From an uncultured Flavobacteriaceae bacterium (GTDB taxonomy: Bacteria > Bacteroidota > Bacteroidia > Flavobacteriales > Flavobacteriaceae), in NCBI GenBank assembly GCA_947502635.1, contig CANNAN010000001.1:372001-436000 (forward strand): 64,000 nt of DNA, written 5' to 3'. Position 1 is the first letter of the stretch, and each line of letters starts with the position of its first letter. Shown one piece after another: positions 1 to 64,000 of the stretch. The notes under the pieces are model-generated. The model searched no databases. It was not told the origin of the DNA and saw only the letters and a program-made list of their open reading frames with translations. Made by a program: the position numbers and the translations under genes.

Positions 1-2327
1 TGGGAGCCCCAGGTGCTATAATTGTAAACACTAAGCATGGATTGCCTGGAGGACGTTTATTTAGATTTAAATCAAGAACAGGTGTTAGAACACCTACATT
101 CTTACCTAGCACGATGAACGCTCAGGATTATGCAAGAAATTATAATATTGCGCTGAGTAATGATGGTCTTTCTCCAATTTACACACAAAGTGATATAGAA
201 GATTATACCAATGGTACAAACCCAGTGATGAACCCTAATAACAATTATTATGAAGATTTTGTTAACGGTATCTCAACATATACCCATATTACGGGCGATT
301 TTTCTGGAGGAAATGAAGACGTACAGTATTTTTCTCATTTAGGTTATTATACTACTGATGGGATAGAAAATGTGGGTGATGGAAGAAAGTTAACCAGACT
401 TAGATTAAATAATAATGTTCAAATTAAATTAGGAAATACAGGAAAGGTTAATGTAGGTATTGGTGGAAGTTTCAATAGAAGAAATGAGCCGCGTTTAAAT
501 GCCGATAGTCAGTTTAATACCATGTATAACTATCCAGCAAACGCGTTACCTTATAAAATCAATGATACTATTTTTGGTAGAACTCAAGAGTATGGTACCA
601 ATTTACTTGCAGGCTTAGCTCATTCTGCTATCATGGAAGACGAAAGAAGAGACGCTTTTGCACGAATTGGTTTAGACTTAGATTTAAGTGAAATAACAGA
701 AGGATTAAGTCTTAAAAGTTTAGTTGGTATGTACACGCTAAATGTATTATCATCTTTTCTAGATCTTAGGCCGAATACTGCAGAACCTGTATTTACACCC
801 AATGGTGATGGTACTTATGATACCAGTTTTAGAGAGTTTAGTGCTGGTAAAATATCATTTAATTTCTCAAAACTTGGAGATCGGGTAGATAGAAGTCAAT
901 TTATTAATGCTAATCTACATTATGATAGAGATTTTAGTAAAAATCATAAGGTTATTGCAGATGTGTTTTATACAAATCAAAAAATAACAGGAAGTAAGTT
1001 GCAGCAAAATACAATTTTTAGAAATATAGGAATGCGGGTAAACTATTTATTAAATGAAAAATATGTTTTGGAAGGAAAACTTCTAAACTCGCCTATACGT
1101 CAGCTGTCACAAGATGAAAGGGACAAGATAAATTATGATGCAGGTATTGCTTGGTTGTTACATAAAGAGTCTTTTCTGGATAATGCAAGTTGGTTGAACT
1201 TTTTGAAATTTCGAGCTAATTTTGGTGTGCAATCAAGACCAGTAAGTCAGTTTTTTATAACAGAAAACCAGTATGGTAGTAGTGGAGCTGGTACTTTTGG
1301 AGTTTTTCGTGGTGAAACTGCTGGGGCTGGTGGAACTAATAGAATTTTTACAGCTTCAAATTTGGTGACACCTAAGCAAGAATACCTTAGTATTGGTCTA
1401 GACTTTCAAATGTTGAAGTCTAAAATTAACGGCCAATTAAATTACTTCAATATTCGTAATTATGATCAGATAATACCTATTACTTTGGCATATGCCATTA
1501 TACCAAGTAGTTATACGCCTCTAGTTAATAATGGTGATACTAGGTTTAGAGGTATTGATGGAAGTATTTCATATAATAATAAAATAGGGAGTTTAAGTTA
1601 CAAATTAGGTGTTAATGCCATGTATGGAGTTAGTTATGCTACAGAATTTAATTATTTAAATTATCCAGCTGGTGAAGAGCAGAGAAATATCGCAGGTAAT
1701 AGAGGTGGTCGAATTATAGGACTCAAAGCTAACGGAATATTTCAAAACGAAGCAGAAATAGCTAGTGCTCCCCCCCAGTTATTTGGTGAAGTAAAACCAG
1801 GAGATATTCGGTATGTAGATTTTAATAATGATGGTGTTGTTGATGAGAAAGATTACCATGAGGTAGGAAATTCACCAAGAGTTTCATTTGGTTTAAATTA
1901 TATGATGCAGTACAAAAATTGGAGTTTCAGCATTCATGGTGATGGTGCATTAGGAGGAGATTATGTTGAGCAATTAAATTGGAACCGAGGTATTAATGAT
2001 TATACAAATGAATTAGCTAAGAGTTGGCCAGTTAGCAATAGTTTGCCTAGATTAACTACATTATCTAACTCTAACAACTACAGAACGTCCTCTTTTTGGC
2101 TAAAAAATGCAGGCTATTTCAATGTGAGAAGTATTATGGTTGCTTATTCATTACCACAAAATTTATTAAAAAATATTGGAGTGAAAGAGTTTTCATTTTC
2201 AGGATCAGTGAGAAACCCTTTTGTAATATCATCTAATAAAGAAAGATTTATGCCAAGTAGAAATAAGGGGTATACCGAGCACCCAGTCTTAAAAGCTTTT
2301 GAGTTGGGCATACAAGTGTCATTTTAA
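1..2327 (+). CDS. SusC-like TonB-dependent receptor, 5' truncated by window edge
   Basis: This is the C-terminal part of a SusC/RagA outer-membrane receptor, which takes up oligosaccharides across the outer membrane using TonB energy. The frame is already open at base 3 and the first codons read GAPGAIIVNTKHG, the conserved end of the plug domain. The gene therefore starts before the window, and the TTG at base 42 is not a real start. The remaining ~760 residues are beta-barrel, ending in the aromatic-terminated strand QVSF typical of outer-membrane barrels. A run of seven C near 1770 keeps the frame. A SusD gene follows 19 bp later, the standard SusC-SusD pairing. The substrate cannot be read from the barrel alone. 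Family call is very secure. Confidence 0.95.
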   Translation, partial: GAPGAIIVNTKHGLPGGRLFRFKSRTGVRTPTFLPSTMNAQDYARNYNIALSNDGLSPIYTQSDIEDYTNGTNPVMNPNNNYYEDFVNGISTYTHITGDFSGGNEDVQYFSHLGYYTTDGIENVGDGRKLTRLRLNNNVQIKLGNTGKVNVGIGGSFNRRNEPRLNADSQFNTMYNYPANALPYKINDTIFGRTQEYGTNLLAGLAHSAIMEDERRDAFARIGLDLDLSEITEGLSLKSLVGMYTLNVLSSFLDLRPNTAEPVFTPNGDGTYDTSFREFSAGKISFNFSKLGDRVDRSQFINANLHYDRDFSKNHKVIADVFYTNQKITGSKLQQNTIFRNIGMRVNYLLNEKYVLEGKLLNSPIRQLSQDERDKINYDAGIAWLLHKESFLDNASWLNFLKFRANFGVQSRPVSQFFITENQYGSSGAGTFGVFRGETAGAGGTNRIFTASNLVTPKQEYLSIGLDFQMLKSKINGQLNYFNIRNYDQIIPITLAYAIIPSSYTPLVNNGDTRFRGIDGSISYNNKIGSLSYKLGVNAMYGVSYATEFNYLNYPAGEEQRNIAGNRGGRIIGLKANGIFQNEAEIASAPPQLFGEVKPGDIRYVDFNNDGVVDEKDYHEVGNSPRVSFGLNYMMQYKNWSFSIHGDGALGGDYVEQLNWNRGINDYTNELAKSWPVSNSLPRLTTLSNSNNYRTSSFWLKNAGYFNVRSIMVAYSLPQNLLKNIGVKEFSFSGSVRNPFVISSNKERFMPSRNKGYTEHPVLKAFELGIQVSF

Positions 2328-2346
2328 TTAAAAAAAATTAGAAGAA

Positions 2347-4047
2347 ATGAGAAAATATATAATTATACCTTTATTAGTGATGACTTTGGGCTTGAGTTTC
2401 TCGTGCTCTAATGAGTTTGATCAAATAGTGCCGAACACAAACAATGAGTTTGAAGATGTTTTTAGAGATATAAGCCGTACAAGTACTTTTTTAAACCCAG
2501 CTTATGCTGGAGTTAGAAATACACCATGGGTTTCATTAGAATATTATACTAATAATGCTGTTTCTGTTAATGGTGTTCAAAGGCAAGCAGCTTCGGGACC
2601 TACGGCAGAATCTTCACCAGTAAGTGGTGTGTGGGGCTCATCGATGAGCCTAATATTTAAAATTAATGAATATTTTAAATATGGATTTGATATAACCTAT
2701 GATCCATTGGATGCAGAACGTGGTGAAGCATTGAAAAGACGTTTTAGAGGTGAAGCTTTTGGTTTAAGAGCCTACTATAAATGGTTACTACTTAAAAACT
2801 TTGCTGGACCATCATCAACCGATGGTACCGTGTTAGGTATTCCAATTATTGATGAGTTATTGACTATTGATGAGGTAAATAATGTGAGTAGGAGCACTTA
2901 CATGGAAAGTTATGAAAACATAAAGAAAGACTTAGATAGTGCTTATGCTTATATAGATGTTTTTCGTTATGATGATGGGAACGATGATATAAACGGAGAG
3001 CAGAATGTTAGTAGAATTTCCAGAGAAATGATTTGGGCTTTAAGAGCTAGGTTAGATCTTTTTTCGGCAAGTCCAGCTTACAATCAAATTTCTTGGGAAA
3101 CAGCAGCGCAAACGGCTTATGCTGCCATAGAAGCTATTGATGGATCTGTTGTAGGGCTTCAAGATTATGGTGATTTTAATAATTCGAATAACATTGACCA
3201 TTTATGGAGAAGATCCTTTAGTAATAATGGCAATTTGGAGCGTGCTCATTATCCAATATCAATGTATGGTAGAGGCGAGTCTAATCCCAGTCAAAATTTA
3301 GTCGATGCATTTCCAGATAGTAATGGATATCCAATTAATCATCCAAATTCTATATATAATGCTATAAACCCATATCAAAATAGAGAAGGGCGTTTTGAGC
3401 GTTTTGTTTTTTATAATGGGCAAAATGATTTTAGAAATGTTTTTATTGAAGTTTTCGATGGTGGAAAGGATGCCAATGGTGGTGTTCGTAAAAAATCTAC
3501 CCGAACAGGTTATTATATGAAAAAATATCTGAGCTCTAAAGTAAACTTTGATAGAGATCAGGGAACCGAAGTAGGAAGCGATACAAAAGTATATCCTATT
3601 TTTACTAGGACAGGTTTGTACTTGGATTTTGCCGAAGCAGCTGTAGAAGCTTATGGTGTTAATGGAAGAGATGGTAGTATGTTATTTTCTGCTAAGGACG
3701 CCCTTCAAGAAGTTAGAGAAAGAGCTGGTATAACGAATGACCTTTATTTAGACGAGGCAGATGATATTTTAAATACTTATAAATCATTAATTAAAAATGA
3801 AAGACGTATTGAATTTGCTTTTGAGGGTGAATACTATTACGATGTGAGAAGGTGGATGTTACCTGTTGATGAGCTAGGTGCCCCTGTAATGGGAATTAAT
3901 GTGACTAAAAATTCGGATGATACGTTTTCATATGAGACTAAAGAAGTAGAGTCTAGAGTCTTTACGGATAGAATGTATTATAACCCGATACCTAGAAATG
4001 AAGTACTAAAATCTAACGCGCTTATCCAAAATGCTGGATGGGAATAG
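2347..4047 (+). CDS. SusD/RagB-like nutrient-binding outer-membrane lipoprotein
   Basis: SusD-family lipoprotein that forms the lid of the SusC transporter and binds glycan at the cell surface. The 566-residue product begins with a lipoprotein signal ending LSFSC, so Cys20 should be lipidated. The helical TPR-like body is visible: the RRFRGEAFGLRAYYKWLLLKNF region and the C-terminal segment ERRIEFAFEGEYYYDVRRW, which is a family hallmark, followed by NPIPRNEV near the end. Length fits the family. It lies 19 bp after the SusC gene and 24 bp before a DUF1735-type lipoprotein, so the three form one operon. Substrate is unknown. Confidence 0.95.
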   Translation: MRKYIIIPLLVMTLGLSFSCSNEFDQIVPNTNNEFEDVFRDISRTSTFLNPAYAGVRNTPWVSLEYYTNNAVSVNGVQRQAASGPTAESSPVSGVWGSSMSLIFKINEYFKYGFDITYDPLDAERGEALKRRFRGEAFGLRAYYKWLLLKNFAGPSSTDGTVLGIPIIDELLTIDEVNNVSRSTYMESYENIKKDLDSAYAYIDVFRYDDGNDDINGEQNVSRISREMIWALRARLDLFSASPAYNQISWETAAQTAYAAIEAIDGSVVGLQDYGDFNNSNNIDHLWRRSFSNNGNLERAHYPISMYGRGESNPSQNLVDAFPDSNGYPINHPNSIYNAINPYQNREGRFERFVFYNGQNDFRNVFIEVFDGGKDANGGVRKKSTRTGYYMKKYLSSKVNFDRDQGTEVGSDTKVYPIFTRTGLYLDFAEAAVEAYGVNGRDGSMLFSAKDALQEVRERAGITNDLYLDEADDILNTYKSLIKNERRIEFAFEGEYYYDVRRWMLPVDELGAPVMGINVTKNSDDTFSYETKEVESRVFTDRMYYNPIPRNEVLKSNALIQNAGWE

Positions 4048-4071
4048 AGAACTAATTAATCGTATAAAATT

Positions 4072-4998
4072 ATGAAAATTATGAAATATAAAAATTGTTT
4101 ATTGTTAATGTTGTTGTTATCAATGATGTTTTCATGTGACCCCTATGAAGATTATATTGTTGATACGGTAGGTTTTAAAGCAGTGTACTTTCCACATGCA
4201 GAATTACCTAGATCAGCTATTTCTGGTGAGGGGCTTGAGATACAAGTTGGTGCATACCTTGGAGGTGTTAAGGATAATAATAATACAGAAGACTTAACAT
4301 TTGAGATTGATCCTACGATGTTAGATGGTACAGCTTATACCTTATTACCAAGCGATTATTATACATTAGGAAGCCCAGATAAAATAACCATTGATGAGGG
4401 TGAGTATTTAGGGTTGTTATCGGTAAAGTTTGATTCTTTAAGAATGGCAAATGATATGCAATTATTGGATTATAACTATGCCCTTCCTTTTAGAATACTA
4501 TCAACATCTACAGATTCTATTTTAGAAGGTAAAGAGGAAACTATTATTCCTATTAAGTTAATGAATACGTATGAGGGTAATTTTTATCAAGTAGGAAGCT
4601 TAAAAGAGTTTTTTACGGTAGATAAAGTACTTGATACTGCATATGTTTATGGAGATCATTTAGATGGTCCTAGTACACCTATACGTGAGTTAAGATCTAT
4701 TTTGATGGATACCGTTAAAATTAATGGTGTAGCCAATCGTACAGGTGATAACTATTCTATGAAACTCAAAGTAAACCCAGAAGATAATTCTGTAACTATA
4801 ATAGCAGATCCTTCTTCAGATTATCAAGTTGAAGAAAATGGATTTAGTTTATGGGATCCTGTAAAAAGAAGATTTACTTTAAAATATAAGTACAGTGATG
4901 GAGGTAAAGATTTTGAAGTAGAAGAAGTGCTCACATTTAGAAACAGAGTAAGAGATGGTATTAACGAATGGCGATGGGAAGGATTCCCAGGTAATTAG
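4072..4998 (+). CDS. DUF1735/DUF4361-type surface lipoprotein (SusE-position glycan-binding candidate)
   Basis: A 308-residue lipoprotein with signal ending MMFSC. An alternative Met four residues in (4081) gives a tighter signal peptide. The N-terminal half (VYFPHAELPRSAISGEGLEIQVGAYLGG) resembles the DUF1735 Ig-like module. The C-terminal half, ending in DGINEWRWEG, resembles DUF4361. Such proteins occupy the SusE/SusF position after susCD in many Bacteroidota PULs and are thought to be surface glycan-binding proteins. Third gene of the susC-susD operon and the last before a terminator at 5102. The function is inferred from position and fold resemblance, not from catalytic residues. Confidence 0.8.
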   Translation: MKIMKYKNCLLLMLLLSMMFSCDPYEDYIVDTVGFKAVYFPHAELPRSAISGEGLEIQVGAYLGGVKDNNNTEDLTFEIDPTMLDGTAYTLLPSDYYTLGSPDKITIDEGEYLGLLSVKFDSLRMANDMQLLDYNYALPFRILSTSTDSILEGKEETIIPIKLMNTYEGNFYQVGSLKEFFTVDKVLDTAYVYGDHLDGPSTPIRELRSILMDTVKINGVANRTGDNYSMKLKVNPEDNSVTIIADPSSDYQVEENGFSLWDPVKRRFTLKYKYSDGGKDFEVEEVLTFRNRVRDGINEWRWEGFPGN

Positions 4999-5101
4999 CT
5001 ATTGTTATTATACCATCAGACTACAATTTTTATTAAAATAAAATTATGAGTTAATATTGAATTAGTGTTAATAACTGTTTAATTATTATTTAGTTTAGTG
5101 T

Positions 5102-5137
5102 TAGGAAGACTGTCTTAAGAGATGGTCTTCCTATTTT
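5102..5137 (+). terminator. Rho-independent terminator after the susCD operon
   Basis: A perfect 9-bp stem, TAGGAAGAC (5102-5110) pairing with GTCTTCCTA (5125-5133), with a 14-nt loop followed by TTTT. It sits ~100 bp after the stop of the DUF1735-type gene and separates the PUL from the RHS cassette. The remaining ~155 bp up to 5293 hold no gene and no promoter I can name with confidence. Confidence 0.75.
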
Positions 5138-5292
5138 ACCTTAAATAATAGTATCTAGCTTATATATAACTAATTAAATAATGAAAATTTAACATTTAAC
5201 CTTACAAAAAGTAAGGAGAAACCCTACTTTTATTCTTCAAGTATTCGGTAGTTTTATCAATATATTTTAAACCTAAATTATCAATAGATTTT

Positions 5293-8200
5293 ATGAACAA
5301 GTTTTTCATTTCCTTGGTTTTATCACTTGTTTTTTCAGGTGTTCTAATTGCCCAAACCTTATCAAATCCCGTAACCATACCACCCTCCCCGCAGTCGGAG
5401 CAGTTTATGAAATATGGGGACTACACTATCAATTACTCAACGGGTGTGCCTAATATTTCTGTACCTATCCATGAGATCAATCACCACGGATTTAAAATTC
5501 CAGTGTCATTAAATTATTATTACCAAGGCTTAAAGCCAGGGTATAACGTAGATGTTTTTGGTCTGGGTTGGGGCGTAAACCCAACTGGGAAAATTTCAAG
5601 AGAGATTAGGTATATGCCCGATGAGGAAAATGATTTTGTAGTAGATGTCAAAGATCCAGAGTTAGAGACCTACAATTTGCTCTCAACATTATACTCAGAT
5701 CCTAGGCATTTTAACCATTCGGCAGACTTGTTCCATGTGTCGTTGCCCACAGGACTGTCTTTCGATTTTACTGTCGTAAAAGAAAATGGTAATTACAATG
5801 TGTCTGTTTCCAACGGAGAGCCCGTGGTTGTAAACATCACGGGGCCTTCTGGGGTGAATCATGATATGACATGGGACATAATAGATAAGGATGGTATAAA
5901 GTATACATTTTCAAAAGACGATGGGGAAAAAGTAATATATGGCAATAATAGTGGAGCCATATCAACTTGGAATTTAAGTAGCATAAAGCTTCCAAATAGC
6001 GATGAGCTTATTACGTATACATATAGAAAGGGCATTCTAAATAGGTTTAGTGAACCCAATATAGAAGCAAGTCTGTCTAATTACGAAAATGCTAATTATT
6101 GTAATGATGTTCCTAATCCGCTTGAATACCAAACTGATTTATTAGACCGTATTGAATATGGCAATATGTATGTTGACTTTACATACGTAGATAATAGTAC
6201 ATCCAATTATATAACCCATAATTATATTAACTCTATAAGTGTTGGTGAGACAGGGAAAGGGGTAATTAAGACAATCACTTTTAACATGTTGGACCTTAAT
6301 AATACAGTTCCAAGAATACCTCCGTATACTATTCCTTTAATGCAATTAAATTCCATCACTGTGTCTGGTGTGTCTAATATTGTACCTGTTTTACCTCCAA
6401 AAACATATTATTTTACATATGGTCAAATGAGTACTTTTGGGACTACAAACACAGATCATTGGGGATACTTGAACAATGAAAGTGATCCGTTATCTGGCAG
6501 TAATTTTCCAGCATTTTCAATTTATTTGTACAATGGAGAAAATAAGTCATGCTATGATGGAATAACAAAAACAGTTATTAATAATGAGCCACTTATTGAC
6601 AAATACAAACTGGGAAATGCTTCGAAACAATCTGGTGGCCAGCACGGAGTATTGAGTAAGATTACCTACCCTACAGGTGGTTATACCGAATTTGTTTTTG
6701 AAAAAAATTCATATAAAACCAGAACACATTCGGATGAAATCCAAATTGGATCACACCAATTAGCAACAGGATTTAGAATAGCAGAGATTAAAAATTATAC
6801 TTCCGAAAATGGGCTTGCAGTAAAAAAGACGTATAAATATGGAGAGCTAATCGATTCTGGTTACATTTTTGGTCCCAAGCATTTAGGTTCTGGTATTGCT
6901 CCTGTAGAGCCTAACGCCTTAAGCTACTTAAACTATAAATCTTATGCATTAAGTTATCATTATTCACACAACTTTTTTAGATTGGATCCATCAAATCCCA
7001 ATTCTCCCATAGTAATCCATAGTTTACCTTATCCAGACCAATTTAATGAAGGATTCGAACATATGTTCAGTAGTTCGGTATTCAGATCCATTCTTAATGG
7101 AAGACCACCTGTTGTCTATCCAGAAGTTACTGTATATACTGGAGAATTTAGAGAAAATGGTGGAGCCACTCTAGACAAGACTCTTGGCAAAACAGTATAT
7201 AAGTATGATTATTTAGATTACGATGGGAATTTCATAGAACCTTGGTCTTTAGGGAAAGATGGTTCATCTAATTATATTTCAAAGGATTATAGATATAATA
7301 GATTGGTAGAACAGATAGATTATAAACGAGAAGATGTAGTCAATAACGTAAATACATATGGATCTAAACCAATACAATCGGAATACATACCCATAAGAAA
7401 AATAGAAAATTACTGGACATATTTTTCATCAGATATTTTTACTGAGAACAAACTGGTAAGAAATTATCCTGATATTACACCTAGTACTCTTGGTTTACCT
7501 GATCACCATTTCTCAAATCATATAACAACTACAGAGAAAAAAACTGCCCAACTAATTCAAAAGATAACCACAAATTATATAAGTAGTACAGACTCTATTC
7601 AAACCAAAGAATCAATGACTTATGGAGGTAATGGTTTTTTAATAAGACGTGAAATAGAAAACAGTGATAACAAAAAAACAATAACCAGATACAGTTATCC
7701 AGAAAATTATTCTGGGAATACTATTCTCGAAACCATGAGCGATGATGCCGTACACATTGTTTCTCCTGTCATTGAAAGTACGAACTACTCTAAAAATGGG
7801 ACTAATCCAGAGATCTTGGTTTCTGGAACGAAAACAGATTATAAGGCGTTTCTTGTGAATAGTAATACACTTTATGTACCCGAGAAACAAATTACTAAAG
7901 ATAAATCGGGAGCCGAGACAACCCAATTAACCATACTAAGTTATACTGAAAATGGCAATCCAAAAGAAGTTATGGGAAAAGACGGCATAACAACAAGTTA
8001 TCTCTGGGGCTATAATGATAGGTATCCTGTGGCCAAGGTAGAAAACACATCAATAGCATTGATAGAGTCCAAACTAACAGCTACAGAACTCACAAATATT
8101 AAAAATGGTAATTACGATCGTACTGCCATGATTAGTGCTTTAAATAAAATTAGGACAGGGTTGCCCGACCATATGGTAACTACTTATACATATAGCTCTT

Positions 8201-8346
8201 TACTGGGTACTATGACCAGTGCTACAGATCCCAAGGGAGAAACCATGTATTATGAATATGATCACTTTGGACGGTTGTTACAGGTCAAGGATACCCAAGG
8301 AAAAATACTTAGTGAAAACCAATACCATTATAAAGGGCAACAATAA
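5293..8346 (+). CDS. RHS/YD-repeat exported protein (N-terminal component of a split RHS system)
   Basis: A 1017-residue protein with a Sec signal peptide ending VLIAQ, followed by the segment SEQFMKYGDYTINYSTGVPN that opens many Bacteroidota RHS shell proteins. The body is beta-rich, with SpvB-like N-terminal character. Toward the C-terminus it gains YD-repeat signatures, ending YYEYDHFGRLLQVKDTQG and SENQYHYKG. It has no RHS-core DPDG motif and no toxin tip; those are carried by the gene at 8831. The inferred role is as the first part of a surface or secreted RHS cocoon assembled with the second protein. A 20-bp gap leads to a small lipocalin-like gene and the three are probably co-transcribed. 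Biochemical role is not established. Confidence 0.8.
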   Translation: MNKFFISLVLSLVFSGVLIAQTLSNPVTIPPSPQSEQFMKYGDYTINYSTGVPNISVPIHEINHHGFKIPVSLNYYYQGLKPGYNVDVFGLGWGVNPTGKISREIRYMPDEENDFVVDVKDPELETYNLLSTLYSDPRHFNHSADLFHVSLPTGLSFDFTVVKENGNYNVSVSNGEPVVVNITGPSGVNHDMTWDIIDKDGIKYTFSKDDGEKVIYGNNSGAISTWNLSSIKLPNSDELITYTYRKGILNRFSEPNIEASLSNYENANYCNDVPNPLEYQTDLLDRIEYGNMYVDFTYVDNSTSNYITHNYINSISVGETGKGVIKTITFNMLDLNNTVPRIPPYTIPLMQLNSITVSGVSNIVPVLPPKTYYFTYGQMSTFGTTNTDHWGYLNNESDPLSGSNFPAFSIYLYNGENKSCYDGITKTVINNEPLIDKYKLGNASKQSGGQHGVLSKITYPTGGYTEFVFEKNSYKTRTHSDEIQIGSHQLATGFRIAEIKNYTSENGLAVKKTYKYGELIDSGYIFGPKHLGSGIAPVEPNALSYLNYKSYALSYHYSHNFFRLDPSNPNSPIVIHSLPYPDQFNEGFEHMFSSSVFRSILNGRPPVVYPEVTVYTGEFRENGGATLDKTLGKTVYKYDYLDYDGNFIEPWSLGKDGSSNYISKDYRYNRLVEQIDYKREDVVNNVNTYGSKPIQSEYIPIRKIENYWTYFSSDIFTENKLVRNYPDITPSTLGLPDHHFSNHITTTEKKTAQLIQKITTNYISSTDSIQTKESMTYGGNGFLIRREIENSDNKKTITRYSYPENYSGNTILETMSDDAVHIVSPVIESTNYSKNGTNPEILVSGTKTDYKAFLVNSNTLYVPEKQITKDKSGAETTQLTILSYTENGNPKEVMGKDGITTSYLWGYNDRYPVAKVENTSIALIESKLTATELTNIKNGNYDRTAMISALNKIRTGLPDHMVTTYTYSSLLGTMTSATDPKGETMYYEYDHFGRLLQVKDTQGKILSENQYHYKGQQ

Positions 8347-8366
8347 TCAAACAAAAAATCAATCGC

Positions 8367-8819
8367 ATGAAATACAATAAAAATAGGGTCATAATCTTAA
8401 TGGTACTTTTAAGTTTGTTTGCAGTATACAAAGGTCTTTCCCAAAATAGCATAGATCCAAACCTTTTAACTGGTACTTGGATGTTCGATTACGATGAATC
8501 TAAAACCAAAATGGATGCAAAGACCAAGGAACACCTTCAAACCATGAAGCCTAAACGTAAAACAAAGTTTGAAGCATCTTATAAAAACAGAAAACTAACA
8601 TTTAATACAGATGGCACATTCATGCAACAGCTGGCAAATGGAAAAGAAGTTTTGGGAGCTTGGAGCCTTAAAAATAACAAGGTTGTTTTAACGACAACAA
8701 AGGGCAGTTCGAGGGCACTAAAGATAAAAACACTTACAGCCTCGCTGTTGATACTTAAGTACGAGAACAAGGGCAAAAGCAAGATGATGATGCCCGAATG
8801 GAACTTTACTAAAATTTAA
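8367..8819 (+). CDS. Small exported lipocalin-like protein between the two RHS genes
   Basis: A 150-residue secreted protein with a signal peptide ending KGLSQ. The mature part (LLTGTWMFDYDESKTKM, LTFNTDGTFMQQLANGKEVLGAWSLKNNKVVLTT, then LKYENKGKSKMMMPEWNFTKI) has the G-W...F...G.W.l..n.l pattern of the small lipocalin-like/DUF5640-type barrels common in Bacteroidota. It lies 20 bp after the first RHS gene and 11 bp before the second, so it should be in the same transcript. Its role in the RHS system is unknown. It could be a folding or surface partner, or a passenger. No lipobox and no catalytic residues are evident. Confidence 0.65.
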   Translation: MKYNKNRVIILMVLLSLFAVYKGLSQNSIDPNLLTGTWMFDYDESKTKMDAKTKEHLQTMKPKRKTKFEASYKNRKLTFNTDGTFMQQLANGKEVLGAWSLKNNKVVLTTTKGSSRALKIKTLTASLLILKYENKGKSKMMMPEWNFTKI

Positions 8820-8830
8820 CCCCTAAAAGC

Positions 8831-11800
8831 ATGCAAAAATATATTTTAAATAACGCAGCCAGACTTTTAATATTTTTAATGATTTCTGTGTTTGGCATAA
8901 AGACGGTCAGCGCCCAAGATGCTTATATTACAGGGGTCACAACAGCCAGAGTAGGAGAAACGCCCCATTATGTTATAAACGATCCTCTTTTTCAAATAGA
9001 CCAAGCTTTTGCTCCTAAGTGGGGTACTAGCGGAACGTTGCTGAGCCCACAATACGATTTGTTTTATGCAGATGTAGAATGGGATACCGTATCCAGTACC
9101 CATACAGTTCAGTTTGAATATTATGACGATATTGGAGACTGGTGGTATACAGAACTGGAGGTGGATGTTTCTGCTGCCCCTTCTGTATCTACCCCAACAT
9201 TGAGCTCGGTTACTCAGCCTAACTGTTCTATAACGACAGGTAGTTTTACGATAATAAATTACAATGCTTCATACACTTATGCGGTTAGTCCTTCAATTGG
9301 AGTAACTATTTTTGGTGCAACAATAACAGCATCACCAGGTACTTATACGATAACGGCAACTTATGGGGGAGATACCTCGTTTCCATCCTTAGGCAGAACT
9401 ATTGTCTCTCCCATGCCAAATGTACCAGTTGTTTCTTCTATAGATCAACCAACAGGAAGTGTGTCAACAGGAAGTGTAAACCTTTCTGGTCTGCCCAATG
9501 GAAACTGGACGATTAACCCAGGGAACATTACAGGTTCGGGAACCAGTAAACATGTAACTGGCCTAACACCCTCTTCTACGTACAACTTTACCGTTACTAA
9601 TGATCTAGGTTGTACGTCTGCCGCTTCGATCGATGTGGTTATTAATGCGCCGTGTATAGGTTGCGTTCTAAGTGACGAGAATTATGTGTATACCGTGGTA
9701 CCACAAATACCAACCACCAATGTCTCGGGCATATCTGATATACAAAAAATAGAATCTGTTACCTATTACGATGGACTGGGAAGACCCGCTCAATCCATTG
9801 GAATAAGAGCGGGAGGCAACAAAGAGGATATTATCACGTATATAGATTATGATGAATATGGCAGGCAGAACAAAGGGTATTTACCTTATGCGTCTGAAGC
9901 AGGTATAAGTAGTTTCAGGACAGGAGCATTAAGCGAAACGAACTCTTTTTATAATACATCAAAATACGAAAATACGACCAATCCTTATTCAGAAAAACAT
10001 TTGGAAGCCTCGCCATTAAACCGTATACTAGAGCAAGGCGCTCCAGGAACCGATTGGGCCGTTGATAAAACAGCCGATACGGACCATACCATCAAATTTG
10101 AGTATTTAACCAATACTGATGATGATTATGTAAGACAATTTGGCGTGTCTTTTCCAACAGGAAACACCAGCGAACCACAGTTGGAGGATCATGGTCTTTA
10201 TGCTGCTGCTTCATTGTACAAAACGATTACCAGGGATGAAAACTGGCAGCCTAATCAAACAAATCCGACAGACCATGCCACAGAAGAATATAAGGACAAA
10301 CTAGGAAGGGTTATTTTAAAACGGACTTTCGAGTCTAAAAAATGGCATGATACTTATTATGTTTATGATGATTATGGTAATTTGACCTATGTATTACCTC
10401 CAAAAGTTAAAAACTATGGATCTATAATACAGGCCTATGCAGATTTAAAACTTAACATAAATGTTGCCGATAACTCTAATCTTGGTTATTATTATGCAAA
10501 CGGTTTACGAGGAGAAGGTTTTTTTAGTGCCAGCACATACAATTCAGGTGCAGGATTAAGTATTTTTATAGGAGAAAGTAACGCACCCAATTCAGCTTTA
10601 AAAACAGGTAAGGTTTTAGATTTAGATCTTATTAATTTACAATTGCCCGATATGAGTTTGGGCAATGTTTATTTTGATGAATTTGTCATGCAATCTGAAA
10701 TTGTAGTAGGTACAGCATATATTTTAAATAATGATTTGTATTTCAATTCGAATGGAGCAGTGTTATCAAATTATGGAGATTTGTTCTGTTCTGGAGATCT
10801 TGCTAGTCTTCAAACATCGTTTACTCCAGACCCAGTGTCGCAAGCTACACTAGATGATCTTTGCTATCAATACAAATACGATAATAAAAATAGACTCATT
10901 GAAAAGAAAATACCTGGTAAAGATTGGGAATATATTGTTTACGACAATTTAGATCGGCTAGTAATGACACAAGATGCCAATTTAAGAGCTGTAAACAACT
11001 CGAATCTAACAACAGATCAATGGCTGTTTACCAAATACGATATATTTGGTAGGGTAGCCTATACAGGAACTTATACGAGTAATGAGACTAAGGTCCAGTT
11101 GCAAAGTATTTTTAACAACAAAACGCCTCACGAAAACTATGAAAATATTGATGCAGCAGGAGTTAGTGGTTTCTTTTATGATAACCTTAATTTTCCCAGT
11201 AGCAATACAGAAGTCCTTACAGTTAATTATTACGACAATTATCTTACCCAAAACGGTCAGGAAAGTGCCGTGGCCTTTGGGGTAACAAGTAGTAGTAATG
11301 TAAAGGGGCTGTTAACAGATAGCCGTGTAAAAGTACTTGGAACGACCAACGACTGGATAACCACGGTTGCCTATTACGATGACAAAGGAAGGCCTATCTA
11401 TGTAAAAAATACCAATGACTATTTGGGAACTGTTGATATCGTAGAAAGCCAGCTTGATTTTGTAGGTAAGACGCTTAAAAGCAAAACAACCCACATTCGG
11501 AATAACAAAACCATAACTACTCTGGAAAATTATACGTACGACCATGCAGGACGTTTAAAAACACAGACACAGTGTATAGGAGACGAAACTATGGGATATG
11601 TATGTCCAGATAATAGCACTACTGTGGTAGACTTATCGTTAACAGGAACTATAAATTCAGATCAAGTAGCAAGCAATAGTATTACTGTAACCAACGGTAC
11701 TATTTTGCCAAACACACGATTATGGATAAATCCAGAGTCACAAGAATTGATTGTTAACCATGTTTATGATGACTTAGGTAGACTTGATAACAAAGGTATT

Positions 11801-13528
11801 GGTGGTAAGTCATCAAGTGCGAATAGGCTCCAGACTGTCAATTACGCGTATAACGTAAGGGGCTGGCTCAAACAGATTAATGACCCTGCTAATCTGGGCA
11901 GTGACTTGTTCTGGTTCGGAATCAATTATAATACGGTAGGCCATGGTGGTACTGCATTGTTTAATGGCAATATCGCGGAGACCGAATGGAAAACGACCAA
12001 TACCGATAACAGTGTAAAATGGTATACCTACAATTATGATGCCCTGAATAGGATTACAAGCGGTATTGCCAACAGTAGCAACTACAATTTGACATCTGTT
12101 GCCTACGACAAGAACGGGAACATTACCAGTCTGGAAAGACGCGGGCATACAAACAGTGCAGCAACGACCTTTGGTTCTATGGATAATCTTAACTATTTCT
12201 ATGATTCGGGGAATAAGCTCTTAAAGGTATCGGATGCTGGCAGTGATACTTACGGCTTTAAAGACGATCATATTGGTACTGGTACGGACACATCTAATGA
12301 TTATACCTACGATGTCAATGGCAACATGCTATCGGATGCAAACAAGGGTATTACCAATATTGCCTATAACCATTTAAATTTACCTACCCAAGTTGTTTTA
12401 GGAGGCGGAAATATTTCTTATATTTACGATGCCACAGGTGCAAAGCTTAAAAAGGTGGTGAGCACTGGGGCAACGACGGAGTATGCAGGCAATTATGTGT
12501 ATGAAGATGGTTCTTTGAAATTCTTTAATCACCCTGAGGGTTATTTTGATGTAACAAATCCTCCCACTTCGGGGGAGCTAGAGGGGGATTATGTATACCA
12601 ATACAAAGACCATTTGGGGAATATCAGATTGAGCTATAGTGATACTGATGGGAATGGAACTGTAACGATCTCCGAGGTACTGGAGGAGAACAACTACTAT
12701 CCCTTTGGGCTGAAACATAAAGGGTATAATTATAATGTGGCTAGTACCAACCCTGCTCAGAAATACAAATATAACGGGAAAGAGCTTCAGGATGAACTTG
12801 GTTTAGATTGGTATGATTATGGTGCTAGGAATTATGATGCTGCTTTGGGTAGATGGATGAATATTGACCCGTTAGCTGAACAAATGAGAAGACACAGTCC
12901 ATATAACTATGCTTTTAATAATCCATTAAGATTTATTGACCCTGATGGTATGGCACCAAGTGATGTTATAATAACAGGAAAAGATGCTGATAGAGCAACT
13001 AAAGCTTTAAATAAATCGAGTAGTTTAAAAATAAAAAGAGACTCTGAAACAGGTAAGTTATCAGCAAAAGGAGAAGCGAAAACTGATTACGACAAAGCTC
13101 TTTTGGCAGCTATAACAGATGATAAGATAAACGTGAATTTAAAAGCAAATTCTGTTAAAGAAATCGCAGTTGATGGAAAAAGAGCTGATATTACATTAGG
13201 TGCTTATGCTGGTTCACAGAAAATTAATGGAAAAACCGAAGCGTTACAAATGGTTAATATGGACCAAATTGATAAAGTTGAAAAAGCAGGTGTAATGAAA
13301 GGAGGTCATATTGTTGGACACGAAGTAATTGAGAGTCACGTGGCTGCAAAAGAAAATAATGGTAATAATAGAGCCAATAGTGCGAATGGAGATGCAGCAT
13401 ATGATAAAGGACACAAAGAAGCCTTAAGAGTTGCTGACCCAAAATTTGTACCTCTTATTCAAGTACAAAAAATAGGAAAGGCACAATTGTTGATATTTAA
13501 AAATAAGAAAACAGTAATAATTGATTAA
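8831..13528 (+). CDS. DUF6443/RHS-core polymorphic-toxin-like protein with variable C-terminal tip
   Basis: A 1565-residue exported protein; signal peptide ends TVSAQ. In order: Ig/PKD-like and Fn3-like segments (about 30-275), a DUF6443-type region beginning near YVYTVVPQIP, many YD repeats (YDNLDRLV, YDDKGRPIY, YDHAGRL, YDALNRI), then the RHS-associated core (YKYNGKELQDELGLDWYDYGARNYD in two halves, GRWMNIDPLAEQ, NNPLRFIDPDGMAP). The DPDG lies at about residues 1370-1373. The remaining ~190 residues are a distinct tip containing GHEVIESH (H1497, E1498, H1503) and a later GHKEAL (H1528), a possible metal-binding toxin. The tip DNA looks more AT-rich than the shell, as in exchanged tips. The toxin activity is inferred; the RHS core is certain. 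Confidence 0.88.
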   Translation: MQKYILNNAARLLIFLMISVFGIKTVSAQDAYITGVTTARVGETPHYVINDPLFQIDQAFAPKWGTSGTLLSPQYDLFYADVEWDTVSSTHTVQFEYYDDIGDWWYTELEVDVSAAPSVSTPTLSSVTQPNCSITTGSFTIINYNASYTYAVSPSIGVTIFGATITASPGTYTITATYGGDTSFPSLGRTIVSPMPNVPVVSSIDQPTGSVSTGSVNLSGLPNGNWTINPGNITGSGTSKHVTGLTPSSTYNFTVTNDLGCTSAASIDVVINAPCIGCVLSDENYVYTVVPQIPTTNVSGISDIQKIESVTYYDGLGRPAQSIGIRAGGNKEDIITYIDYDEYGRQNKGYLPYASEAGISSFRTGALSETNSFYNTSKYENTTNPYSEKHLEASPLNRILEQGAPGTDWAVDKTADTDHTIKFEYLTNTDDDYVRQFGVSFPTGNTSEPQLEDHGLYAAASLYKTITRDENWQPNQTNPTDHATEEYKDKLGRVILKRTFESKKWHDTYYVYDDYGNLTYVLPPKVKNYGSIIQAYADLKLNINVADNSNLGYYYANGLRGEGFFSASTYNSGAGLSIFIGESNAPNSALKTGKVLDLDLINLQLPDMSLGNVYFDEFVMQSEIVVGTAYILNNDLYFNSNGAVLSNYGDLFCSGDLASLQTSFTPDPVSQATLDDLCYQYKYDNKNRLIEKKIPGKDWEYIVYDNLDRLVMTQDANLRAVNNSNLTTDQWLFTKYDIFGRVAYTGTYTSNETKVQLQSIFNNKTPHENYENIDAAGVSGFFYDNLNFPSSNTEVLTVNYYDNYLTQNGQESAVAFGVTSSSNVKGLLTDSRVKVLGTTNDWITTVAYYDDKGRPIYVKNTNDYLGTVDIVESQLDFVGKTLKSKTTHIRNNKTITTLENYTYDHAGRLKTQTQCIGDETMGYVCPDNSTTVVDLSLTGTINSDQVASNSITVTNGTILPNTRLWINPESQELIVNHVYDDLGRLDNKGIGGKSSSANRLQTVNYAYNVRGWLKQINDPANLGSDLFWFGINYNTVGHGGTALFNGNIAETEWKTTNTDNSVKWYTYNYDALNRITSGIANSSNYNLTSVAYDKNGNITSLERRGHTNSAATTFGSMDNLNYFYDSGNKLLKVSDAGSDTYGFKDDHIGTGTDTSNDYTYDVNGNMLSDANKGITNIAYNHLNLPTQVVLGGGNISYIYDATGAKLKKVVSTGATTEYAGNYVYEDGSLKFFNHPEGYFDVTNPPTSGELEGDYVYQYKDHLGNIRLSYSDTDGNGTVTISEVLEENNYYPFGLKHKGYNYNVASTNPAQKYKYNGKELQDELGLDWYDYGARNYDAALGRWMNIDPLAEQMRRHSPYNYAFNNPLRFIDPDGMAPSDVIITGKDADRATKALNKSSSLKIKRDSETGKLSAKGEAKTDYDKALLAAITDDKINVNLKANSVKEIAVDGKRADITLGAYAGSQKINGKTEALQMVNMDQIDKVEKAGVMKGGHIVGHEVIESHVAAKENNGNNRANSANGDAAYDKGHKEALRVADPKFVPLIQVQKIGKAQLLIFKNKKTVIID

Positions 13529-13918
13529 ATGAAAACCTTATATAAAAAAACCTTGTTTTGTCTATTCTTAGTAATTTGTAATTATTCTTTTGCGCAAGAA
13601 AATTGCATTAAAATTTTAGATGTAAATGAAATAAAATATTATTACGTATATAAAGCAGTTAATGTGTACGAAAATGATACTATAACAATTTTGAGTAGTA
13701 AATTAGATAAAGAGTTTAAAATAATAAAATTAGAAAAAAATAATTTTTATGAAGTTAAAACAAGATTAAAGTCTGCAATAAAAATTTCTGATGAAAAGTA
13801 TATTTTTTGCAAACCTGTAATTAATAAAATTGAAGATACTCAAATTTCTGATGAGAATAAATTACCTGTTTTGATTTTAGACTATAAAAATGTCGATATA
13901 TGTTCTGATAAAGAGTAG
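13529..13918 (+). CDS. Small secreted protein directly after RHS tip; candidate immunity protein
   Basis: A 129-residue product I do not recognise. It has a clear signal peptide (MKTLYKKTLFCLFLVICNYSFAQ), so it should work in the periplasm or outside. The mature part is charged and AT-rich (KFKIIKLEKNNFYEVKTRLK-like), with cysteines near both ends. The ATG immediately follows the RHS stop codon, with no gap, so the two are translationally linked. A small gene in this position after a polymorphic toxin is commonly its immunity gene. That is the basis of the suggestion; no family match supports it. A strong terminator follows at 13944. Confidence 0.6.
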   Translation: MKTLYKKTLFCLFLVICNYSFAQENCIKILDVNEIKYYYVYKAVNVYENDTITILSSKLDKEFKIIKLEKNNFYEVKTRLKSAIKISDEKYIFCKPVINKIEDTQISDENKLPVLILDYKNVDICSDKE

Positions 13919-13943
13919 TTTCTTTTAAAGAGTATGCTATATC

Positions 13944-13971
13944 AAACCACCTTTAACGAGGTGGTTTTTTT
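13944..13971 (+). terminator. Rho-independent terminator after the RHS cassette
   Basis: A perfect 9-bp stem AAACCACCT / AGGTGGTTT with a 6-nt loop, followed by a run of T. It closes the RHS and putative immunity transcript 25 bp after the last stop codon. Confidence 0.85.
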
Positions 13972-14134
13972 AGGGCAGTGTTCTAAACTGGTAGTGTCTC
14001 AAATTAGTGGTGGAATTATTCCAAAATCCAAACGCATAAATTATCCATTCCATATCACACACCCACATACACGATATGGTAATCAAATGAATATGAATCA
14101 AATACTAATATTCATTTAAGCTAATAAAAAAAAG

Positions 14135-14168
14135 AACGAGTGTACTTTAATGTGCGCTCGTTTTTTGT
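14135..14168. terminator. Bidirectional terminator between convergent transcripts
   Basis: An 11-bp stem (AACGAGTGTAC, 14135-14145, pairing with GTGCGCTCGTT, 14152-14162, with two G-U pairs) around a 6-nt loop. It is followed by T on the + strand and by a long T run on the - strand. It lies just below the end of the minus-strand receiver gene and should stop that transcript, while also backing up the RHS terminator. Confidence 0.8.
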
Positions 14169-14175
14169 TTTGTAA

Positions 14176-14628
14176 TTAATCTTTCTCCAGAGTACCTTTT
14201 ATAATCTTTTCCATAACATTTTCTAATTCTATAAGTCTAAAAGGTTTTGTCATTACTCGTCCAATAATATTTTCATTAACTAAACCCTTGAATTCATCCC
14301 AATCACTAGCTGTTGCTATTATTACATTTACTTTAGGATTAATTTTAAAAACCTCATCTACAATATATATCCCCCCAACTTTTCCAAAATAATACTTTTG
14401 AAGTAAATGATTGGGTATTCCCGTTTCAGGTAAATTTAAATCTGTAAATAATACATCTATTTTTGATTTATTATTAATTATTTTAAATGCATCAAGTACA
14501 TCAACGGCAACTGATATATTGAAATAATCACCATACTTAGTTTCTAACCAATTTATTATCCTATTAATTAATGGAGATTCAATAGGGCTTGATAGACCAT
14601 CATCAACAAGTAAAAACTCTTTTTTCAT
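14176..14628 (-). CDS. Stand-alone response-regulator receiver domain protein
   Basis: A 150-residue CheY-like receiver with no output domain. It shows LLVDDG near the N-terminus (acidic pair), VLFTDLNLPETG containing the expected phosphoacceptor Asp after the third strand, the IIATAS strand with the conserved Thr/Ser, and RVMTKPF with the conserved Lys-Pro. An inserted segment around residues 75-90 (NHLLQKYYFGKVGGIYIVDEVF) makes it slightly longer than a minimal receiver. Its ATG overlaps the stop of the upstream gene (ATGA), so it is translationally coupled to the membrane coiled-coil protein. No histidine kinase is adjacent. It may relay phosphate from a distant kinase, or act with the coiled-coil partner; the latter is inference. 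Confidence 0.85.
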   Translation of the reverse strand: MKKEFLLVDDGLSSPIESPLINRIINWLETKYGDYFNISVAVDVLDAFKIINNKSKIDVLFTDLNLPETGIPNHLLQKYYFGKVGGIYIVDEVFKINPKVNVIIATASDWDEFKGLVNENIIGRVMTKPFRLIELENVMEKIIKGTLEKD

Positions 14629-15227
14629 TTTTGATTATTATAATACTGAATTAATCCTGTCTGAATTGTTCCGATATATTCTAAACTAGCTTCAACTTGT
14701 TCTATTATTTCTTGTTTTGAATTATCGTTTTTCATTTGCTTTAAACTTAACTTTATTTCAATATTAATTAAAACATTATGTAAGACATTCTTTAGCTTAT
14801 GAATCATAGATTTCTCTTTTTCATTCATGTCCATATATAATAGATTATATGTTTGAATGTACTTTAAAATTGATTCAGAGATTTTATCTAACTCCTTATT
14901 AGAAACCCGTTTAGAATCAAGTTTCATAATATCTATTAAGTAGTAAAGAGAATCTTTTACAGCTTGAATATCTCTCAAGGTTAAATGTTTTCTTTTAATT
15001 TTTTCCTCGTTAATTAAATCATTAGCTTTTATATTATTTTGGAATTCAATTATTTCTTTTTGATTTTTCAATTTTAACGATTCTAATTCTTTATTAAAAT
15101 GCTCTTGTCTTAGAATCATCATTTTATCTCTTTTACTTTTTTTAACATTCAAAATAATGTTGATAATTCCAATTACAAATGCTACTGAGGATGTAATTAT
15201 AGCAGCTAAAACTTTACTGTCAATCAT
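14625..15227 (-). CDS. Membrane-anchored coiled-coil protein of unknown function
   Basis: A 200-residue protein with one N-terminal transmembrane helix (about residues 7-27, LAAIITSSVAFVIGIINIIL) followed by a long charged coiled-coil (about 35-85) and a helical C-terminal half. I see no catalytic signature: there is no HATPase N-box or G-box. The IHKLKNVLHNVLINIEIKLSL segment has a faint look of a histidine-phosphotransfer or dimerisation helix (IHKL), which would suit its coupling to a receiver. That is only a suggestion. The ATG overlaps the stop of an upstream HTH remnant by 4 bp and its own stop overlaps the receiver start by 4 bp, so the three were one operon. Confidence 0.65.
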   Translation of the reverse strand: MIDSKVLAAIITSSVAFVIGIINIILNVKKSKRDKMMILRQEHFNKELESLKLKNQKEIIEFQNNIKANDLINEEKIKRKHLTLRDIQAVKDSLYYLIDIMKLDSKRVSNKELDKISESILKYIQTYNLLYMDMNEKEKSMIHKLKNVLHNVLINIEIKLSLKQMKNDNSKQEIIEQVEASLEYIGTIQTGLIQYYNNQK

Positions 15228-15331
15228 ATTTCTTTTATTAAATCCCGCATTTCTATTTCTAATGCTTCTGCAATACGCATGAGCATAGATATGCCCCGCT
15301 GTTCCCTAGTATGGCTACCGCTAATTTGTAA
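15224..15331 (-). pseudogene. Truncated XRE-family HTH remnant (C-terminal end only)
   Basis: Read on the minus strand, this short frame encodes 35 residues containing ISGSHTREQRGISM and MLMRIAEALEIEMRDLIKEI. This resembles the last helices of an XRE/Cro-type HTH (ISGSH...RGIS...RIAEALEIE..DLI). An in-frame stop at 15332-15334 cuts it off from any upstream start, and no ATG, GTG or TTG precedes the conserved part. The N-terminal half is missing and the upstream DNA is an imperfect inverted repeat. The TGA overlaps the ATG of the membrane coiled-coil gene, so this was once the first gene of that operon. Too short to be found as an ORF by length. Confidence 0.6.
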
Positions 15332-15363
15332 TTAGTGGCGGTAAGATTAAGAAAATAAAGAGA

Positions 15364-15396
15364 AGCCACATTTTAGAAATAGAATGTGGCTTTTTT
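15364..15396. terminator. Hairpin terminator between the HTCS gene and the HTH remnant
   Basis: A perfect 9-bp stem AGCCACATT / AATGTGGCT with a 10-nt loop, followed by six T on the + strand. On the - strand the flank is less T-rich but still pyrimidine-rich, so it may end the HTCS transcript, whose stop lies ~100 bp away. No + strand gene precedes it closely, which leaves its main direction open. Confidence 0.6.
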
Positions 15397-15492
15397 ATGC
15401 AATATATTCAAGTTTTACAAATTTATAATCTAGGCATTTAACAAAGACTAATTCACTTAATAACCAATTTCATATAAGTTTTAAACTAGCTG

Positions 15493-18400
15493 TTATTCAG
15501 CCTCAACCTTTTCCGAATTCTCATATTTTTTAGCAAAATCTGAAGGCGACATTTTATAAACCTGTTTAAAACATTTACTAAAGTATTTTGGATCGTTAAA
15601 TCCTGTTTTTATACAGACTTCAGAGATTAATAAACCTGAGTTTTGTTTTATTATTTGTGACGCTCGTTTTAGTCTATAGTCTCTAATAAATTCGTTAGAT
15701 GATTTTCCTGTGAGCTGTTTTAGTTTTCTGTATAATCCAGAATGGCTCATATTCATTTCTTTTTTAAATATCTGGGCTGTAAACTCAGGATTGTCAAAAT
15801 TCTTATCCAAAACATCATAAGCCTTTCTTATAAATAAATCATCAATAGAATCTATACTCTTGTCTTTTGGAATGAAGTTGACTTTTGTTTTAGATTTTTC
15901 CGATATTTTCTTATTAGTTTCTATAATATTGGTGATTCGAGATTCTAGAATATTATAACTAAATGGTTTTTTGATATAATCTATAGCACCAATGTTTAAA
16001 CCTTTTAATTTAAACTCATCAGAGGTCCAAGCACTAAGAAAAAGAAAAGGAATATGGCTGGTTTTTTCATTGTCTTTAACACATTTACAAAACTCAATAC
16101 CATCCATAATGGGCATTAACGTATCACTTAAGATTAAATCTGGGATATGTTTAATGGCTTTAGCCAGACCTTCCTTGCCATTAGCAGCTTCAATGACCCT
16201 AAACTTTTCAGATAAAGATTGAGCGACATAAGTTCTAATATCCAAATCGTCTTCAACGACTAGAATTCTGGGTGTATTTTTAGTGTGCTGTTTCGTATCG
16301 GCTTGAATTTCGGATAGCTTTTCTTTATCTAAACTTATAGGCTTTATTGGTGTTCTTTTTTGTACACTATTCCTAATGTTTTCTGGCTTATAAAACGTTT
16401 CTTTTATTGGGATAGTTATAGAGAATGTTGAGCCTAAATCAACCTTACTTTCAACATTTATAGTTCCCTGGTGTAGTTTTACCAATCGGTTTACATAATC
16501 AAGACCAATACCAGCACCATTAGGGTTTAAAGATTTTGCAGATTCTGACCTTACTTGGTAGAAACCTTCAAATATTTTTGAAAGTTTATCTTCAGAAATG
16601 CCTATACCATTATCCCTAACACTAATAGTTACATAGTCTTCAGAGTCGTGAGAATAATCTAAATGAATAGTAATAATACCTCTTTTTAAAGTGAATTTAA
16701 AAGCATTAGAGAGTAGGTTATATATAATTTTTTCAATTTTATCTTCATCAATCCACCCTTTTAAAACTTCTTGTTTACTAATAAACTTAAATGTAATTTC
16801 ATTTTGAATGGCAAATTCATGAAAAGCACTGGTAGTATCTTCAATACACTTAACAATGTTTTGGTTAGAGACCTGTAAACTTAAGGTATCACCTTCTAGT
16901 TTGCTTATATCTAAAATTTGGTCGACTAATCTTAAAAGACGAAAAACATTTTTATTGATTAATTTTAATAATCTAAAATCATGGTCACTTTTATCTTTTC
17001 CACTTTTTAACAATTGTGAAACAGGTTCAGAAATTAAAGTTAAGGGCGTTCGTAGTTCATGAGACACATAAGTAAAAAATCGAAACCTCATTTTATTAAA
17101 ATCTTCCTCGTTTTTTAGTTTTAACCGCTGCGATTCGTTTTCATTTTTTTGCTTGGTACTTATAATGGTATATTTTTTATAATAGTAGAGTAGCGTGGTA
17201 AAAATGATTAGCATTAAAAAAGTAAACCACCAAGTAGCATAAAAAGGAGGAGCAATAGAAATATTTAAAGATTTTTCATTACCATCGGAAGTATTGTTAA
17301 GTACTTTAACCTTCAATGTATAGTCACCATGATTAAGATTTGTGAAACTTACAGATCTTCTGGAGTCTATGTTGGCCCACTCATCCATATACCCCTCGAG
17401 CGTATAGGCATATTTGTTGCCTTCAAGGTTATTAAAATCTAATGCGGTAAATTCAATAGAAAAGTCATTTTGATTAGCCTTTAGCAATAAATTATCAGTT
17501 TTAGAAATACTCTTGTTTAAAGGAGATCCTTTAGTGTTTATACTTGCGTCTTTATTATCTACCTTTAAAGATGATAATACTATGATCGGATTTTTTTTAA
17601 TGTTATAAATACTGTCTGGGTGAAAAATCACTAAGCCTTTAGAACCTCCAAAACCAATGAAGCTATCTGGTAGAATTACAGAAGCCTTGGGTTGAAACTG
17701 CTTGGAAGGAAGTTTATGAGAATCACCAAAATTCTCAAAAGTTTCATTTTTTTTGTCAAATTTCACTAAACCTTTATAGGTACTAACCCAAAAAGTATCG
17801 CTATCTATAGACACAATACTTGATACGAAGTTGCTGGGTAGGCCATCATCTTCAGTAAAAAAAGTAAATTTCTGATTATTTATATCCAGATAGCCCATCC
17901 CTCTTCCTTGTGAGCAAAACCAAATACGTTTTTCATTATCGTCTAGATAGACTTCGCTTAAAGGAAAGGAAATTAGTTTGTTCGAATAGAAATCTTTAAA
18001 GGTTTTTGTTTCAGGATTAAAAATAGCAATACCACCCATAGTTGCTATAATAAGGGTATTGTTTTTTGCAACTTTTATGTCCCTAACATCTACATGACCA
18101 TAGGTTTTGAAACTATTTTTAATTGGGTCATAGAGATTCAATCCTGTTTGTGTCCCTATCCATAAATTATTTGACGCATCTTCAGCAAAGCAGTATATTT
18201 TATCGTCATTAATACTGTTATTATCGTTTATATTGTGTTTGTAATGGATAAAACTTTGTTTGTTTGGTTTCAACAAATTAAGCCCTCCAGAATAGGTTCC
18301 AAACCACATGTTGCCCTTAAAATCTTCAAATATAGAAGTTACGGTATTAAAACTTAAGGAAACAGGGTTTTTTGGTTCGTACGAATACGATTTATATTGT

Positions 18401-19587
18401 TTATCATCTGGATTATATACACTTACACCTCCCCATGTTCCAAACCATAAATTATTTTTACTATCAAGAAACACACTTCGGATACGACTTTCTATGATAC
18501 TGTTATCATCATGAACCTGATGTCTCACCAATTTAAATAAGCTATTTTTAGAAGTATTAAAACTAACGCCTTCAGAATAAGTACCAACCCATAAAATACC
18601 TTCGCTATCTTCATATACAGAATAAATAGAGTTAGTAGGTAAGCTTTGAGTATGGTTTGAGTCATGTGTGAAATTTGTGAAAGAATGATCTTTTTCGTTT
18701 ATTTTACTAATCCCTCCGCCATTTGTTGCAACCCAAAGATAGCCTTCAGAAGTTTGAAAAATATCAAAGATTTCATTATGGGGAAGCAGGCTGTTTTCTG
18801 TGTTATATGTTTTAAATTGTTTGCTGTTTTTTAAGAGAAAGGAAATGCCTCCTCTTAGAGAACCAACCCATAAATCCCCTGTTTCATTTATTGAAAGTGC
18901 AGTAATAGTATTTCCAGAAACAGAGTTTTCCTTATGTTCTTCATAAAAGTAATTAACAAATCGTTTGCTTTTTTTATCAAAATAGTTAAGCCCGTGTTTA
19001 GTCCCAACCCATACATGATTGGAATCATTGGCTAATGATAGTACTTCCGAGTTTGATAATGAATTTGGACGCTCTGAGTTATATCTGTGGTGCTCAACAA
19101 TCCCTTGATTGAGACTGTATAAAACCAATCCCTCGGAAGTCCCAAGCCAAGCAAGAGAATCATTTTCTTTTTTTATACAATTAACCCTGATAGGTGTATT
19201 GAAATTTTCAAATAAATTATATTTTTTTACAGTCTCTGTTACGGGGTTATAAATTTTAAGACCGTTATCTGTGCCAATCCATAACATGCTTTTAGCGTCT
19301 TCATATAGATCAAGTACTTTCTTTCCATTCGAAATTTCAGATTTATCCTGGTTTATATCAATCACTTTTATATCGTAACTATTATATCTATTTAAGCCAT
19401 CATCTGTACCAAACCAAAGATATCCTGTCTTATCTTTTAAAATTGTATTAACCGTATTTTGAGATAGACCACTAGTCGTTGTGAGCGTAGAAAAATCATT
19501 ATAAGACTGATCCTTAATGTACTGAGCATTTAAAAGACCAGTGCATAAAAAAGAGAAAAGAACTAGGAAGATCGTTTTATTAAGCAT
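15493..19587 (-). CDS. Hybrid two-component system (HTCS) sensor-regulator
   Basis: A 1364-residue one-protein two-component system of the type that senses oligosaccharides and activates PULs. In order: signal peptide (ends LLNAQ); fourteen or so Reg_prop propeller repeats (about 30-650; WFGTDDGLNRY, WIGTDNGLKIY, WVGTYSEGVSF); a Y_Y_Y domain (about 690-775); one transmembrane helix near 783-805; HisKA with phospho-accepting His843 in VSHELRTPL; HATPase with NLLSNAFKFT and RDNGIGIS; a receiver with VVEDDLDIR, Asp1155 in LSDTLMP and Lys in KKPF; and a C-terminal AraC-type HTH. All key residues are present. It is divergent from the GH3-to-GH88 run, which is its likely target. Confidence 0.96.
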   Translation of the reverse strand: MLNKTIFLVLFSFLCTGLLNAQYIKDQSYNDFSTLTTTSGLSQNTVNTILKDKTGYLWFGTDDGLNRYNSYDIKVIDINQDKSEISNGKKVLDLYEDAKSMLWIGTDNGLKIYNPVTETVKKYNLFENFNTPIRVNCIKKENDSLAWLGTSEGLVLYSLNQGIVEHHRYNSERPNSLSNSEVLSLANDSNHVWVGTKHGLNYFDKKSKRFVNYFYEEHKENSVSGNTITALSINETGDLWVGSLRGGISFLLKNSKQFKTYNTENSLLPHNEIFDIFQTSEGYLWVATNGGGISKINEKDHSFTNFTHDSNHTQSLPTNSIYSVYEDSEGILWVGTYSEGVSFNTSKNSLFKLVRHQVHDDNSIIESRIRSVFLDSKNNLWFGTWGGVSVYNPDDKQYKSYSYEPKNPVSLSFNTVTSIFEDFKGNMWFGTYSGGLNLLKPNKQSFIHYKHNINDNNSINDDKIYCFAEDASNNLWIGTQTGLNLYDPIKNSFKTYGHVDVRDIKVAKNNTLIIATMGGIAIFNPETKTFKDFYSNKLISFPLSEVYLDDNEKRIWFCSQGRGMGYLDINNQKFTFFTEDDGLPSNFVSSIVSIDSDTFWVSTYKGLVKFDKKNETFENFGDSHKLPSKQFQPKASVILPDSFIGFGGSKGLVIFHPDSIYNIKKNPIIVLSSLKVDNKDASINTKGSPLNKSISKTDNLLLKANQNDFSIEFTALDFNNLEGNKYAYTLEGYMDEWANIDSRRSVSFTNLNHGDYTLKVKVLNNTSDGNEKSLNISIAPPFYATWWFTFLMLIIFTTLLYYYKKYTIISTKQKNENESQRLKLKNEEDFNKMRFRFFTYVSHELRTPLTLISEPVSQLLKSGKDKSDHDFRLLKLINKNVFRLLRLVDQILDISKLEGDTLSLQVSNQNIVKCIEDTTSAFHEFAIQNEITFKFISKQEVLKGWIDEDKIEKIIYNLLSNAFKFTLKRGIITIHLDYSHDSEDYVTISVRDNGIGISEDKLSKIFEGFYQVRSESAKSLNPNGAGIGLDYVNRLVKLHQGTINVESKVDLGSTFSITIPIKETFYKPENIRNSVQKRTPIKPISLDKEKLSEIQADTKQHTKNTPRILVVEDDLDIRTYVAQSLSEKFRVIEAANGKEGLAKAIKHIPDLILSDTLMPIMDGIEFCKCVKDNEKTSHIPFLFLSAWTSDEFKLKGLNIGAIDYIKKPFSYNILESRITNIIETNKKISEKSKTKVNFIPKDKSIDSIDDLFIRKAYDVLDKNFDNPEFTAQIFKKEMNMSHSGLYRKLKQLTGKSSNEFIRDYRLKRASQIIKQNSGLLISEVCIKTGFNDPKYFSKCFKQVYKMSPSDFAKKYENSEKVEAE

Positions 19588-20278
19588 TTTTATAAATATA
19601 ATTTAACTGATTAAGTAATAAAACACTTAATAACTAAGTGTTTTTTATGTTATTATAGTAATAGTATAAAAGTCAAAAGAGACAAATAATTTTAAAAACA
19701 CTAAGTCTAAATGTACAAATTTTAAGTAAATAACTAAAATGAGTACTGAGTGAAAAATAGTGTTTACTAGTATTCGTTTTGACAAATCTGTCCACCTATA
19801 ATTAAGCTTCCTAAACTGGTTTTAAACTTAGTAAGTCCCTTGTTTATTGGCTTGTTATAGTAATTTTTTAATATTTAACAATCTACAGCATATGTTATTA
19901 TGTTAGGTATACGTATAGTTCAAAATAGTCGCTTTTTTGAACATTCTGTCTACTTTTTCCTGTAGGTGAACAATTCCTGCACTATTTAAGGCATTAATTC
20001 TACCTGAAATCAGTGATTAATCAAGTAATTTGAAACTTACATATTAATGACTGAGAAGCGCAAAATTTAAAATATCATCAGCTTATAATCTTAATAGGGG
20101 TTTCTAAACTCAAATTTTAGTAAAGGAGTATTTTATGAGAGGATAATGCGCATGTATGTATTTCAAAGGTCATTTAATATAGTTGTTTTAAAAGAAAACG
20201 TATAAACAAGTTCTTTTAAAAAAAAATGAAAATTTTATATATAATTAAATCTAACCCAGGATAATTCCTGAATTTTTT
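19588..20278. other. Intergenic control region between HTCS and GH3 gene
   Basis: A 691-bp divergent gap with no credible ORF. It holds the hairpin at 19620-19644. I found no TAnnTTTG box on either strand near the two starts. Two short loosely inverted elements, TCCACCTATA near 19790 and TGTAGGTGAA near 19961, could be regulator contacts but are weak. An HTCS-controlled promoter for the GH3 gene is expected here on positional grounds. Confidence 0.5.
19620..19644. promoter_or_regulatory. Hairpin in HTCS 5' leader region
   Basis: A perfect 10-bp inverted repeat AAAACACTTA / TAAGTGTTTT with a 5-nt loop, 33 bp upstream of the HTCS start codon and flanked by T on the + side. It could be an operator for the regulator itself, or a terminator for stray + strand transcription. 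The sequence does not decide between these. Confidence 0.45.
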
Positions 20279-22741
20279 ATGAAATCATATTTGTTTTTTT
20301 ATTATTTATTAATAGGGATTATTCCAACATGTATTCAGGCTCAAATAACTGATGTAAGCCCTGCTCAGCAACCCGAAAACAGTCTCGTTATATCCAAAAA
20401 AGAGAATATATACCATGGCAATTGGATAGATTTTAATAAAAATGGTGTTAAAGATGTGTTTGAAAATTCTTCGAAGCCAGTAGACAAAAGAATTGAAGAT
20501 TTATTATCTAAAATGACCTTGGAAGAAAAAAGTTGTCAAATGGCAACACTCTACGGTTTTGGAAGGGTTTTAGAAGATGAATTGCCCACTTCTAGTTGGG
20601 AAAAAGAAATATGGAAAGATGGTATTGGTAACATTGATGAGCAGCTTAATAATTTAGCTTATCATCCTAGATCTGCTACAGATAAAGCATGGCCACCATC
20701 AAACCATATAAAGGCCTTAAATGAAATTCAACGCTTTTTTGTAGAAAATACACGTCTTGGTATTCCAGTCGATTTTACAAATGAAGGTATTCGGGGCTTA
20801 TGCCATGAAAAAGCAACAAGTTTCCCTTCTCAAATTGGGGTAGGATCTACATGGAATAAGAATTTGGTAAGCCAAATTGGTCATATCACAGGAAAAGAAG
20901 CAAAATTATTAGGCTATACCAATGTATATGCGCCTATTTTAGATATCGCAAGAGACCCTAGATGGGGTAGGACTGTTGAATGTTATGGAGAAGATCCTTA
21001 TTTAGTAGGAGAGTTGGGCTATAACATGGTTAAGTCCATACAAGAAGAAGGTGTTGTGGCAACCCCTAAGCATTTTGCTATTTATAGTGCACCTAAAGGC
21101 GGACGCGATGGTGATGCTAGAACAGATGCGCATATTACAGAGAGAGAATTGTTTTCTCTATACCTGCATCCATTTAAAAGAGCAATAAAAGATGCTGGTG
21201 CATTGGGAGTTATGAGTTCCTATAATGATTATAATGGTGTGCCAGTTACCTCTTCAAGTTATTTTTTAAAAGATATTCTTCGTGATTCCTGGGGCTTTAA
21301 AGGCTATGTGGTTTCAGATAGTAGAGCCGTTGAGTTTATAGCGGATAAGCATCGTGTAGCGAAAGACCACAAGGAAGCTGTTTTAAAAGCGGTGAATGCG
21401 GGATTGAATATTAGAACCGATTTTACTATGCCAGAAGATTATATTATTCCTATTAGGGAATTAGTAAAAGAAGGTAAATTAAGTATGGAAACGATTGATG
21501 ACCGTGTACGTGATATTTTAAGGGTTAAATTTTGGCAAGGTCTTTTTGATAATCCTTACGGAGAAGCATTTGAAAAAGCAGATAAAATAGTATCTAATGA
21601 CGATTTTCAGAAAATAGCATACCAATCATCTTTAGAATCTATCGTGCTATTAAAAAATTCAGACAATATGTTACCTCTGGATTTTAGCAAATATAAATCT
21701 GTATTAGTTACAGGTCCTAATGCTAAAGCAATTAATCATTCAGTAAGCAGATATGGACCCTCTAATATAGAAGTTGTTTCTGTTTACGAAGGCATAAAAC
21801 AAAAATTCCCAAAAGGGGTCGATATAAAATATGCTAAGGGTTGTGATTTTTTTGATGAAAATTGGCCAGATAGTGAAATTATTCCAATGGCACCTAGTGC
21901 TTCAGATCAAGAAGAAATTGATAAAGCCGTAGAAATGGCCAAAACCGTTGGATTGGCTATAATCGTGGTTGGAGATGATGAGGAAACAGTAGGGGAGTCC
22001 AGATCAAGAACGTCCTTAGATCTTCCAGGTAACCAACAACGGTTAGTAGAGGCAATTTATAAAACAGGTACTCCAGTAGTGGTTGTTTTAATAAATGGAC
22101 GTCCATTAACAATAAATTGGATTAATAAATATGTGCCTGCAGTTGTAGAAGGCTGGTTTCAAGGAAAATTTGGAGGGGCAGCCATTGCAGATGTATTGGT
22201 TGGTAATTATAATCCAGGAGGAAAATTACCAATATCATTTCCAAAAACAATTGGCCAGATTCCTATGAATTTTCCATCAAAACCAGGGGCACAGGCAAAT
22301 CAGCCAAGTAAAGGACCTAATGGTTCTGGCAAAACACGGGTTGGTGGCTTTTTATATCCCTTTGGTTATGGGCTAAGTTATACGACTTTCAATTATTCCA
22401 ATTTAAATGTGAAATCTAAAATTAAAAATAATAAAGGTAAAATATACGTGTCTGTAGATGTAACCAATTCAGGAGAAAGAAAAGGAGATGAAGTCGTACA
22501 GTTATATTTTTCAGATGAAACTTCAAGTGTTACGGTTTATGAAAAACAATTACGAGGTTTCGAGAGGATTTCTTTAGAACCAGGAGAGACCAAAAAAGTG
22601 AGTTTTGTTTTAAATCAAGATGATTTGTCACTTTATAATAAAAATATGGATTTTGTTTTAGAACCTGGAGTATTTGAAATAATGGTTGGGAGTTCTTCAG
22701 AGGACATCCGTTTAAAACAAAACATTGAGATTGCTGATTAA
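20279..22741 (+). CDS. Glycoside hydrolase family 3 (beta-glucosidase/beta-xylosidase type)
   Basis: An exported 820-residue GH3 exo-enzyme, probably periplasmic; signal peptide ends IQAQ. The N-terminal TIM-barrel runs from about 70 to 400, with KHFA (Lys-His pair), the APILDIARDPRWGR.ECYGEDP signature split over that stretch, and the nucleophile Asp347 in YVVSDSRAVEF. The SDS replaces the commoner SDW. The alpha/beta sandwich follows (LLKNSDNMLPL, GDDEETVGESRSRTSLDLP) and a C-terminal Fn3-like domain (GDEVVQLYFSDE, LRGFERISLEPGE). Length fits the three-domain form. It heads the + strand enzyme run opposite the HTCS. Removal of beta-linked glucose or xylose is inferred; the exact sugar is open. 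Confidence 0.92.
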   Translation: MKSYLFFYYLLIGIIPTCIQAQITDVSPAQQPENSLVISKKENIYHGNWIDFNKNGVKDVFENSSKPVDKRIEDLLSKMTLEEKSCQMATLYGFGRVLEDELPTSSWEKEIWKDGIGNIDEQLNNLAYHPRSATDKAWPPSNHIKALNEIQRFFVENTRLGIPVDFTNEGIRGLCHEKATSFPSQIGVGSTWNKNLVSQIGHITGKEAKLLGYTNVYAPILDIARDPRWGRTVECYGEDPYLVGELGYNMVKSIQEEGVVATPKHFAIYSAPKGGRDGDARTDAHITERELFSLYLHPFKRAIKDAGALGVMSSYNDYNGVPVTSSSYFLKDILRDSWGFKGYVVSDSRAVEFIADKHRVAKDHKEAVLKAVNAGLNIRTDFTMPEDYIIPIRELVKEGKLSMETIDDRVRDILRVKFWQGLFDNPYGEAFEKADKIVSNDDFQKIAYQSSLESIVLLKNSDNMLPLDFSKYKSVLVTGPNAKAINHSVSRYGPSNIEVVSVYEGIKQKFPKGVDIKYAKGCDFFDENWPDSEIIPMAPSASDQEEIDKAVEMAKTVGLAIIVVGDDEETVGESRSRTSLDLPGNQQRLVEAIYKTGTPVVVVLINGRPLTINWINKYVPAVVEGWFQGKFGGAAIADVLVGNYNPGGKLPISFPKTIGQIPMNFPSKPGAQANQPSKGPNGSGKTRVGGFLYPFGYGLSYTTFNYSNLNVKSKIKNNKGKIYVSVDVTNSGERKGDEVVQLYFSDETSSVTVYEKQLRGFERISLEPGETKKVSFVLNQDDLSLYNKNMDFVLEPGVFEIMVGSSSEDIRLKQNIEIAD

Positions 22742-23149
22742 ATGAAGTCAAGAAAGTAGCATCTCAAGAGTTTGAATAATGTTTAGATTAAGGTCTGCAA
22801 GAATGAAAAGAATGATTTTATATTAAAATGAGATTATTTTAAATGTAATGTTTAAATAATTTCATTTTTTTTGTTTCACGTAAACTTAAGCCTGAAAACA
22901 AAATAAACATCACTTTTTGACATGTGCTACTCTTTCAAAAAGAAAATTTAAGTTCTTTTATGAGAATAAATCCTGTAGATTGATAAACTCAAAATATATT
23001 GACTATAAATTTATTAGAATAAAGGTTAGAAGTTTATTTTTAAAGAAGATCGATGAGAAAATGAGGTTGTATTTTCTTGAGACAAATGAAAGATTTAAAA
23101 AAAATAAGCCTAGTTAGATTTAATTATAAAATAATCCAAGATATAAAAA
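22742..23149 (+). other. Intergenic gap after GH3 gene
   Basis: A 408-bp AT-rich stretch holding the terminator at 22825-22872. A 66-residue frame at 22917-23117 has no recognisable features and very low complexity, so I do not call it. The downstream part should contain the promoter for the beta-helix gene, but no clear TAnnTTTG box is visible. Confidence 0.5.
22825..22872 (+). terminator. AU-rich hairpin terminator after GH3 gene
   Basis: A long stem (22825-22842 with 22851-22868: AAAATGAGATTATTTTAAA against TTTAAATAATTTCATTTT, one slip and one G-U) followed by a run of eight T. It suggests that GH3 is transcribed apart from the enzyme genes that follow. Confidence 0.6.
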
Positions 23150-23185
23150 ATGATTAATGAATTGCTATTCAAAAAAAATGAGAAA

Positions 23186-25624
23186 ATGAAAGTTGAGAAT
23201 AACTATAAAATTTATGCATTATTGATACTGATCAGTGTAGTAAATACAGTTTTTGCACAAGATTTAAAATATAATCAACCGCCGCATACTTTTCCAGAAT
23301 ACAGTGAGAATTATACAAAAAACCTCTTAGCGCTCTCAAAGAAACCAGGAAAAACTTTCTATGTATCGGTTAATGGTAACGATAAAAATAAAGGGACTAA
23401 AAAATCACCATTTAGAAATATTGGGGCTGCTAGAGATGCCATAAGAAACCTTAAGTTAAATTCTGGATTACCAAAAGGAGGAGTGCACGTGATCCTTTTA
23501 AATGGGACTTATAACATTGATACGCCAGTGGAATTCACGTCTGAAGATACAGGAACAAGTGCATCGCCCATAATATATAAAGGAGAAAAAAAGGGGGGAG
23601 TTATATTGACTGGAGGTGTGCAGGTAGATACTAAAAGATTTGAAGTTGTTTCTGATGAAGTATTGCTAGGCCGTTTACACCCTAAGGCTAAAGGAAAAGT
23701 AATGAGTGTCGATTTATCAAAAGATAAACTCACTTCCTACTTTCCAGGTGATGGAAAATATGGTCAAATAGCTATGGATGGCTATATGCTACAATTGGCG
23801 CAATGGCCAAATAGAGGTTATAATCATATAGGGAAAATACATGAAGAAGGCCCTACGACACGTTGGCTTAAGCCAGGAGAAAAACCGATGCCTTACAGTA
23901 AAGAAAACCCAACAGGAGGGACGTTTTCGTTTAAAGAAAATCTTTCGCCAATGGTGCAAAATGAGTTTGAAAGAACGGGCGATATCTATGCGCAAGGGTA
24001 CTTTCATAATGATTGGTATTTTCAACATGAACCTGTGGGAAGTATTAATGAAGATGTTGTTCAATTGTTACATCATACTCGTTATGGTATTGTTAATAAA
24101 ATTAAGTCTATGCCGAGAAGAGTCCGTCTTTTCAATGTCTTGGCAGAATTAGATGAACCAGGAGAATGGTATTTTGATAAAAAAGAACAAAGATTATATG
24201 TATGGCCAATAAAAGGCTTCGAGCCAGGGAAGTCTACCATAAGTTTTATAGGTACGAAGACTGCGTCAATCAATAATAGTTTTGCACAACCAGGCGATGT
24301 TAAAGCAAAAAAAACAGCTCTCCCTTTGATTACCATGAAGAATACCTCGTATGTAACCTTAAGCAATTTTATTATTGAAAACACGGGCAGTTTAGCTATT
24401 AGTATTAAAGGCGGTAAGTACAATCTATTAGCAGGTAGTGTTATTCGTAATGGAGCAGGTAGAGGAATTGAAATTAAGGGAGGAAAATATAACGGAATAA
24501 CAGGCTGTGATTTTTACGATTTATATGCGGCTTTTAGTATTTCTGGTGGAGATTTCAAATCGTTGGAAAGGTCTAATAACTTTGCTACAAACAATGTGAT
24601 TAGAAATTGTAGATATAGAGGTTATGGCGTTGTGTCTTTATCTGGAGTAGGTCTTTATTTTGCTCATAATTTACTTCATAGTATGAATGGTGCTATTATG
24701 TATAAAACCGTTAACCTTTTAATGGAATATAATGAGTTTTATAACATTGGTTATGAAATGGGCGATTTTAATGTAGCCTATTGTGGAGCACAATGGTATA
24801 CCATGAACAACGTAGTGCGTTACAATTTTGTACATCATTTAATCGAACCAGGAGGACATCCAGTAGCGGCTTTTAGAAATGATGATAACGGAGCAGGTTT
24901 AAAAATTTATGGAAATGTATTTTACCGGCCAGGAAGAGGGAGTGCTCAGTTTGATGGACCCCTCAATGATTTTCAGAATAACATCTCATTAGATTGTTAC
25001 ACGGTTTGGTGGACACTTAAAAAACCAATTAAAAAAGAAGGTATTCAGGAAAAATGGGATAAACTTTCTCGTTTTGGGACAGATTTACCAAAAGGAGATA
25101 AAGGAGACTACCTATACATTACAGAAAAAGTTATTGGAGAAAAAGGATGGTTGAAAAGTCCATGGAAAGAAGCTTTTCCAGAATTAAAAGCCATGATAGA
25201 AACGAACCCTTGGGCACAAACTTTTGGAAATGTAGATTTAAATTATGTGTATAAAGTAAGGAAACCTTTTCATATACATGGAGGGTCTGGTACTATTGAA
25301 GGTATGGAAAGTAAAAGAAAAGGCCACTTTAAAGATTTACCTGTAGAAGGCTCATTTGAGCCGCCAGTAGAAATTGGCCTGGATGCTTTTAAAGATGTCA
25401 GTTCATTAGATTTTAGACTAAAAAAAGACTTTAAGTTAATGGATGGTTTTAAGCCTATTCCTTTTGCTAAAATTGGTTTAATTAAGGATGATTTTAGAAA
25501 AAAACCTTTAGATAAAAAAGTATATAGAAGTCATATCTACAAAAGATTTAAAGATGAAAAAGGAGGACGCTATAATTCTGAAATTGTTAGAGCTAGATAT
25601 CCACTTCCAGGTTATTTAAAATAA
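23186..25624 (+). CDS. Right-handed parallel beta-helix glycan-active protein (GH141-like candidate)
   Basis: Start chosen at the Met that begins MKVENNYKIYALLILISVV, giving a compact signal peptide ending VFAQ; an upstream Met at 23150 would add 12 residues. The mature protein opens with FYVSVNGNDKNKGTKKSPFRNIGAARDAI, the usual entry to a right-handed beta-helix of the pectate-lyase type. Central turns such as GNVFYRPGRGSAQFDGPLNDFQNN and NNVVRYNFVHHLIEPGGH follow. Large ~800-residue beta-helix proteins of this layout next to fucosidases include GH141 enzymes, but a lyase or other hydrolase is also possible. Ends one base before the frame of the fucosidase gene, so they are co-transcribed. 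Catalytic residues cannot be assigned from sequence alone. Confidence 0.75.
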   Translation: MKVENNYKIYALLILISVVNTVFAQDLKYNQPPHTFPEYSENYTKNLLALSKKPGKTFYVSVNGNDKNKGTKKSPFRNIGAARDAIRNLKLNSGLPKGGVHVILLNGTYNIDTPVEFTSEDTGTSASPIIYKGEKKGGVILTGGVQVDTKRFEVVSDEVLLGRLHPKAKGKVMSVDLSKDKLTSYFPGDGKYGQIAMDGYMLQLAQWPNRGYNHIGKIHEEGPTTRWLKPGEKPMPYSKENPTGGTFSFKENLSPMVQNEFERTGDIYAQGYFHNDWYFQHEPVGSINEDVVQLLHHTRYGIVNKIKSMPRRVRLFNVLAELDEPGEWYFDKKEQRLYVWPIKGFEPGKSTISFIGTKTASINNSFAQPGDVKAKKTALPLITMKNTSYVTLSNFIIENTGSLAISIKGGKYNLLAGSVIRNGAGRGIEIKGGKYNGITGCDFYDLYAAFSISGGDFKSLERSNNFATNNVIRNCRYRGYGVVSLSGVGLYFAHNLLHSMNGAIMYKTVNLLMEYNEFYNIGYEMGDFNVAYCGAQWYTMNNVVRYNFVHHLIEPGGHPVAAFRNDDNGAGLKIYGNVFYRPGRGSAQFDGPLNDFQNNISLDCYTVWWTLKKPIKKEGIQEKWDKLSRFGTDLPKGDKGDYLYITEKVIGEKGWLKSPWKEAFPELKAMIETNPWAQTFGNVDLNYVYKVRKPFHIHGGSGTIEGMESKRKGHFKDLPVEGSFEPPVEIGLDAFKDVSSLDFRLKKDFKLMDGFKPIPFAKIGLIKDDFRKKPLDKKVYRSHIYKRFKDEKGGRYNSEIVRARYPLPGYLK

Positions 25625-25657
25625 ATGTTAAAAATAAAAGTATTCAAAAAAGAAAAA

Positions 25658-27130
25658 ATGAAAAAAGTCATATTATTATTTGCACTAATTATAACTATTG
25701 GTTCCCATAGTTTTGCTCAAGAGAAGAAGTACGAGGCCAATTGGAAGTCTATAGACAGCCGACCAATCCCTTCTTGGTATACCGATGCTAAATTTGGAAT
25801 ATTTATTCACTGGGGACCGTACTCTGTACCAGCTTTTTCAAAAGTGGGAGCTTATTCAGAGTGGTATTGGATGAATTTGGTAAATCCATCACGGGTAAGT
25901 AATGGATATCATGAAACCAATGAATTTCATAATAGGGTGTATGGAGAAAACTTTACATACCCAGATTTTGTTCCTCTTTTTACAGCAGATATGTACGACC
26001 CTAATCAATGGGCCGATATTTTTAAAAAATCGGGAGCAAAATATGTTGTATTAACCTCAAAGCATCATGATGGCTATACACTTTGGCCTAGTAAGGAGTC
26101 TGACAAATCATGGGGCAGACCTTGGAGTTCCACAAACTCTGGTCCAGGAAGAGATTTAGTTGGAGAACTTACAGAGGCTGTTAGAAAGACCGATGTGAAA
26201 ATGGGACTCTATTATTCTTTATACGAATGGTTTAACCCCCTATATACCGCAGATGTTGATTTATTTGTGGAAAAACATATGGTGCCTCAGTTTAAAGATG
26301 TGGTAACTAAATATTCCCCCTCTTTAATATTTACTGATGGCGAATGGGACTATCCCCATACTACATGGAAAGCTACCGAACTACTTTCTTGGCTATATAA
26401 CGATTCTCCAAGTAAGCACGATGTTGTAATTAATGATCGTTGGGGAAAAGAAACACGTCACCACCATGGAGGGTATTATACGACTGAATACGGTTCTGGA
26501 ATGCCAAATGCAGATGTTCCTTGGGAAGAAAACAGAGGCATGGCACACTCGTTTGGATTTAGTAAAACAGAAAACTTCGAAGATTATAATTCGACTCAAG
26601 AATTATTATATATGCTTATTGATATTGTGAGTCGTGGAGGAAACTTCCTGTTGGATATAGGACCAACTGCAGATGGAAGAATTCCTGTAATTATGCAAGA
26701 GCGCTTATTAGAAATGGGGGACTGGTTAGAAGTGAATGGAGAAGCCATTTATGGTACGTCGATTTGGAAAAATACGTGTCAATGGACAAAAGGAAAAATA
26801 GAAGAAGCCAAGCGAGGCCGTTATAAGGTGAAATATGACGTAATGAAATTAACCGTAAACCCAGAACCAGGTTTTGCCTCAAAAGAAATATTCTTCACAA
26901 AAAAGGATAAGATACTCTATGGAGTATGTCCAGTATATCCTGAAGGAGAATTAAGCATAAAAGATGTTAAAATAAAGTCGAATGCAAAAATCACCTTGCT
27001 AGGGTATAATAAGCCGTTAAAATGGGAGAAATCAGGTAAAGATATTGTAATAGCAATGCCTTATTTAAGTCCTTCTACGACACCTTGTCAATATGCATGG
27101 ACAGTTAAGATTGATGGAGTTGTTAAATAA
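25658..27130 (+). CDS. Alpha-L-fucosidase, glycoside hydrolase family 29
   Basis: A GH29 retaining alpha-L-fucosidase, exported by a signal peptide ending SHSFAQ. I chose the Met starting MKKVILLFALIIT at 25658; an in-frame ATG at 25625, directly after the previous stop, would add 11 charged residues. Signatures include the N-terminal WYTDAKFGIFIHWGPYSVPA, the SKHHDGYTLW segment, and the nucleophile Asp in SLIFTDGEWDY (residue 227 from this start). The ~490-residue length fits a catalytic barrel plus a small C-terminal beta domain. It sits between a beta-helix enzyme and GH30, which implies that the target glycan carries terminal alpha-fucose. Confidence 0.93.
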   Translation: MKKVILLFALIITIGSHSFAQEKKYEANWKSIDSRPIPSWYTDAKFGIFIHWGPYSVPAFSKVGAYSEWYWMNLVNPSRVSNGYHETNEFHNRVYGENFTYPDFVPLFTADMYDPNQWADIFKKSGAKYVVLTSKHHDGYTLWPSKESDKSWGRPWSSTNSGPGRDLVGELTEAVRKTDVKMGLYYSLYEWFNPLYTADVDLFVEKHMVPQFKDVVTKYSPSLIFTDGEWDYPHTTWKATELLSWLYNDSPSKHDVVINDRWGKETRHHHGGYYTTEYGSGMPNADVPWEENRGMAHSFGFSKTENFEDYNSTQELLYMLIDIVSRGGNFLLDIGPTADGRIPVIMQERLLEMGDWLEVNGEAIYGTSIWKNTCQWTKGKIEEAKRGRYKVKYDVMKLTVNPEPGFASKEIFFTKKDKILYGVCPVYPEGELSIKDVKIKSNAKITLLGYNKPLKWEKSGKDIVIAMPYLSPSTTPCQYAWTVKIDGVVK

Positions 27131-27159
27131 ATTTATAAGATTATAACTAAATTTTAGTA

Positions 27160-28593
27160 ATGAAAAAAAAATTAATAGTATGCCTGGCAACCCTTTTTTG
27201 GGGCACCATAATATTAGCACAAAATACACAGCATAAATTACCTAAACTTAAACGAGTAAACGCAAAAGTATTTTACGTAAAATTAGAAGGAGATGTCTCT
27301 GTTAATCCTGTTAAGGAACACAAATCTCCTAAAAAATTAAAAAAAGGAACGCAGCGAATTCGTTTCTATGGCGATAATAAGTTCCAAACTCTTGAGGGCG
27401 TTGGAGGTGCTTTTAATGAGCATGGAGGTGAGGCTTTGCTTAAATTGGGAGAAAAAGAGCGAGCAAAAGTCTATGATCATCTATTTGGAGAAAATAAATC
27501 TGCTTTCACCTTTTGTCGTACAGCAATGGGAGCAAGTGATTTTGGTTTAGATGCTTATTCTTATTCAGAAAAAGAAGGAGATTACCAAATGGATCACTTT
27601 ACTTTTAAGCGAGAAGATAAGTTTGTTACACCATATATTCAAGGCGCATTTAAAGTAAATCCTGATTTAAAGCTTTTTGCATCACCATGGAGTCCACCAG
27701 CTTGGATGAAATATTGTAAACGTATGGACATTGATTCAGATGAAAACGTGCTGATTGACGATCCTAAAATATATGAAGCTTATGCAAAATATTTTGTAAA
27801 ATATGTTCAAGCTTATGCAGAACGTGGGGTTAATGTTAGTCGTATAAACATTCAAAATGAAACAGATTCGCACCCAAGCTTTCCAGGTTGTTTTATGGGA
27901 CCAGATCAAATGGCTCATTTTGCAAAAAACTATTTAATCCCCGAATTTGGGAAACACGACCTAGAAACCGAGATTTATGCAGGAACTTTTAGAACAACAC
28001 ACGAATTGCATAGCCACCATGTTATGCAAGACAAAGATTTAAGAAAGGTAATTGATGGTGTTGGTTTTCAATATGCAAAAGACTTTCACATTCGTGATTT
28101 TACAAAATTGTTTCCTGAAGTTTCAATAATGCATACCGAGGGTAAATGTTTTCACGGAGAGAATACTTGGGAACAAGCAGCAACTCGTTTAAAAGAAGTG
28201 GTGTCTTACATCAATGCAGGGACTACCAATTATTGCTATTGGAATATGATTCTTAATGAGACTGGAACCAGTGCATGGGGTTGGAAACAGAATAGTTTAA
28301 TAAATATAAACAGAAAGACAGGCGATGTTACCTATAACCCAGATTATGCTGTAATTCACTTATATAGTCAGTTTTTACGTCCAGGAGATACACGAATTGC
28401 ATTTATTATAGGTAAAAATATTACTATGACAGCTGTTGAAAGACCAAATGGTAATTATGTGGCATTAATTCATAATGGAAAAAAAGAGGCTGTGCAATAC
28501 CATTTAGTGGTAGACAATAAGTATGATGCTGTAGTTGAATTGCCTGCAAATTCTGATAGTGCCGTTGTCATTGAAAAGGTCTTACAGGACTGA
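27160..28593 (+). CDS. Glycoside hydrolase family 30 (glucosylceramidase-like clan GH-A enzyme)
   Basis: An exported GH30 retaining beta-glycosidase with signal peptide ending IILAQ. The family pattern is clear: QTLEGVGGAFNEHGGEAL at the start of the barrel, FCRTAMGASDFGLDAYSY, FASPWSPPAWMK, acid/base Glu234 in INIQNETDSH, nucleophile Glu327 in IMHTEGKCF, then the C-terminal beta-sandwich (VALIHNGKKEAVQYHLVV). Length is standard. Family members act as beta-glucosidase, beta-1,6-glucanase, beta-xylosidase or beta-fucosidase, so the specificity is open. It lies 29 bp after the fucosidase and belongs to the same run. Confidence 0.93.
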   Translation: MKKKLIVCLATLFWGTIILAQNTQHKLPKLKRVNAKVFYVKLEGDVSVNPVKEHKSPKKLKKGTQRIRFYGDNKFQTLEGVGGAFNEHGGEALLKLGEKERAKVYDHLFGENKSAFTFCRTAMGASDFGLDAYSYSEKEGDYQMDHFTFKREDKFVTPYIQGAFKVNPDLKLFASPWSPPAWMKYCKRMDIDSDENVLIDDPKIYEAYAKYFVKYVQAYAERGVNVSRINIQNETDSHPSFPGCFMGPDQMAHFAKNYLIPEFGKHDLETEIYAGTFRTTHELHSHHVMQDKDLRKVIDGVGFQYAKDFHIRDFTKLFPEVSIMHTEGKCFHGENTWEQAATRLKEVVSYINAGTTNYCYWNMILNETGTSAWGWKQNSLININRKTGDVTYNPDYAVIHLYSQFLRPGDTRIAFIIGKNITMTAVERPNGNYVALIHNGKKEAVQYHLVVDNKYDAVVELPANSDSAVVIEKVLQD

Positions 28594-28706
28594 ACCAAGA
28601 AGCATATTATATAAATCAACTTTAATGACTAAATAATTATAAGCATTATAAAGAAGAAAACTTAATATAAAAATAAATACCGAAAAGTAGTAGATTAGTT
28701 ATTATA

Positions 28707-31034
28707 ATGAATAATATGCTTGGAAGAATTTTAATTATTGGTGTATTTCTAATGGCTTTTGCTAGCTGCATAAGTTCAAAGATTTACGTTTCACCATCAG
28801 GAGGTAATGCTAATGCAGGTACTAAATCAGATCCTTTGTCGTTTGAAGCTGCAATAAATCGGGCATCAAAATTATTAAAAGAGGAGGGGCTTCCAGATCA
28901 AAGAGTAAAGATTAATGTTCTTGGAGGGACTTACCATTTTAGTAGGCCTATAGTATTAGGAAGTGAGTTTAAAGGAACTGCCAAAAAACCAATTGTTATA
29001 AAAGCTGTTGAAAACGAAACCGTTTTATTTGATGGGAGTATCTTAATCAATCCTCAGGTATTTGCTAGTGTTGATGATCCTGCCGAAAAAAGTAGGTTAG
29101 CAGCTTCTGCCGCAGACAAAATTAAAGTGGCAACAATTTCTGATCCAATGATGATTGCTAGATTTAATAAAAGCCTTATGCTTAATCTGAGTTACGGGGG
29201 CAAAGAATATTTGCCATCAGTTTTCCCTAACGAAGGATATGCCAGTCTTAAAGAAGAAACAGTAGTTGCAGAAGTTTCACCCCCAGGTATACCAGTGGGA
29301 AAAGAAGGTTATGGGGTAAGGGCTGGACATGTTCCCTTTTTAGAAGAAGGAAAACCTAGAGCATGGAAAGGATCTTTAAAAGAACCCCGAGGTGCTCAGG
29401 CTAATTTTTTGGATAAAAAGGACCAAATGGCTGGTACTTGGCTGCAATGGGAGGCTGAAATAGTGCGAAATAATACAAGAAATCAACTTACAGGCTTCAT
29501 AGAAGCAAGCTGGTTGTTAAGTTCTCAGCCAATATATGCAGCCAGTGCAGAAACCGAGTCTGTTCATCTAAGCAGGGCGTTAAGCTATGGCTGGGCATGG
29601 AGAAAAAATGATAAACCTTTTAGGGTATTCGGTCTATTGTGTGAATTGGACCAACCAGGAGAATGGCATTTTGATACTCTTACAAATAGATTGTTTATTT
29701 ATCCACCAGAACCATTAACAGAGCATACTGAAATTGGATTGGCAGTTGCCGATGGGTTCTTAACGATGGATGCTACGAGCTATGTTCAAATCCTAGGTTT
29801 GTCTGTTAAAAATGTAGGCAGTGGCAGTGCTTATAAAATTAATGGAGATCACAATTTAGTAGCCTCGGCAAGAATAACGAATTCTACAGCAACAGGTATT
29901 GAAATAAATGGAAAACATAATAGTGTTAAAGGATGCGATCTTGTAGACTTAGATGTCCATGTTAGATTAAATGGCGGACTTAGATCACCAAATGAAATTA
30001 CAGCTGGTAATAATAGTGTAGAGAATTGTCATATTTATCAAAAGAACTTTGAGCATGAAAAAGTGAATATAGGTATGAATGGTGTTGGGAATATTTTTCG
30101 CAATAATTTAATTCATAACTCTTTAGGACAAGCCATGATTGTTAGAGGGAATGATCATTTAATTGAGTTTAACGAGCTTTTTAACATAGGGTATGATGAA
30201 GGCGATGGAGGAGCTATTTATTCAGGAGCCGATCTGGGAGGTTTTGGAAATACATACCAGTATAACTTTTTTCATCACTTAATGCATGTTCCGGGAAAAG
30301 TAGAGCGTGCTGGTTTGCATTTAGACGACGGGCAATCTGGAGCGACCTGTATTGGGAATGTATTTTATAAATCTGCTTCAAAAGGTATTTTCATGTTTGG
30401 AGGCGCAGGCCATACTTTAAGGGATAATGTGTTTTTAGAAGGTGATAGAGGCGCTTATTATGTTGTGAGTTTAGGACATAAAATGTTTGGAATTCAAAAA
30501 GAAATAAAAGTAGATCCCAATCATCACCGTCGCGGGACAAAAGAAGATTATATTGGAAGGGTAGAAGATTATACAGGGGTTAACGGTTGGAGCAAATCAC
30601 CATGGAAAGACAAATACCCTCTTATGAATACCATATTAAGCGATACGCTGGAGTTTGGGCGTTTGTGGCCTATACACCATACTATAGAGACTAATTTTTA
30701 TTACAAGAATAAAAGGTCTTTAGATAAAATTATCGATTATCGTGTACCTTCCCAGGTTATTGCAAAATCAAGTGTGAAAAATAATAAACATGTGTCTCCA
30801 AACGATTTTGAAGATTATGAAAATATGAACTTCAAGCTCAAGGATGAAACCAAATATCCAAAAATTCCATTTAATAGAATAGGTTTATATACAGATGAGT
30901 ATAGAAATAAAATACCCGATAAAGATAAGTATCGTAAAGCAGTGAAGAAGTTCTTTAAGGGGATACCTAGTGGTCATCCAGGAACAAAAAGGCGTTTTGA
31001 TTCTGCAAAATTTATAGAGAAAGAATCCATATAA
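28707..31034 (+). CDS. Right-handed beta-helix lipoprotein, paralogue of the 23186 gene
   Basis: A 775-residue lipoprotein (lipobox FASC, Cys21) expected at the outer membrane. The mature chain starts KIYVSPSGGNANAGTKSDPLSFEAAI, then a beta-helix with turns such as GNVFYKSASKGIFMFGGAGHTLRDNVF and NTYQYNFFHHLMHVPGK. The end (WSKSPWKDKYPLMNTILSDTLEFG, FKLKDE, IGLYTDEYRNK) closely parallels the end of the 23186 protein, so the two are related. One may open the polymer backbone and the other trim it. The GH88 gene 50 bp downstream acts on unsaturated uronyl ends, which would fit lyase activity in one of these beta-helix proteins; that is inference. Confidence 0.75.
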   Translation: MNNMLGRILIIGVFLMAFASCISSKIYVSPSGGNANAGTKSDPLSFEAAINRASKLLKEEGLPDQRVKINVLGGTYHFSRPIVLGSEFKGTAKKPIVIKAVENETVLFDGSILINPQVFASVDDPAEKSRLAASAADKIKVATISDPMMIARFNKSLMLNLSYGGKEYLPSVFPNEGYASLKEETVVAEVSPPGIPVGKEGYGVRAGHVPFLEEGKPRAWKGSLKEPRGAQANFLDKKDQMAGTWLQWEAEIVRNNTRNQLTGFIEASWLLSSQPIYAASAETESVHLSRALSYGWAWRKNDKPFRVFGLLCELDQPGEWHFDTLTNRLFIYPPEPLTEHTEIGLAVADGFLTMDATSYVQILGLSVKNVGSGSAYKINGDHNLVASARITNSTATGIEINGKHNSVKGCDLVDLDVHVRLNGGLRSPNEITAGNNSVENCHIYQKNFEHEKVNIGMNGVGNIFRNNLIHNSLGQAMIVRGNDHLIEFNELFNIGYDEGDGGAIYSGADLGGFGNTYQYNFFHHLMHVPGKVERAGLHLDDGQSGATCIGNVFYKSASKGIFMFGGAGHTLRDNVFLEGDRGAYYVVSLGHKMFGIQKEIKVDPNHHRRGTKEDYIGRVEDYTGVNGWSKSPWKDKYPLMNTILSDTLEFGRLWPIHHTIETNFYYKNKRSLDKIIDYRVPSQVIAKSSVKNNKHVSPNDFEDYENMNFKLKDETKYPKIPFNRIGLYTDEYRNKIPDKDKYRKAVKKFFKGIPSGHPGTKRRFDSAKFIEKESI

Positions 31035-31083
31035 AAGAGGTTTAATACAATAAATATAACTAAAGAAAATCACAACAATTAAT

Positions 31084-32298
31084 ATGATGAAGTATAGCAA
31101 ATTAATTAATAACCTTGCAGTAATACTTTTACTTGCATTAACCGTAAATAGCTGTAAAAAACAAGTTTCAGATCAATTTGATATAGATGCTGTCGTTTCA
31201 AAGACAGAATCTCAATTAGAACATGCTTGCAAAGTAGTTGAAACAAATACTAAAGGAAAAAAGATTTTACCTAGATCAATAGATGGCGATCGTGTAATAA
31301 TGGTGTCTTCAAGCGATTGGACAAGTGGTTTCTTTCCAGGGGAATTATGGATGATGTACGATTTAACAGGTCATGAAAAGTGGAAAAACAAAGCAATTCA
31401 GTATACCGAATTACTTGAAAAAGAACAATACAATACAGGGACTCATGATGTTGGTTTCATGATGTATTGTAGCTATGGACATGGATATCGCACAACAGGA
31501 AATCCAGAATATAAAAAAATACTAATTCAAACGGCCAAATCTTTAGCAAGCAGATACAATGATACTATTAAATGTACCAGATCTTGGGATCATACCACAA
31601 AGTTATATACGTATCCAGTAATTATTGATAACATGATGAACATGGAGTTATTGCTATGGGCGAGTAAAGAAACAGGAGATAATACATTTAAAGAAATCGC
31701 AATAAATCATGCCAATACCACTATAAAAAATCATTTTAGAAAAGATAACAGTTCATACCATGTAGTCGATTATTCTCCCGAAACAGGAGAGGTTATTAAA
31801 AAAGTGACAAATCAAGGTTTTGCCGATGAATCGATTTGGGCAAGAGGCCAAGCTTGGGGTTTGTATGGATACACAGTTATGTACCGAGAAACACGTGATC
31901 AAAAATATCTAGATCAAGCGAATAAAATAGCGCAGGTTGTTTTATCTTATGATAAGATGCCAGAAGATAATATTCCTTATTGGGATATGCATGCACCTAA
32001 TATACCAAACGAGCCTAGAGATGCTTCAGCAGCAGCGATAACAGCCTCAGCATTGTACGAACTGGCAACACACGCTAAAACAAATGAAAAAAAATATAAA
32101 GAAGCTGCTGATAATATCATAGAAACACTTTCTACCGAAAATTACCTTGTTAAAGTGGGAGAAAAGGAAGGTTTCTTATTAGATCACTCGACAGGAAACT
32201 GGCCAAGAAACTCAGAACTGGATGTACCTATAGTCTATGCCGATTATTATTTTTTAGAAGCATTAAAACGTAAAAAAGAACTAGAAGGAATAAAATAA
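31084..32298 (+). CDS. Unsaturated glucuronyl hydrolase, GH88, lipoprotein
   Basis: A 404-residue GH88 enzyme that removes 4,5-unsaturated uronic acid from oligosaccharide ends produced by polysaccharide lyases. The signal ends LTVNSC, so it is a lipoprotein. It has the (alpha/alpha)6-barrel pattern SSDWTSGFFPGELWMMY, the catalytic Asp122 in THDVGFM, Asp182 in YPVIIDNMMNMELLLW, FADESIWARGQAWGLYGY and WDMHAPNIPNEPRDASAAAITASALYEL. All expected residues are present. It ends the + strand enzyme run. Its presence means the target glycan contains uronic acid and that a lyase acts upstream of it. Confidence 0.93.
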   Translation: MMKYSKLINNLAVILLLALTVNSCKKQVSDQFDIDAVVSKTESQLEHACKVVETNTKGKKILPRSIDGDRVIMVSSSDWTSGFFPGELWMMYDLTGHEKWKNKAIQYTELLEKEQYNTGTHDVGFMMYCSYGHGYRTTGNPEYKKILIQTAKSLASRYNDTIKCTRSWDHTTKLYTYPVIIDNMMNMELLLWASKETGDNTFKEIAINHANTTIKNHFRKDNSSYHVVDYSPETGEVIKKVTNQGFADESIWARGQAWGLYGYTVMYRETRDQKYLDQANKIAQVVLSYDKMPEDNIPYWDMHAPNIPNEPRDASAAAITASALYELATHAKTNEKKYKEAADNIIETLSTENYLVKVGEKEGFLLDHSTGNWPRNSELDVPIVYADYYFLEALKRKKELEGIK

Positions 32299-32432
32299 AC
32301 AGTTTTTTTATACGGCACCTACATGACAGTGAGTTTCAGGTATTAAACCAAAGAATTGAATCACTATAGATTTTTGATATTGAGCCATAATAACTGTTAA
32401 TAACTTCTATGTAAGTTTTGCGTCAAAAATTC

Positions 32433-32440
32433 TACTTTTG
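32433..32440 (+). promoter_or_regulatory. Bacteroidota -7 box for trxB
   Basis: TACTTTTG matches the TAnnTTTG consensus and lies 21 bp before the trxB start codon. A well-spaced -33 TTG is not evident (the nearest is 12 bp upstream), so only the -7 element is called. Confidence 0.6.
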
Positions 32441-32461
32441 TCTTACTAAATAATTAAGGTT

Positions 32462-33442
32462 ATGTCAGAAGAGATAGAAAGAATAAAATGTTTAATTATA
32501 GGTTCAGGGCCTGCGGGCTATACAGCGGCTATTTATGCAGCCAGAGCTAATATGGCACCTGTGTTATACCAGGGAACACAGCCTGGAGGGCAATTAACAA
32601 CAACGAATGAGGTTGAGAACTTTCCTGGATACCCTGATGGGGTAACAGGACCAGAAATGATGATGGAGTTACAAAAACAAGCAGAACGTTTTGAAACAGA
32701 CGTACGTAATGGTTGGGTGACTAAAGTTGATTTCTCTGGAGATACTCATAAAGTTTGGGTAAATGACACTAAAGAAATTCATTGTGATACTGTAATAATT
32801 TCTACAGGAGCCTCTGCTAAATATTTAGGATTAGATTCCGAACAGAAATATTTAAAATTAGGAGGAGGCGTTTCTGCTTGTGCAGTATGTGATGGGTTCT
32901 TTTATAGAAATCAAGAAGTGGTTATAGTAGGAGCAGGAGATTCAGCTTGTGAAGAAGCTCATTATTTATCTAAATTATGTTCTAAAGTGACTATGTTGGT
33001 AAGACGTGATGAATTTAGAGCTTCTAAAATTATGGCTGCCAGAGTTAAGAATACTGATAACATTGAAATATTGTTTAATACAGAAACCGATGAAGTTTTA
33101 GGAGATGATCAAGTGGTTACTGGTGTTAGGGTTTTTAATAATAAAACAAATGAAAAGCACGAAATTCCAGCAACAGGTTTTTTCGTAGCAATTGGACATA
33201 AACCAAATACGGATATTTTTAAAGGTTTCTTAGATTTAGATGAAACGGGTTACATTATTAATGTACCAGGAACTTCTAAAACGAATATAGAAGGTGTCTT
33301 TGTTTCTGGCGATGCTGCAGATCATGTTTACAGACAGGCAGTCACAGCAGCAGGAACAGGATGTATGGCGGCTTTAGATGCAGAACGCTATTTAGCAGCA
33401 AAAGATGCTACTTTTGATGTGTCTACTTCGAGTTATAACTAA
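32462..33442 (+). CDS. trxB: Thioredoxin-disulfide reductase
   Basis: A 326-residue cytoplasmic flavoprotein that reduces thioredoxin with NADPH. Visible features: the FAD-binding GSGPAGYTAAIYAARA near the N-terminus, QPGGQLTTTNEVENFPG, the redox-active Cys140-Ala-Val-Cys143-Asp motif, the NADPH-binding VVIVGAGDSACEEA, and the second FAD contact GVFVSGDAADHVYRQAVTAAGTG. Length is standard. It has its own promoter, stands apart from the neighbouring carbohydrate genes and is followed by a long terminator hairpin. A housekeeping gene marking stable chromosome between two accessory loci. Confidence 0.97.
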   Translation: MSEEIERIKCLIIGSGPAGYTAAIYAARANMAPVLYQGTQPGGQLTTTNEVENFPGYPDGVTGPEMMMELQKQAERFETDVRNGWVTKVDFSGDTHKVWVNDTKEIHCDTVIISTGASAKYLGLDSEQKYLKLGGGVSACAVCDGFFYRNQEVVIVGAGDSACEEAHYLSKLCSKVTMLVRRDEFRASKIMAARVKNTDNIEILFNTETDEVLGDDQVVTGVRVFNNKTNEKHEIPATGFFVAIGHKPNTDIFKGFLDLDETGYIINVPGTSKTNIEGVFVSGDAADHVYRQAVTAAGTGCMAALDAERYLAAKDATFDVSTSSYN

Positions 33443-33460
33443 TTTTTTATAAGTTTTAAA

Positions 33461-33508
33461 ATACAAAAGGAAAAACCAAAGTATCTACTTTACTTTTTCC
33501 TTTTGTAT
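33461..33508 (+). terminator. Long hairpin terminator after trxB
   Basis: A perfect 15-bp inverted repeat (ATACAAAAGGAAAAA, 33461-33475, with TTTTTCCTTTTGTAT, 33494-33508) around an 18-nt loop. The stem is A/T-rich but long, and its own T tract supplies the release signal. Confidence 0.65.
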
Positions 33509-33548
33509 TTATTCTAAAAAGTGTTTTCTTTGAAAACCAAAATTTAAA

Positions 33549-33623
33549 CGGGACGTGGCGCAGTCCGGTTAGCGTACACGGCTGGGGGCCGTGTGGTCGC
33601 AGGTTCAAATCCTGTCGTCCCGA
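33549..33623 (+). tRNA. tRNA-Pro (anticodon GGG)
   Basis: A complete cloverleaf folds by eye. The 7-bp acceptor stem is CGGGACG/CGTCCCG with discriminator A. The D arm is GCGC/GCGT. The anticodon stem is CACGG/CCGTG with loop CTGGGGG, placing GGG at positions 34-36. The T arm is GCAGG/CCTGT with loop TTCAAAT. CCA is not encoded. I see no second copy of the 3' end in the window, so there is no sign of an element integrated here. Confidence 0.96.
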
Positions 33624-33884
33624 CTAAAGGTATGTTATTGTAGACCAACAAAAATCTAATTGTATAAATTTTATCTTTATTAATTTAACGTTTGACTTTT
33701 GTTTTGATTTGACTTTTTCAAAACAAGGCATGCATTCACTTAAAGCGATATTTTATTAAGTATTCAAGAACTTTAATATTCATTTTTGATTGAATATTGC
33801 CATAAAGAAGATTTAGTATTCATTTATTGGAGGAGCTGTCGACTGAAAACGCGCAAAAGGTTAACTTAAAAAGAGAAATAAAAA

Positions 33885-34496
33885 TTACCTGTCGAACTTT
33901 GTTAAGTTATGGTTTTTATTAATTCCAAATAGTAAAAACAATATGCCTTGAGCTTTCTCACCAGCAGCTTTCCGTAATATACTAAATGCTTTGGTAATAT
34001 GAGATTCAACGGCCTTTATAGAAACATCTAAGTATTCAGCAATTTCAATATTGGTTAAGCCTTCTTTTTTACTTAAAAGGAAAGTCTTTTTACATTTTGG
34101 AGGTAGGTTCTCTATTTCTCTTTTTACAATTTCAATTAGTTTATTAAGATGGTTTTCGTCTTCCAACTCCACAAATGTATTTAAAGCATCTATATATCTT
34201 TTTTCAAGAGCCAAAACAGATTTCTGCTTTCGGTATTGATCAATATATTCATTATAAACAGATCTAAATAAATAATTTTTCATTGAAAAGTCATTTTTCA
34301 GTTTAGCTCGTAGTCTCCAAATATTAACGAACACATTTTGAACAACATCCTCGGCAAAATCATGATCTTTAGTAAGTCCATAAGCATAAGTACAAAGCTT
34401 ATGGTGATATTTATCTATCAGAAAAGAGTAAGCTTGAGACTCACCAATTTTTAATGCGCTAATAAGGCTAATATCGTCTTTATAAAGTATGTGCAT
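33885..34496 (-). CDS. ECF-type RNA polymerase sigma-70 factor
   Basis: A 203-residue extracytoplasmic-function sigma factor. Region 2 is seen in AYSFLIDKYHHKLCTYAYGLTKDHDFAEDVVQNVFVNIW, here read in parts. Region 4 is seen in LPPKCKKTFLLSKKEGLTNIEIAEYLDVS followed by KAVESHITKAFSILRK. It belongs to the Bacteroidetes family-1 type that works with FecR anti-sigma factors and SusC receptors. It is transcribed away from the fecR gene, with 113 bp between the two start codons, rather than in the more usual tandem order. It should direct transcription of the SusC/SusD locus that follows. Confidence 0.93.
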   Translation of the reverse strand: MHILYKDDISLISALKIGESQAYSFLIDKYHHKLCTYAYGLTKDHDFAEDVVQNVFVNIWRLRAKLKNDFSMKNYLFRSVYNEYIDQYRKQKSVLALEKRYIDALNTFVELEDENHLNKLIEIVKREIENLPPKCKKTFLLSKKEGLTNIEIAEYLDVSIKAVESHITKAFSILRKAAGEKAQGILFLLFGINKNHNLTKFDR

Positions 34497-34609
34497 GTTT
34501 GAATTTAATAAAATTTGACTGTATTTATTGCGAAAATATAAAAAAAGTTATTAAAAAAGTTAGGGTTATTTATTTATGCCTCGTTTTAATTATATATTCT
34601 ACAGTGAAA

Positions 34610-35776
34610 ATGATAACAGAAAAAGAGCAAAAGCTAATAATTAAATATTTTACTGAGAGTGCCTCCTTTTCAGAAATGGATGAGCTAGAATTTTGGCTAA
34701 GAGAACCTGATAACGAAAAGAAGTTCAATAATTATGTTAAAATCAATTATTTAATTAATTACAATTTGAAAAATTTTGACGCTAATAAAACAAAGAGAAG
34801 TTTAGATAAACTTATCCAGAAAGAAAAGGAAATTGTTCGCATAGGTAAGATTAAAAGAATAATGAAGTATGCAGCCATATTAATTGTAGCTATTACTTCT
34901 TCATATTTTTTTCTAGTTAAATCGGATAAAAATTTAGTTATAAATAATAATGAGCAGATTGTTAATACAAAAATTGAACCTGGAACAAATAAAGCAATAC
35001 TTACCCTAGGTGATGGGTCTGAAGTAAATTTAGAAAAAGGGGCTTTAATTCAAACTCAAAATGCGAAAAGTGATGGTGCTGAAATCATCTATGAACCTAA
35101 AAAAAGCAAGACTCAAAAACTTGAATATAATTCTTTAACAGTGCCTAGGGGAGGTCAGTATTATGTCGAGTTATCTGATGGTACAAAAGTTTGGATGAAT
35201 TCTGAATCAAAGTTGAAATACCCAGTGAACTTCATTAAGGGGCGAGCAAGAAAGGTAGAATTGGTTTATGGAGAGGCCTATTTTGATGTTTCTCCAAGTA
35301 CTAATCATGATGGCTCAGAATTTAAAGTTTATAATAATAAACAAGAGATTTGTGTTTTAGGTACTGAATTTAACATAAAAGCTTATAAGGACGAATCGAA
35401 TATTTATACTACGTTAGTTGAGGGAAAAGTAGTTGTTAAATATGAAGATATAAAACAAGAACTCAAACCTAGTCAACAATCCAATATTGATATTAAAGGT
35501 AATGTTTTGATGTTGAGTACTGTTGATGTATACAACGAAATTTCTTGGAAGGAAGGGGTTTTTAGTTTTGAGAAAAAGCCTTTTAAGGAAGTAATGAACG
35601 TCTTATCTCGTTGGTTTGATATGGAGGTTGTTTTTGAAAATAAAGAAATTGAAGATATATTATTTGATGGCGTTCTAGGTAAAGAGCAAAATATTGATGA
35701 CATACTAGCCATTGTTCAAGATTTTGGAATAATAAGCAATTACAAAATTATTAATAAAAAAGTTGTATTAAAGTAA
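34610..35776 (+). CDS. FecR-family anti-sigma factor
   Basis: An inner-membrane anti-sigma factor that receives a signal from the STN domain of the partner SusC receptor and controls the ECF sigma. Start chosen at MITEKEQKLIIKYF (388 residues). The frame is open back to 34499, but the added 37 residues look unrelated and would fill the whole divergent promoter. The cytoplasmic N-terminus has the FWLREPDNEKKF pattern, the single transmembrane helix is near residues 83-102, then the FecR domain (LTVPRGGQYYVELSDGTKVWMNSESKLKYP, in parts; GEAYFDV; VLGTEFNIKAY) and a DUF4974-type C-terminus (FSFEKKPFKEVMNVLSRWFD). An attenuator-like hairpin separates it from the SusC gene. Confidence 0.93.
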   Translation: MITEKEQKLIIKYFTESASFSEMDELEFWLREPDNEKKFNNYVKINYLINYNLKNFDANKTKRSLDKLIQKEKEIVRIGKIKRIMKYAAILIVAITSSYFFLVKSDKNLVINNNEQIVNTKIEPGTNKAILTLGDGSEVNLEKGALIQTQNAKSDGAEIIYEPKKSKTQKLEYNSLTVPRGGQYYVELSDGTKVWMNSESKLKYPVNFIKGRARKVELVYGEAYFDVSPSTNHDGSEFKVYNNKQEICVLGTEFNIKAYKDESNIYTTLVEGKVVVKYEDIKQELKPSQQSNIDIKGNVLMLSTVDVYNEISWKEGVFSFEKKPFKEVMNVLSRWFDMEVVFENKEIEDILFDGVLGKEQNIDDILAIVQDFGIISNYKIINKKVVLK

Positions 35777-35780
35777 AAAA

Positions 35781-35825
35781 GGGAACGAAGTATAGACATT
35801 TTCCGGTATCAAACTTCGTCCCTTT
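35781..35825 (+). terminator. Hairpin between fecR and susC-like genes
   Basis: A stem GGGAACGAAGT (35781-35791) with ACTTCGTCCC (35813-35822), one bulged A, followed by a short T run. It may end the fecR transcript or lower read-through into the receptor gene, which would then need its own sigma-dependent promoter in 35826-35872. Confidence 0.65.
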
Positions 35826-35872
35826 CTATTTCATGTATTAATTATTAACTAACTAACACAAAAAGCAAATTT

Positions 35873-38800
35873 ATGGAAATTAAATTACTTATTAGTGGTT
35901 CGTTTTTTCGAAAACGAATGCCACTCATGATGATTATGAAAACTTTAATTTTTTTCTTATGTACAGCAGCATTTAGTATTAACACTACTAAATCATTTGC
36001 GCAGGAAATTTCAATTGAAGAAAGTAAAGAAGTTACTGTTTATGAGGTGTTTAAAATTATTAAGCAGCAAACAGATTATCGTTTTATTTATCCGAGAAAA
36101 TTGTTTAAGAACTTTCCTAAAGTACAATTGAAGAAAGGACAAATAACATTAAATGAATTACTTAAAAAGAGTTTAGGAAATAGAAATATAAGTTTTGACC
36201 TAACAAGTGAGAACAATATTTTAGTAAAGCGAGGTACTGAAAAAGAAGGTGCAAAACATGAGAGAGAACTTCAAGAAATCCGAATTAAAGGGATGGTCAC
36301 AGATGCAACAGGAATTCCTTTACCTGGAGTTAATATAATAGTAAAAGGTACTTCTAAAGGAACCCAAACTAATTTTGATGGGAAATACTCACTAGAAAAT
36401 GTTTCGGAAGATGCTATTATTGTTTGCAGTTTTTTAGGATTCAGAACTCAGGAAATCTCTGTTGAAGGGCGTTCAACGATTAATGTTAAGATGGAAGAGG
36501 ATGCAGCAGAACTTACCGAGATTGTTGTTATTGGATATGGTACTACTAGGAAAGAAGACGCTACGGGGGCAGTAGATGTATTAGGGGCAGAAGATTTTAA
36601 TAAAGGAGTTGTAACATCACCAGAGCAATTGCTTCAAGGTAGATCTGCTGGTGTTCAAGTTACATCATCTAGTGGAGAACCTGGTGCAGGTGCTACGATA
36701 AGAATTCGTGGATCTTCCTCTGTAAGATCAGGTAATGATCCGTTATATGTTATAGATGGCGTACCTTTTAGTAATAGTAGTAATTCACCAGGTTCAAATA
36801 CTGGCGGTCTTTCAGGAACATCTAGTGCTAAGAATCCATTGAACTTCATTAACCCTAATGATATAGCGTCTATGTCTATCCTTAAAGACGCATCGGCAAC
36901 AGCTATTTATGGTTCTCGTGCAGCTAATGGAGTAATAATAATTACAACAAAATCTGGAAAAAGAGGTAAAGGTAGACTTAATTATGCTTTTACTACCACA
37001 ACCTCAAATGTTGCTAATGAGTATGATCTTTTAAATGCTTCTGGTTTTGCTAGTGCTAACTCAAGTGCTGATGCGGGTTCTAGCGTAAATGCCTTTGATG
37101 AAATATCAAGAAATGCGCTGACCACAGAACATAATCTGTCTTTTTCAGGAGGCTCAGAGTCTGGTAAATATAGAATTTCACTTGGATTACTTAATCAAGA
37201 GGGGGTAATAAGAAATACTGGACTAGATAAATATACATTAAACACAAGTGTGTCTCAAAAGTTTTTTGATGACATAGTAGAAATATCAGCAAATTTAACG
37301 GCATCTCGAATAGAAAGTGAAGCAACAGCACTTTCAGAATCGGTAGGCGCATCGGGAGATATTTTATTGAGTGCTTTGAAATGGAACCCTACGCAGTCTT
37401 TTTTTAATTCAGATGGTACATTCGTTCAGCCATCAGATAATCAAAGAAGCCCATTAGCATTTTTGGATTATTTCGATGATGATTCTGAAACATCTAAATT
37501 GTTTGGTAATGTTAAAGCTAGTGTGAAACTTTTTGAAGGTTTAAAGTATGAGTTTACTTATGGATTTGATAATACGAATACATATAGAGGCATAGCCGCT
37601 TCAAGATTATTTAATACAATTGAAAGTTTTGGAAGAGGATATGCTAATATCAATAATTCTAGATTTACAAATCAATTGTTTAGTAATACATTAAGCTTTG
37701 ATAAGGAGGTTAGCGAGAATTTAAAAATAAATGCCGTAATTGGTCATACTTATGAGGAATATAGGGGTACAGGTGAAAATTTAATATTAAGAGATTTTGA
37801 TTTTGATGATCAAGCTTTTTATTTACAAAATATTTTTGCTGCTGCTACTATTCAAAGAAATGATAGATCTTCAATTTCGTTCGATCCAGCGACGAATACA
37901 GTTGGGTTTGTGCCAGTTTCATTACAATCATTCTTTGCTAGAGGAATATTTAATTTTAAAAACAAATATATTTTTACGGCAACAGTAAGAACTGATGGTT
38001 CAAGTAGATTTGGTGCAAACAACAAATATGGTACTTTTCCATCTTTCGCATTAGCTTGGAAAATTCATGAAGAAGGTTTTTTACCGAGTGGAATTAGTGA
38101 ATTGAAATTTAGAGCTGGATGGGGACAAACAGGAAACCAACAATTTAATGCAGAAGCAGCAAGAGATGTATTTGTGCCCATTGATGGTGGAGGTGTTTCA
38201 CGTTTAAATATTGGAAACTCAGACTTAAAATGGGAAACAACGACCCAATTAAATTTTGGCTTTGATTTTGGATTTAATAACGGGAAATTAACAGGAAATA
38301 TAGATTATTTTAGAAAAAATACAGATGATCTATTATTTAGGTTACCAGTATCTCAACCTGGTCCAGTAGGATCTTTTTCTTGGGGGAATTTTAGTGATGA
38401 AATCGTTAATTCAGGTTTTGAATTTGGATTGAATTATAAAGCCATACAAGGTGAGAACTTTTCTTTAGAATTTGGAGGAAATGTATCACTCTTAAATAAT
38501 GAGATTAATGGTAAAGAGGCTTTTGCTCAATTTGGTACACCAACAGGTTCTGCATCAGGGCAAGGGCTTTCTGGAGATAATTTACAATTGTTGTATGATG
38601 GTCAACCGTTGTATGCTTTTTATCTTCCTGTTTTTGAGGGGTTTGATGCTAGCGGAACTCCTATTTATGCGGATGTTAATGGAGATGGCACTGTAAATAC
38701 AAATTTCGATCAACCAGGTGGGCAAAGTGATAGAACTTTTGTAGGAGATCCAAATCCAGATATGAATGTTGGTTTATTCTTAAGAGCCAATTATAAAAAT

Positions 38801-39235
38801 TGGGATCTTTCTTTAAATGGCTATGGTGCATATGGTCATCAAATATATAATAATACGGCCAATGCTTTATTTAATGCTAGTGCACTTAATAGAGGAGAAA
38901 ATGTTATTACTAGTGTAGCAAATAATGGAGAAGACCCAGGCTCAAGCCCAATTGTTTCGACAAGATTTTTAGAATCTGGTGACTTTTTCAGACTATCGAA
39001 CGCTAGTATTGGCTATACAGTTAATACAGAAAAAATGGGGAAACTAGGTCAATATTTAACTAGTGCCCGTTTATTTATAACTGGTCAGAATTTATTTATT
39101 ATTACTCCATATAATGGTTTAGATCCAGAAGTAAATGCGAACAAACAAGTAAACGGTGTGCCTTCGTTTGGTATCGAATACTCAGGTTACCCAAGAGCAC
39201 GCTCATTCTCATTTGGGTTAAACTTAAATTTCTAA
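35873..39235 (+). CDS. SusC-like TonB-dependent transducer with STN domain
   Basis: A complete 1120-residue outer-membrane receptor. After a signal peptide ending KSFAQ comes an STN (secretin/TonB N-terminal) domain, residues about 50-125 (TVYEVFKIIKQQTDYRFIY, LNELLKKSLG). This is the part that contacts a FecR protein to signal inward. Next is a carboxypeptidase-regulatory-like repeat (IKGMVTDATGIPLPGVNIIV), the plug (VVIGYGTTRKEDATGAV, LLQGRSAGVQV, IRIRGSSSVRSGNDPLYVIDG, SAANGVIIITTKSGKRG-like end) and the barrel, ending FGLNLNF. The STN plus the adjacent sigma/FecR pair make a full surface-signalling circuit. The imported ligand is unknown, and the downstream genes do not suggest a polysaccharide. 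Confidence 0.96.
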   Translation: MEIKLLISGSFFRKRMPLMMIMKTLIFFLCTAAFSINTTKSFAQEISIEESKEVTVYEVFKIIKQQTDYRFIYPRKLFKNFPKVQLKKGQITLNELLKKSLGNRNISFDLTSENNILVKRGTEKEGAKHERELQEIRIKGMVTDATGIPLPGVNIIVKGTSKGTQTNFDGKYSLENVSEDAIIVCSFLGFRTQEISVEGRSTINVKMEEDAAELTEIVVIGYGTTRKEDATGAVDVLGAEDFNKGVVTSPEQLLQGRSAGVQVTSSSGEPGAGATIRIRGSSSVRSGNDPLYVIDGVPFSNSSNSPGSNTGGLSGTSSAKNPLNFINPNDIASMSILKDASATAIYGSRAANGVIIITTKSGKRGKGRLNYAFTTTTSNVANEYDLLNASGFASANSSADAGSSVNAFDEISRNALTTEHNLSFSGGSESGKYRISLGLLNQEGVIRNTGLDKYTLNTSVSQKFFDDIVEISANLTASRIESEATALSESVGASGDILLSALKWNPTQSFFNSDGTFVQPSDNQRSPLAFLDYFDDDSETSKLFGNVKASVKLFEGLKYEFTYGFDNTNTYRGIAASRLFNTIESFGRGYANINNSRFTNQLFSNTLSFDKEVSENLKINAVIGHTYEEYRGTGENLILRDFDFDDQAFYLQNIFAAATIQRNDRSSISFDPATNTVGFVPVSLQSFFARGIFNFKNKYIFTATVRTDGSSRFGANNKYGTFPSFALAWKIHEEGFLPSGISELKFRAGWGQTGNQQFNAEAARDVFVPIDGGGVSRLNIGNSDLKWETTTQLNFGFDFGFNNGKLTGNIDYFRKNTDDLLFRLPVSQPGPVGSFSWGNFSDEIVNSGFEFGLNYKAIQGENFSLEFGGNVSLLNNEINGKEAFAQFGTPTGSASGQGLSGDNLQLLYDGQPLYAFYLPVFEGFDASGTPIYADVNGDGTVNTNFDQPGGQSDRTFVGDPNPDMNVGLFLRANYKNWDLSLNGYGAYGHQIYNNTANALFNASALNRGENVITSVANNGEDPGSSPIVSTRFLESGDFFRLSNASIGYTVNTEKMGKLGQYLTSARLFITGQNLFIITPYNGLDPEVNANKQVNGVPSFGIEYSGYPRARSFSFGLNLNF

Positions 39236-39246
39236 AAAATAAAATT

Positions 39247-40761
39247 ATGAAAAAATATATAGTTTTTATTGCTATAAGTGCTTTGTTTATAGCGTCATGT
39301 ACTGATTTGGATGAAGACTTAAATGGACTTTTAGAAGAAAGTGGTCTTACAGATCAAGAAATTGTTTCTGGGCAAATATCATCTGCTTATAACCAATTAC
39401 GCTCATTTCAACATACAGATAATCAATATGCATTATTGCAGCACCCAACAGATGAAATGGCGGGACCTACTCGTGGTGCGGATTGGGATGATGGAGGTGC
39501 CTGGAGGGTTCTTCATTTACATCAATGGAATTCATCCCATCCACGTATTGTTAGTGCATGGAATCAGGTGCTAGGTGGTTTGTTTTCTGCAATTGATGCC
39601 TTGTCAAATAATCCTGGAGCAGAAGAAGAAGCCATTGCTACTTTCTACTCCAGTTATTATATGTTTTATGCTTTAGATCTTTGGGGACAGGTACCTTACA
39701 GAGAACCAGGGTCTAATTATGGAGAGTTTCCTATTGTTTTAAAAAGAATAGATGCAATAGATCTTGCTATTACTCAATTAGAAGCTGTTTTTAATAATTT
39801 GCCTAATTCATCAGCAAATAATGCTGTAACTCAGTATACGGCAGCAAGTCTACTTGCGAAATTATACTTAAATAAGGCTGTTTACAAAGCAACAGATGAG
39901 GATGGAACACCTCAAGCAGGACCATTTACTTTCGATAGTTCGGATATGCAAAAAGTTATTGATAATTGTGATTTTGTGATAGGAGGGCCTTTTACACTTC
40001 AAGCAAACTATTTTGATAATTTTGCTCCAAATAATACAGCAATAAGTACCGAAAATATTTTCGTCTCAGAAAATGATAACTCTACAGGAGGTGAAGTAAG
40101 AAGGATGTATTACATGACCTTACATTATAATCATAATCCTGGAGGATGGAATGGTTTTGTTGCATTAACAGATCTATATGATAAGTTCGATACTAATGAC
40201 CCTCGATTTGGAGGCGAATATGCTGGACTTACAGATGTTTCTGGTCTTAGAACAGGCATGTTATTAGGAGATCAGTTTCAACAAGATGGAAGCCCTGTTC
40301 TTCACAGACAAGGTTTTCCATTAACTTATACAAGAGATTTTGAATTAGCAAATTCAACTGAGGAAAGAGGTATCAGAGCCGTTAAATACATTCCAGATTA
40401 TAATAATGTTGATAGACCAGCTAATGATTTTGTTCTGTTTAGACTTGCAGATATCTATTTGATGAAAGCAGAAGCTATGGCTAGAATGAGTAATGATCCA
40501 TCAGCACCATTAAATACTTTAAGAACAGCCAGAGGAGTAGAAAGTATTTATACAGGTGTTACTTTAAACGATATTTTGGATGAACGCTCAAGAGAATTGT
40601 ATTGGGAAGGCTGGAGAAGAAATGATCAAATACGTTTTGGAACATTTTTAGATCCTGTTCAACAAAAGCCTGATACATCTGATAGAACTAAAATAATATT
40701 TCCAATCCCTGCTACTGCACTAAGTACGAACCCAAATCTAGTGCAAAATCCAGGGTATTAA
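39247..40761 (+). CDS. SusD/RagB-like outer-membrane lipoprotein
   Basis: A 504-residue SusD partner of the preceding receptor, 11 bp downstream. The lipobox is IASC (Cys18). Family signatures include the early helical segment ISSAYNQLRSFQHTDNQY, YYMFYALDLWGQVPYREPG, FVLFRLADIYLMKAEAMARM and the C-terminal LDERSRELYWEGWRRNDQIRFG followed by IIFPIPATALSTNPNLVQNPGY. It captures the ligand at the surface and delivers it to SusC. The ligand type cannot be read from this sequence. Confidence 0.95.
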   Translation: MKKYIVFIAISALFIASCTDLDEDLNGLLEESGLTDQEIVSGQISSAYNQLRSFQHTDNQYALLQHPTDEMAGPTRGADWDDGGAWRVLHLHQWNSSHPRIVSAWNQVLGGLFSAIDALSNNPGAEEEAIATFYSSYYMFYALDLWGQVPYREPGSNYGEFPIVLKRIDAIDLAITQLEAVFNNLPNSSANNAVTQYTAASLLAKLYLNKAVYKATDEDGTPQAGPFTFDSSDMQKVIDNCDFVIGGPFTLQANYFDNFAPNNTAISTENIFVSENDNSTGGEVRRMYYMTLHYNHNPGGWNGFVALTDLYDKFDTNDPRFGGEYAGLTDVSGLRTGMLLGDQFQQDGSPVLHRQGFPLTYTRDFELANSTEERGIRAVKYIPDYNNVDRPANDFVLFRLADIYLMKAEAMARMSNDPSAPLNTLRTARGVESIYTGVTLNDILDERSRELYWEGWRRNDQIRFGTFLDPVQQKPDTSDRTKIIFPIPATALSTNPNLVQNPGY

Positions 40762-40775
40762 TAACTTAAGATGAA

Positions 40776-40804
40776 TTGAGAAGTGAATTAGTTTAGTAAG
40801 TTTG
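40776..40804 (+). promoter_or_regulatory. Candidate internal promoter before the VCBS/haloperoxidase genes
   Basis: TTG at 40776-40778, an 18-nt gap, then TAAGTTTG at 40797-40804, matching the Bacteroidota -33/-7 pattern (TTG, about 17-23 nt, TAnnTTTG). Transcription from here would pass through the hairpin at 40832-40865 before reaching the next gene, so it could be attenuated. Short AT-rich motifs can arise by chance. Confidence 0.4.
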
Positions 40805-40831
40805 ATTTTAGTGATTTCAACTAGAGTTGAA

Positions 40832-40865
40832 AGAAGGAAAGGGAATGAATAATTCCCTTTCTTCT
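40832..40865 (+). terminator. Hairpin after susD, before VCBS genes
   Basis: A long stem AGAAGGAAAGGGAAT / ATTCCCTTTCTTCT with one bulge and a short loop (GAATA), followed by TAATTTA rather than a clean T run. It probably weakens read-through from susCD into the downstream lipoprotein genes. Confidence 0.6.
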
Positions 40866-40908
40866 AATTTACTTGAAAGATATTTTAAGTTTAATTAAGT
40901 TTTTGATT

Positions 40909-43900
40909 ATGATACGTAAAGGGTTATTTTTTACTCTGGTGAGTTTTTTTTGTTTTTCATGTATTGAAAAAAATAGTAACAATACATCAGATACATTATT
41001 TAGTGAGATAAGTTCTGATTTTACAGGTGTTACGTTTTTTAATAAGATTGAAAATGAAAAAGATCTTAACATTTTCACCTATCGTAATTTTTATAACGGA
41101 GGTGGTGTTGCCATAGGAGATATAAATAATGACAACCTGCCTGATATTTATTTTACAGCGAATCAGGGCTCTAACAAACTATTTTTAAATAAAGGTGGAC
41201 TACAATTTGAAGATATTTCTAAATCTGCAAATATTGAAGGAAGTAATGTTTGGTCAACAGGTGTTGTATTAGTAGATATTAATAATGATAACCTTTTAGA
41301 TATTTATGTATGCAACGCAGGAAATGTAAAAGGAGATAACTTAAAAAATGAGCTCTTTATTAATAATGGAGATTTAACTTTTACAGAAAAGGCAAATGCA
41401 TATAATCTTGATGAAAGCGGATTAACCACGCATGCTGCTTTTTTTGATTATGATAAAGATGGAGATTTAGATGTTTATATTCTTAATAATAGTTTTATCC
41501 CAGTAACATCATTAAACTATTCAAACAAACGCGAACTGAGAGCTTCAGATTGGGATGTGCCAAATATTTTAAAAGGAGGTGGAGATAAATTATTACGTAA
41601 TGACAATGGAAAGTTTGTAGATGTAAGTGAAGAAGCTGGCATTTTTGGAAGTTTAATAGGTTTTGGACTTGGAGTAACCGTAGGCGATATAAATAATGAT
41701 TCATATCAAGATATTTATGTGTCTAATGATTTTTATGAACGCGATTATTTGTATATAAATAATCATGACGGCACCTTTACAGAGTCTATAAAAGACTGGA
41801 CGACTCATACGAGTCATACTTCAATGGGTGCTGATATTGCCGATATAAACAATGATGGGAGAACGGATGTTTTTGTCACCGATATGCTACCAGAACATAG
41901 TAAAAGAATTAAGGAAACCGTTCAGTTTGAAACTTATGATATTTACAGAAGAAAACAAAGTTTAGATTTTGACCATCAATACATGCATAACAGTTTGCAA
42001 TTAAATGTAGGAGGTCATCATTTAACTGAAATAGCTAATTTAAGTGCAGTATCTAAAACAGATTGGAGTTGGGGAGCCCTTTTATTCGACATGGATAATG
42101 ATGGATACAAAGATATTTATGTTTGCAATGGTATTTATCAAGATTTAACCGACCAAGATTTCATGAATTTTTTTGCTAATGAGGTGATTCAAAATATGGT
42201 AATCAATGGAGAGAAAGAAGAAGTTGCTAATATCATTAATAAAATGCCAAGTAATCCAATTACCAATTATGCTTTTAAAAATTCGGGAAAATTAGAGTTT
42301 AGTAATGTAAGTCAAACTTGGGGATTCGATAAGCTTACATTTTCTAATGGAGCCGCCTATGGTGATTTGGATAATGATGGTGATTTAGATTTAGTCATAA
42401 ATAATGTTAACCAAGAAGCTTTAATCTATAAGAATAATACCAATACCCTTACTTCAAACAAGTATATTAAAATAAAATTAAAAGGAAACAGATCTAACCT
42501 TTTTGCTATTGGAAGTAAGATTAAATTATTCTCAGAAGATGAAATTATATTACAAGAAGTGATGCCCTCTCGTGGATTTCAGTCTTCTATGGATTATCTG
42601 CAGACCATTGGGATAGGAGAAAAAAATATTGATTCCATTCAAATTATTTGGCCCGATGGTACCTACGAAACTGTTTTAAATATTGTTCCGAACAAAGCAT
42701 ATATTTTTAATCAAGATGAAAATACTTCTAAAATATTTAAGCCATCAATTGAAAATACTTCTACATATTTTTCTGAAATAAAGCTTAATAATCTGGATGC
42801 TCATAAAGAGAATAATCATGTTGATTTTAATTATGAAGGTTTAATTTGTCAGATGCTATCTAGAGAAGGACCAACCATTTCGGTAGGTGATGTTAACAAT
42901 GACGGCTTAGATGATATTTTTGTGGGAGGCGCAAAAAAGCAAAAAAGTATGCTTTATTTTCAATCAGCTTCAGGGGAACTAGTTGCAAGTCGCTTACAGG
43001 ATTTTGAAAATGATAAAAATTTGGAAGATATAGCATCAGCATTTTTTGATGTAGATAATGATGGGGATTTAGATTTAATGGTAGGTACAGGCGGTAATGA
43101 AATAGACGATGAAAAAAAGTATAAAACACGATTATATTTAAATAATGGCAAAGGGTATTTTACAAAAAGTAAATTCAATATTCAATCAACATTCCATAAT
43201 ACATCTGTCATTGCGCCGTATGATTTTGATAATGATGGCGATATAGATGTCTTTATTGGAAGTCGAAGCGTGCCAGCAGTCTACGGAATAAATGCCAAAC
43301 AGCAATTGCTTGAGAATAACGGAAAAGGCGAATTTAAAAATGTGACTAAAAACAAAGCCTATGCTTTTAATAGCTTAGGTATGGTGACAGATGCCAATTG
43401 GCAGGATTTTGATGGAGACGGTAAAAAAGATTTAGTACTTACAGAAGATTGGGGGACAGTTAAAATATTTAAGAATAATGGAAAACAACTTATGTCTTTT
43501 AAAACAAACTTAGAAGACTATAAGGGGTGGTGGAATAAACTAAGTGTTGCAGATGTTAATAACGACAATTTACCCGATTTAATTCTGGGTAATAAGGGTT
43601 TAAACATACCATATAAACCTTCAAAAGAAAATCCTATCAAAATATTTATTAATGATTTTGATAATAATGGAACCATTGAACAAATTATAACAGAAACAAT
43701 TGATGGTAGAGATATTCCTATAATCACAAAGCATGAACTTACAGCTCAAATAGTATCGCTTAAAAAGAAAAACTTAAAGTTTTCTGATTACGCTACAAAA
43801 TCAATTCAAGAACTGTTTTCAGAAGAGGTCATAGCACAATCAATAATACGAGAAGTAAATAATTCAGAAAGTATAGTCGCTATAAATACTAAAGAAGGCC

Positions 43901-44235
43901 ATTTTAAGATAGTTTCCTTGCCCCAGCAAGTGCAATTTTCAAGTGTAAACGCTATCCATGTTTTAGATGTAAATAATGATTCAAATTTGGATATTCTTTT
44001 AGGGGGAAATACATATCATTTAAAACCACAATATTCTAGACTGGATGCCAGTCATGGAACTTTACTTTTGGGTAATGGCAAAGGAGCATTTAGTTGTATT
44101 GATTACGATGAATCAGGTCTTTTTCTAAATGGAGAGATCAAAAACATCACTTCTCTAAAAAGAAAAAAAGACACATTGTTAATTGTAGGAGTTAACAATG
44201 AAAAACCAAAAATATTTAAAGTAGATGAGGAGTAA
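40909..44235 (+). CDS. VCBS/FG-GAP repeat lipoprotein with UnbV/ASPIC domain (first paralogue)
   Basis: A very large surface lipoprotein. Start chosen at MIRKGLFFTLVSFFCFSC, giving a compact lipobox; the frame is open to an ATG at 40873 that would add 12 residues. It is built of FG-GAP/VCBS blades with calcium-type acidic loops: GDINNDNLPDIYF, VDINNDNLLDIYV, DYDKDGDLDVYI, GDLDNDGDLDLVI, DVDNDGDLDLMVG, DFDNDGDIDVFIG. An ASPIC/UnbV module is present near the middle (SRGFQSSMDYLQTIGIG, IQIIWPDGTYETV). Such beta-propellers usually bind ligands or partners; no catalysis is evident. It is paralogous to the next gene along its whole length and overlaps it by 11 bp. Confidence 0.9.
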   Translation: MIRKGLFFTLVSFFCFSCIEKNSNNTSDTLFSEISSDFTGVTFFNKIENEKDLNIFTYRNFYNGGGVAIGDINNDNLPDIYFTANQGSNKLFLNKGGLQFEDISKSANIEGSNVWSTGVVLVDINNDNLLDIYVCNAGNVKGDNLKNELFINNGDLTFTEKANAYNLDESGLTTHAAFFDYDKDGDLDVYILNNSFIPVTSLNYSNKRELRASDWDVPNILKGGGDKLLRNDNGKFVDVSEEAGIFGSLIGFGLGVTVGDINNDSYQDIYVSNDFYERDYLYINNHDGTFTESIKDWTTHTSHTSMGADIADINNDGRTDVFVTDMLPEHSKRIKETVQFETYDIYRRKQSLDFDHQYMHNSLQLNVGGHHLTEIANLSAVSKTDWSWGALLFDMDNDGYKDIYVCNGIYQDLTDQDFMNFFANEVIQNMVINGEKEEVANIINKMPSNPITNYAFKNSGKLEFSNVSQTWGFDKLTFSNGAAYGDLDNDGDLDLVINNVNQEALIYKNNTNTLTSNKYIKIKLKGNRSNLFAIGSKIKLFSEDEIILQEVMPSRGFQSSMDYLQTIGIGEKNIDSIQIIWPDGTYETVLNIVPNKAYIFNQDENTSKIFKPSIENTSTYFSEIKLNNLDAHKENNHVDFNYEGLICQMLSREGPTISVGDVNNDGLDDIFVGGAKKQKSMLYFQSASGELVASRLQDFENDKNLEDIASAFFDVDNDGDLDLMVGTGGNEIDDEKKYKTRLYLNNGKGYFTKSKFNIQSTFHNTSVIAPYDFDNDGDIDVFIGSRSVPAVYGINAKQQLLENNGKGEFKNVTKNKAYAFNSLGMVTDANWQDFDGDGKKDLVLTEDWGTVKIFKNNGKQLMSFKTNLEDYKGWWNKLSVADVNNDNLPDLILGNKGLNIPYKPSKENPIKIFINDFDNNGTIEQIITETIDGRDIPIITKHELTAQIVSLKKKNLKFSDYATKSIQELFSEEVIAQSIIREVNNSESIVAINTKEGHFKIVSLPQQVQFSSVNAIHVLDVNNDSNLDILLGGNTYHLKPQYSRLDASHGTLLLGNGKGAFSCIDYDESGLFLNGEIKNITSLKRKKDTLLIVGVNNEKPKIFKVDEE

Positions 44236-47200
44236 ATACATAGTATATATTAGTGTTTTCTTGATGTTTTTTGGTTGTAAAAAAGATGATGAAAAGCTTT
44301 TTACAATTTTACCTTCAAAAGATTCTAACATAGAATTTAGTAATACTTTAAGAGATACAGTTGGACAGAATATTTTGGACTACCTCTACTACTATAACGG
44401 TGGTGGTGTAGCAATAGGAGATATAAACAATGATGAATTACCCGATATATTTTTCACTTCAAATCAAAATAAGAACAAATTATATTTAAATCAAGGACAT
44501 TTAAAATTTGAAGATATTTCAGAAAAATCAAATATAGAAGGAGGGAACGATTGGAGCACGGGCGTTTCTATGGGAGATGTTAATGGAGACGGTTTATTAG
44601 ATATTTATGTATGTGCTGTAGTTGGAGTTAATGGGTTTTCTGGTAAAAACGAATTGTTTATAAACAAAGGAGACCTCACTTTTGAAGAACAAGGCGCACA
44701 ATATGGTTTAGACTTTGATAACTATAGCTCATCTGCTGCTTTTTTTGATTATGATCTTGATGGCGATTTAGATATGTATTTACTCAACCATGCGATTCAT
44801 ACGGAAGAATCATTCGGGAAAGCCAGTATAAGATATAACAGAGTTTATGAAAGTGGTGATAAATTGCTTAGAAACGATGGAAGTAAATTTGTTGATGTAA
44901 GTGAAGAAGCAGGCATTTTTGGTGGTGCAAACGGTTATGGATTGGGGCTTGCTATTTCTGATTTTAATCAAGACGGATACCCCGATATTTATATAAGTAA
45001 CGATTTTCATGAAGACGATTACTATTATTTGAATAATGGGGATGGGACTTTTTCTGAAGATTTAAAGCATCATTTTGGACATACGAGTAAGTTTTCAATG
45101 GGTAATGATGCAGCAGACGTTAATAATGATGGCTTTACAGATTTAATAACCTTAGATATGCTTCCAGATGATGAGGTTGTTTTAAAATCATCTGCTGGAG
45201 ATGATAATATTCAAATACAAAATCTACGAACAAAGCAATTTGGCTATCATTACCAATATGCTAGAAATATGCTTCAAATAAATCAAGGAGCAGATAGTTT
45301 TACTGAAACCGCGTTATTAAGCAATATTGCTGCTACAGATTGGAGTTGGAGTGCTTTGGTTGCCGATTTTGATCAAGATTCTAAACAAGATATTTTTATT
45401 GCTAACGGTGTCCCAAAAAGACCAAACGATTTAGACTACATTAAGTACATTTCAAACGATCAGGTTAAAAAGAAAATAGAAACTACAAATTTAATTGATA
45501 AGGAGGCATTAAATTATATGCCGGATGGAAAGCTGAAAAACAACTTTTTTAAAGGAAATTTAGATTTACAATTTAATGATAAAACCAAAGCTTGGGTTAA
45601 CCAAAATACAACCTATTCTACAGGTGCGGCCTATGGTGATTTAGATAATGATGGTGATTTAGATTTAGTAACAAATAATATTAACGAAGTAGCAAGTATC
45701 TATATAAATAATACGGATGATAAAAAGAATTATTTAAAAATTCAATTTAATTATCTGAAAAATAATCGTTTAGGAATTGGTGCAAAGGTTTATTTATACA
45801 ATGAAAATACCATGCAATATAAAGAGTTATTTCTTCAAAGAGGGTTTCAATCCTCATCACAACCCATACTGCATTTTGGTTTAGATTCAATTAGTAAGGT
45901 GGATTCTATTAAAGTGGTATGGCCAGATAAAACCTATCAAACATTAAAAGCGGTTTTCACAAATCAAACACTTACTATTTCTCCTGAAAATAGTAAACCC
46001 TACTCTTATACATCATCAGTTCAAAATTCTGAAAACATTTTTACCAAGCTTAAAAATAATTGGGGGATTACTTATAAGCACTCAGATAATAATTATATAG
46101 ATTCTAACCGTCATAAACTCATACCCTATCAGATTTCAGACAGAGGAGCTGCAATTGCTGTAGGAGACATAAATAATGATGGAAATGACGATATTTATTT
46201 AGGCAACGGAAAACATAAACCTGCAGAAATTTATATACAAAGCGAATCAGGATTCATTAAATTAGAAGACACGTTGCTGAATAATACTTCGATTATTGAA
46301 GAGACTTCTGCAATGATAGGCGATTTTAATAATGACAAAAAAAATGACCTTTTTGTTGCTTCTGGTGGCGGAGAGTTTTTTGGAAAGTCAAAAGCACTTC
46401 AAAATAATTTATATACCTTAGAAGGAAAGGGATTAAAATGTTTAAATACCCCCGAAGGCTATGAAGATTCAGCAGTTTTAAAGGTTTTTGATTATGATTC
46501 TGATAACGATTTAGATATCTTTATTGGTAATGCAACTGTTAGTAACGATTTTGGACGTATCCCTGAAAGCTATATTTTAGAAAACCATCAAGGTACGTTT
46601 ACCAAAAAGTCTTTAGGGGATTTAGGCATGGTAAGGGAAGCCGTTTTTACAGATTTTAATAACGATAAACAACCTGACTTAATTGTTGTTGGAGAATGGA
46701 TGCAGCCTTTGTTTTTAGAAAACAATAAAGGGGAATTTATAAATAAAACACAAGATTATCTCTCTCAACCTTTAAATGGTTTGTGGCGAGCCATTATTCC
46801 ATTTGATATTGATGCAGACGGCGATTTAGATTATTTACTAGGAAACTGGGGAACTAATTCAAAGTTTAAGGCTTCTGAGGAATTTCCTATGCTCATGTAT
46901 TATGCCGATTTTGATAATAATTCTAAAACAGAAACATTACTCGCTATAGAAAAAAAGGGGGCTTATTATATGTTGGAGGGTTTAGACGAATTGAGTGCTC
47001 AGCTTATAAGTCTAACCAAGAAGAGATTTACCACATATAAAAGTTTTGCAGGGAAATCTATTGATGAGGTATTTGATAGCTCGGTTTTACAAAAATCGAA
47101 AGTTTATAAAGTACACAATTTGGCTTCGGGTGTTTTAAAAAATAATAATGAACATTTCACTTTTGAACCATTTAATAATCAGTTACAAGTGGCTCCAATA

Positions 47201-47467
47201 AACTGTTTTGCAGAAGTACAAGTGTCTGGAAAAGCACATATAATCTGTGGAGGGAATTACTTTGGAGTAAAGCCCTATCACGGAAGGTTTGATGGCTTTT
47301 TAGGCGCCATGATTTCATCAGATAAAACTATTAAACTAGGAAATACTGTAGGGCTAGATTTTTTCAATAAAGCCGTAACTAAACTTGAAACTATAACTAT
47401 AAATAATAACCAATATTTAATTGCTGTAATACATAATGAAGATGTTCAGATTTATAAAATTAAATAA
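44225..47467 (+). CDS. VCBS/FG-GAP repeat lipoprotein with UnbV/ASPIC domain (second paralogue)
   Basis: A 1080-residue lipoprotein (lipobox MFFGC, Cys18), tandem paralogue of the preceding gene. The shared order is YYNGGGVAIGDINNDELPDIFF, EGGNDWSTGVSMGDVNGDGLLD, FDYDLDGDLDMYLLNHA, YGDLDNDGDLDLVTNN, the ASPIC part (LQRGFQSSSQPILHFGL, IKVVWPDKTYQTL) and GDINNDGNDDIYLGNG. The acidic D-x-D/N-x-D-G loops imply calcium binding. Overlaps of 11 bp upstream and about 32 bp with the haloperoxidase-like gene downstream show tight translational coupling. The family is widespread in Bacteroidota SusC/D loci, but its function there is not settled. Confidence 0.9.
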   Translation: MRSKYIVYISVFLMFFGCKKDDEKLFTILPSKDSNIEFSNTLRDTVGQNILDYLYYYNGGGVAIGDINNDELPDIFFTSNQNKNKLYLNQGHLKFEDISEKSNIEGGNDWSTGVSMGDVNGDGLLDIYVCAVVGVNGFSGKNELFINKGDLTFEEQGAQYGLDFDNYSSSAAFFDYDLDGDLDMYLLNHAIHTEESFGKASIRYNRVYESGDKLLRNDGSKFVDVSEEAGIFGGANGYGLGLAISDFNQDGYPDIYISNDFHEDDYYYLNNGDGTFSEDLKHHFGHTSKFSMGNDAADVNNDGFTDLITLDMLPDDEVVLKSSAGDDNIQIQNLRTKQFGYHYQYARNMLQINQGADSFTETALLSNIAATDWSWSALVADFDQDSKQDIFIANGVPKRPNDLDYIKYISNDQVKKKIETTNLIDKEALNYMPDGKLKNNFFKGNLDLQFNDKTKAWVNQNTTYSTGAAYGDLDNDGDLDLVTNNINEVASIYINNTDDKKNYLKIQFNYLKNNRLGIGAKVYLYNENTMQYKELFLQRGFQSSSQPILHFGLDSISKVDSIKVVWPDKTYQTLKAVFTNQTLTISPENSKPYSYTSSVQNSENIFTKLKNNWGITYKHSDNNYIDSNRHKLIPYQISDRGAAIAVGDINNDGNDDIYLGNGKHKPAEIYIQSESGFIKLEDTLLNNTSIIEETSAMIGDFNNDKKNDLFVASGGGEFFGKSKALQNNLYTLEGKGLKCLNTPEGYEDSAVLKVFDYDSDNDLDIFIGNATVSNDFGRIPESYILENHQGTFTKKSLGDLGMVREAVFTDFNNDKQPDLIVVGEWMQPLFLENNKGEFINKTQDYLSQPLNGLWRAIIPFDIDADGDLDYLLGNWGTNSKFKASEEFPMLMYYADFDNNSKTETLLAIEKKGAYYMLEGLDELSAQLISLTKKRFTTYKSFAGKSIDEVFDSSVLQKSKVYKVHNLASGVLKNNNEHFTFEPFNNQLQVAPINCFAEVQVSGKAHIICGGNYFGVKPYHGRFDGFLGAMISSDKTIKLGNTVGLDFFNKAVTKLETITINNNQYLIAVIHNEDVQIYKIK

Positions 47468-48785
47468 AATATACATCACAATAATAGGACTGGTCCTTTT
47501 ACAAGCTTGTAAAGGGAATAGAGAACCGATTGAAGTTACGCCAGATGACTATTATAATACGGTTAACCAAGTAACTGAAATCATGATACATGATATTTTT
47601 TCACCACCAGTTGCGAGTAGAATTTATGTATATCCAAATATTGCTGCTTATGAAATTATGTCCCAAGGGAATCAGACTTACAAATCGCTAGTAGGTCAAA
47701 TAAAAGACTTAACCCCTATTCCTAAAGCTAATGAAACTAATATAAATTTAAAAATTTCTGCTCTGGTAGCGCATATGGAATTAAGTAAAACCTTAGTTTT
47801 TTCTGAAGATAAAATGATGCAATACCGAGATAGCATTTATGGTGTTTGGAACCGTGTAAATCAAGATGAATTTAAGGTTTCTAAAGCCTATGGAATAAAA
47901 GTAGCAAATTATTTAAAAACATGGATGGATGCCGATAATTATGCGCAAACCAGAACCATGCATAAGTACAATATCGATACTGAAGACCCGTCTAGATGGC
48001 AACCAACACCACCTGCTTATATGGATGGTATAGAGCCTCATTGGATGAAAATTAGAACCTTGGTACTTGATTCTGCCGCTCAATTTAAACCCGTGCCTCC
48101 TCCTAAGTTTTCACTAGAAAAAGACTCTCAATTTCATAATGAACTTATGGAAGTTTATAACGTAAGTGAAGCTATTACGAAAAAAGGAGATACTTCCGAA
48201 GAAATAGAAATAGCCCAATTCTGGGACTGTAATCCATATGTTTCGGTAACCAGAGGACATCTTATGTTTGCTACTAAAAAAATTACGCCTGGGGCACACT
48301 GGATTGGGATTACAAAAATAGCATGTAATAATGAAAACCTAAATTTCGATGATGTGGTTTACACTTTTACAAAAACATCCATAGGTATTTTTGAAGCGTT
48401 TATAAGCTGTTGGGATGAAAAATATAGAAGTAACCTGATAAGGCCTGAAACATTGATAAATCAGCATATAGACGAAAAATGGAAACCTATTTTACAAACC
48501 CCACCATTTCCTGAATATACTAGTGGACATTCAGTAGTTTCTGGGGCTGCATCAACTATCTTAACATCCATTTTTGGAGATGACTATTCCTTTGATGATG
48601 ATACTGAAATTCCATTTGGTCTTCCAATTCGTTCATTTAAATCTTTTAATCATGCTGCCGATGAAGCTGCTATAAGTAGGTTATATGGCGGTATTCACTA
48701 TAAAGCTGCAATTGATGAAGGGGTTAAACAAGGAAGAGAAGTTGGGAAATTGGTAGTTAATAAACTAAGTATGAAGCAAGAATGA
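47436..48785 (+). CDS. Vanadium-dependent haloperoxidase-like PAP2 lipoprotein
   Basis: A 449-residue lipoprotein (lipobox LLQAC) of the vanadium haloperoxidase/PAP2 superfamily. The vanadate/phosphate-binding pattern is complete: Lys329 and Arg336-Pro337 in KYRSNLIRP, Ser-Gly-His365 in PEYTSGHS (Thr replaces the usual Pro of PSGH), and Ser-Arg415 with His421 in SRLYGGIHYKAAID. The protein could oxidise halides with peroxide or act as an acid phosphatase; the shared pocket does not separate these. Its start lies 32 bp inside the preceding VCBS gene and its end overlaps the next start by ATGA, so it belongs firmly to this SusC/D operon. Confidence 0.85.
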   Translation: MKMFRFIKLNKIYITIIGLVLLQACKGNREPIEVTPDDYYNTVNQVTEIMIHDIFSPPVASRIYVYPNIAAYEIMSQGNQTYKSLVGQIKDLTPIPKANETNINLKISALVAHMELSKTLVFSEDKMMQYRDSIYGVWNRVNQDEFKVSKAYGIKVANYLKTWMDADNYAQTRTMHKYNIDTEDPSRWQPTPPAYMDGIEPHWMKIRTLVLDSAAQFKPVPPPKFSLEKDSQFHNELMEVYNVSEAITKKGDTSEEIEIAQFWDCNPYVSVTRGHLMFATKKITPGAHWIGITKIACNNENLNFDDVVYTFTKTSIGIFEAFISCWDEKYRSNLIRPETLINQHIDEKWKPILQTPPFPEYTSGHSVVSGAASTILTSIFGDDYSFDDDTEIPFGLPIRSFKSFNHAADEAAISRLYGGIHYKAAIDEGVKQGREVGKLVVNKLSMKQE

Positions 48786-49693
48786 ATATAAAAAAGCTAT
48801 CCTTTTTTGGAATATTTATTTTGCTTGGAATATTGGTATGGTACTTATTTGTAAAAAGCTACGACTATAAAATCACCTTTGAGTCTAAGCAGTCTCCAGG
48901 TGTGATTTATAGTAGTTTAGTCGCATGGAATAATTGGGAACCTAAGTCGAAAAAAACAGTTTCAGTACTTTCAAAAATACCATTTTCGAATGTAGTTCAA
49001 GAATTCAAAGTATCAGACTCTATTTTTAAGATTGAATGGTTATTAACTAAGAAGTCCGATTCCATTACAAAAATCACAGCACTTTTATCTGATAAAGACC
49101 ATAGTTTAATACAAAGAATAAAAATGCCATTTACCAAAACAGACTTTATGAAACGTGTTCTATCAACCGTGAAAAATATAAGAAAAGGTATTAGAGCCCA
49201 TAAGAGTGATTATAAGGTTTCAAACGTTACGGAAGCAATTATTCCTGAAAAAAATGTAGCGTATATAGAACTTAATTGTAAACTACACGAGAAGGCCAAT
49301 AAAATGATGATGCATACCATTGATGCAATGGAATACATTAAAATGAATAATATGAAGTTGACAGATGATCCTTTTATAGAAATTGTTAATTGGAATCTTC
49401 AAGAAGATCATATCACATTCCATTTTTGTTTTCCAATTCCTAAGCTTAGTACTTACCCAAAATCAGATGTGGTAAACATTAAAACTACGGTTTCAAAACC
49501 AGCTATAAAAACAACTTTTAATGGTCATTATAAATTTTCAGATAGAGGCTGGTTTTATTTGCTAGATTATGCCAAAACACACAAAATAGATATAGAGGAA
49601 TTACCTGTTGAAGTTTTTTTGAATGACCCTCATTCTGGTGAAGATGAGTTAAACTGGGAAGCTGAAATATATTTACCATTAAAAAGGTTTTAG
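48782..49693 (+). CDS. Membrane-anchored SRPBCC plus GyrI-like ligand-binding protein
   Basis: A 303-residue protein with one N-terminal transmembrane helix (about residues 7-24). The first half (KITFESKQSPGVIYSSLVAW, WNNWEPKSK) has the look of an SRPBCC/polyketide-cyclase fold. The second half matches the GyrI-like/AraC effector-binding pattern: YIELNCKLH, the pair of related strands, GHYKFSDRGWFYLLDYAKTH and the closing EVFLNDPHSGEDELNWEAEIYLPL. Such domains bind small hydrophobic or cationic molecules. It is coupled by a 4-bp overlap to the haloperoxidase-like gene and is the last gene of the operon. A role in binding the substrate or product of that enzyme is inference. Confidence 0.7.
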   Translation: MNIKKLSFFGIFILLGILVWYLFVKSYDYKITFESKQSPGVIYSSLVAWNNWEPKSKKTVSVLSKIPFSNVVQEFKVSDSIFKIEWLLTKKSDSITKITALLSDKDHSLIQRIKMPFTKTDFMKRVLSTVKNIRKGIRAHKSDYKVSNVTEAIIPEKNVAYIELNCKLHEKANKMMMHTIDAMEYIKMNNMKLTDDPFIEIVNWNLQEDHITFHFCFPIPKLSTYPKSDVVNIKTTVSKPAIKTTFNGHYKFSDRGWFYLLDYAKTHKIDIEELPVEVFLNDPHSGEDELNWEAEIYLPLKRF

Positions 49694-49764
49694 TTAGGTG
49701 CAATTTTCTCATTGAATCTAATGATATGTTTATTTTTTGAGTTAATCAATGTTTATTAGATATT

Positions 49765-49786
49765 GTGTATCCGCCTTAGGATACAC
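49765..49786. promoter_or_regulatory. Palindromic operator candidate upstream of the gluconate genes
   Basis: A perfect 8-bp inverted repeat GTGTATCC-GCCTTA-GGATACAC, 38 bp before the gntK-gnd start. There is no T tract after it, so it does not look like a terminator. Size and position suit a dimeric repressor such as a GntR or LacI member, but none is encoded nearby. Confidence 0.5.
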
Positions 49787-49823
49787 TTACCTAATAACGC
49801 ACCCTTTAATATAGAATTAAATA

Positions 49824-51716
49824 ATGAAGATGAAAAAATCCGTAATAGTCGTTATGGGAGTTAGTGGTTGCGGAAAAACCACTATCGGGAAACAATTATC
49901 AGAAAAAATGAAGCTTCCCTTTTTTGATGGAGATGATTTCCATCCTAAAAAGAATTTAGATAAAATGGAAAAAGGAATTCCGTTAAATAACGAAGACCGT
50001 TATCCTTGGTTGAATATCCTTGCCGATAACATAGAAGAGTGGAGTCAAAAAGATGGAGCTATTATAGCCTGTTCAGCTTTAAAAGAAAAATACAGAGAGA
50101 TTTTAGCGTCTAAAAATAAAAATATCATATGGATATATTTATCTGGAGACCAAAGCTTGATTAAGGCTAGAATTGAGCAGAGGCAAGGTCATTTTATGAA
50201 TGCAAGCATGTTAATATCTCAATTTAATGATTTAGAAGTTCCTAAATATGGTATTCACGCGGATATTTCTCAGTCACCAGAAAAAATTGTAAATGAAATT
50301 CTAGCAAATTTAGAACCTATAAATACATCATTTTTTGGAGTCATAGGACTTGGTGTCATGGGAAGAAGCCTAAGTTTAAATATTGCAGAAAAAGGATACG
50401 CGCTATCTGTTTATAATAGAATTACTGAAGGCGAAGAAAATAGTGTCAAAGATTTTTTAGAAGAAGCTGAGGATGATATGAAAATTGAAGGATTTACAGA
50501 CTTAAGTGAATTTGTAGATTCTTTAGAGCGACCTAGAAAAATATTGATAATGATTAAAGCAGGTAATGCCATAGACCAAGTAGTTGAAGCATTAATTCCT
50601 AAGCTATCAGAAGGCGATATTATTATTGATGGTGGGAACTCACATTACAAAGACACAAAAAGAAGAGCCGATTATTTAGAAAACAAAGGACTTAATTTTA
50701 TAGGGGCTGGAATATCAGGAGGAGAAGAAGGGGCACGAAAAGGGCCTTCAATTATGCCTGGAGGTAAAAAAGACAGTTATCAAATTATAGCACCAGTTTT
50801 AGAATCCATTGCAGCAATAGGCGAAGACGGCACAAAATGCTGTGTTTATGTTGGACCTGAAGGCGCGGGGCATTTTGTTAAGATGATTCATAACGGCATT
50901 GAATATGCCGAAATGCAGCTTCTTGCAGAGGTTTACTCACTACTTTCAGTGTCAAAATCAAAAGAAGAAATCAAGGATATCTTTTTAGAATGGAATTCAG
51001 GAGAGTTAGGCAGTTATTTGCTGGAGATTACAGCCAATATCATGACAAAAAAAGAGGGAGGCGAATATGTGCTTGATTTAATTCTAGATAAAGCGGGTAA
51101 CAAAGGAACTGGGTCATGGTCTACGAAAGCCGCTTTTGATCTTGGTACAGTGAATACCATGATGGCTTCAGCAGTATTTGCCAGATATGTGTCTTCCTTT
51201 AAAGAAAGGAGAAAAAAACTAGCAAAAGAAATCAATAAAAATATAGACCTTGGTAGTTATATTTCAATAGAAGATGTTAAAGAAGCATACAAGTGTGCTA
51301 GATTGCTAAATCACCAACAAGGGTTTGAAATTATTAGACGAGCCTCTGAGTCCTACGATTGGAACCTATCTTTATCAGACCTTTCCAGAATATGGACCAA
51401 TGGATGTATTATAAGGTCAGAGCTCATGATAAATTGTATTTCATATTTTAAAACCTATGACGATTTGTTTGAACATCCTGAAATTATTGATGTTTTAAAA
51501 CGCGGTGAAGATGCAGTGAAATCAGTTTTAATTCACGGACTCACAAATAGAATACCACTTCCTCTATTTACAGAGGCAAATACCTATTGGGTATCAATGA
51601 CCACCGAAAGGTTATCTGCTAATATGATTCAGGCACAAAGAGACTATTTCGGGGCACATACATATCAGAGGGTGGATGCCCCAGAGAATCAATCCTTTCA
51701 TACAAATTGGTATTAG
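49824..51716 (+). CDS. Gluconokinase-6-phosphogluconate dehydrogenase fusion
   Basis: A 630-residue fusion of two consecutive enzymes. Residues 1-165 are a GntK-type gluconokinase with the P-loop MGVSGCGKTT, DGDDFHPKKNLDKM, GIPLNNEDRYPWL and CSALKEKYREIL. Residues about 169-630 are a full-length 6-phosphogluconate dehydrogenase with the NADP-binding GVIGLGVMGRSL, DGGNSHYKDT, the signature GISGGEEGARKGPSIMPGG, HNGIEYAEMQL and GTGSWS. The enzyme should convert gluconate to ribulose 5-phosphate in one polypeptide, in the cytoplasm. All main motifs of both halves are present. The GntP permease gene starts 2 bp after the stop, so uptake and catabolism are joined. The N-terminal Met could also be residue 3. 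Confidence 0.94.
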   Translation: MKMKKSVIVVMGVSGCGKTTIGKQLSEKMKLPFFDGDDFHPKKNLDKMEKGIPLNNEDRYPWLNILADNIEEWSQKDGAIIACSALKEKYREILASKNKNIIWIYLSGDQSLIKARIEQRQGHFMNASMLISQFNDLEVPKYGIHADISQSPEKIVNEILANLEPINTSFFGVIGLGVMGRSLSLNIAEKGYALSVYNRITEGEENSVKDFLEEAEDDMKIEGFTDLSEFVDSLERPRKILIMIKAGNAIDQVVEALIPKLSEGDIIIDGGNSHYKDTKRRADYLENKGLNFIGAGISGGEEGARKGPSIMPGGKKDSYQIIAPVLESIAAIGEDGTKCCVYVGPEGAGHFVKMIHNGIEYAEMQLLAEVYSLLSVSKSKEEIKDIFLEWNSGELGSYLLEITANIMTKKEGGEYVLDLILDKAGNKGTGSWSTKAAFDLGTVNTMMASAVFARYVSSFKERRKKLAKEINKNIDLGSYISIEDVKEAYKCARLLNHQQGFEIIRRASESYDWNLSLSDLSRIWTNGCIIRSELMINCISYFKTYDDLFEHPEIIDVLKRGEDAVKSVLIHGLTNRIPLPLFTEANTYWVSMTTERLSANMIQAQRDYFGAHTYQRVDAPENQSFHTNWY

Positions 51717-51718
51717 TT

Positions 51719-53062
51719 ATGATAGATTTTACATTGTTATCGGCCGTATTGTTCGGTATAATCATGTTACTGGTATTGATACTTCGTCTTAAAATACAGG
51801 CATTTATAGCGTTGTTAATTGCTAGTATTATTGTAGGCGTATTGTCTGGCATGGAACCATTGGTTATTATTAAGACAATGCAGGAAGGCATGGGCAGTAC
51901 CCTCGGTTTTGTTGCGGTAGTAGTGGGTTTAGGGGCTATGTTTGGGGCTGTTTTAGAACATTCGGGAGGCGCAGAATCTTTAGCAACATTCCTATTATCA
52001 AAATTTGGAGAAAAGCGTTCATCTTGGGCATTAATGTTAACGGGTTTTATCGTTGCAATTCCAGTATTCTTTGATGTAGCCTTCATTATTTTGGTTCCTA
52101 TGATATACGCACTACAAAGAAAAACAGGGAAATCTTTGCTCCTTTACGGTATTCCTTTATTAGCAGGATTAGCTATAACACATTCATTTATACCACCAAC
52201 ACCAGGTCCTGTAGCAGTTGCAGATATAGTAAAAGCAGATTTAGGTTGGGTTATCTTTTTTGGTTTTCTAACAGGCATTCCTACAGCCATAGTATGTGGC
52301 CCTCTATTTGCAAAATATATAGCAAAAAAAATTCATGTAGAAGCTCCAGCATTACAAACCGATATAAGTGAGGCAAAAACATTTCCGTCAGTTGGTATTA
52401 TCATTAGCATTATTGCCATTCCTATTGTTTTGATTGTTTTAAACACATTGTTGAACAGTCCGCTTATAGGAGATGGGAGGGTGTCAAAAAAGACTTTAGA
52501 GTGGCTGGGAATGATAGGTCACCCGTTTTCAGCCTTAATAATAGCAAATCTTATAGCATGGTACACATTGGGTTTACGCAGGGGGTTTACAAAAGATAAG
52601 TTATTGAATATTACGACCCAATCCATGGGGCCAGCAGGGATTATAATATTGCTAACTGGAGCTGGTGGCGTTTTTAAACAGATGCTCGTAAATACGGGGA
52701 CAGGAGAAATGCTTGCCAATTATTTTGCGGATCAAGGCGTTAGTATTCTTCTTTTTTCCTTTATAGCAGCAGCTTTGATCAGGATCCTTCAAGGCTCTGC
52801 CACGGTAGCTATGATTACCGCAGCAGGACTTACCTCACCACTTTTGGTAGAAACGATTTCCGAACCGCAGAAAGCATTAATTGTAATAGCCATTGCTTCT
52901 GGAGCTACAATCATGTCTCATGTTAACGATAGTGGGTTTTGGTTGGTCAGTAAGTATTTGGGACTTTCGGAAAAACAGACTTTCAAAAGTTGGACGGTGA
53001 TGACCTCGCTATTGGCTCTAACAGGTTTTATTACAGCTTCGTTATTGTCGTTGTTTTTTTAA
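51719..53062 (+). CDS. gntP: GntP-family gluconate:H+ symporter
   Basis: A 447-residue polytopic inner-membrane permease with about 12-14 hydrophobic helices. Start set at the ATG 2 bp after the previous stop (MIDFTLLSAVLFG); a TTG further upstream would overlap the fusion gene and is not needed. GntP signatures include the early GMGSTLGFVAVVVGLGAMFGA, the AIPVFFDVAFIILVP segment, SFIPPTPGPVAVADI, and the late LRILQGSATVAMITAAGL and ATIMSHVNDSGFW (the ISHVNDSGFW motif). It imports gluconate or a related sugar acid for the fusion enzyme upstream. Confidence 0.95.
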   Translation: MIDFTLLSAVLFGIIMLLVLILRLKIQAFIALLIASIIVGVLSGMEPLVIIKTMQEGMGSTLGFVAVVVGLGAMFGAVLEHSGGAESLATFLLSKFGEKRSSWALMLTGFIVAIPVFFDVAFIILVPMIYALQRKTGKSLLLYGIPLLAGLAITHSFIPPTPGPVAVADIVKADLGWVIFFGFLTGIPTAIVCGPLFAKYIAKKIHVEAPALQTDISEAKTFPSVGIIISIIAIPIVLIVLNTLLNSPLIGDGRVSKKTLEWLGMIGHPFSALIIANLIAWYTLGLRRGFTKDKLLNITTQSMGPAGIIILLTGAGGVFKQMLVNTGTGEMLANYFADQGVSILLFSFIAAALIRILQGSATVAMITAAGLTSPLLVETISEPQKALIVIAIASGATIMSHVNDSGFWLVSKYLGLSEKQTFKSWTVMTSLLALTGFITASLLSLFF

Positions 53063-53098
53063 ACATAATTAAAAGTATAATTAAAAATTACATTAAAA

Positions 53099-54715
53099 AT
53101 GAAAAAAAAGCCAACTCACTTAAAACCTGTATTCAGGATTTTGTTTTGCATGATATTCTTAATAGTCTCTTGCCAGTCAAACAAGCAAGATACTAAAGAA
53201 ATAGCCCTTGGAGATTATCAACCAGATCGCGATTTAGGAGAATTATTTATTGCTGTTCAAACTTCAAAAATATTTGATGATAATAAAACGTTTGTTGATT
53301 GTTCTCCAATAAAAAGCCCTGCAGAAATATTACAAGCTTATAACGCTCAAAAAGCTAAAAAGGATTTTAATTTAAATGATTTTGTGAAGGCAAACTTTAA
53401 ATTACCGCCCGTTTTAGAAAAAAAGCAGGTAGATAAAAAAGGAGACATGATTGCTCATTTAAAAAACCATTGGAAGTATTTAACCCGAACAGCAAAAAGT
53501 GAGGAACAATATACAACCATGGTTAATTTGCCTAAGCCTTTTATTGTACCAGGGGGTAGATTTAGAGAACTGTTCTATTGGGATAGCTATTTTAGTGTCA
53601 TAGGCCTTTTAGAAAGTAATGAAGATGAATTAGCCTATGGTATGCTTAAAAATTTCGATTTTTTAATCAATGAGTATGGATTCATCCCTAATGGAAATCG
53701 TACCTATTTCACGTCACGGTCGCAACCGCCATTTTACGCAGAAATGCTTATTATATATGCCAAAAAACATGGTATTGAAAGCATTATGGAATTTTTGCCT
53801 TCATTGGAAAAAGAATATCAATTTTGGATAGATAACCACGCTAAAAGTAATATGTCTCACAGAATTATAAAATTAGATAGTACACATACTTTAAACAGAT
53901 ATTATGGATCACTTACAGCTCCTAGACCTGAAGGGTATCATAAGGAGAAAAAATGGGCTTCAAACCTTCCAGAACCTGAAAGGGCAAATTTTCACCAGCA
54001 CCTTAGGGCAGTATGTGAGTCTGGTTGGGATTTTAGTAGTAGATGGTTTGCCGATGGAAAAGATAAAATAACGACTAATTGTGAAGATATCATTCCCATT
54101 TGTTTAAACAGTTTACTATTTGGTATGGAAAAACAATTAGGCGTTATGTATAACAAAAAGGGTGATGAGGAGAAAGTTCTACACTATCAGCAATTAGCTA
54201 AAAAGAGAAAACAAGCGATGCAAACCTATCTCTGGTCTGAAGCATCAGGATATTATAAAGATTATAATTTTAATAAAAAGGAACATACTACCATCCTTTC
54301 ATTAGCTACAGTATACCCTTTATATTTTGGTATTGCTAATCAAAATCAAGCAGACCAAATAGCTAAAATAGTAGAAAGCGAACTTTTATTTGATGGAGGC
54401 GTAGTAACCACGACAGTTAATTCGGGTGAGCAATGGGATGCTCCAAATGGTTGGGCACCATTACAATGGATGACTGTTATTGGTCTTAATAATTACGGGC
54501 ATAAAGACCTTGCTTCAAACATAACGAATAGATGGTTAAGGCTTAATGAAAAAGTATTTAGAGAAGAAGGGAAAATGATGGAAAAATACAATGTTGTAGA
54601 TACCACTCTAGCAGGTGGCGGTGGTGAATATAAAAATCAGGACGGTTTTGGTTGGACTAATGGTGTTGCTTTAGGATTACATGCATTTATAAATGGAGAA
54701 AATGGAGAACAATAA
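53099..54715 (+). CDS. treA: Trehalase, GH37, exported lipoprotein
   Basis: A 538-residue GH37 inverting trehalase that splits trehalose to two glucose. The signal ends LIVSC, so it is a lipoprotein, probably periplasm-facing. Both family signatures are present: PGGRFRELFYWDSY (about residues 151-164) and QWDAPNGWAP (about 445-454). ESGWDFSSRWF and the closing GGGGEYKNQDGFGWTNGV also match. Length is standard. It lies 36 bp after gntP in the same direction, so it may be co-transcribed. Trehalose-derived glucose could be oxidised to gluconate outside and imported by GntP, but no glucose dehydrogenase is in view. Confidence 0.95.
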   Translation: MKKKPTHLKPVFRILFCMIFLIVSCQSNKQDTKEIALGDYQPDRDLGELFIAVQTSKIFDDNKTFVDCSPIKSPAEILQAYNAQKAKKDFNLNDFVKANFKLPPVLEKKQVDKKGDMIAHLKNHWKYLTRTAKSEEQYTTMVNLPKPFIVPGGRFRELFYWDSYFSVIGLLESNEDELAYGMLKNFDFLINEYGFIPNGNRTYFTSRSQPPFYAEMLIIYAKKHGIESIMEFLPSLEKEYQFWIDNHAKSNMSHRIIKLDSTHTLNRYYGSLTAPRPEGYHKEKKWASNLPEPERANFHQHLRAVCESGWDFSSRWFADGKDKITTNCEDIIPICLNSLLFGMEKQLGVMYNKKGDEEKVLHYQQLAKKRKQAMQTYLWSEASGYYKDYNFNKKEHTTILSLATVYPLYFGIANQNQADQIAKIVESELLFDGGVVTTTVNSGEQWDAPNGWAPLQWMTVIGLNNYGHKDLASNITNRWLRLNEKVFREEGKMMEKYNVVDTTLAGGGGEYKNQDGFGWTNGVALGLHAFINGENGEQ

Positions 54716-54845
54716 TATAAAAGCTTTACTTAAATTAATATCCCAATATTTATATGAATTTTGGATATAATAGCTTCGGTACTGGTGTCTTTTAAGATTT
54801 TAAATTTACGATTTAAGACTTAAAGTAATAGAAAAACAAAATAGA

Positions 54846-54882
54846 CCAATCTTCTTAGTCTGAGAGAAAAGAAGAAGATTGG
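54846..54882. terminator. Hairpin downstream of trehalase gene
   Basis: A perfect 11-bp stem CCAATCTTCTT / AAGAAGATTGG with a 15-nt loop, between the convergent trehalase and SIMPL genes. The flanking T runs are weak on both strands, so termination is likely but not certain. Confidence 0.6.
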
Positions 54883-54996
54883 CTTTGATATTTTATATTT
54901 AAGTGGGTGGTTTACAAGGAGTTTTTATTAGTAGAAAAATAGACTTGTTTTTACGTCGAACTTCTTTAAACTCATTTTTTCTTATATAAAAAGCTT

Positions 54997-55617
54997 TTAC
55001 TTATCTATTAATTCAAAAATGACACTAACATCATAGACATATTCCCCTATATTCAAATTATAGTATATAGGTTGATTTTTTATTTCGACGTTTATAAGAT
55101 TGTTATCCTCAATTTTTAGAATGCCTCCTAATTCTTTATTAGCAATTTCGGCTATAATTTTGGCTTGTTCTTTTGCGTTTTCGATGGCTTTAGCAATTAC
55201 AATTTGAGCTTCGTTTTTGGAAATAACTATAGAGTATCCGTTAGTAATAAGCTGTAAACCAAAAGATTTTGATTTTAAAAATCTATTAAACTTTTCTACA
55301 GAAGTTGTTTTAAAATTATACAATGTACCAGCTTTATCTTGGCTTAAATAAATATATCCACTAGGATCTTCTTTTAAATCAGCTAAAGAAAGTCCGTTTT
55401 GTTTCAAGGCATCATCATATCTAGATTTCATTTCTTTTAAAGATATAGCATCAGAGGAGTAACTGGAGTATGTAGCATTTAAAGAAACAGTACTTTTAAA
55501 AGTTAATTCTTTATCTATGTGAATAGCTCTTCCAGATACTTTAATTGTCTTTTTTTCTTGAGCTTTTCCTAAAAAAGGCATTAGAAAAAATATAAAAAAG
55601 TAGATTGTTTTTTTCAT
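54997..55617 (-). CDS. SIMPL-domain (DUF541) exported protein
   Basis: A 206-residue exported protein with signal peptide ending LGKAQ. The mature part follows the SIMPL/DUF541 layout: an opening KTIKVSGRAIHIDKELTF, a central helix-rich part and AIENAKEQAKIIAEIANKELGGILKIED, which matches the conserved A..A...A..LG....I...I helix-turn. It closes with strands ending YVYDVSVIFELIDK. Family members are periplasmic or surface proteins of poorly defined role. It is a separate unit: a terminator at 55644-55680 lies between it and the operon upstream on the same strand. Confidence 0.8.
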   Translation of the reverse strand: MKKTIYFFIFFLMPFLGKAQEKKTIKVSGRAIHIDKELTFKSTVSLNATYSSYSSDAISLKEMKSRYDDALKQNGLSLADLKEDPSGYIYLSQDKAGTLYNFKTTSVEKFNRFLKSKSFGLQLITNGYSIVISKNEAQIVIAKAIENAKEQAKIIAEIANKELGGILKIEDNNLINVEIKNQPIYYNLNIGEYVYDVSVIFELIDK

Positions 55618-55643
55618 AGCAAGTTTTATTAATAAAGTGACTT

Positions 55644-55680
55644 AAAACCCCTCCTTGTAAAGGCTTAACGAAGGAGGGGT
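55644..55680 (-). terminator. Terminator of the five-gene surface-protein operon
   Basis: On the minus strand, ACCCCTCCTT pairs with AAGGAGGGGT in a GC-rich 10-bp stem followed by TTTT. It is 11 bp past the stop of the collagen-like gene and closes the transcript that begins near 62125. Confidence 0.85.
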
Positions 55681-55690
55681 GCCTAATTAA

Positions 55691-56317
55691 TTATTCTGGA
55701 ATATTATATAATTCTAGAACTTCTTCATAAGATAATTTGGTGTAATCAACCTCCTTAATACTATTTTTACTGGTACCAGCACTGTTTGCTTGTACGCTTC
55801 CAGGAATAAGTATATAACGATATTGAGAGAAGTATACATTATTAAAAAGATCTTCAGCCCCAGTACCTGTTCTGGCAATGACTCTTATAATCCTAGCTTC
55901 ATCTATTCTATAGGAGTAAGTGACTTCATGTAAGCTATTACTAAGTATTGTTGCTAATTGGTATACCATATTTGAAGCCTCAGGAGGGAGCTTTCCATAT
56001 ACCAAAACGACACCTTTATTCATAATACCTTCATCAAGATCTGGGGCATCCATAGTAAAGGTTTCTGTTCCTGTAGGCATTTGTTGTGGAATTTCAGAGT
56101 CTATCCAGTCTGAATATATAACATTGGCAGATCCTGGGTTGCCTCGTTCTCCCTGTTCTCCTTGTAATCCTTGCTCACCTTGTAATCCCCGTTCTCCTTG
56201 TGGGCCAGTGTTTCCATCTTCTCCAGAACAGGACGTGAAAGAAAAGGTAAGGCTGACTACTAATACGAATACGTTAATTAATTTTAATACTTTCATAATT
56301 TTACTTTTTGGGTTCAT
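55691..56317 (-). CDS. Collagen-like (Gly-X-Y) lipoprotein
   Basis: A 208-residue lipoprotein: a signal ending FSFTSC, then directly about ten collagen-type Gly-X-Y triplets (GEDGNTGPQGERGLQGEQ and onward to ERGNPG), then a ~150-residue globular part I do not recognise (VIYSDWIDSEIPQQMPTGTETF, GVVLVYGKLPPEA, RIIRVIARTG). An alternative start eight residues in (56296) gives a shorter signal. Bacterial Gly-X-Y stretches form trimeric stalks, which fits a neighbour two genes upstream with trimer-forming YadA-type repeats. Last gene of the operon, 2 bp after the T9SS gene. Confidence 0.8.
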   Translation of the reverse strand: MNPKSKIMKVLKLINVFVLVVSLTFSFTSCSGEDGNTGPQGERGLQGEQGLQGEQGERGNPGSANVIYSDWIDSEIPQQMPTGTETFTMDAPDLDEGIMNKGVVLVYGKLPPEASNMVYQLATILSNSLHEVTYSYRIDEARIIRVIARTGTGAEDLFNNVYFSQYRYILIPGSVQANSAGTSKNSIKEVDYTKLSYEEVLELYNIPE

Positions 56318-56319
56318 AT

Positions 56320-56787
56320 TTATTTAATTACTATTTTTTTATGATACTTTTTGTTTATAGAATACATGTATAGGAGATAAACCCCTTTTGGTAATCTGTT
56401 AAAATTTATGCTATTTGTATTTGTTCTTTTTAAGACCTGTTTTCCTAAAAAATCATAGAGTTCCACTTTTTGTATAAATAGATTCGTTTTTATGTTTATA
56501 AAATCTGATGCAGGATTTGGATACACAATAATGTATATGTCTTTTTCTTTTATATGAATAGCTCCTAATGCGTTAAAATCGACGGAATTAATAAAACCTT
56601 CCGATACAGAAATAATACCTGTATCGAACTCTTGTACATGTACTTCTCCAACAGTGTATAAAATATCAATTCCATCTTCTATGGTTCTTGCTCCTCCGCT
56701 GTCGATACTAAAATTTGCAATGGTGGATTGAGCCTGAGAATATGCCAAAGCAGCTAGGGCGGTTATAATCGTTAAAAACAGTTTCAT
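56320..56787 (-). CDS. Small T9SS cargo protein with type A sorting domain
   Basis: A 155-residue secreted protein with signal peptide ending YSQAQ. A short mature N-terminal part (IANFSIDSGGARTIEDGIDILYTVGEVHV) is followed by a T9SS type A C-terminal sorting domain: IIVYPNPASDFINIKT, VELYDFLGKQVLKR, INFNRLPKGVYLLYMY and the final KKIVIK. The protein is almost all sorting domain. Similar small proteins occur next to S74/tail-fibre-type genes in Flavobacteriia. Its start overlaps the preceding gene by ATGA, so the two are translationally coupled. Confidence 0.85.
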   Translation of the reverse strand: MKLFLTIITALAALAYSQAQSTIANFSIDSGGARTIEDGIDILYTVGEVHVQEFDTGIISVSEGFINSVDFNALGAIHIKEKDIYIIVYPNPASDFINIKTNLFIQKVELYDFLGKQVLKRTNTNSINFNRLPKGVYLLYMYSINKKYHKKIVIK

Positions 56788-59045
56788 TGTTCTACTGTTT
56801 TTAGTTGTTCTTCTAATATTTTTATGCGCGTATCCATTGTCTTTAATTCTGCCAATTCCGATGTTAAATTTTCTACCTTTAACTTTTGATTATTAATAAT
56901 ATCCTGTTGGTCTTGTATGGCTTTAATGAGTACAGGAATTAAATCGGCATAGTAAACACCAAGTCTATCGTTTTTCCCTTTTGCATCTGGCTTTATAACC
57001 ACTTCTGGTATAATTTCAAGTAGATTTTGAGCGATTAAGCCTAATTTTGTATCATTATTAGATTTTGTTTTCCAATTGAAACTGACTGGATTTAACAGTA
57101 AAACTTCATCTAAACCATAACCAATTGGTTCTATATTGGTTTTGTCGCGTCTATCTGAAGTATTAATAGTACCATCCACAGACCAGACTGCTTGCCATCT
57201 ATATGTTTGGTCTCCCAAGGCCATCACACTATCTTCATCTGGTAATAAACTGGCATTAAAAGAAAGTTGATTACTTCCTGTATCTTCTATGGTTTCTGTT
57301 CCTATTTTTAAGATTCCATCAATATGTAAGCGTTCATCTGGTGTATTGATACCTAGCCCTAAATTGCCATTTTTTAATACAGTCAAGGCGTCACTTCTAT
57401 TATCATATGTTCCATTACCAATTGTAAATAATGGGTCAGTGGCAACCCATTCTTCAGAATTACCAAAAGGTATATTATAACGCCCAATTACCATTTGATT
57501 ATAAGCTTGAGCATTTATTTGAAACCCTAGAGAAAATGAGGAATTTCCAGATGCAATTCCTCCTCTCGCGAATGAACTCCGCCCTGAAGCTGCTCCCCCA
57601 AGAGCGACTGAAAAATCTCCAGAAGCTGTTCCTCCTAGAGCTCTTGACCGATATCCAGAAGCTCTGCTTTCGTGCCCAATAGCTAGGGATTTTTCTCCAG
57701 ATGCCTCTGGACGTTCTCCTATGGCAATTGAATTATCTCCAGAAGCTTTTGCTCCATATCCCATTGCTATTGCATTAAGCCCAGAAGCTTCTGTATTAAG
57801 TCCCATCGAAGTTGTGTTCTCACCAGAAGCCATGGTTTGATTTCCCATGGCCGTGGCATTTTCACCCGAAGCAATGGTTTCATATCCTGTAGCTATCGAA
57901 TTATCTCCCGAAGCTTCTGTATTGAGACCCATTGCCGTTGCGTTCTCTCCTGAAGCAATGGTCTGGTTTCCCATGGCTATTGTATAATCTCCCGAAGCTT
58001 CTGTATTAAGTCCCATCGAAGTTGTGTTCTCACCAGAAGCCATGGTTTGATTTCCCATAGCTGTTGCATTACTTCCTGAAGCAACTGTTGCATGTCCCAT
58101 AGCCGTTGCATTGATCCCTGAAGCAACTGTTGTATGTCCCATAGTCGTTGCATTGACTCCTGAAGCAATTGTTGTGTTTCCCATAGCTGTTGAATACACA
58201 CTAGAAGCTTCTGTTAAGTTTCCCATAGTAATTGATCCGTATCCTGAAGCTTCCGTATCTACTCCCATGCTTATAGCATTAATACCCGAAGCTTCAGTAT
58301 TGAGTCCCATAGATAGTGATGATTCGCCTGAAGCTTTTGTCCCAAATCCTAATGCTATTGAATAATTTCCTGAAGCAACATTATTAAGCCCTATAGCCGT
58401 TGAAATATTCCCAGAAGCCATGGTTTGAAACCCCATGCTTGTTGAATTATCACCTGAGGCTATTATTTTATTTCCTAAAGCAACAGCATACGTTCCAGTT
58501 GCTCCGTATATATTTGAAGGCACATCAGAGTGGCTTAAATCAACAGCTTTATTTCCCATATTGCCATAGTTATTGGCGTCTTGTCCTATTAATCGCCATC
58601 CTTTTCCATCAATTTCATTTGTTTTACCATTGATAGCATCTATAGTTTCTAAACCAGTAACATTAGCAGCTGTGTTAGCATGTTTTGCATAAGGAACATT
58701 CATAAACTGTGTCGTCCCTAAATCTACCAAGCCATTGCCTATATCTATTTGAACGTTTAAATAATGGGCATCAATTCCCCAATTGATTAAGTTAAAATTA
58801 CCAGATATAGATTCGCCCTCTCCAATGTTTACAATTACAACACCATTGGCATCTGTAGTAGGTAAATGTGTTTCTTTATATATGTTTGTTGCATCTTGCA
58901 GTATTGTAAACTGAATCTCGATAGGGGTATTAATAATAATTTTACCATTTTTATCTTTAATTAGAGCTTTATAATTAATACCGCTTTGAGAGAAACCTAA
59001 AGTTCCTGTTATTAATATAATTATAAGTATAATTTTTGCTTTCAT
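56784..59045 (-). CDS. YadA-head-type repeat fibre protein with S74 intramolecular chaperone domain
   Basis: An exported fibre-like protein. Start taken at MKAKIILIIILITG (59045), giving a clean signal peptide ending GFSQ; Met codons at 59051 and 59072 are alternatives. An N-terminal domain (YKALIKDKNGKIII... to MNVPYAKHA) common in Bacteroidota surface fibres is followed by about 23 head repeats of the form ASG-x-N-x-x-A-M-G-x-x-T, as in YadA/Hep_Hag left-handed beta-rolls. The C-terminus carries a tail-fibre S74 chaperone-like domain (SDRRDKTNIEPIGYGLDEVL, NPVSFNWK, LGLIAQNLLEIIPEVV) and a coiled coil. S74 domains direct trimerisation and may cleave themselves off. Third gene of its operon. 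Confidence 0.88.
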   Translation of the reverse strand: MKAKIILIIILITGTLGFSQSGINYKALIKDKNGKIIINTPIEIQFTILQDATNIYKETHLPTTDANGVVIVNIGEGESISGNFNLINWGIDAHYLNVQIDIGNGLVDLGTTQFMNVPYAKHANTAANVTGLETIDAINGKTNEIDGKGWRLIGQDANNYGNMGNKAVDLSHSDVPSNIYGATGTYAVALGNKIIASGDNSTSMGFQTMASGNISTAIGLNNVASGNYSIALGFGTKASGESSLSMGLNTEASGINAISMGVDTEASGYGSITMGNLTEASSVYSTAMGNTTIASGVNATTMGHTTVASGINATAMGHATVASGSNATAMGNQTMASGENTTSMGLNTEASGDYTIAMGNQTIASGENATAMGLNTEASGDNSIATGYETIASGENATAMGNQTMASGENTTSMGLNTEASGLNAIAMGYGAKASGDNSIAIGERPEASGEKSLAIGHESRASGYRSRALGGTASGDFSVALGGAASGRSSFARGGIASGNSSFSLGFQINAQAYNQMVIGRYNIPFGNSEEWVATDPLFTIGNGTYDNRSDALTVLKNGNLGLGINTPDERLHIDGILKIGTETIEDTGSNQLSFNASLLPDEDSVMALGDQTYRWQAVWSVDGTINTSDRRDKTNIEPIGYGLDEVLLLNPVSFNWKTKSNNDTKLGLIAQNLLEIIPEVVIKPDAKGKNDRLGVYYADLIPVLIKAIQDQQDIINNQKLKVENLTSELAELKTMDTRIKILEEQLKTVEQ
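57527..58490 (-). repeat. 42-bp tandem repeat array encoding 14-residue YadA-type head repeats
   Basis: About twenty 42-bp units followed by three 33-36-bp units, within the fibre gene. The motif is ASG-x-x-x-x-x-x-G. A 65-bp stretch at 57784-57848 is identical to 57994-58058, exactly 210 bp (five units) apart, which points to recent internal duplication or gene conversion. Units vary in sequence but keep frame and length. Confidence 0.9.
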
Positions 59046-59097
59046 ATTCATTTTTTTTGTTTTGTAATCCATAAAAACAAGACTTACTTCAAGGTTT

Positions 59098-60291
59098 TCA
59101 ATTTAGATCTATAGCGTATAGTCCTATTTTATTTGTAATAGAGTCTCCTAGAATGAGATATAATGTTGCGGTTTGGGCATTAAAATCGATACCTCGAACA
59201 TAGCCATGAAAAGGTATATTGGATGTCTCGTTATTAAGGTAGTTTGTTGCTAAACTATAAGAGGCATCATGAGAAAACTGGACTATATTTGTTTTCTGGT
59301 CATTTTGTTTTGCTGTAAAAATGTGAATGTTTGCAGGGTCTGCAATAAATAATAAGTTTCGAGTTAATAAATAATCTAAGCCAGTAATACCAATAGCAGG
59401 ATCTAATTTTTCAATGAGATTTATATCCCTATTAAAAAACAAATCGATATCGTGATATTTTAAGCTACCTGTGTCTTTATTGTAAGTAACCATATCGTAG
59501 CTATTAATTATGTTAGCATGGCAGGTAACATTGCTAGAGACAGAAAAATCTGGACTTACAGATGTTGCTGGGTTTGCATTATTATAGATTGTATAAGTAT
59601 CTGTACTGGAATCTAGAGCAGATATTAAATTATTAGGACCATTAAGGTCTACAATAGCAAGTGAGGTCGCATCTCCTATGCCATATGCAACATCTTTTAC
59701 TGTAAATGTTTTCTGGTCAACCCTAATGTATCTTTGATTCTCGGTATCTGGAATGTAAATGTATTCATCGTCGGAATCAATATTCATCGTACCATTAGCA
59801 TCCACATTTATGATATTGCTAATATCAATATATTTAAAGGTATCATTTTCTATATCTATAGTAAAAATAACCTCATTTAATTTTTTAATATTAGGGTCTT
59901 TTACTAACCTTTTTGGTTCGCCACCAAGAGGTCCAAAAGAAACATCAAGAATTTCTTCTCCTTTGTATTGAAAACCTTCTGAACCGAAAAAATTATTACT
60001 AACCTTATTATTTTCGTAAGAGTATTTCGACAATAAAGGACCTGAATGTATACGTGTCATTCCAGAAGGATGAATATCTATGATATAGACAATAGAATCT
60101 TTTGAAAAATAAACCGCATCAAATAATGACTCACTGGATTGATCTTGTATGTGCCATAGACCTGTTAAGTTTAAAAAATAATCTCCCGACTCTATAGAAT
60201 CATCATTTTTTTTACATGCTAGAACACTAATAAGCATGATTATTGCAATTGCTAGTTTTTTGATAGTGTTAAGTTTAAAAATTAATTTCAC
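59098..60291 (-). CDS. Exported lipoprotein, beta-propeller-like, unknown function
   Basis: A 397-residue lipoprotein with signal ending ISVLAC (Cys26). I do not recognise a family. The mature chain is beta-rich, with repeated short strand pairs (MNIDSDDEYIYIPDTENQRYI, SLAIVDLNGPNNLISAL, LLTRNLLFIADPANIHIFTA, FHGYVRGIDFNAQTATLYLI) that read like blades of a small beta-propeller. No catalytic motif is evident. It lies 5 bp after the GH-A-like gene and 52 bp before the fibre gene, so it is in the same operon. A binding or structural role at the cell surface is the simplest guess. Confidence 0.7.
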   Translation of the reverse strand: MKLIFKLNTIKKLAIAIIMLISVLACKKNDDSIESGDYFLNLTGLWHIQDQSSESLFDAVYFSKDSIVYIIDIHPSGMTRIHSGPLLSKYSYENNKVSNNFFGSEGFQYKGEEILDVSFGPLGGEPKRLVKDPNIKKLNEVIFTIDIENDTFKYIDISNIINVDANGTMNIDSDDEYIYIPDTENQRYIRVDQKTFTVKDVAYGIGDATSLAIVDLNGPNNLISALDSSTDTYTIYNNANPATSVSPDFSVSSNVTCHANIINSYDMVTYNKDTGSLKYHDIDLFFNRDINLIEKLDPAIGITGLDYLLTRNLLFIADPANIHIFTAKQNDQKTNIVQFSHDASYSLATNYLNNETSNIPFHGYVRGIDFNAQTATLYLILGDSITNKIGLYAIDLN

Positions 60292-60296
60292 CTTTT

Positions 60297-62102
60297 TTAT
60301 TTTTTGATTAATACATTATTAATACTTGTAGTTTCTGTATGTGCTTTTAAAATATAAATGCCAGATGGTAGATGCGCTACATCTATTTTATTGGTGCTTT
60401 TTACTGTCATCATTTTTTTTCCTTCGATGGTGTAAACATCAAGTAGTTTTATCTTTTCAAGAGTATTGATGTTAACTGTATTTATAATTGGATTTGGAAA
60501 CATGCTAATAGCTGCTTTTGTTTTAAATTCTGTAGAGAGTGTGTTATGGTTAAATACACAATCTGTTATAGCATCATATTTTGGGGTATGTTCCTCATCC
60601 ATATATTCTTTTATTCCCCAACTACCAAATCTGCCGTAAGGTTGGTGCGAAGAAAAGAAAGAGAGCAGCCCCCCTTGAGTGGCCTCATACCAATAATTAA
60701 TATACTGGCAATACATATCTTCCATTCTAGGGTCTCTGTTGGCTTGCGTTAGTTTAACTGTTAATATGTCGTTTTGTTGATAGGTGCCTTGGGCCACTAA
60801 ATGCTGACCCGCTTCATAAGCTATAAGTTCTAGATTGTGTGTATTTGCAACAGCTTTATTTTGATCCATTCTATCATAGGCTGTAGCTAGCTCATTTTCT
60901 AATAAATCCAAAATTTCGGAAACCGTAATTGTGTTTATTTGTCCATTGTTTCCAATGGTATTTCCAATACCATTACCAAAATAAGGTGCTATGGCAATAG
61001 CATCTGCAGTGACTTGATTTGGATTGTAAAAAGGGTCGTTAAAGTAGCTTATTATTTCGTTGGTAACATTTCCGTTAGAAGCTCTGCCTGGAATAACTTT
61101 AATTAGACGATCGTTATTTTGAAAAACTGTTTCAAAACCGTGAAAAATGTCTGCCGATCGTTTGGCTGTATATTTTCTGGCTCTTTCCCATTGGGTGCCT
61201 GTATAGCCTAAATTTTCGGCAAAAACAGCAGTTTCATTATACTGTGTGAAAGTAGCATTCCATAGCTCGTTACTATACTCAATATAAATTTTAAGATTTG
61301 GGTTTAGGTTATCCCTAAAAAGAGTTGCTAATTCAGATATGTAGTTGTCATCTGCTCTATGCGGAATATTGATCCATGCATTTTTTTGTGTAGTATTACA
61401 TAAATCAATAACATATTCCCAAGCTACCCCAGCTTCAACAGCTTGAGTGACGTTGTTTTTAGGGGTTCTTTCGTTCCAAATTTCGTTTTCAGAAAAATTA
61501 GTTTCAGACCAGTCCATAAAACGAATGGTTTGAAAATCTTCGATAAAATCTAATATTTCAGTAGTAAATTGTTCTGTTTGATAATTATCTACATACTCGG
61601 GAAGTATAAACTTAATATCTGTTATCGGGTTTGCTTGTAAAGATTCTTCAATTTCTATAAACACCCTTCCTTGAGTAGCGTCTACAGGGATCAGTACATC
61701 TATTGGAGTTGTGTATACGGCTTCGGTTGCTGCGCCCCAAACGCGAACTTGTCCGCTACCAGAAACGATAAGACGATATGTTCCTGATGGATTATGGCCA
61801 TTTGAATCTGTAAATAAAATGGCTCTTGCAATTTGGGGAGGATCTATTCCATTATCAAAAGGAATTACGGTTGGATACCCGTTTTCATCAACAGGAATTT
61901 CAACACCACTATTCCAAACAGAACCAGGAGAAGGTTCGTGTACGACCCATGCTCTGGACTGTTTGAAGGCATCGGTGAAAACATATTCTATTGAATAATA
62001 ATTTACGCCTATTAAATTAATCCCAGATTCTCTTTGTATTTGTGAATAGCAGTTGTAGGTATATATTAGTAGAAACGAAATAATAATTTTTCTTAAAATC
62101 AT
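60297..62102 (-). CDS. GH-A-like putative glycoside hydrolase with T9SS sorting domain
   Basis: An exported protein of about 600 residues. Start placed at MILRKIIISFLLIYTYN (62102): the signal peptide is then normal (ends CYSQ), and a longer reading from 62159 would run across the promoter box and part of the operator spacing. It has an N-terminal beta domain (to about 190), then a TIM-barrel-like region with YIEYSNELWN (Glu279, acid/base candidate) and LELIAYEAGQHL (Glu430, nucleophile candidate), a clan GH-A pattern. The C-terminal 80 residues are a T9SS sorting domain (ISMFPNPIINTVNINT, LPSGIYILKA). No exact GH family is assigned. First gene of the regulated operon. Confidence 0.72.
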   Translation of the reverse strand: MILRKIIISFLLIYTYNCYSQIQRESGINLIGVNYYSIEYVFTDAFKQSRAWVVHEPSPGSVWNSGVEIPVDENGYPTVIPFDNGIDPPQIARAILFTDSNGHNPSGTYRLIVSGSGQVRVWGAATEAVYTTPIDVLIPVDATQGRVFIEIEESLQANPITDIKFILPEYVDNYQTEQFTTEILDFIEDFQTIRFMDWSETNFSENEIWNERTPKNNVTQAVEAGVAWEYVIDLCNTTQKNAWINIPHRADDNYISELATLFRDNLNPNLKIYIEYSNELWNATFTQYNETAVFAENLGYTGTQWERARKYTAKRSADIFHGFETVFQNNDRLIKVIPGRASNGNVTNEIISYFNDPFYNPNQVTADAIAIAPYFGNGIGNTIGNNGQINTITVSEILDLLENELATAYDRMDQNKAVANTHNLELIAYEAGQHLVAQGTYQQNDILTVKLTQANRDPRMEDMYCQYINYWYEATQGGLLSFFSSHQPYGRFGSWGIKEYMDEEHTPKYDAITDCVFNHNTLSTEFKTKAAISMFPNPIINTVNINTLEKIKLLDVYTIEGKKMMTVKSTNKIDVAHLPSGIYILKAHTETTSINNVLIKK

Positions 62103-62128
62103 GGCATTAGTAGATTTGGTTACGGAGG

Positions 62129-62193
62129 CAAAACTAATTTGAGGCTTATAAAATGGCATGGTATATTGTTTCGGTAATAAGCACTATTGTTTC
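62129..62193 (-). promoter_or_regulatory. AraC-type tandem operator and promoter of the five-gene surface operon
   Basis: On the minus strand, GAAACAATAG begins at 62193 and GAAACAATA begins again 21 bp later (62172-62164). Then come 27 nt and the -7 box TAGTTTTG (62136-62129), 26 bp before the start codon. The same layout, with the same 21-bp period and 27-nt gap, precedes the gene at 63694. The paired half-sites suit an AraC-family dimer. There is no good -33 TTG, as in activator-dependent promoters. Confidence 0.8.
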
Positions 62194-62212
62194 AAAAGGC
62201 TACAAATGAATG

Positions 62213-63694
62213 CTACTGTTTAATAAACTTGAGTGTTGTTACCTTATTGATTGAGAGAAGTTTAATAAGGTATATGCCTTTTGTGTAATGACTTGTATCT
62301 ATATTTAGATTTTGGGTATTGGTATGGGTTTTCGAGTCTATTAGTTTTCCTAGGGCATCATATATATTTAGGCTAACTGGGGTGCTAGCTGCATTTAAAT
62401 TCAATGTAATATGACCACTGGTTGGATTCGGGTATATTGAAAAAGCCTTACCAAAATCATTGCCCTGGGTACTCAATACATCAAGGTTACTATAAATGCG
62501 AGCATGCCCTGAATTGATACCGCCAGCATCGTTTAAATTTGCTCCTATGGCTAAAATACTTCCGTCGTCACTTATACTTATTGAACGGCCTGAACGATCA
62601 CTAAGAGCTTCTCCATCTATGTCGTTATCTATTTGTACCCAATTGGACGATTGGTTTTTGTACACTCTAACGTGTCCAGCATCTATATCGGTTCCATCAT
62701 TAAAATAACCACCTACAGCTACGATATCTCCCTCACCATTTAGACTTATTGAGATACCAAAATCGTCACCTGAACCTTCCCCGTCGATATCGCTCCCTAT
62801 TTGTACCCAAGTCCCTGATTGATTTTCGAACACACGTGCGTGCCCAATACTATTATTATCGATAGCACCAACGGCTACAATAGTGCCTTCGTTATTTAAA
62901 CTTACCGAAATTCCGAAGCGGTCATTGTTGGCTTCCCCATCAATGTCGCTCCCTATTTGTACCCAAGTCCCTAATTGATTTTCGTAAACCCGAACTTGTC
63001 CGTTGCCAGATCCAGCCCCATCATTAAAAGGTGCTCCTATAGCAACTATACTCCCGTCTTGATTTAAACTTACAGAATAACCTGAATTGTCGTCTGCTGC
63101 TTCTCCATCAATATCATCGCCAATTTGAGTCCAGATTCCCGATAGATTTTCATAAATACGCACATGTCCACTGTTTCCAATAGTTGTATCATTATCAGGT
63201 GCTCCAATGGCAACTATGTTTCCATCACCGCTTAAACTAACAGAAAACCCCGAGTGGTCTGATAAATTTTCACCAATAATACTGCTGCCTATTTGTGTCC
63301 AGTTTCCCAGTTCATTTTTAAATACCCGAGCTTGCCCAACTTCAAATTTTCCTGGAAGAGTATGGTCTGGTGCTCCAATGGCAATTGTAGAACCATCATC
63401 ACTTAAACTTATTGAAAAACCAGATTTGTCACTTGATGACTCACCAGATATATCATTTCCTAACTGAACCCAGTTTCCCGATTGGTTTTCATAAATACGA
63501 ACTTGGCCTGAAGTGCTTCCAGCTTCACTGTTAAAAGGGGCTGCTATGGCTACGATGGTGCCATCGGCATTTAAACTTAATGAATGGCCAAACTGTTCAT
63601 TGTCGGTTTCTCCGTCTATATCTAATCCAGATTGCACCCATTGTCCAAAAGTTATAAAAGGAATAATTAAAGCTAAATGTGTAATTTTTTTCAT
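62213..63694 (-). CDS. FG-GAP/integrin-alpha-like repeat protein with T9SS sorting domain
   Basis: A 493-residue secreted protein with signal peptide ending ITFGQ. It contains seven repeats of about 55 residues of the pattern IDGEaxxDxxGxSxSLxxDGxIVAIGAPxNDxxGxxxGxVRVYexQxGxWxQI, which form an integrin-type beta-propeller with acidic loops. The C-terminus is a T9SS type A sorting domain (AFSIYPNPTSGHITLNLN, LNIYDALGKLI, YTKGIYLIKLL). The repeats are also similar at DNA level. It is monocistronic and lies between its own copy of the tandem operator and the five-gene operon. Probably a surface adhesin or binding protein; no catalytic residues seen. Confidence 0.88.
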   Translation of the reverse strand: MKKITHLALIIPFITFGQWVQSGLDIDGETDNEQFGHSLSLNADGTIVAIAAPFNSEAGSTSGQVRIYENQSGNWVQLGNDISGESSSDKSGFSISLSDDGSTIAIGAPDHTLPGKFEVGQARVFKNELGNWTQIGSSIIGENLSDHSGFSVSLSGDGNIVAIGAPDNDTTIGNSGHVRIYENLSGIWTQIGDDIDGEAADDNSGYSVSLNQDGSIVAIGAPFNDGAGSGNGQVRVYENQLGTWVQIGSDIDGEANNDRFGISVSLNNEGTIVAVGAIDNNSIGHARVFENQSGTWVQIGSDIDGEGSGDDFGISISLNGEGDIVAVGGYFNDGTDIDAGHVRVYKNQSSNWVQIDNDIDGEALSDRSGRSISISDDGSILAIGANLNDAGGINSGHARIYSNLDVLSTQGNDFGKAFSIYPNPTSGHITLNLNAASTPVSLNIYDALGKLIDSKTHTNTQNLNIDTSHYTKGIYLIKLLSINKVTTLKFIKQ

Positions 63695-63725
63695 AAGTAC
63701 TACTATAATATATGTTAAGTAGCAC

Positions 63726-63790
63726 CAAAACTATAGTGTAGACCAAAAGGAGGATTACACTATTGTTTCTAATGTATGACCTATTGTTTC
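63726..63790 (-). promoter_or_regulatory. AraC-type tandem operator and promoter of the FG-GAP T9SS gene
   Basis: On the minus strand: GAAACAATAG starting at 63790, a second GAAACAATA at 63769-63761 (21-bp period), 27 nt, then the -7 box TAGTTTTG at 63733-63726, 31 bp before the start codon at 63694. It matches the layout at 62129-62193 base for base in the conserved parts and in all spacings. The distal half-site here also sits in the palindrome CTATTGTTTCAATAG (63781-63795). Confidence 0.82.
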
Positions 63791-63805
63791 AATAGCCCGT
63801 AATCA

Positions 63806-64000
63806 TTAGTTTTGAATGTGGTTTTCTCTAAAAGAAGTAGGGGAGACGCCAACAACTTTTTTAAATGCTTTAGAAAAATATGTAGGTGATTCAAAGCCTG
63901 TTTCATAAGCTATTTCACTTACATGGAGCGATGTTGTAGCTAGAATTTCTTTGGCTTTCTCAATACGGACAAAATTGATGTAATTGGTTATGGACTGTCC
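63806..64000 (-). CDS. AraC-family transcriptional regulator, C-terminal HTH, cut by window edge
   Basis: The last 64 codons of a gene that enters from beyond the right edge. They read GQSITNYINFVRIEKAKEI, then LHVSEIAYETGFESPTYFS and KAFKKVVGVSPTSFREN: the second half of an AraC/XylS DNA-binding domain. It may be a free AraC regulator or the end of an HTCS; the rest of the gene is needed to tell. It lies 15 bp above the first tandem operator, in the same direction, and is the obvious candidate to bind it. Confidence 0.92.
   Translation of the reverse strand, partial: GQSITNYINFVRIEKAKEILATTSLHVSEIAYETGFESPTYFSKAFKKVVGVSPTSFRENHIQN

Follow-up and report, generated by a model that had tools for sequence, protein, structure and literature searches.

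Activators of the AraC/XylS type occupy direct half-sites approximately 21 bp apart that adjoin the promoter. Hybrid two-component systems (HTCSs) make up a major regulator class of the Bacteroidota; in the parts of the literature available to us, their operators are reported from Bacteroides glycan loci and are mostly predictions. The accessible text of one such study (PMC3878776, which we take to be Ravcheev et al. 2013) predicts that HTCS operators in Bacteroides thetaiotaomicron are direct repeats spaced 21 bp apart on average, suggestive of a dimer on one face of the DNA and located upstream of genes in the regulator's own cluster; the targets studied there are SusC/SusD polysaccharide loci. 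A second study, the accessible portion of which deals with Bacteroides HTCSs of glycan loci and not with operator letters, ties the S/CHIP motif of the receiver to phosphorylation-controlled DNA binding (PMC11253607).

The window (the whole 64-kb stretch of DNA analysed here) contains the pattern GAAACAATAG-N11-GAAACAATA-N27-TAGTTTTG twice, exactly and on the minus strand, next to the end of an HTCS gene. Gene content suggests that the DNA comes from a member of the Flavobacteriaceae. The features of the locus are as follows (all on the minus strand; protein families from Pfam).

63806..64000, minus: 3' end of the HTCS gene; the whole gene (C1:435806-439672, 1288 aa) extends past the window
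63782..63790, minus: operator 2, first half-site GAAACAATA (+G); predicted start at -69
63761..63769, minus: operator 2, second half-site GAAACAATA; predicted start at -48
63726..63733, minus: -7 box of promoter 2, TAGTTTTG; fits the TAnnTTTG box of Flavobacterium psychrophilum
62213..63694, minus: target 1, 493-aa FG-GAP repeat protein with a T9SS C-terminal signal
62185..62193, minus: operator 1, first half-site GAAACAATA (+G); exact tandem
62164..62172, minus: operator 1, second half-site GAAACAATA; exact tandem
62129..62136, minus: -7 box of promoter 1, TAGTTTTG
60297..62102, minus: target 2, 601-aa protein with a T9SS signal; first gene of the presumed operon
59098..60291, minus: 397-aa protein without a Pfam match; presumed second operon gene, after a 5-nt gap
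56784..59072, minus: YadA-head / Peptidase_S74 protein; presumed operon
56320..56787, minus: 155-aa T9SS cargo protein; presumed operon
55691..56317, minus: collagen-like protein with a lipoprotein-like start; presumed operon
54997..55617, minus: SIMPL-domain protein; possible last operon gene, after a 73-nt gap

The operators of the window and those predicted in B. thetaiotaomicron are alike in being direct repeats of about 21 bp, compatible with an inferred dimer on one DNA face, and in lying upstream of genes in the regulator's own cluster. Since 21-bp direct repeats are already predicted for HTCSs in the accessible text of PMC3878776, the tandem itself is of a known kind. The differences lie in the targets, which here are surface and T9SS proteins instead of SusC/SusD polysaccharide loci, and in two properties for which we found no counterpart in that text: a fixed register relative to the -7 box, and a rule linking residue 1214 of the regulator to base 3 of the half-site. 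A search of the open-access literature likewise returned no report of a fixed -7 register, of such a residue-base rule, or of an HTCS class dedicated to surface proteins. With AraC/XylS-type activators the HTCS of the window shares two helix-turn-helix (HTH) motifs per protomer, direct repeats and a promoter-adjacent site; unlike them, it is fused to a membrane sensor kinase and is paired with a Bacteroidota sigma-A promoter (-33/-7) in place of -35/-10.

A preliminary description of this DNA had placed the end of an AraC-type regulator gene 15 bp from the upstream operator. The distance is correct (the ORF ends at 63806), but the gene does not encode a free AraC protein: it is the end of the 1288-aa HTCS. 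Pfam domains along the chain are Reg_prop propeller repeats, HisKA, HATPase_c, Response_reg and HTH_18, and it is because sensor, HisKA, HATPase, receiver and AraC-type HTH share a single polypeptide that we classify the regulator as an HTCS. Its PDB matches include solved HTCS sensors and a receiver-HTH chain. The features of receiver and DNA-binding control described for Bacteroides HTCSs in the accessible portion of PMC11253607 recur here: a SHIP motif at residue 1107, and the Asp and Lys expected around the recognition helix, which were read by eye. On the basis of these three features, DNA binding released by phosphorylation is the likely mode of action.

Tandem 1 spans 62193-62164 and tandem 2 spans 63790-63761, each with a half-site period of 21 bp. 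In both promoters TAGTTTTG follows 27 nt past the second 9-mer (at 62136-62129 and 63733-63726), and the ATGs at 62102 and 63694 lie 26 and 31 nt further downstream; measurement thus returned every spacing given in the preliminary description, including the identical gap to the -7 box. The longer start proposed for target 2 by the ORF tool (62159) sits upstream of the -7 box, so that the start at 62102 is the one that fits. The tandem occurs twice in the real window and not once in 100 shuffled windows. In the whole genome (5,439,710 bases) the exact tandem has just these two copies, both beside the HTCS gene and both in register, with no sign of random scatter away from promoter spacing; the reversed pattern has none. 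When up to three mismatches were allowed, the genome yielded 75 matches compared with 59 for the reversed pattern. A larger regulon built on the same letters is accordingly not supported, as no clear wider regulon emerges from this comparison.

Identical half-sites and identical -7 boxes are also what would be left by the recent duplication of one promoter block, and two copies could in principle arise by chance. However, the spacers of the two promoters agree at 4/12 and 9/27 positions, about as well as unrelated DNA, and the 26 bases past the -7 box agree at three positions; so little agreement shows that the promoters are not a copied block. Base composition predicts 0.0017 tandems in 5.44 Mb, and the arrangement is kept in other species (below). 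We give duplication or chance next to no credence.

In Flavobacterium psychrophilum the TAnnTTTG box spans -12 to -5 according to the accessible part of PMC9723704, and with the boxes of the window placed likewise the half-sites are predicted to start at -69 and -48. In both promoters N27 sets the downstream half-site at one constant distance, right beside the -33/-35 region, as is found for AraC-type activators; by eye, neither -33 region contains a TTTG at the usual distance. A fixed site directly upstream of -33 is the customary place for activators. This speaks against the notion that the tandem represses, or positions something else, with the HTCS as a repressor; so does BT1754, an HTCS described as an activator in the accessible text of PMC11501099. 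We consider repression very unlikely.

If the operator belongs to the regulator, then it should be found where the regulator's orthologues are found. The exact tandem is present in three of 60 genomes (own included), twice in each and close to the HTCS gene. The same three encode a close HTCS: the genome of the window (G000, 100% identity), G005 (94%) and G010 (75%); the next best match is 31%. G005 retains the gene order of the target operon. In G010 the FG-GAP gene was not found at the locus; two homologues of the 601-aa gene (66-67%), paralogues of each other, carry an operator apiece, with a single mismatch in one case, and their boxes, at N27, read TAATTTCG, which departs from the consensus at one position. 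Directly behind the HTCS gene (L128:4687) G010 has another exact tandem with no -7 box at 27 nt, perhaps an orphaned operator at the place where relatives have the FG-GAP gene that G010 lacks there.

A scan of the family found the exact tandem in 4/397 genomes (one match to the reversed pattern). Of the three genomes other than our own, G369 alone has it in promoter position. The tandems of G385 and G326 were set aside as chance matches because neither has a -7 box at 27 nt and the one in G326 falls inside an ORF. G369 belongs to another genus; its HTCS orthologue (44% identity) is divergent from the target operon. Even so, neither the half-sites nor the N27 gap have changed, and the box is TAGCTTTG. 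That operon encodes two T9SS proteins and a 58% identical homologue of target 1 under the same operator. Orthologues in G189 (44%), G317 (39%) and G107 (40%), and a homologue in G411 (33% over its length), are accompanied by in-register half-sites GAAACAATT/GGAACAATA, GAAACATGC or GAAACATAC/GGAACAATA, and GGAACAATA/GGAACAATT; the -7 boxes of G317, G107 and G411, like that of G010, carry one mismatch each. Altogether, six HTCS orthologues (39-94% identity) are accompanied by the operator in an unchanged register; in three of these cases the -7 box has one mismatch. The operator is therefore kept in register alongside the regulator's orthologues despite changes of target gene or orientation, and this, with the differing spacers, bears out the original reading of conserved function in place of a copied block. 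In G189 one in-register operator (L177:7299) precedes the HTCS gene itself, which suggests autoregulation in that genome, and a second is on another contig; upstream of the HTCS gene of the window (locus L004) no tandem with up to three mismatches was found.

Beyond the orthologues, more distant HTCSs at 32-34% identity (G153, G428, G320) are associated with half-sites in other letters, of the GTTACATA type, at unchanged period and distance. We took 97 further loci with HTCS homologues and the 305 intergenic, exact TAnnTTTG boxes upstream of genes within them. GnnACA occurring twice with a period of 21, the second G being 36 nt before the box, was found at seven boxes; each of the other 1,239 combinations of period and offset was found at one box at most. 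Written as GnnACA-N15-GnnACA-N30-TAnnTTTG, this grammar occurs at 131 places in 90 of the 397 family genomes, compared with 14 matches to the reversed pattern, and the aligned places share more than the pattern demands, roughly TTGTTACAT.TGT..TA in both halves. From the 129 places outside our own genome 40 were drawn at random: at 12 of them the end of an HTCS match lies on the same strand as the -7 box, 81-190 bp before it, an HTCS lies within 7.1 kb at 21, and no HTCS was found at the other 19 in the flanks examined (up to approximately 7 kb, some ending at contig ends). One of the 40 lies within an ORF.

The grammar has its bounds. A scan of 227 genomes of the class gave, beyond the two places of our own genome, 24 places in 13 further genomes against 10 controls, and class-wide generality is not supported, half of the matches being in two genomes; the case for the strict grammar outside the family is weak. 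The two genomes, G600 and G629, belong to one other family (f47) and hold eight and four grammar matches, 12 of the 24 outside our own genome. A plain search for periodicity near -7 boxes found period 21 at no box in set B, four in set C and five in set D, where other periods reached up to one, four and two boxes, respectively; weak outside the discovery set, it is a blunter instrument than the registered GnnACA test. Set C comprises 47 loci whose HTCSs mostly have -YRK instead of -HRK helices. Its mean-match grid has no peak at period 21, although two of its loci (L197 and L200) contain a period-21 repeat with other letters at about the same distance. Because set C as a group shows no such grammar, the grammar is not general to all HTCSs.

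Two observations concern the neighborhoods of these sites. Behind several HTCSs or operator-like sites comes a protein of about 300 aa whose early residues include AISFFSTS; the example at L129:9484-10389 has GAF and AraC-type HTH domains, and similar starts occur in L130, L183, L186 and L277. Large and small chains of ribonucleotide reductase (three Pfam members each) lie a few genes downstream of operator-like sites at three of the 40 random places, perhaps L278, L280 and L292 judging by gene lengths, which may reflect shared synteny or chance.

In nearly all HTCSs beside grammar sites the first recognition helix reads SR-X-QLHRK. In the discovery rows X (residue 1214, a Ser in the HTCS of the window) is Met beside GTTACA sites and Ser or Thr beside G[A/G]AACA sites. 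With this prediction fixed beforehand, we turned to 40 unused places chosen to hold both kinds of site, of which 21 have a same-strand HTCS ORF that ends -60 to 300 bp upstream. All 21 agreed: T at base 3 was accompanied by Met in 14/14 rows, and A by Ser or Thr in 7/7 (Fisher p 8.6e-6). Over 49 rows, which take in the discovery rows, the near-copies L004/L127, L178/L179 and L304/L306, and sites entered by hand for L128, L165, L177, L178, L179 and L187, base 3 of the second half-site agrees without exception (29 Met-T, 20 other-A). Base 3 of the first half-site agrees in 47; the exceptions are L186 (Thr with T) and L310 (Ser with C), the latter an AraC-type HTH match not shown to be an HTCS. 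Among 14 further sites in other loci, the four with an adjacent HTCS all pair Met with T. Base 3 of the half-site follows residue 1214: Met with T, Ser or Thr with A.

These data bear on whether the HTCS is a mere neighbor of an operator read by another AraC-type protein, either a free AraC or a GAF-AraC protein. There is no shortage of candidates: the genome contains 31 HTCS-like matches, and proteins that start like the GAF and HTH_18 protein of L129 lie directly downstream of some other HTCSs. Against this, the operator accompanies the orthologues of this HTCS even when genus and gene order change, and in every one of the 49 rows the recognition helix of the neighbor itself covaries with base 3 of the second half-site. 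A different reader is thus very unlikely.

Agreement between residue and base could also be a product of shared ancestry, Met-type and Ser/Thr-type lineages having inherited their operators in the absence of direct contact. On a tree built without the HTH the labels are strongly clustered, changing five times as compared with 15.7 times in shuffles. All five independent pairs agree, the resulting p of 0.0625 being the least possible; on a second tree (three odd rows dropped, four added) all four independent changes agree (p 0.125). With four to five independent residue changes the phylogenetic sign test cannot fall below p 0.0625. L322 was left off the tree for its length (its Thr and base A agree), and L288, L310 and L320 were left off the second for odd or very long branches. 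On the other side, every independent change is in the same direction, residue 1214 belongs to the first HTH's recognition helix, and its pairing with base 3 ranks first by mutual information (0.919 bits over 47 rows, L178 and L179 having been missed by the site finder). Permutations over the same positions reached a maximum of 0.80 bits, none of 60 attaining the observed value. The next observed pairs (0.867 and 0.856 bits) involve very variable residues; when each pair is compared with the mean of its own permutations, residue 1214 with base 3 exceeds that mean by 0.847 bits, clearly ahead of residue 1214 with base 2 (0.684) and the next pair (0.505). Shared ancestry as the whole cause of the agreement is possible, if somewhat doubtful, and is compatible with activation by the HTCS.

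The explanation that we strongly favor is that the adjacent HTCS binds both tandems as a dimer and activates the two surface-protein promoters. We infer from sequence the following course. The membrane-spanning chain (propeller sensor, histidine kinase, receiver, AraC-type DNA-binding domain) would respond to a ligand that is probably a glycan fragment. Once phosphorylated, it would bind as a dimer to two direct half-sites with a spacing of 21 bp, which begin at -69 and -48 on the same DNA face, with the first HTH of each protomer reading GnnACA and residue 1214 going with base 3. The downstream protomer, adjoining the -33 region, would recruit sigma-A polymerase to TAnnTTTG. Two promoters would be served, as far as genome scans show: that of the FG-GAP/T9SS gene and that of the presumed six-gene operon. 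With two such promoters, an operator that follows the regulator's orthologues and a base 3 that covaries with it, the suggestion of a small regulon of surface and T9SS proteins gains support.

The same association with surface proteins extends to other loci of this operator class. SusC-like genes lie within 6.5 kb of the HTCS end at 1/27 operator-class loci and at 24/47 other HTCS loci (Fisher p 2e-5); homologues of S74 proteins occur at 4/27 and 0/47, and collagen-like genes at 5/27 and 0/47, respectively, the 27 being a non-random set with some close relatives and some loci, L004 included, that are short on one side. The 91 proteins encoded downstream of the 40 random places (Pfam, E 0.001) include Collagen (8), Por_Secre_tail (8), DUF4412 (6), S74 (5) and SusD (3). 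At the locus itself, a SusC/SusD pair beside the regulator, the hallmark of a polysaccharide-utilization locus, was not found: L004, which covers 1.8 kb on the target side, has no SusC/SusD match up to 6.5 kb from the HTCS end, and there is none among the eight proteins that cover the target side to 54997. We think it fairly probable that the family possesses a distinct HTCS class, marked by SR-X-QLHRK, for surface-fibre-like, collagen-like and T9SS cargo genes in place of glycan uptake, using the rigid grammar GnnACA-N15-GnnACA-N30-TAnnTTTG, often just behind the regulator gene, with X setting the base (Met reads T, Ser/Thr reads A). If so, one residue sets one base, and triples of regulator, operator and target could therefore be read directly from genomes. 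Given a fixed register and such a rule, regulons could be assigned from sequence, and specificity would have a simple and decisive test. The findings also suggest a class of HTCS sensors whose output is cell-surface proteins (fibre-like, collagen-like, T9SS-exported) and not sugar uptake, a point relevant to how environmental members of the group sense surfaces and attach to them.

Six genes run on the same strand from 62102 downstream, separated by 5, 25, -4, 2 and 73 nt, and are presumed to form one operon of mostly surface proteins transcribed from promoter 1. A consensus scan for terminator-like sites gave six, compared with 4.8 in shuffles, and so does not help on this question. Por_Secre_tail, the T9SS sorting domain, is C-terminal in the products of 62213-63694, 60297-62102 and 56320-56787; the collagen-like protein matches Collagen at E 8.4e-6 and 25.9 bits, under the Pfam cut-off of 27.2.

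The 601-aa protein was examined further. In a family scan that scored three candidates per genome, and whose sample did not include G005 and G010, alignment among the matches listed was limited to the C-terminal part (residue 464 onward). Residues 27-516 have relatives on alphaproteobacterial and cyanobacterial plasmids, where they bear no Pfam or NCBIfam name; the plasmid relatives number 25 records (Rhizobium, roseobacters and a cyanobacterium among them), 11 of them at 80% coverage or more. A single-sequence structure model had a mean pLDDT of 36.1, too low for use. E279 (in SNE) and E430 (in YEGG/YEAG) are invariant in six aligned sequences, a pair of glutamates that would possibly fit a clan-A-like glycoside hydrolase. 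One homologue, in Shinella, adjoins a gene for polysaccharide biosynthesis/export.
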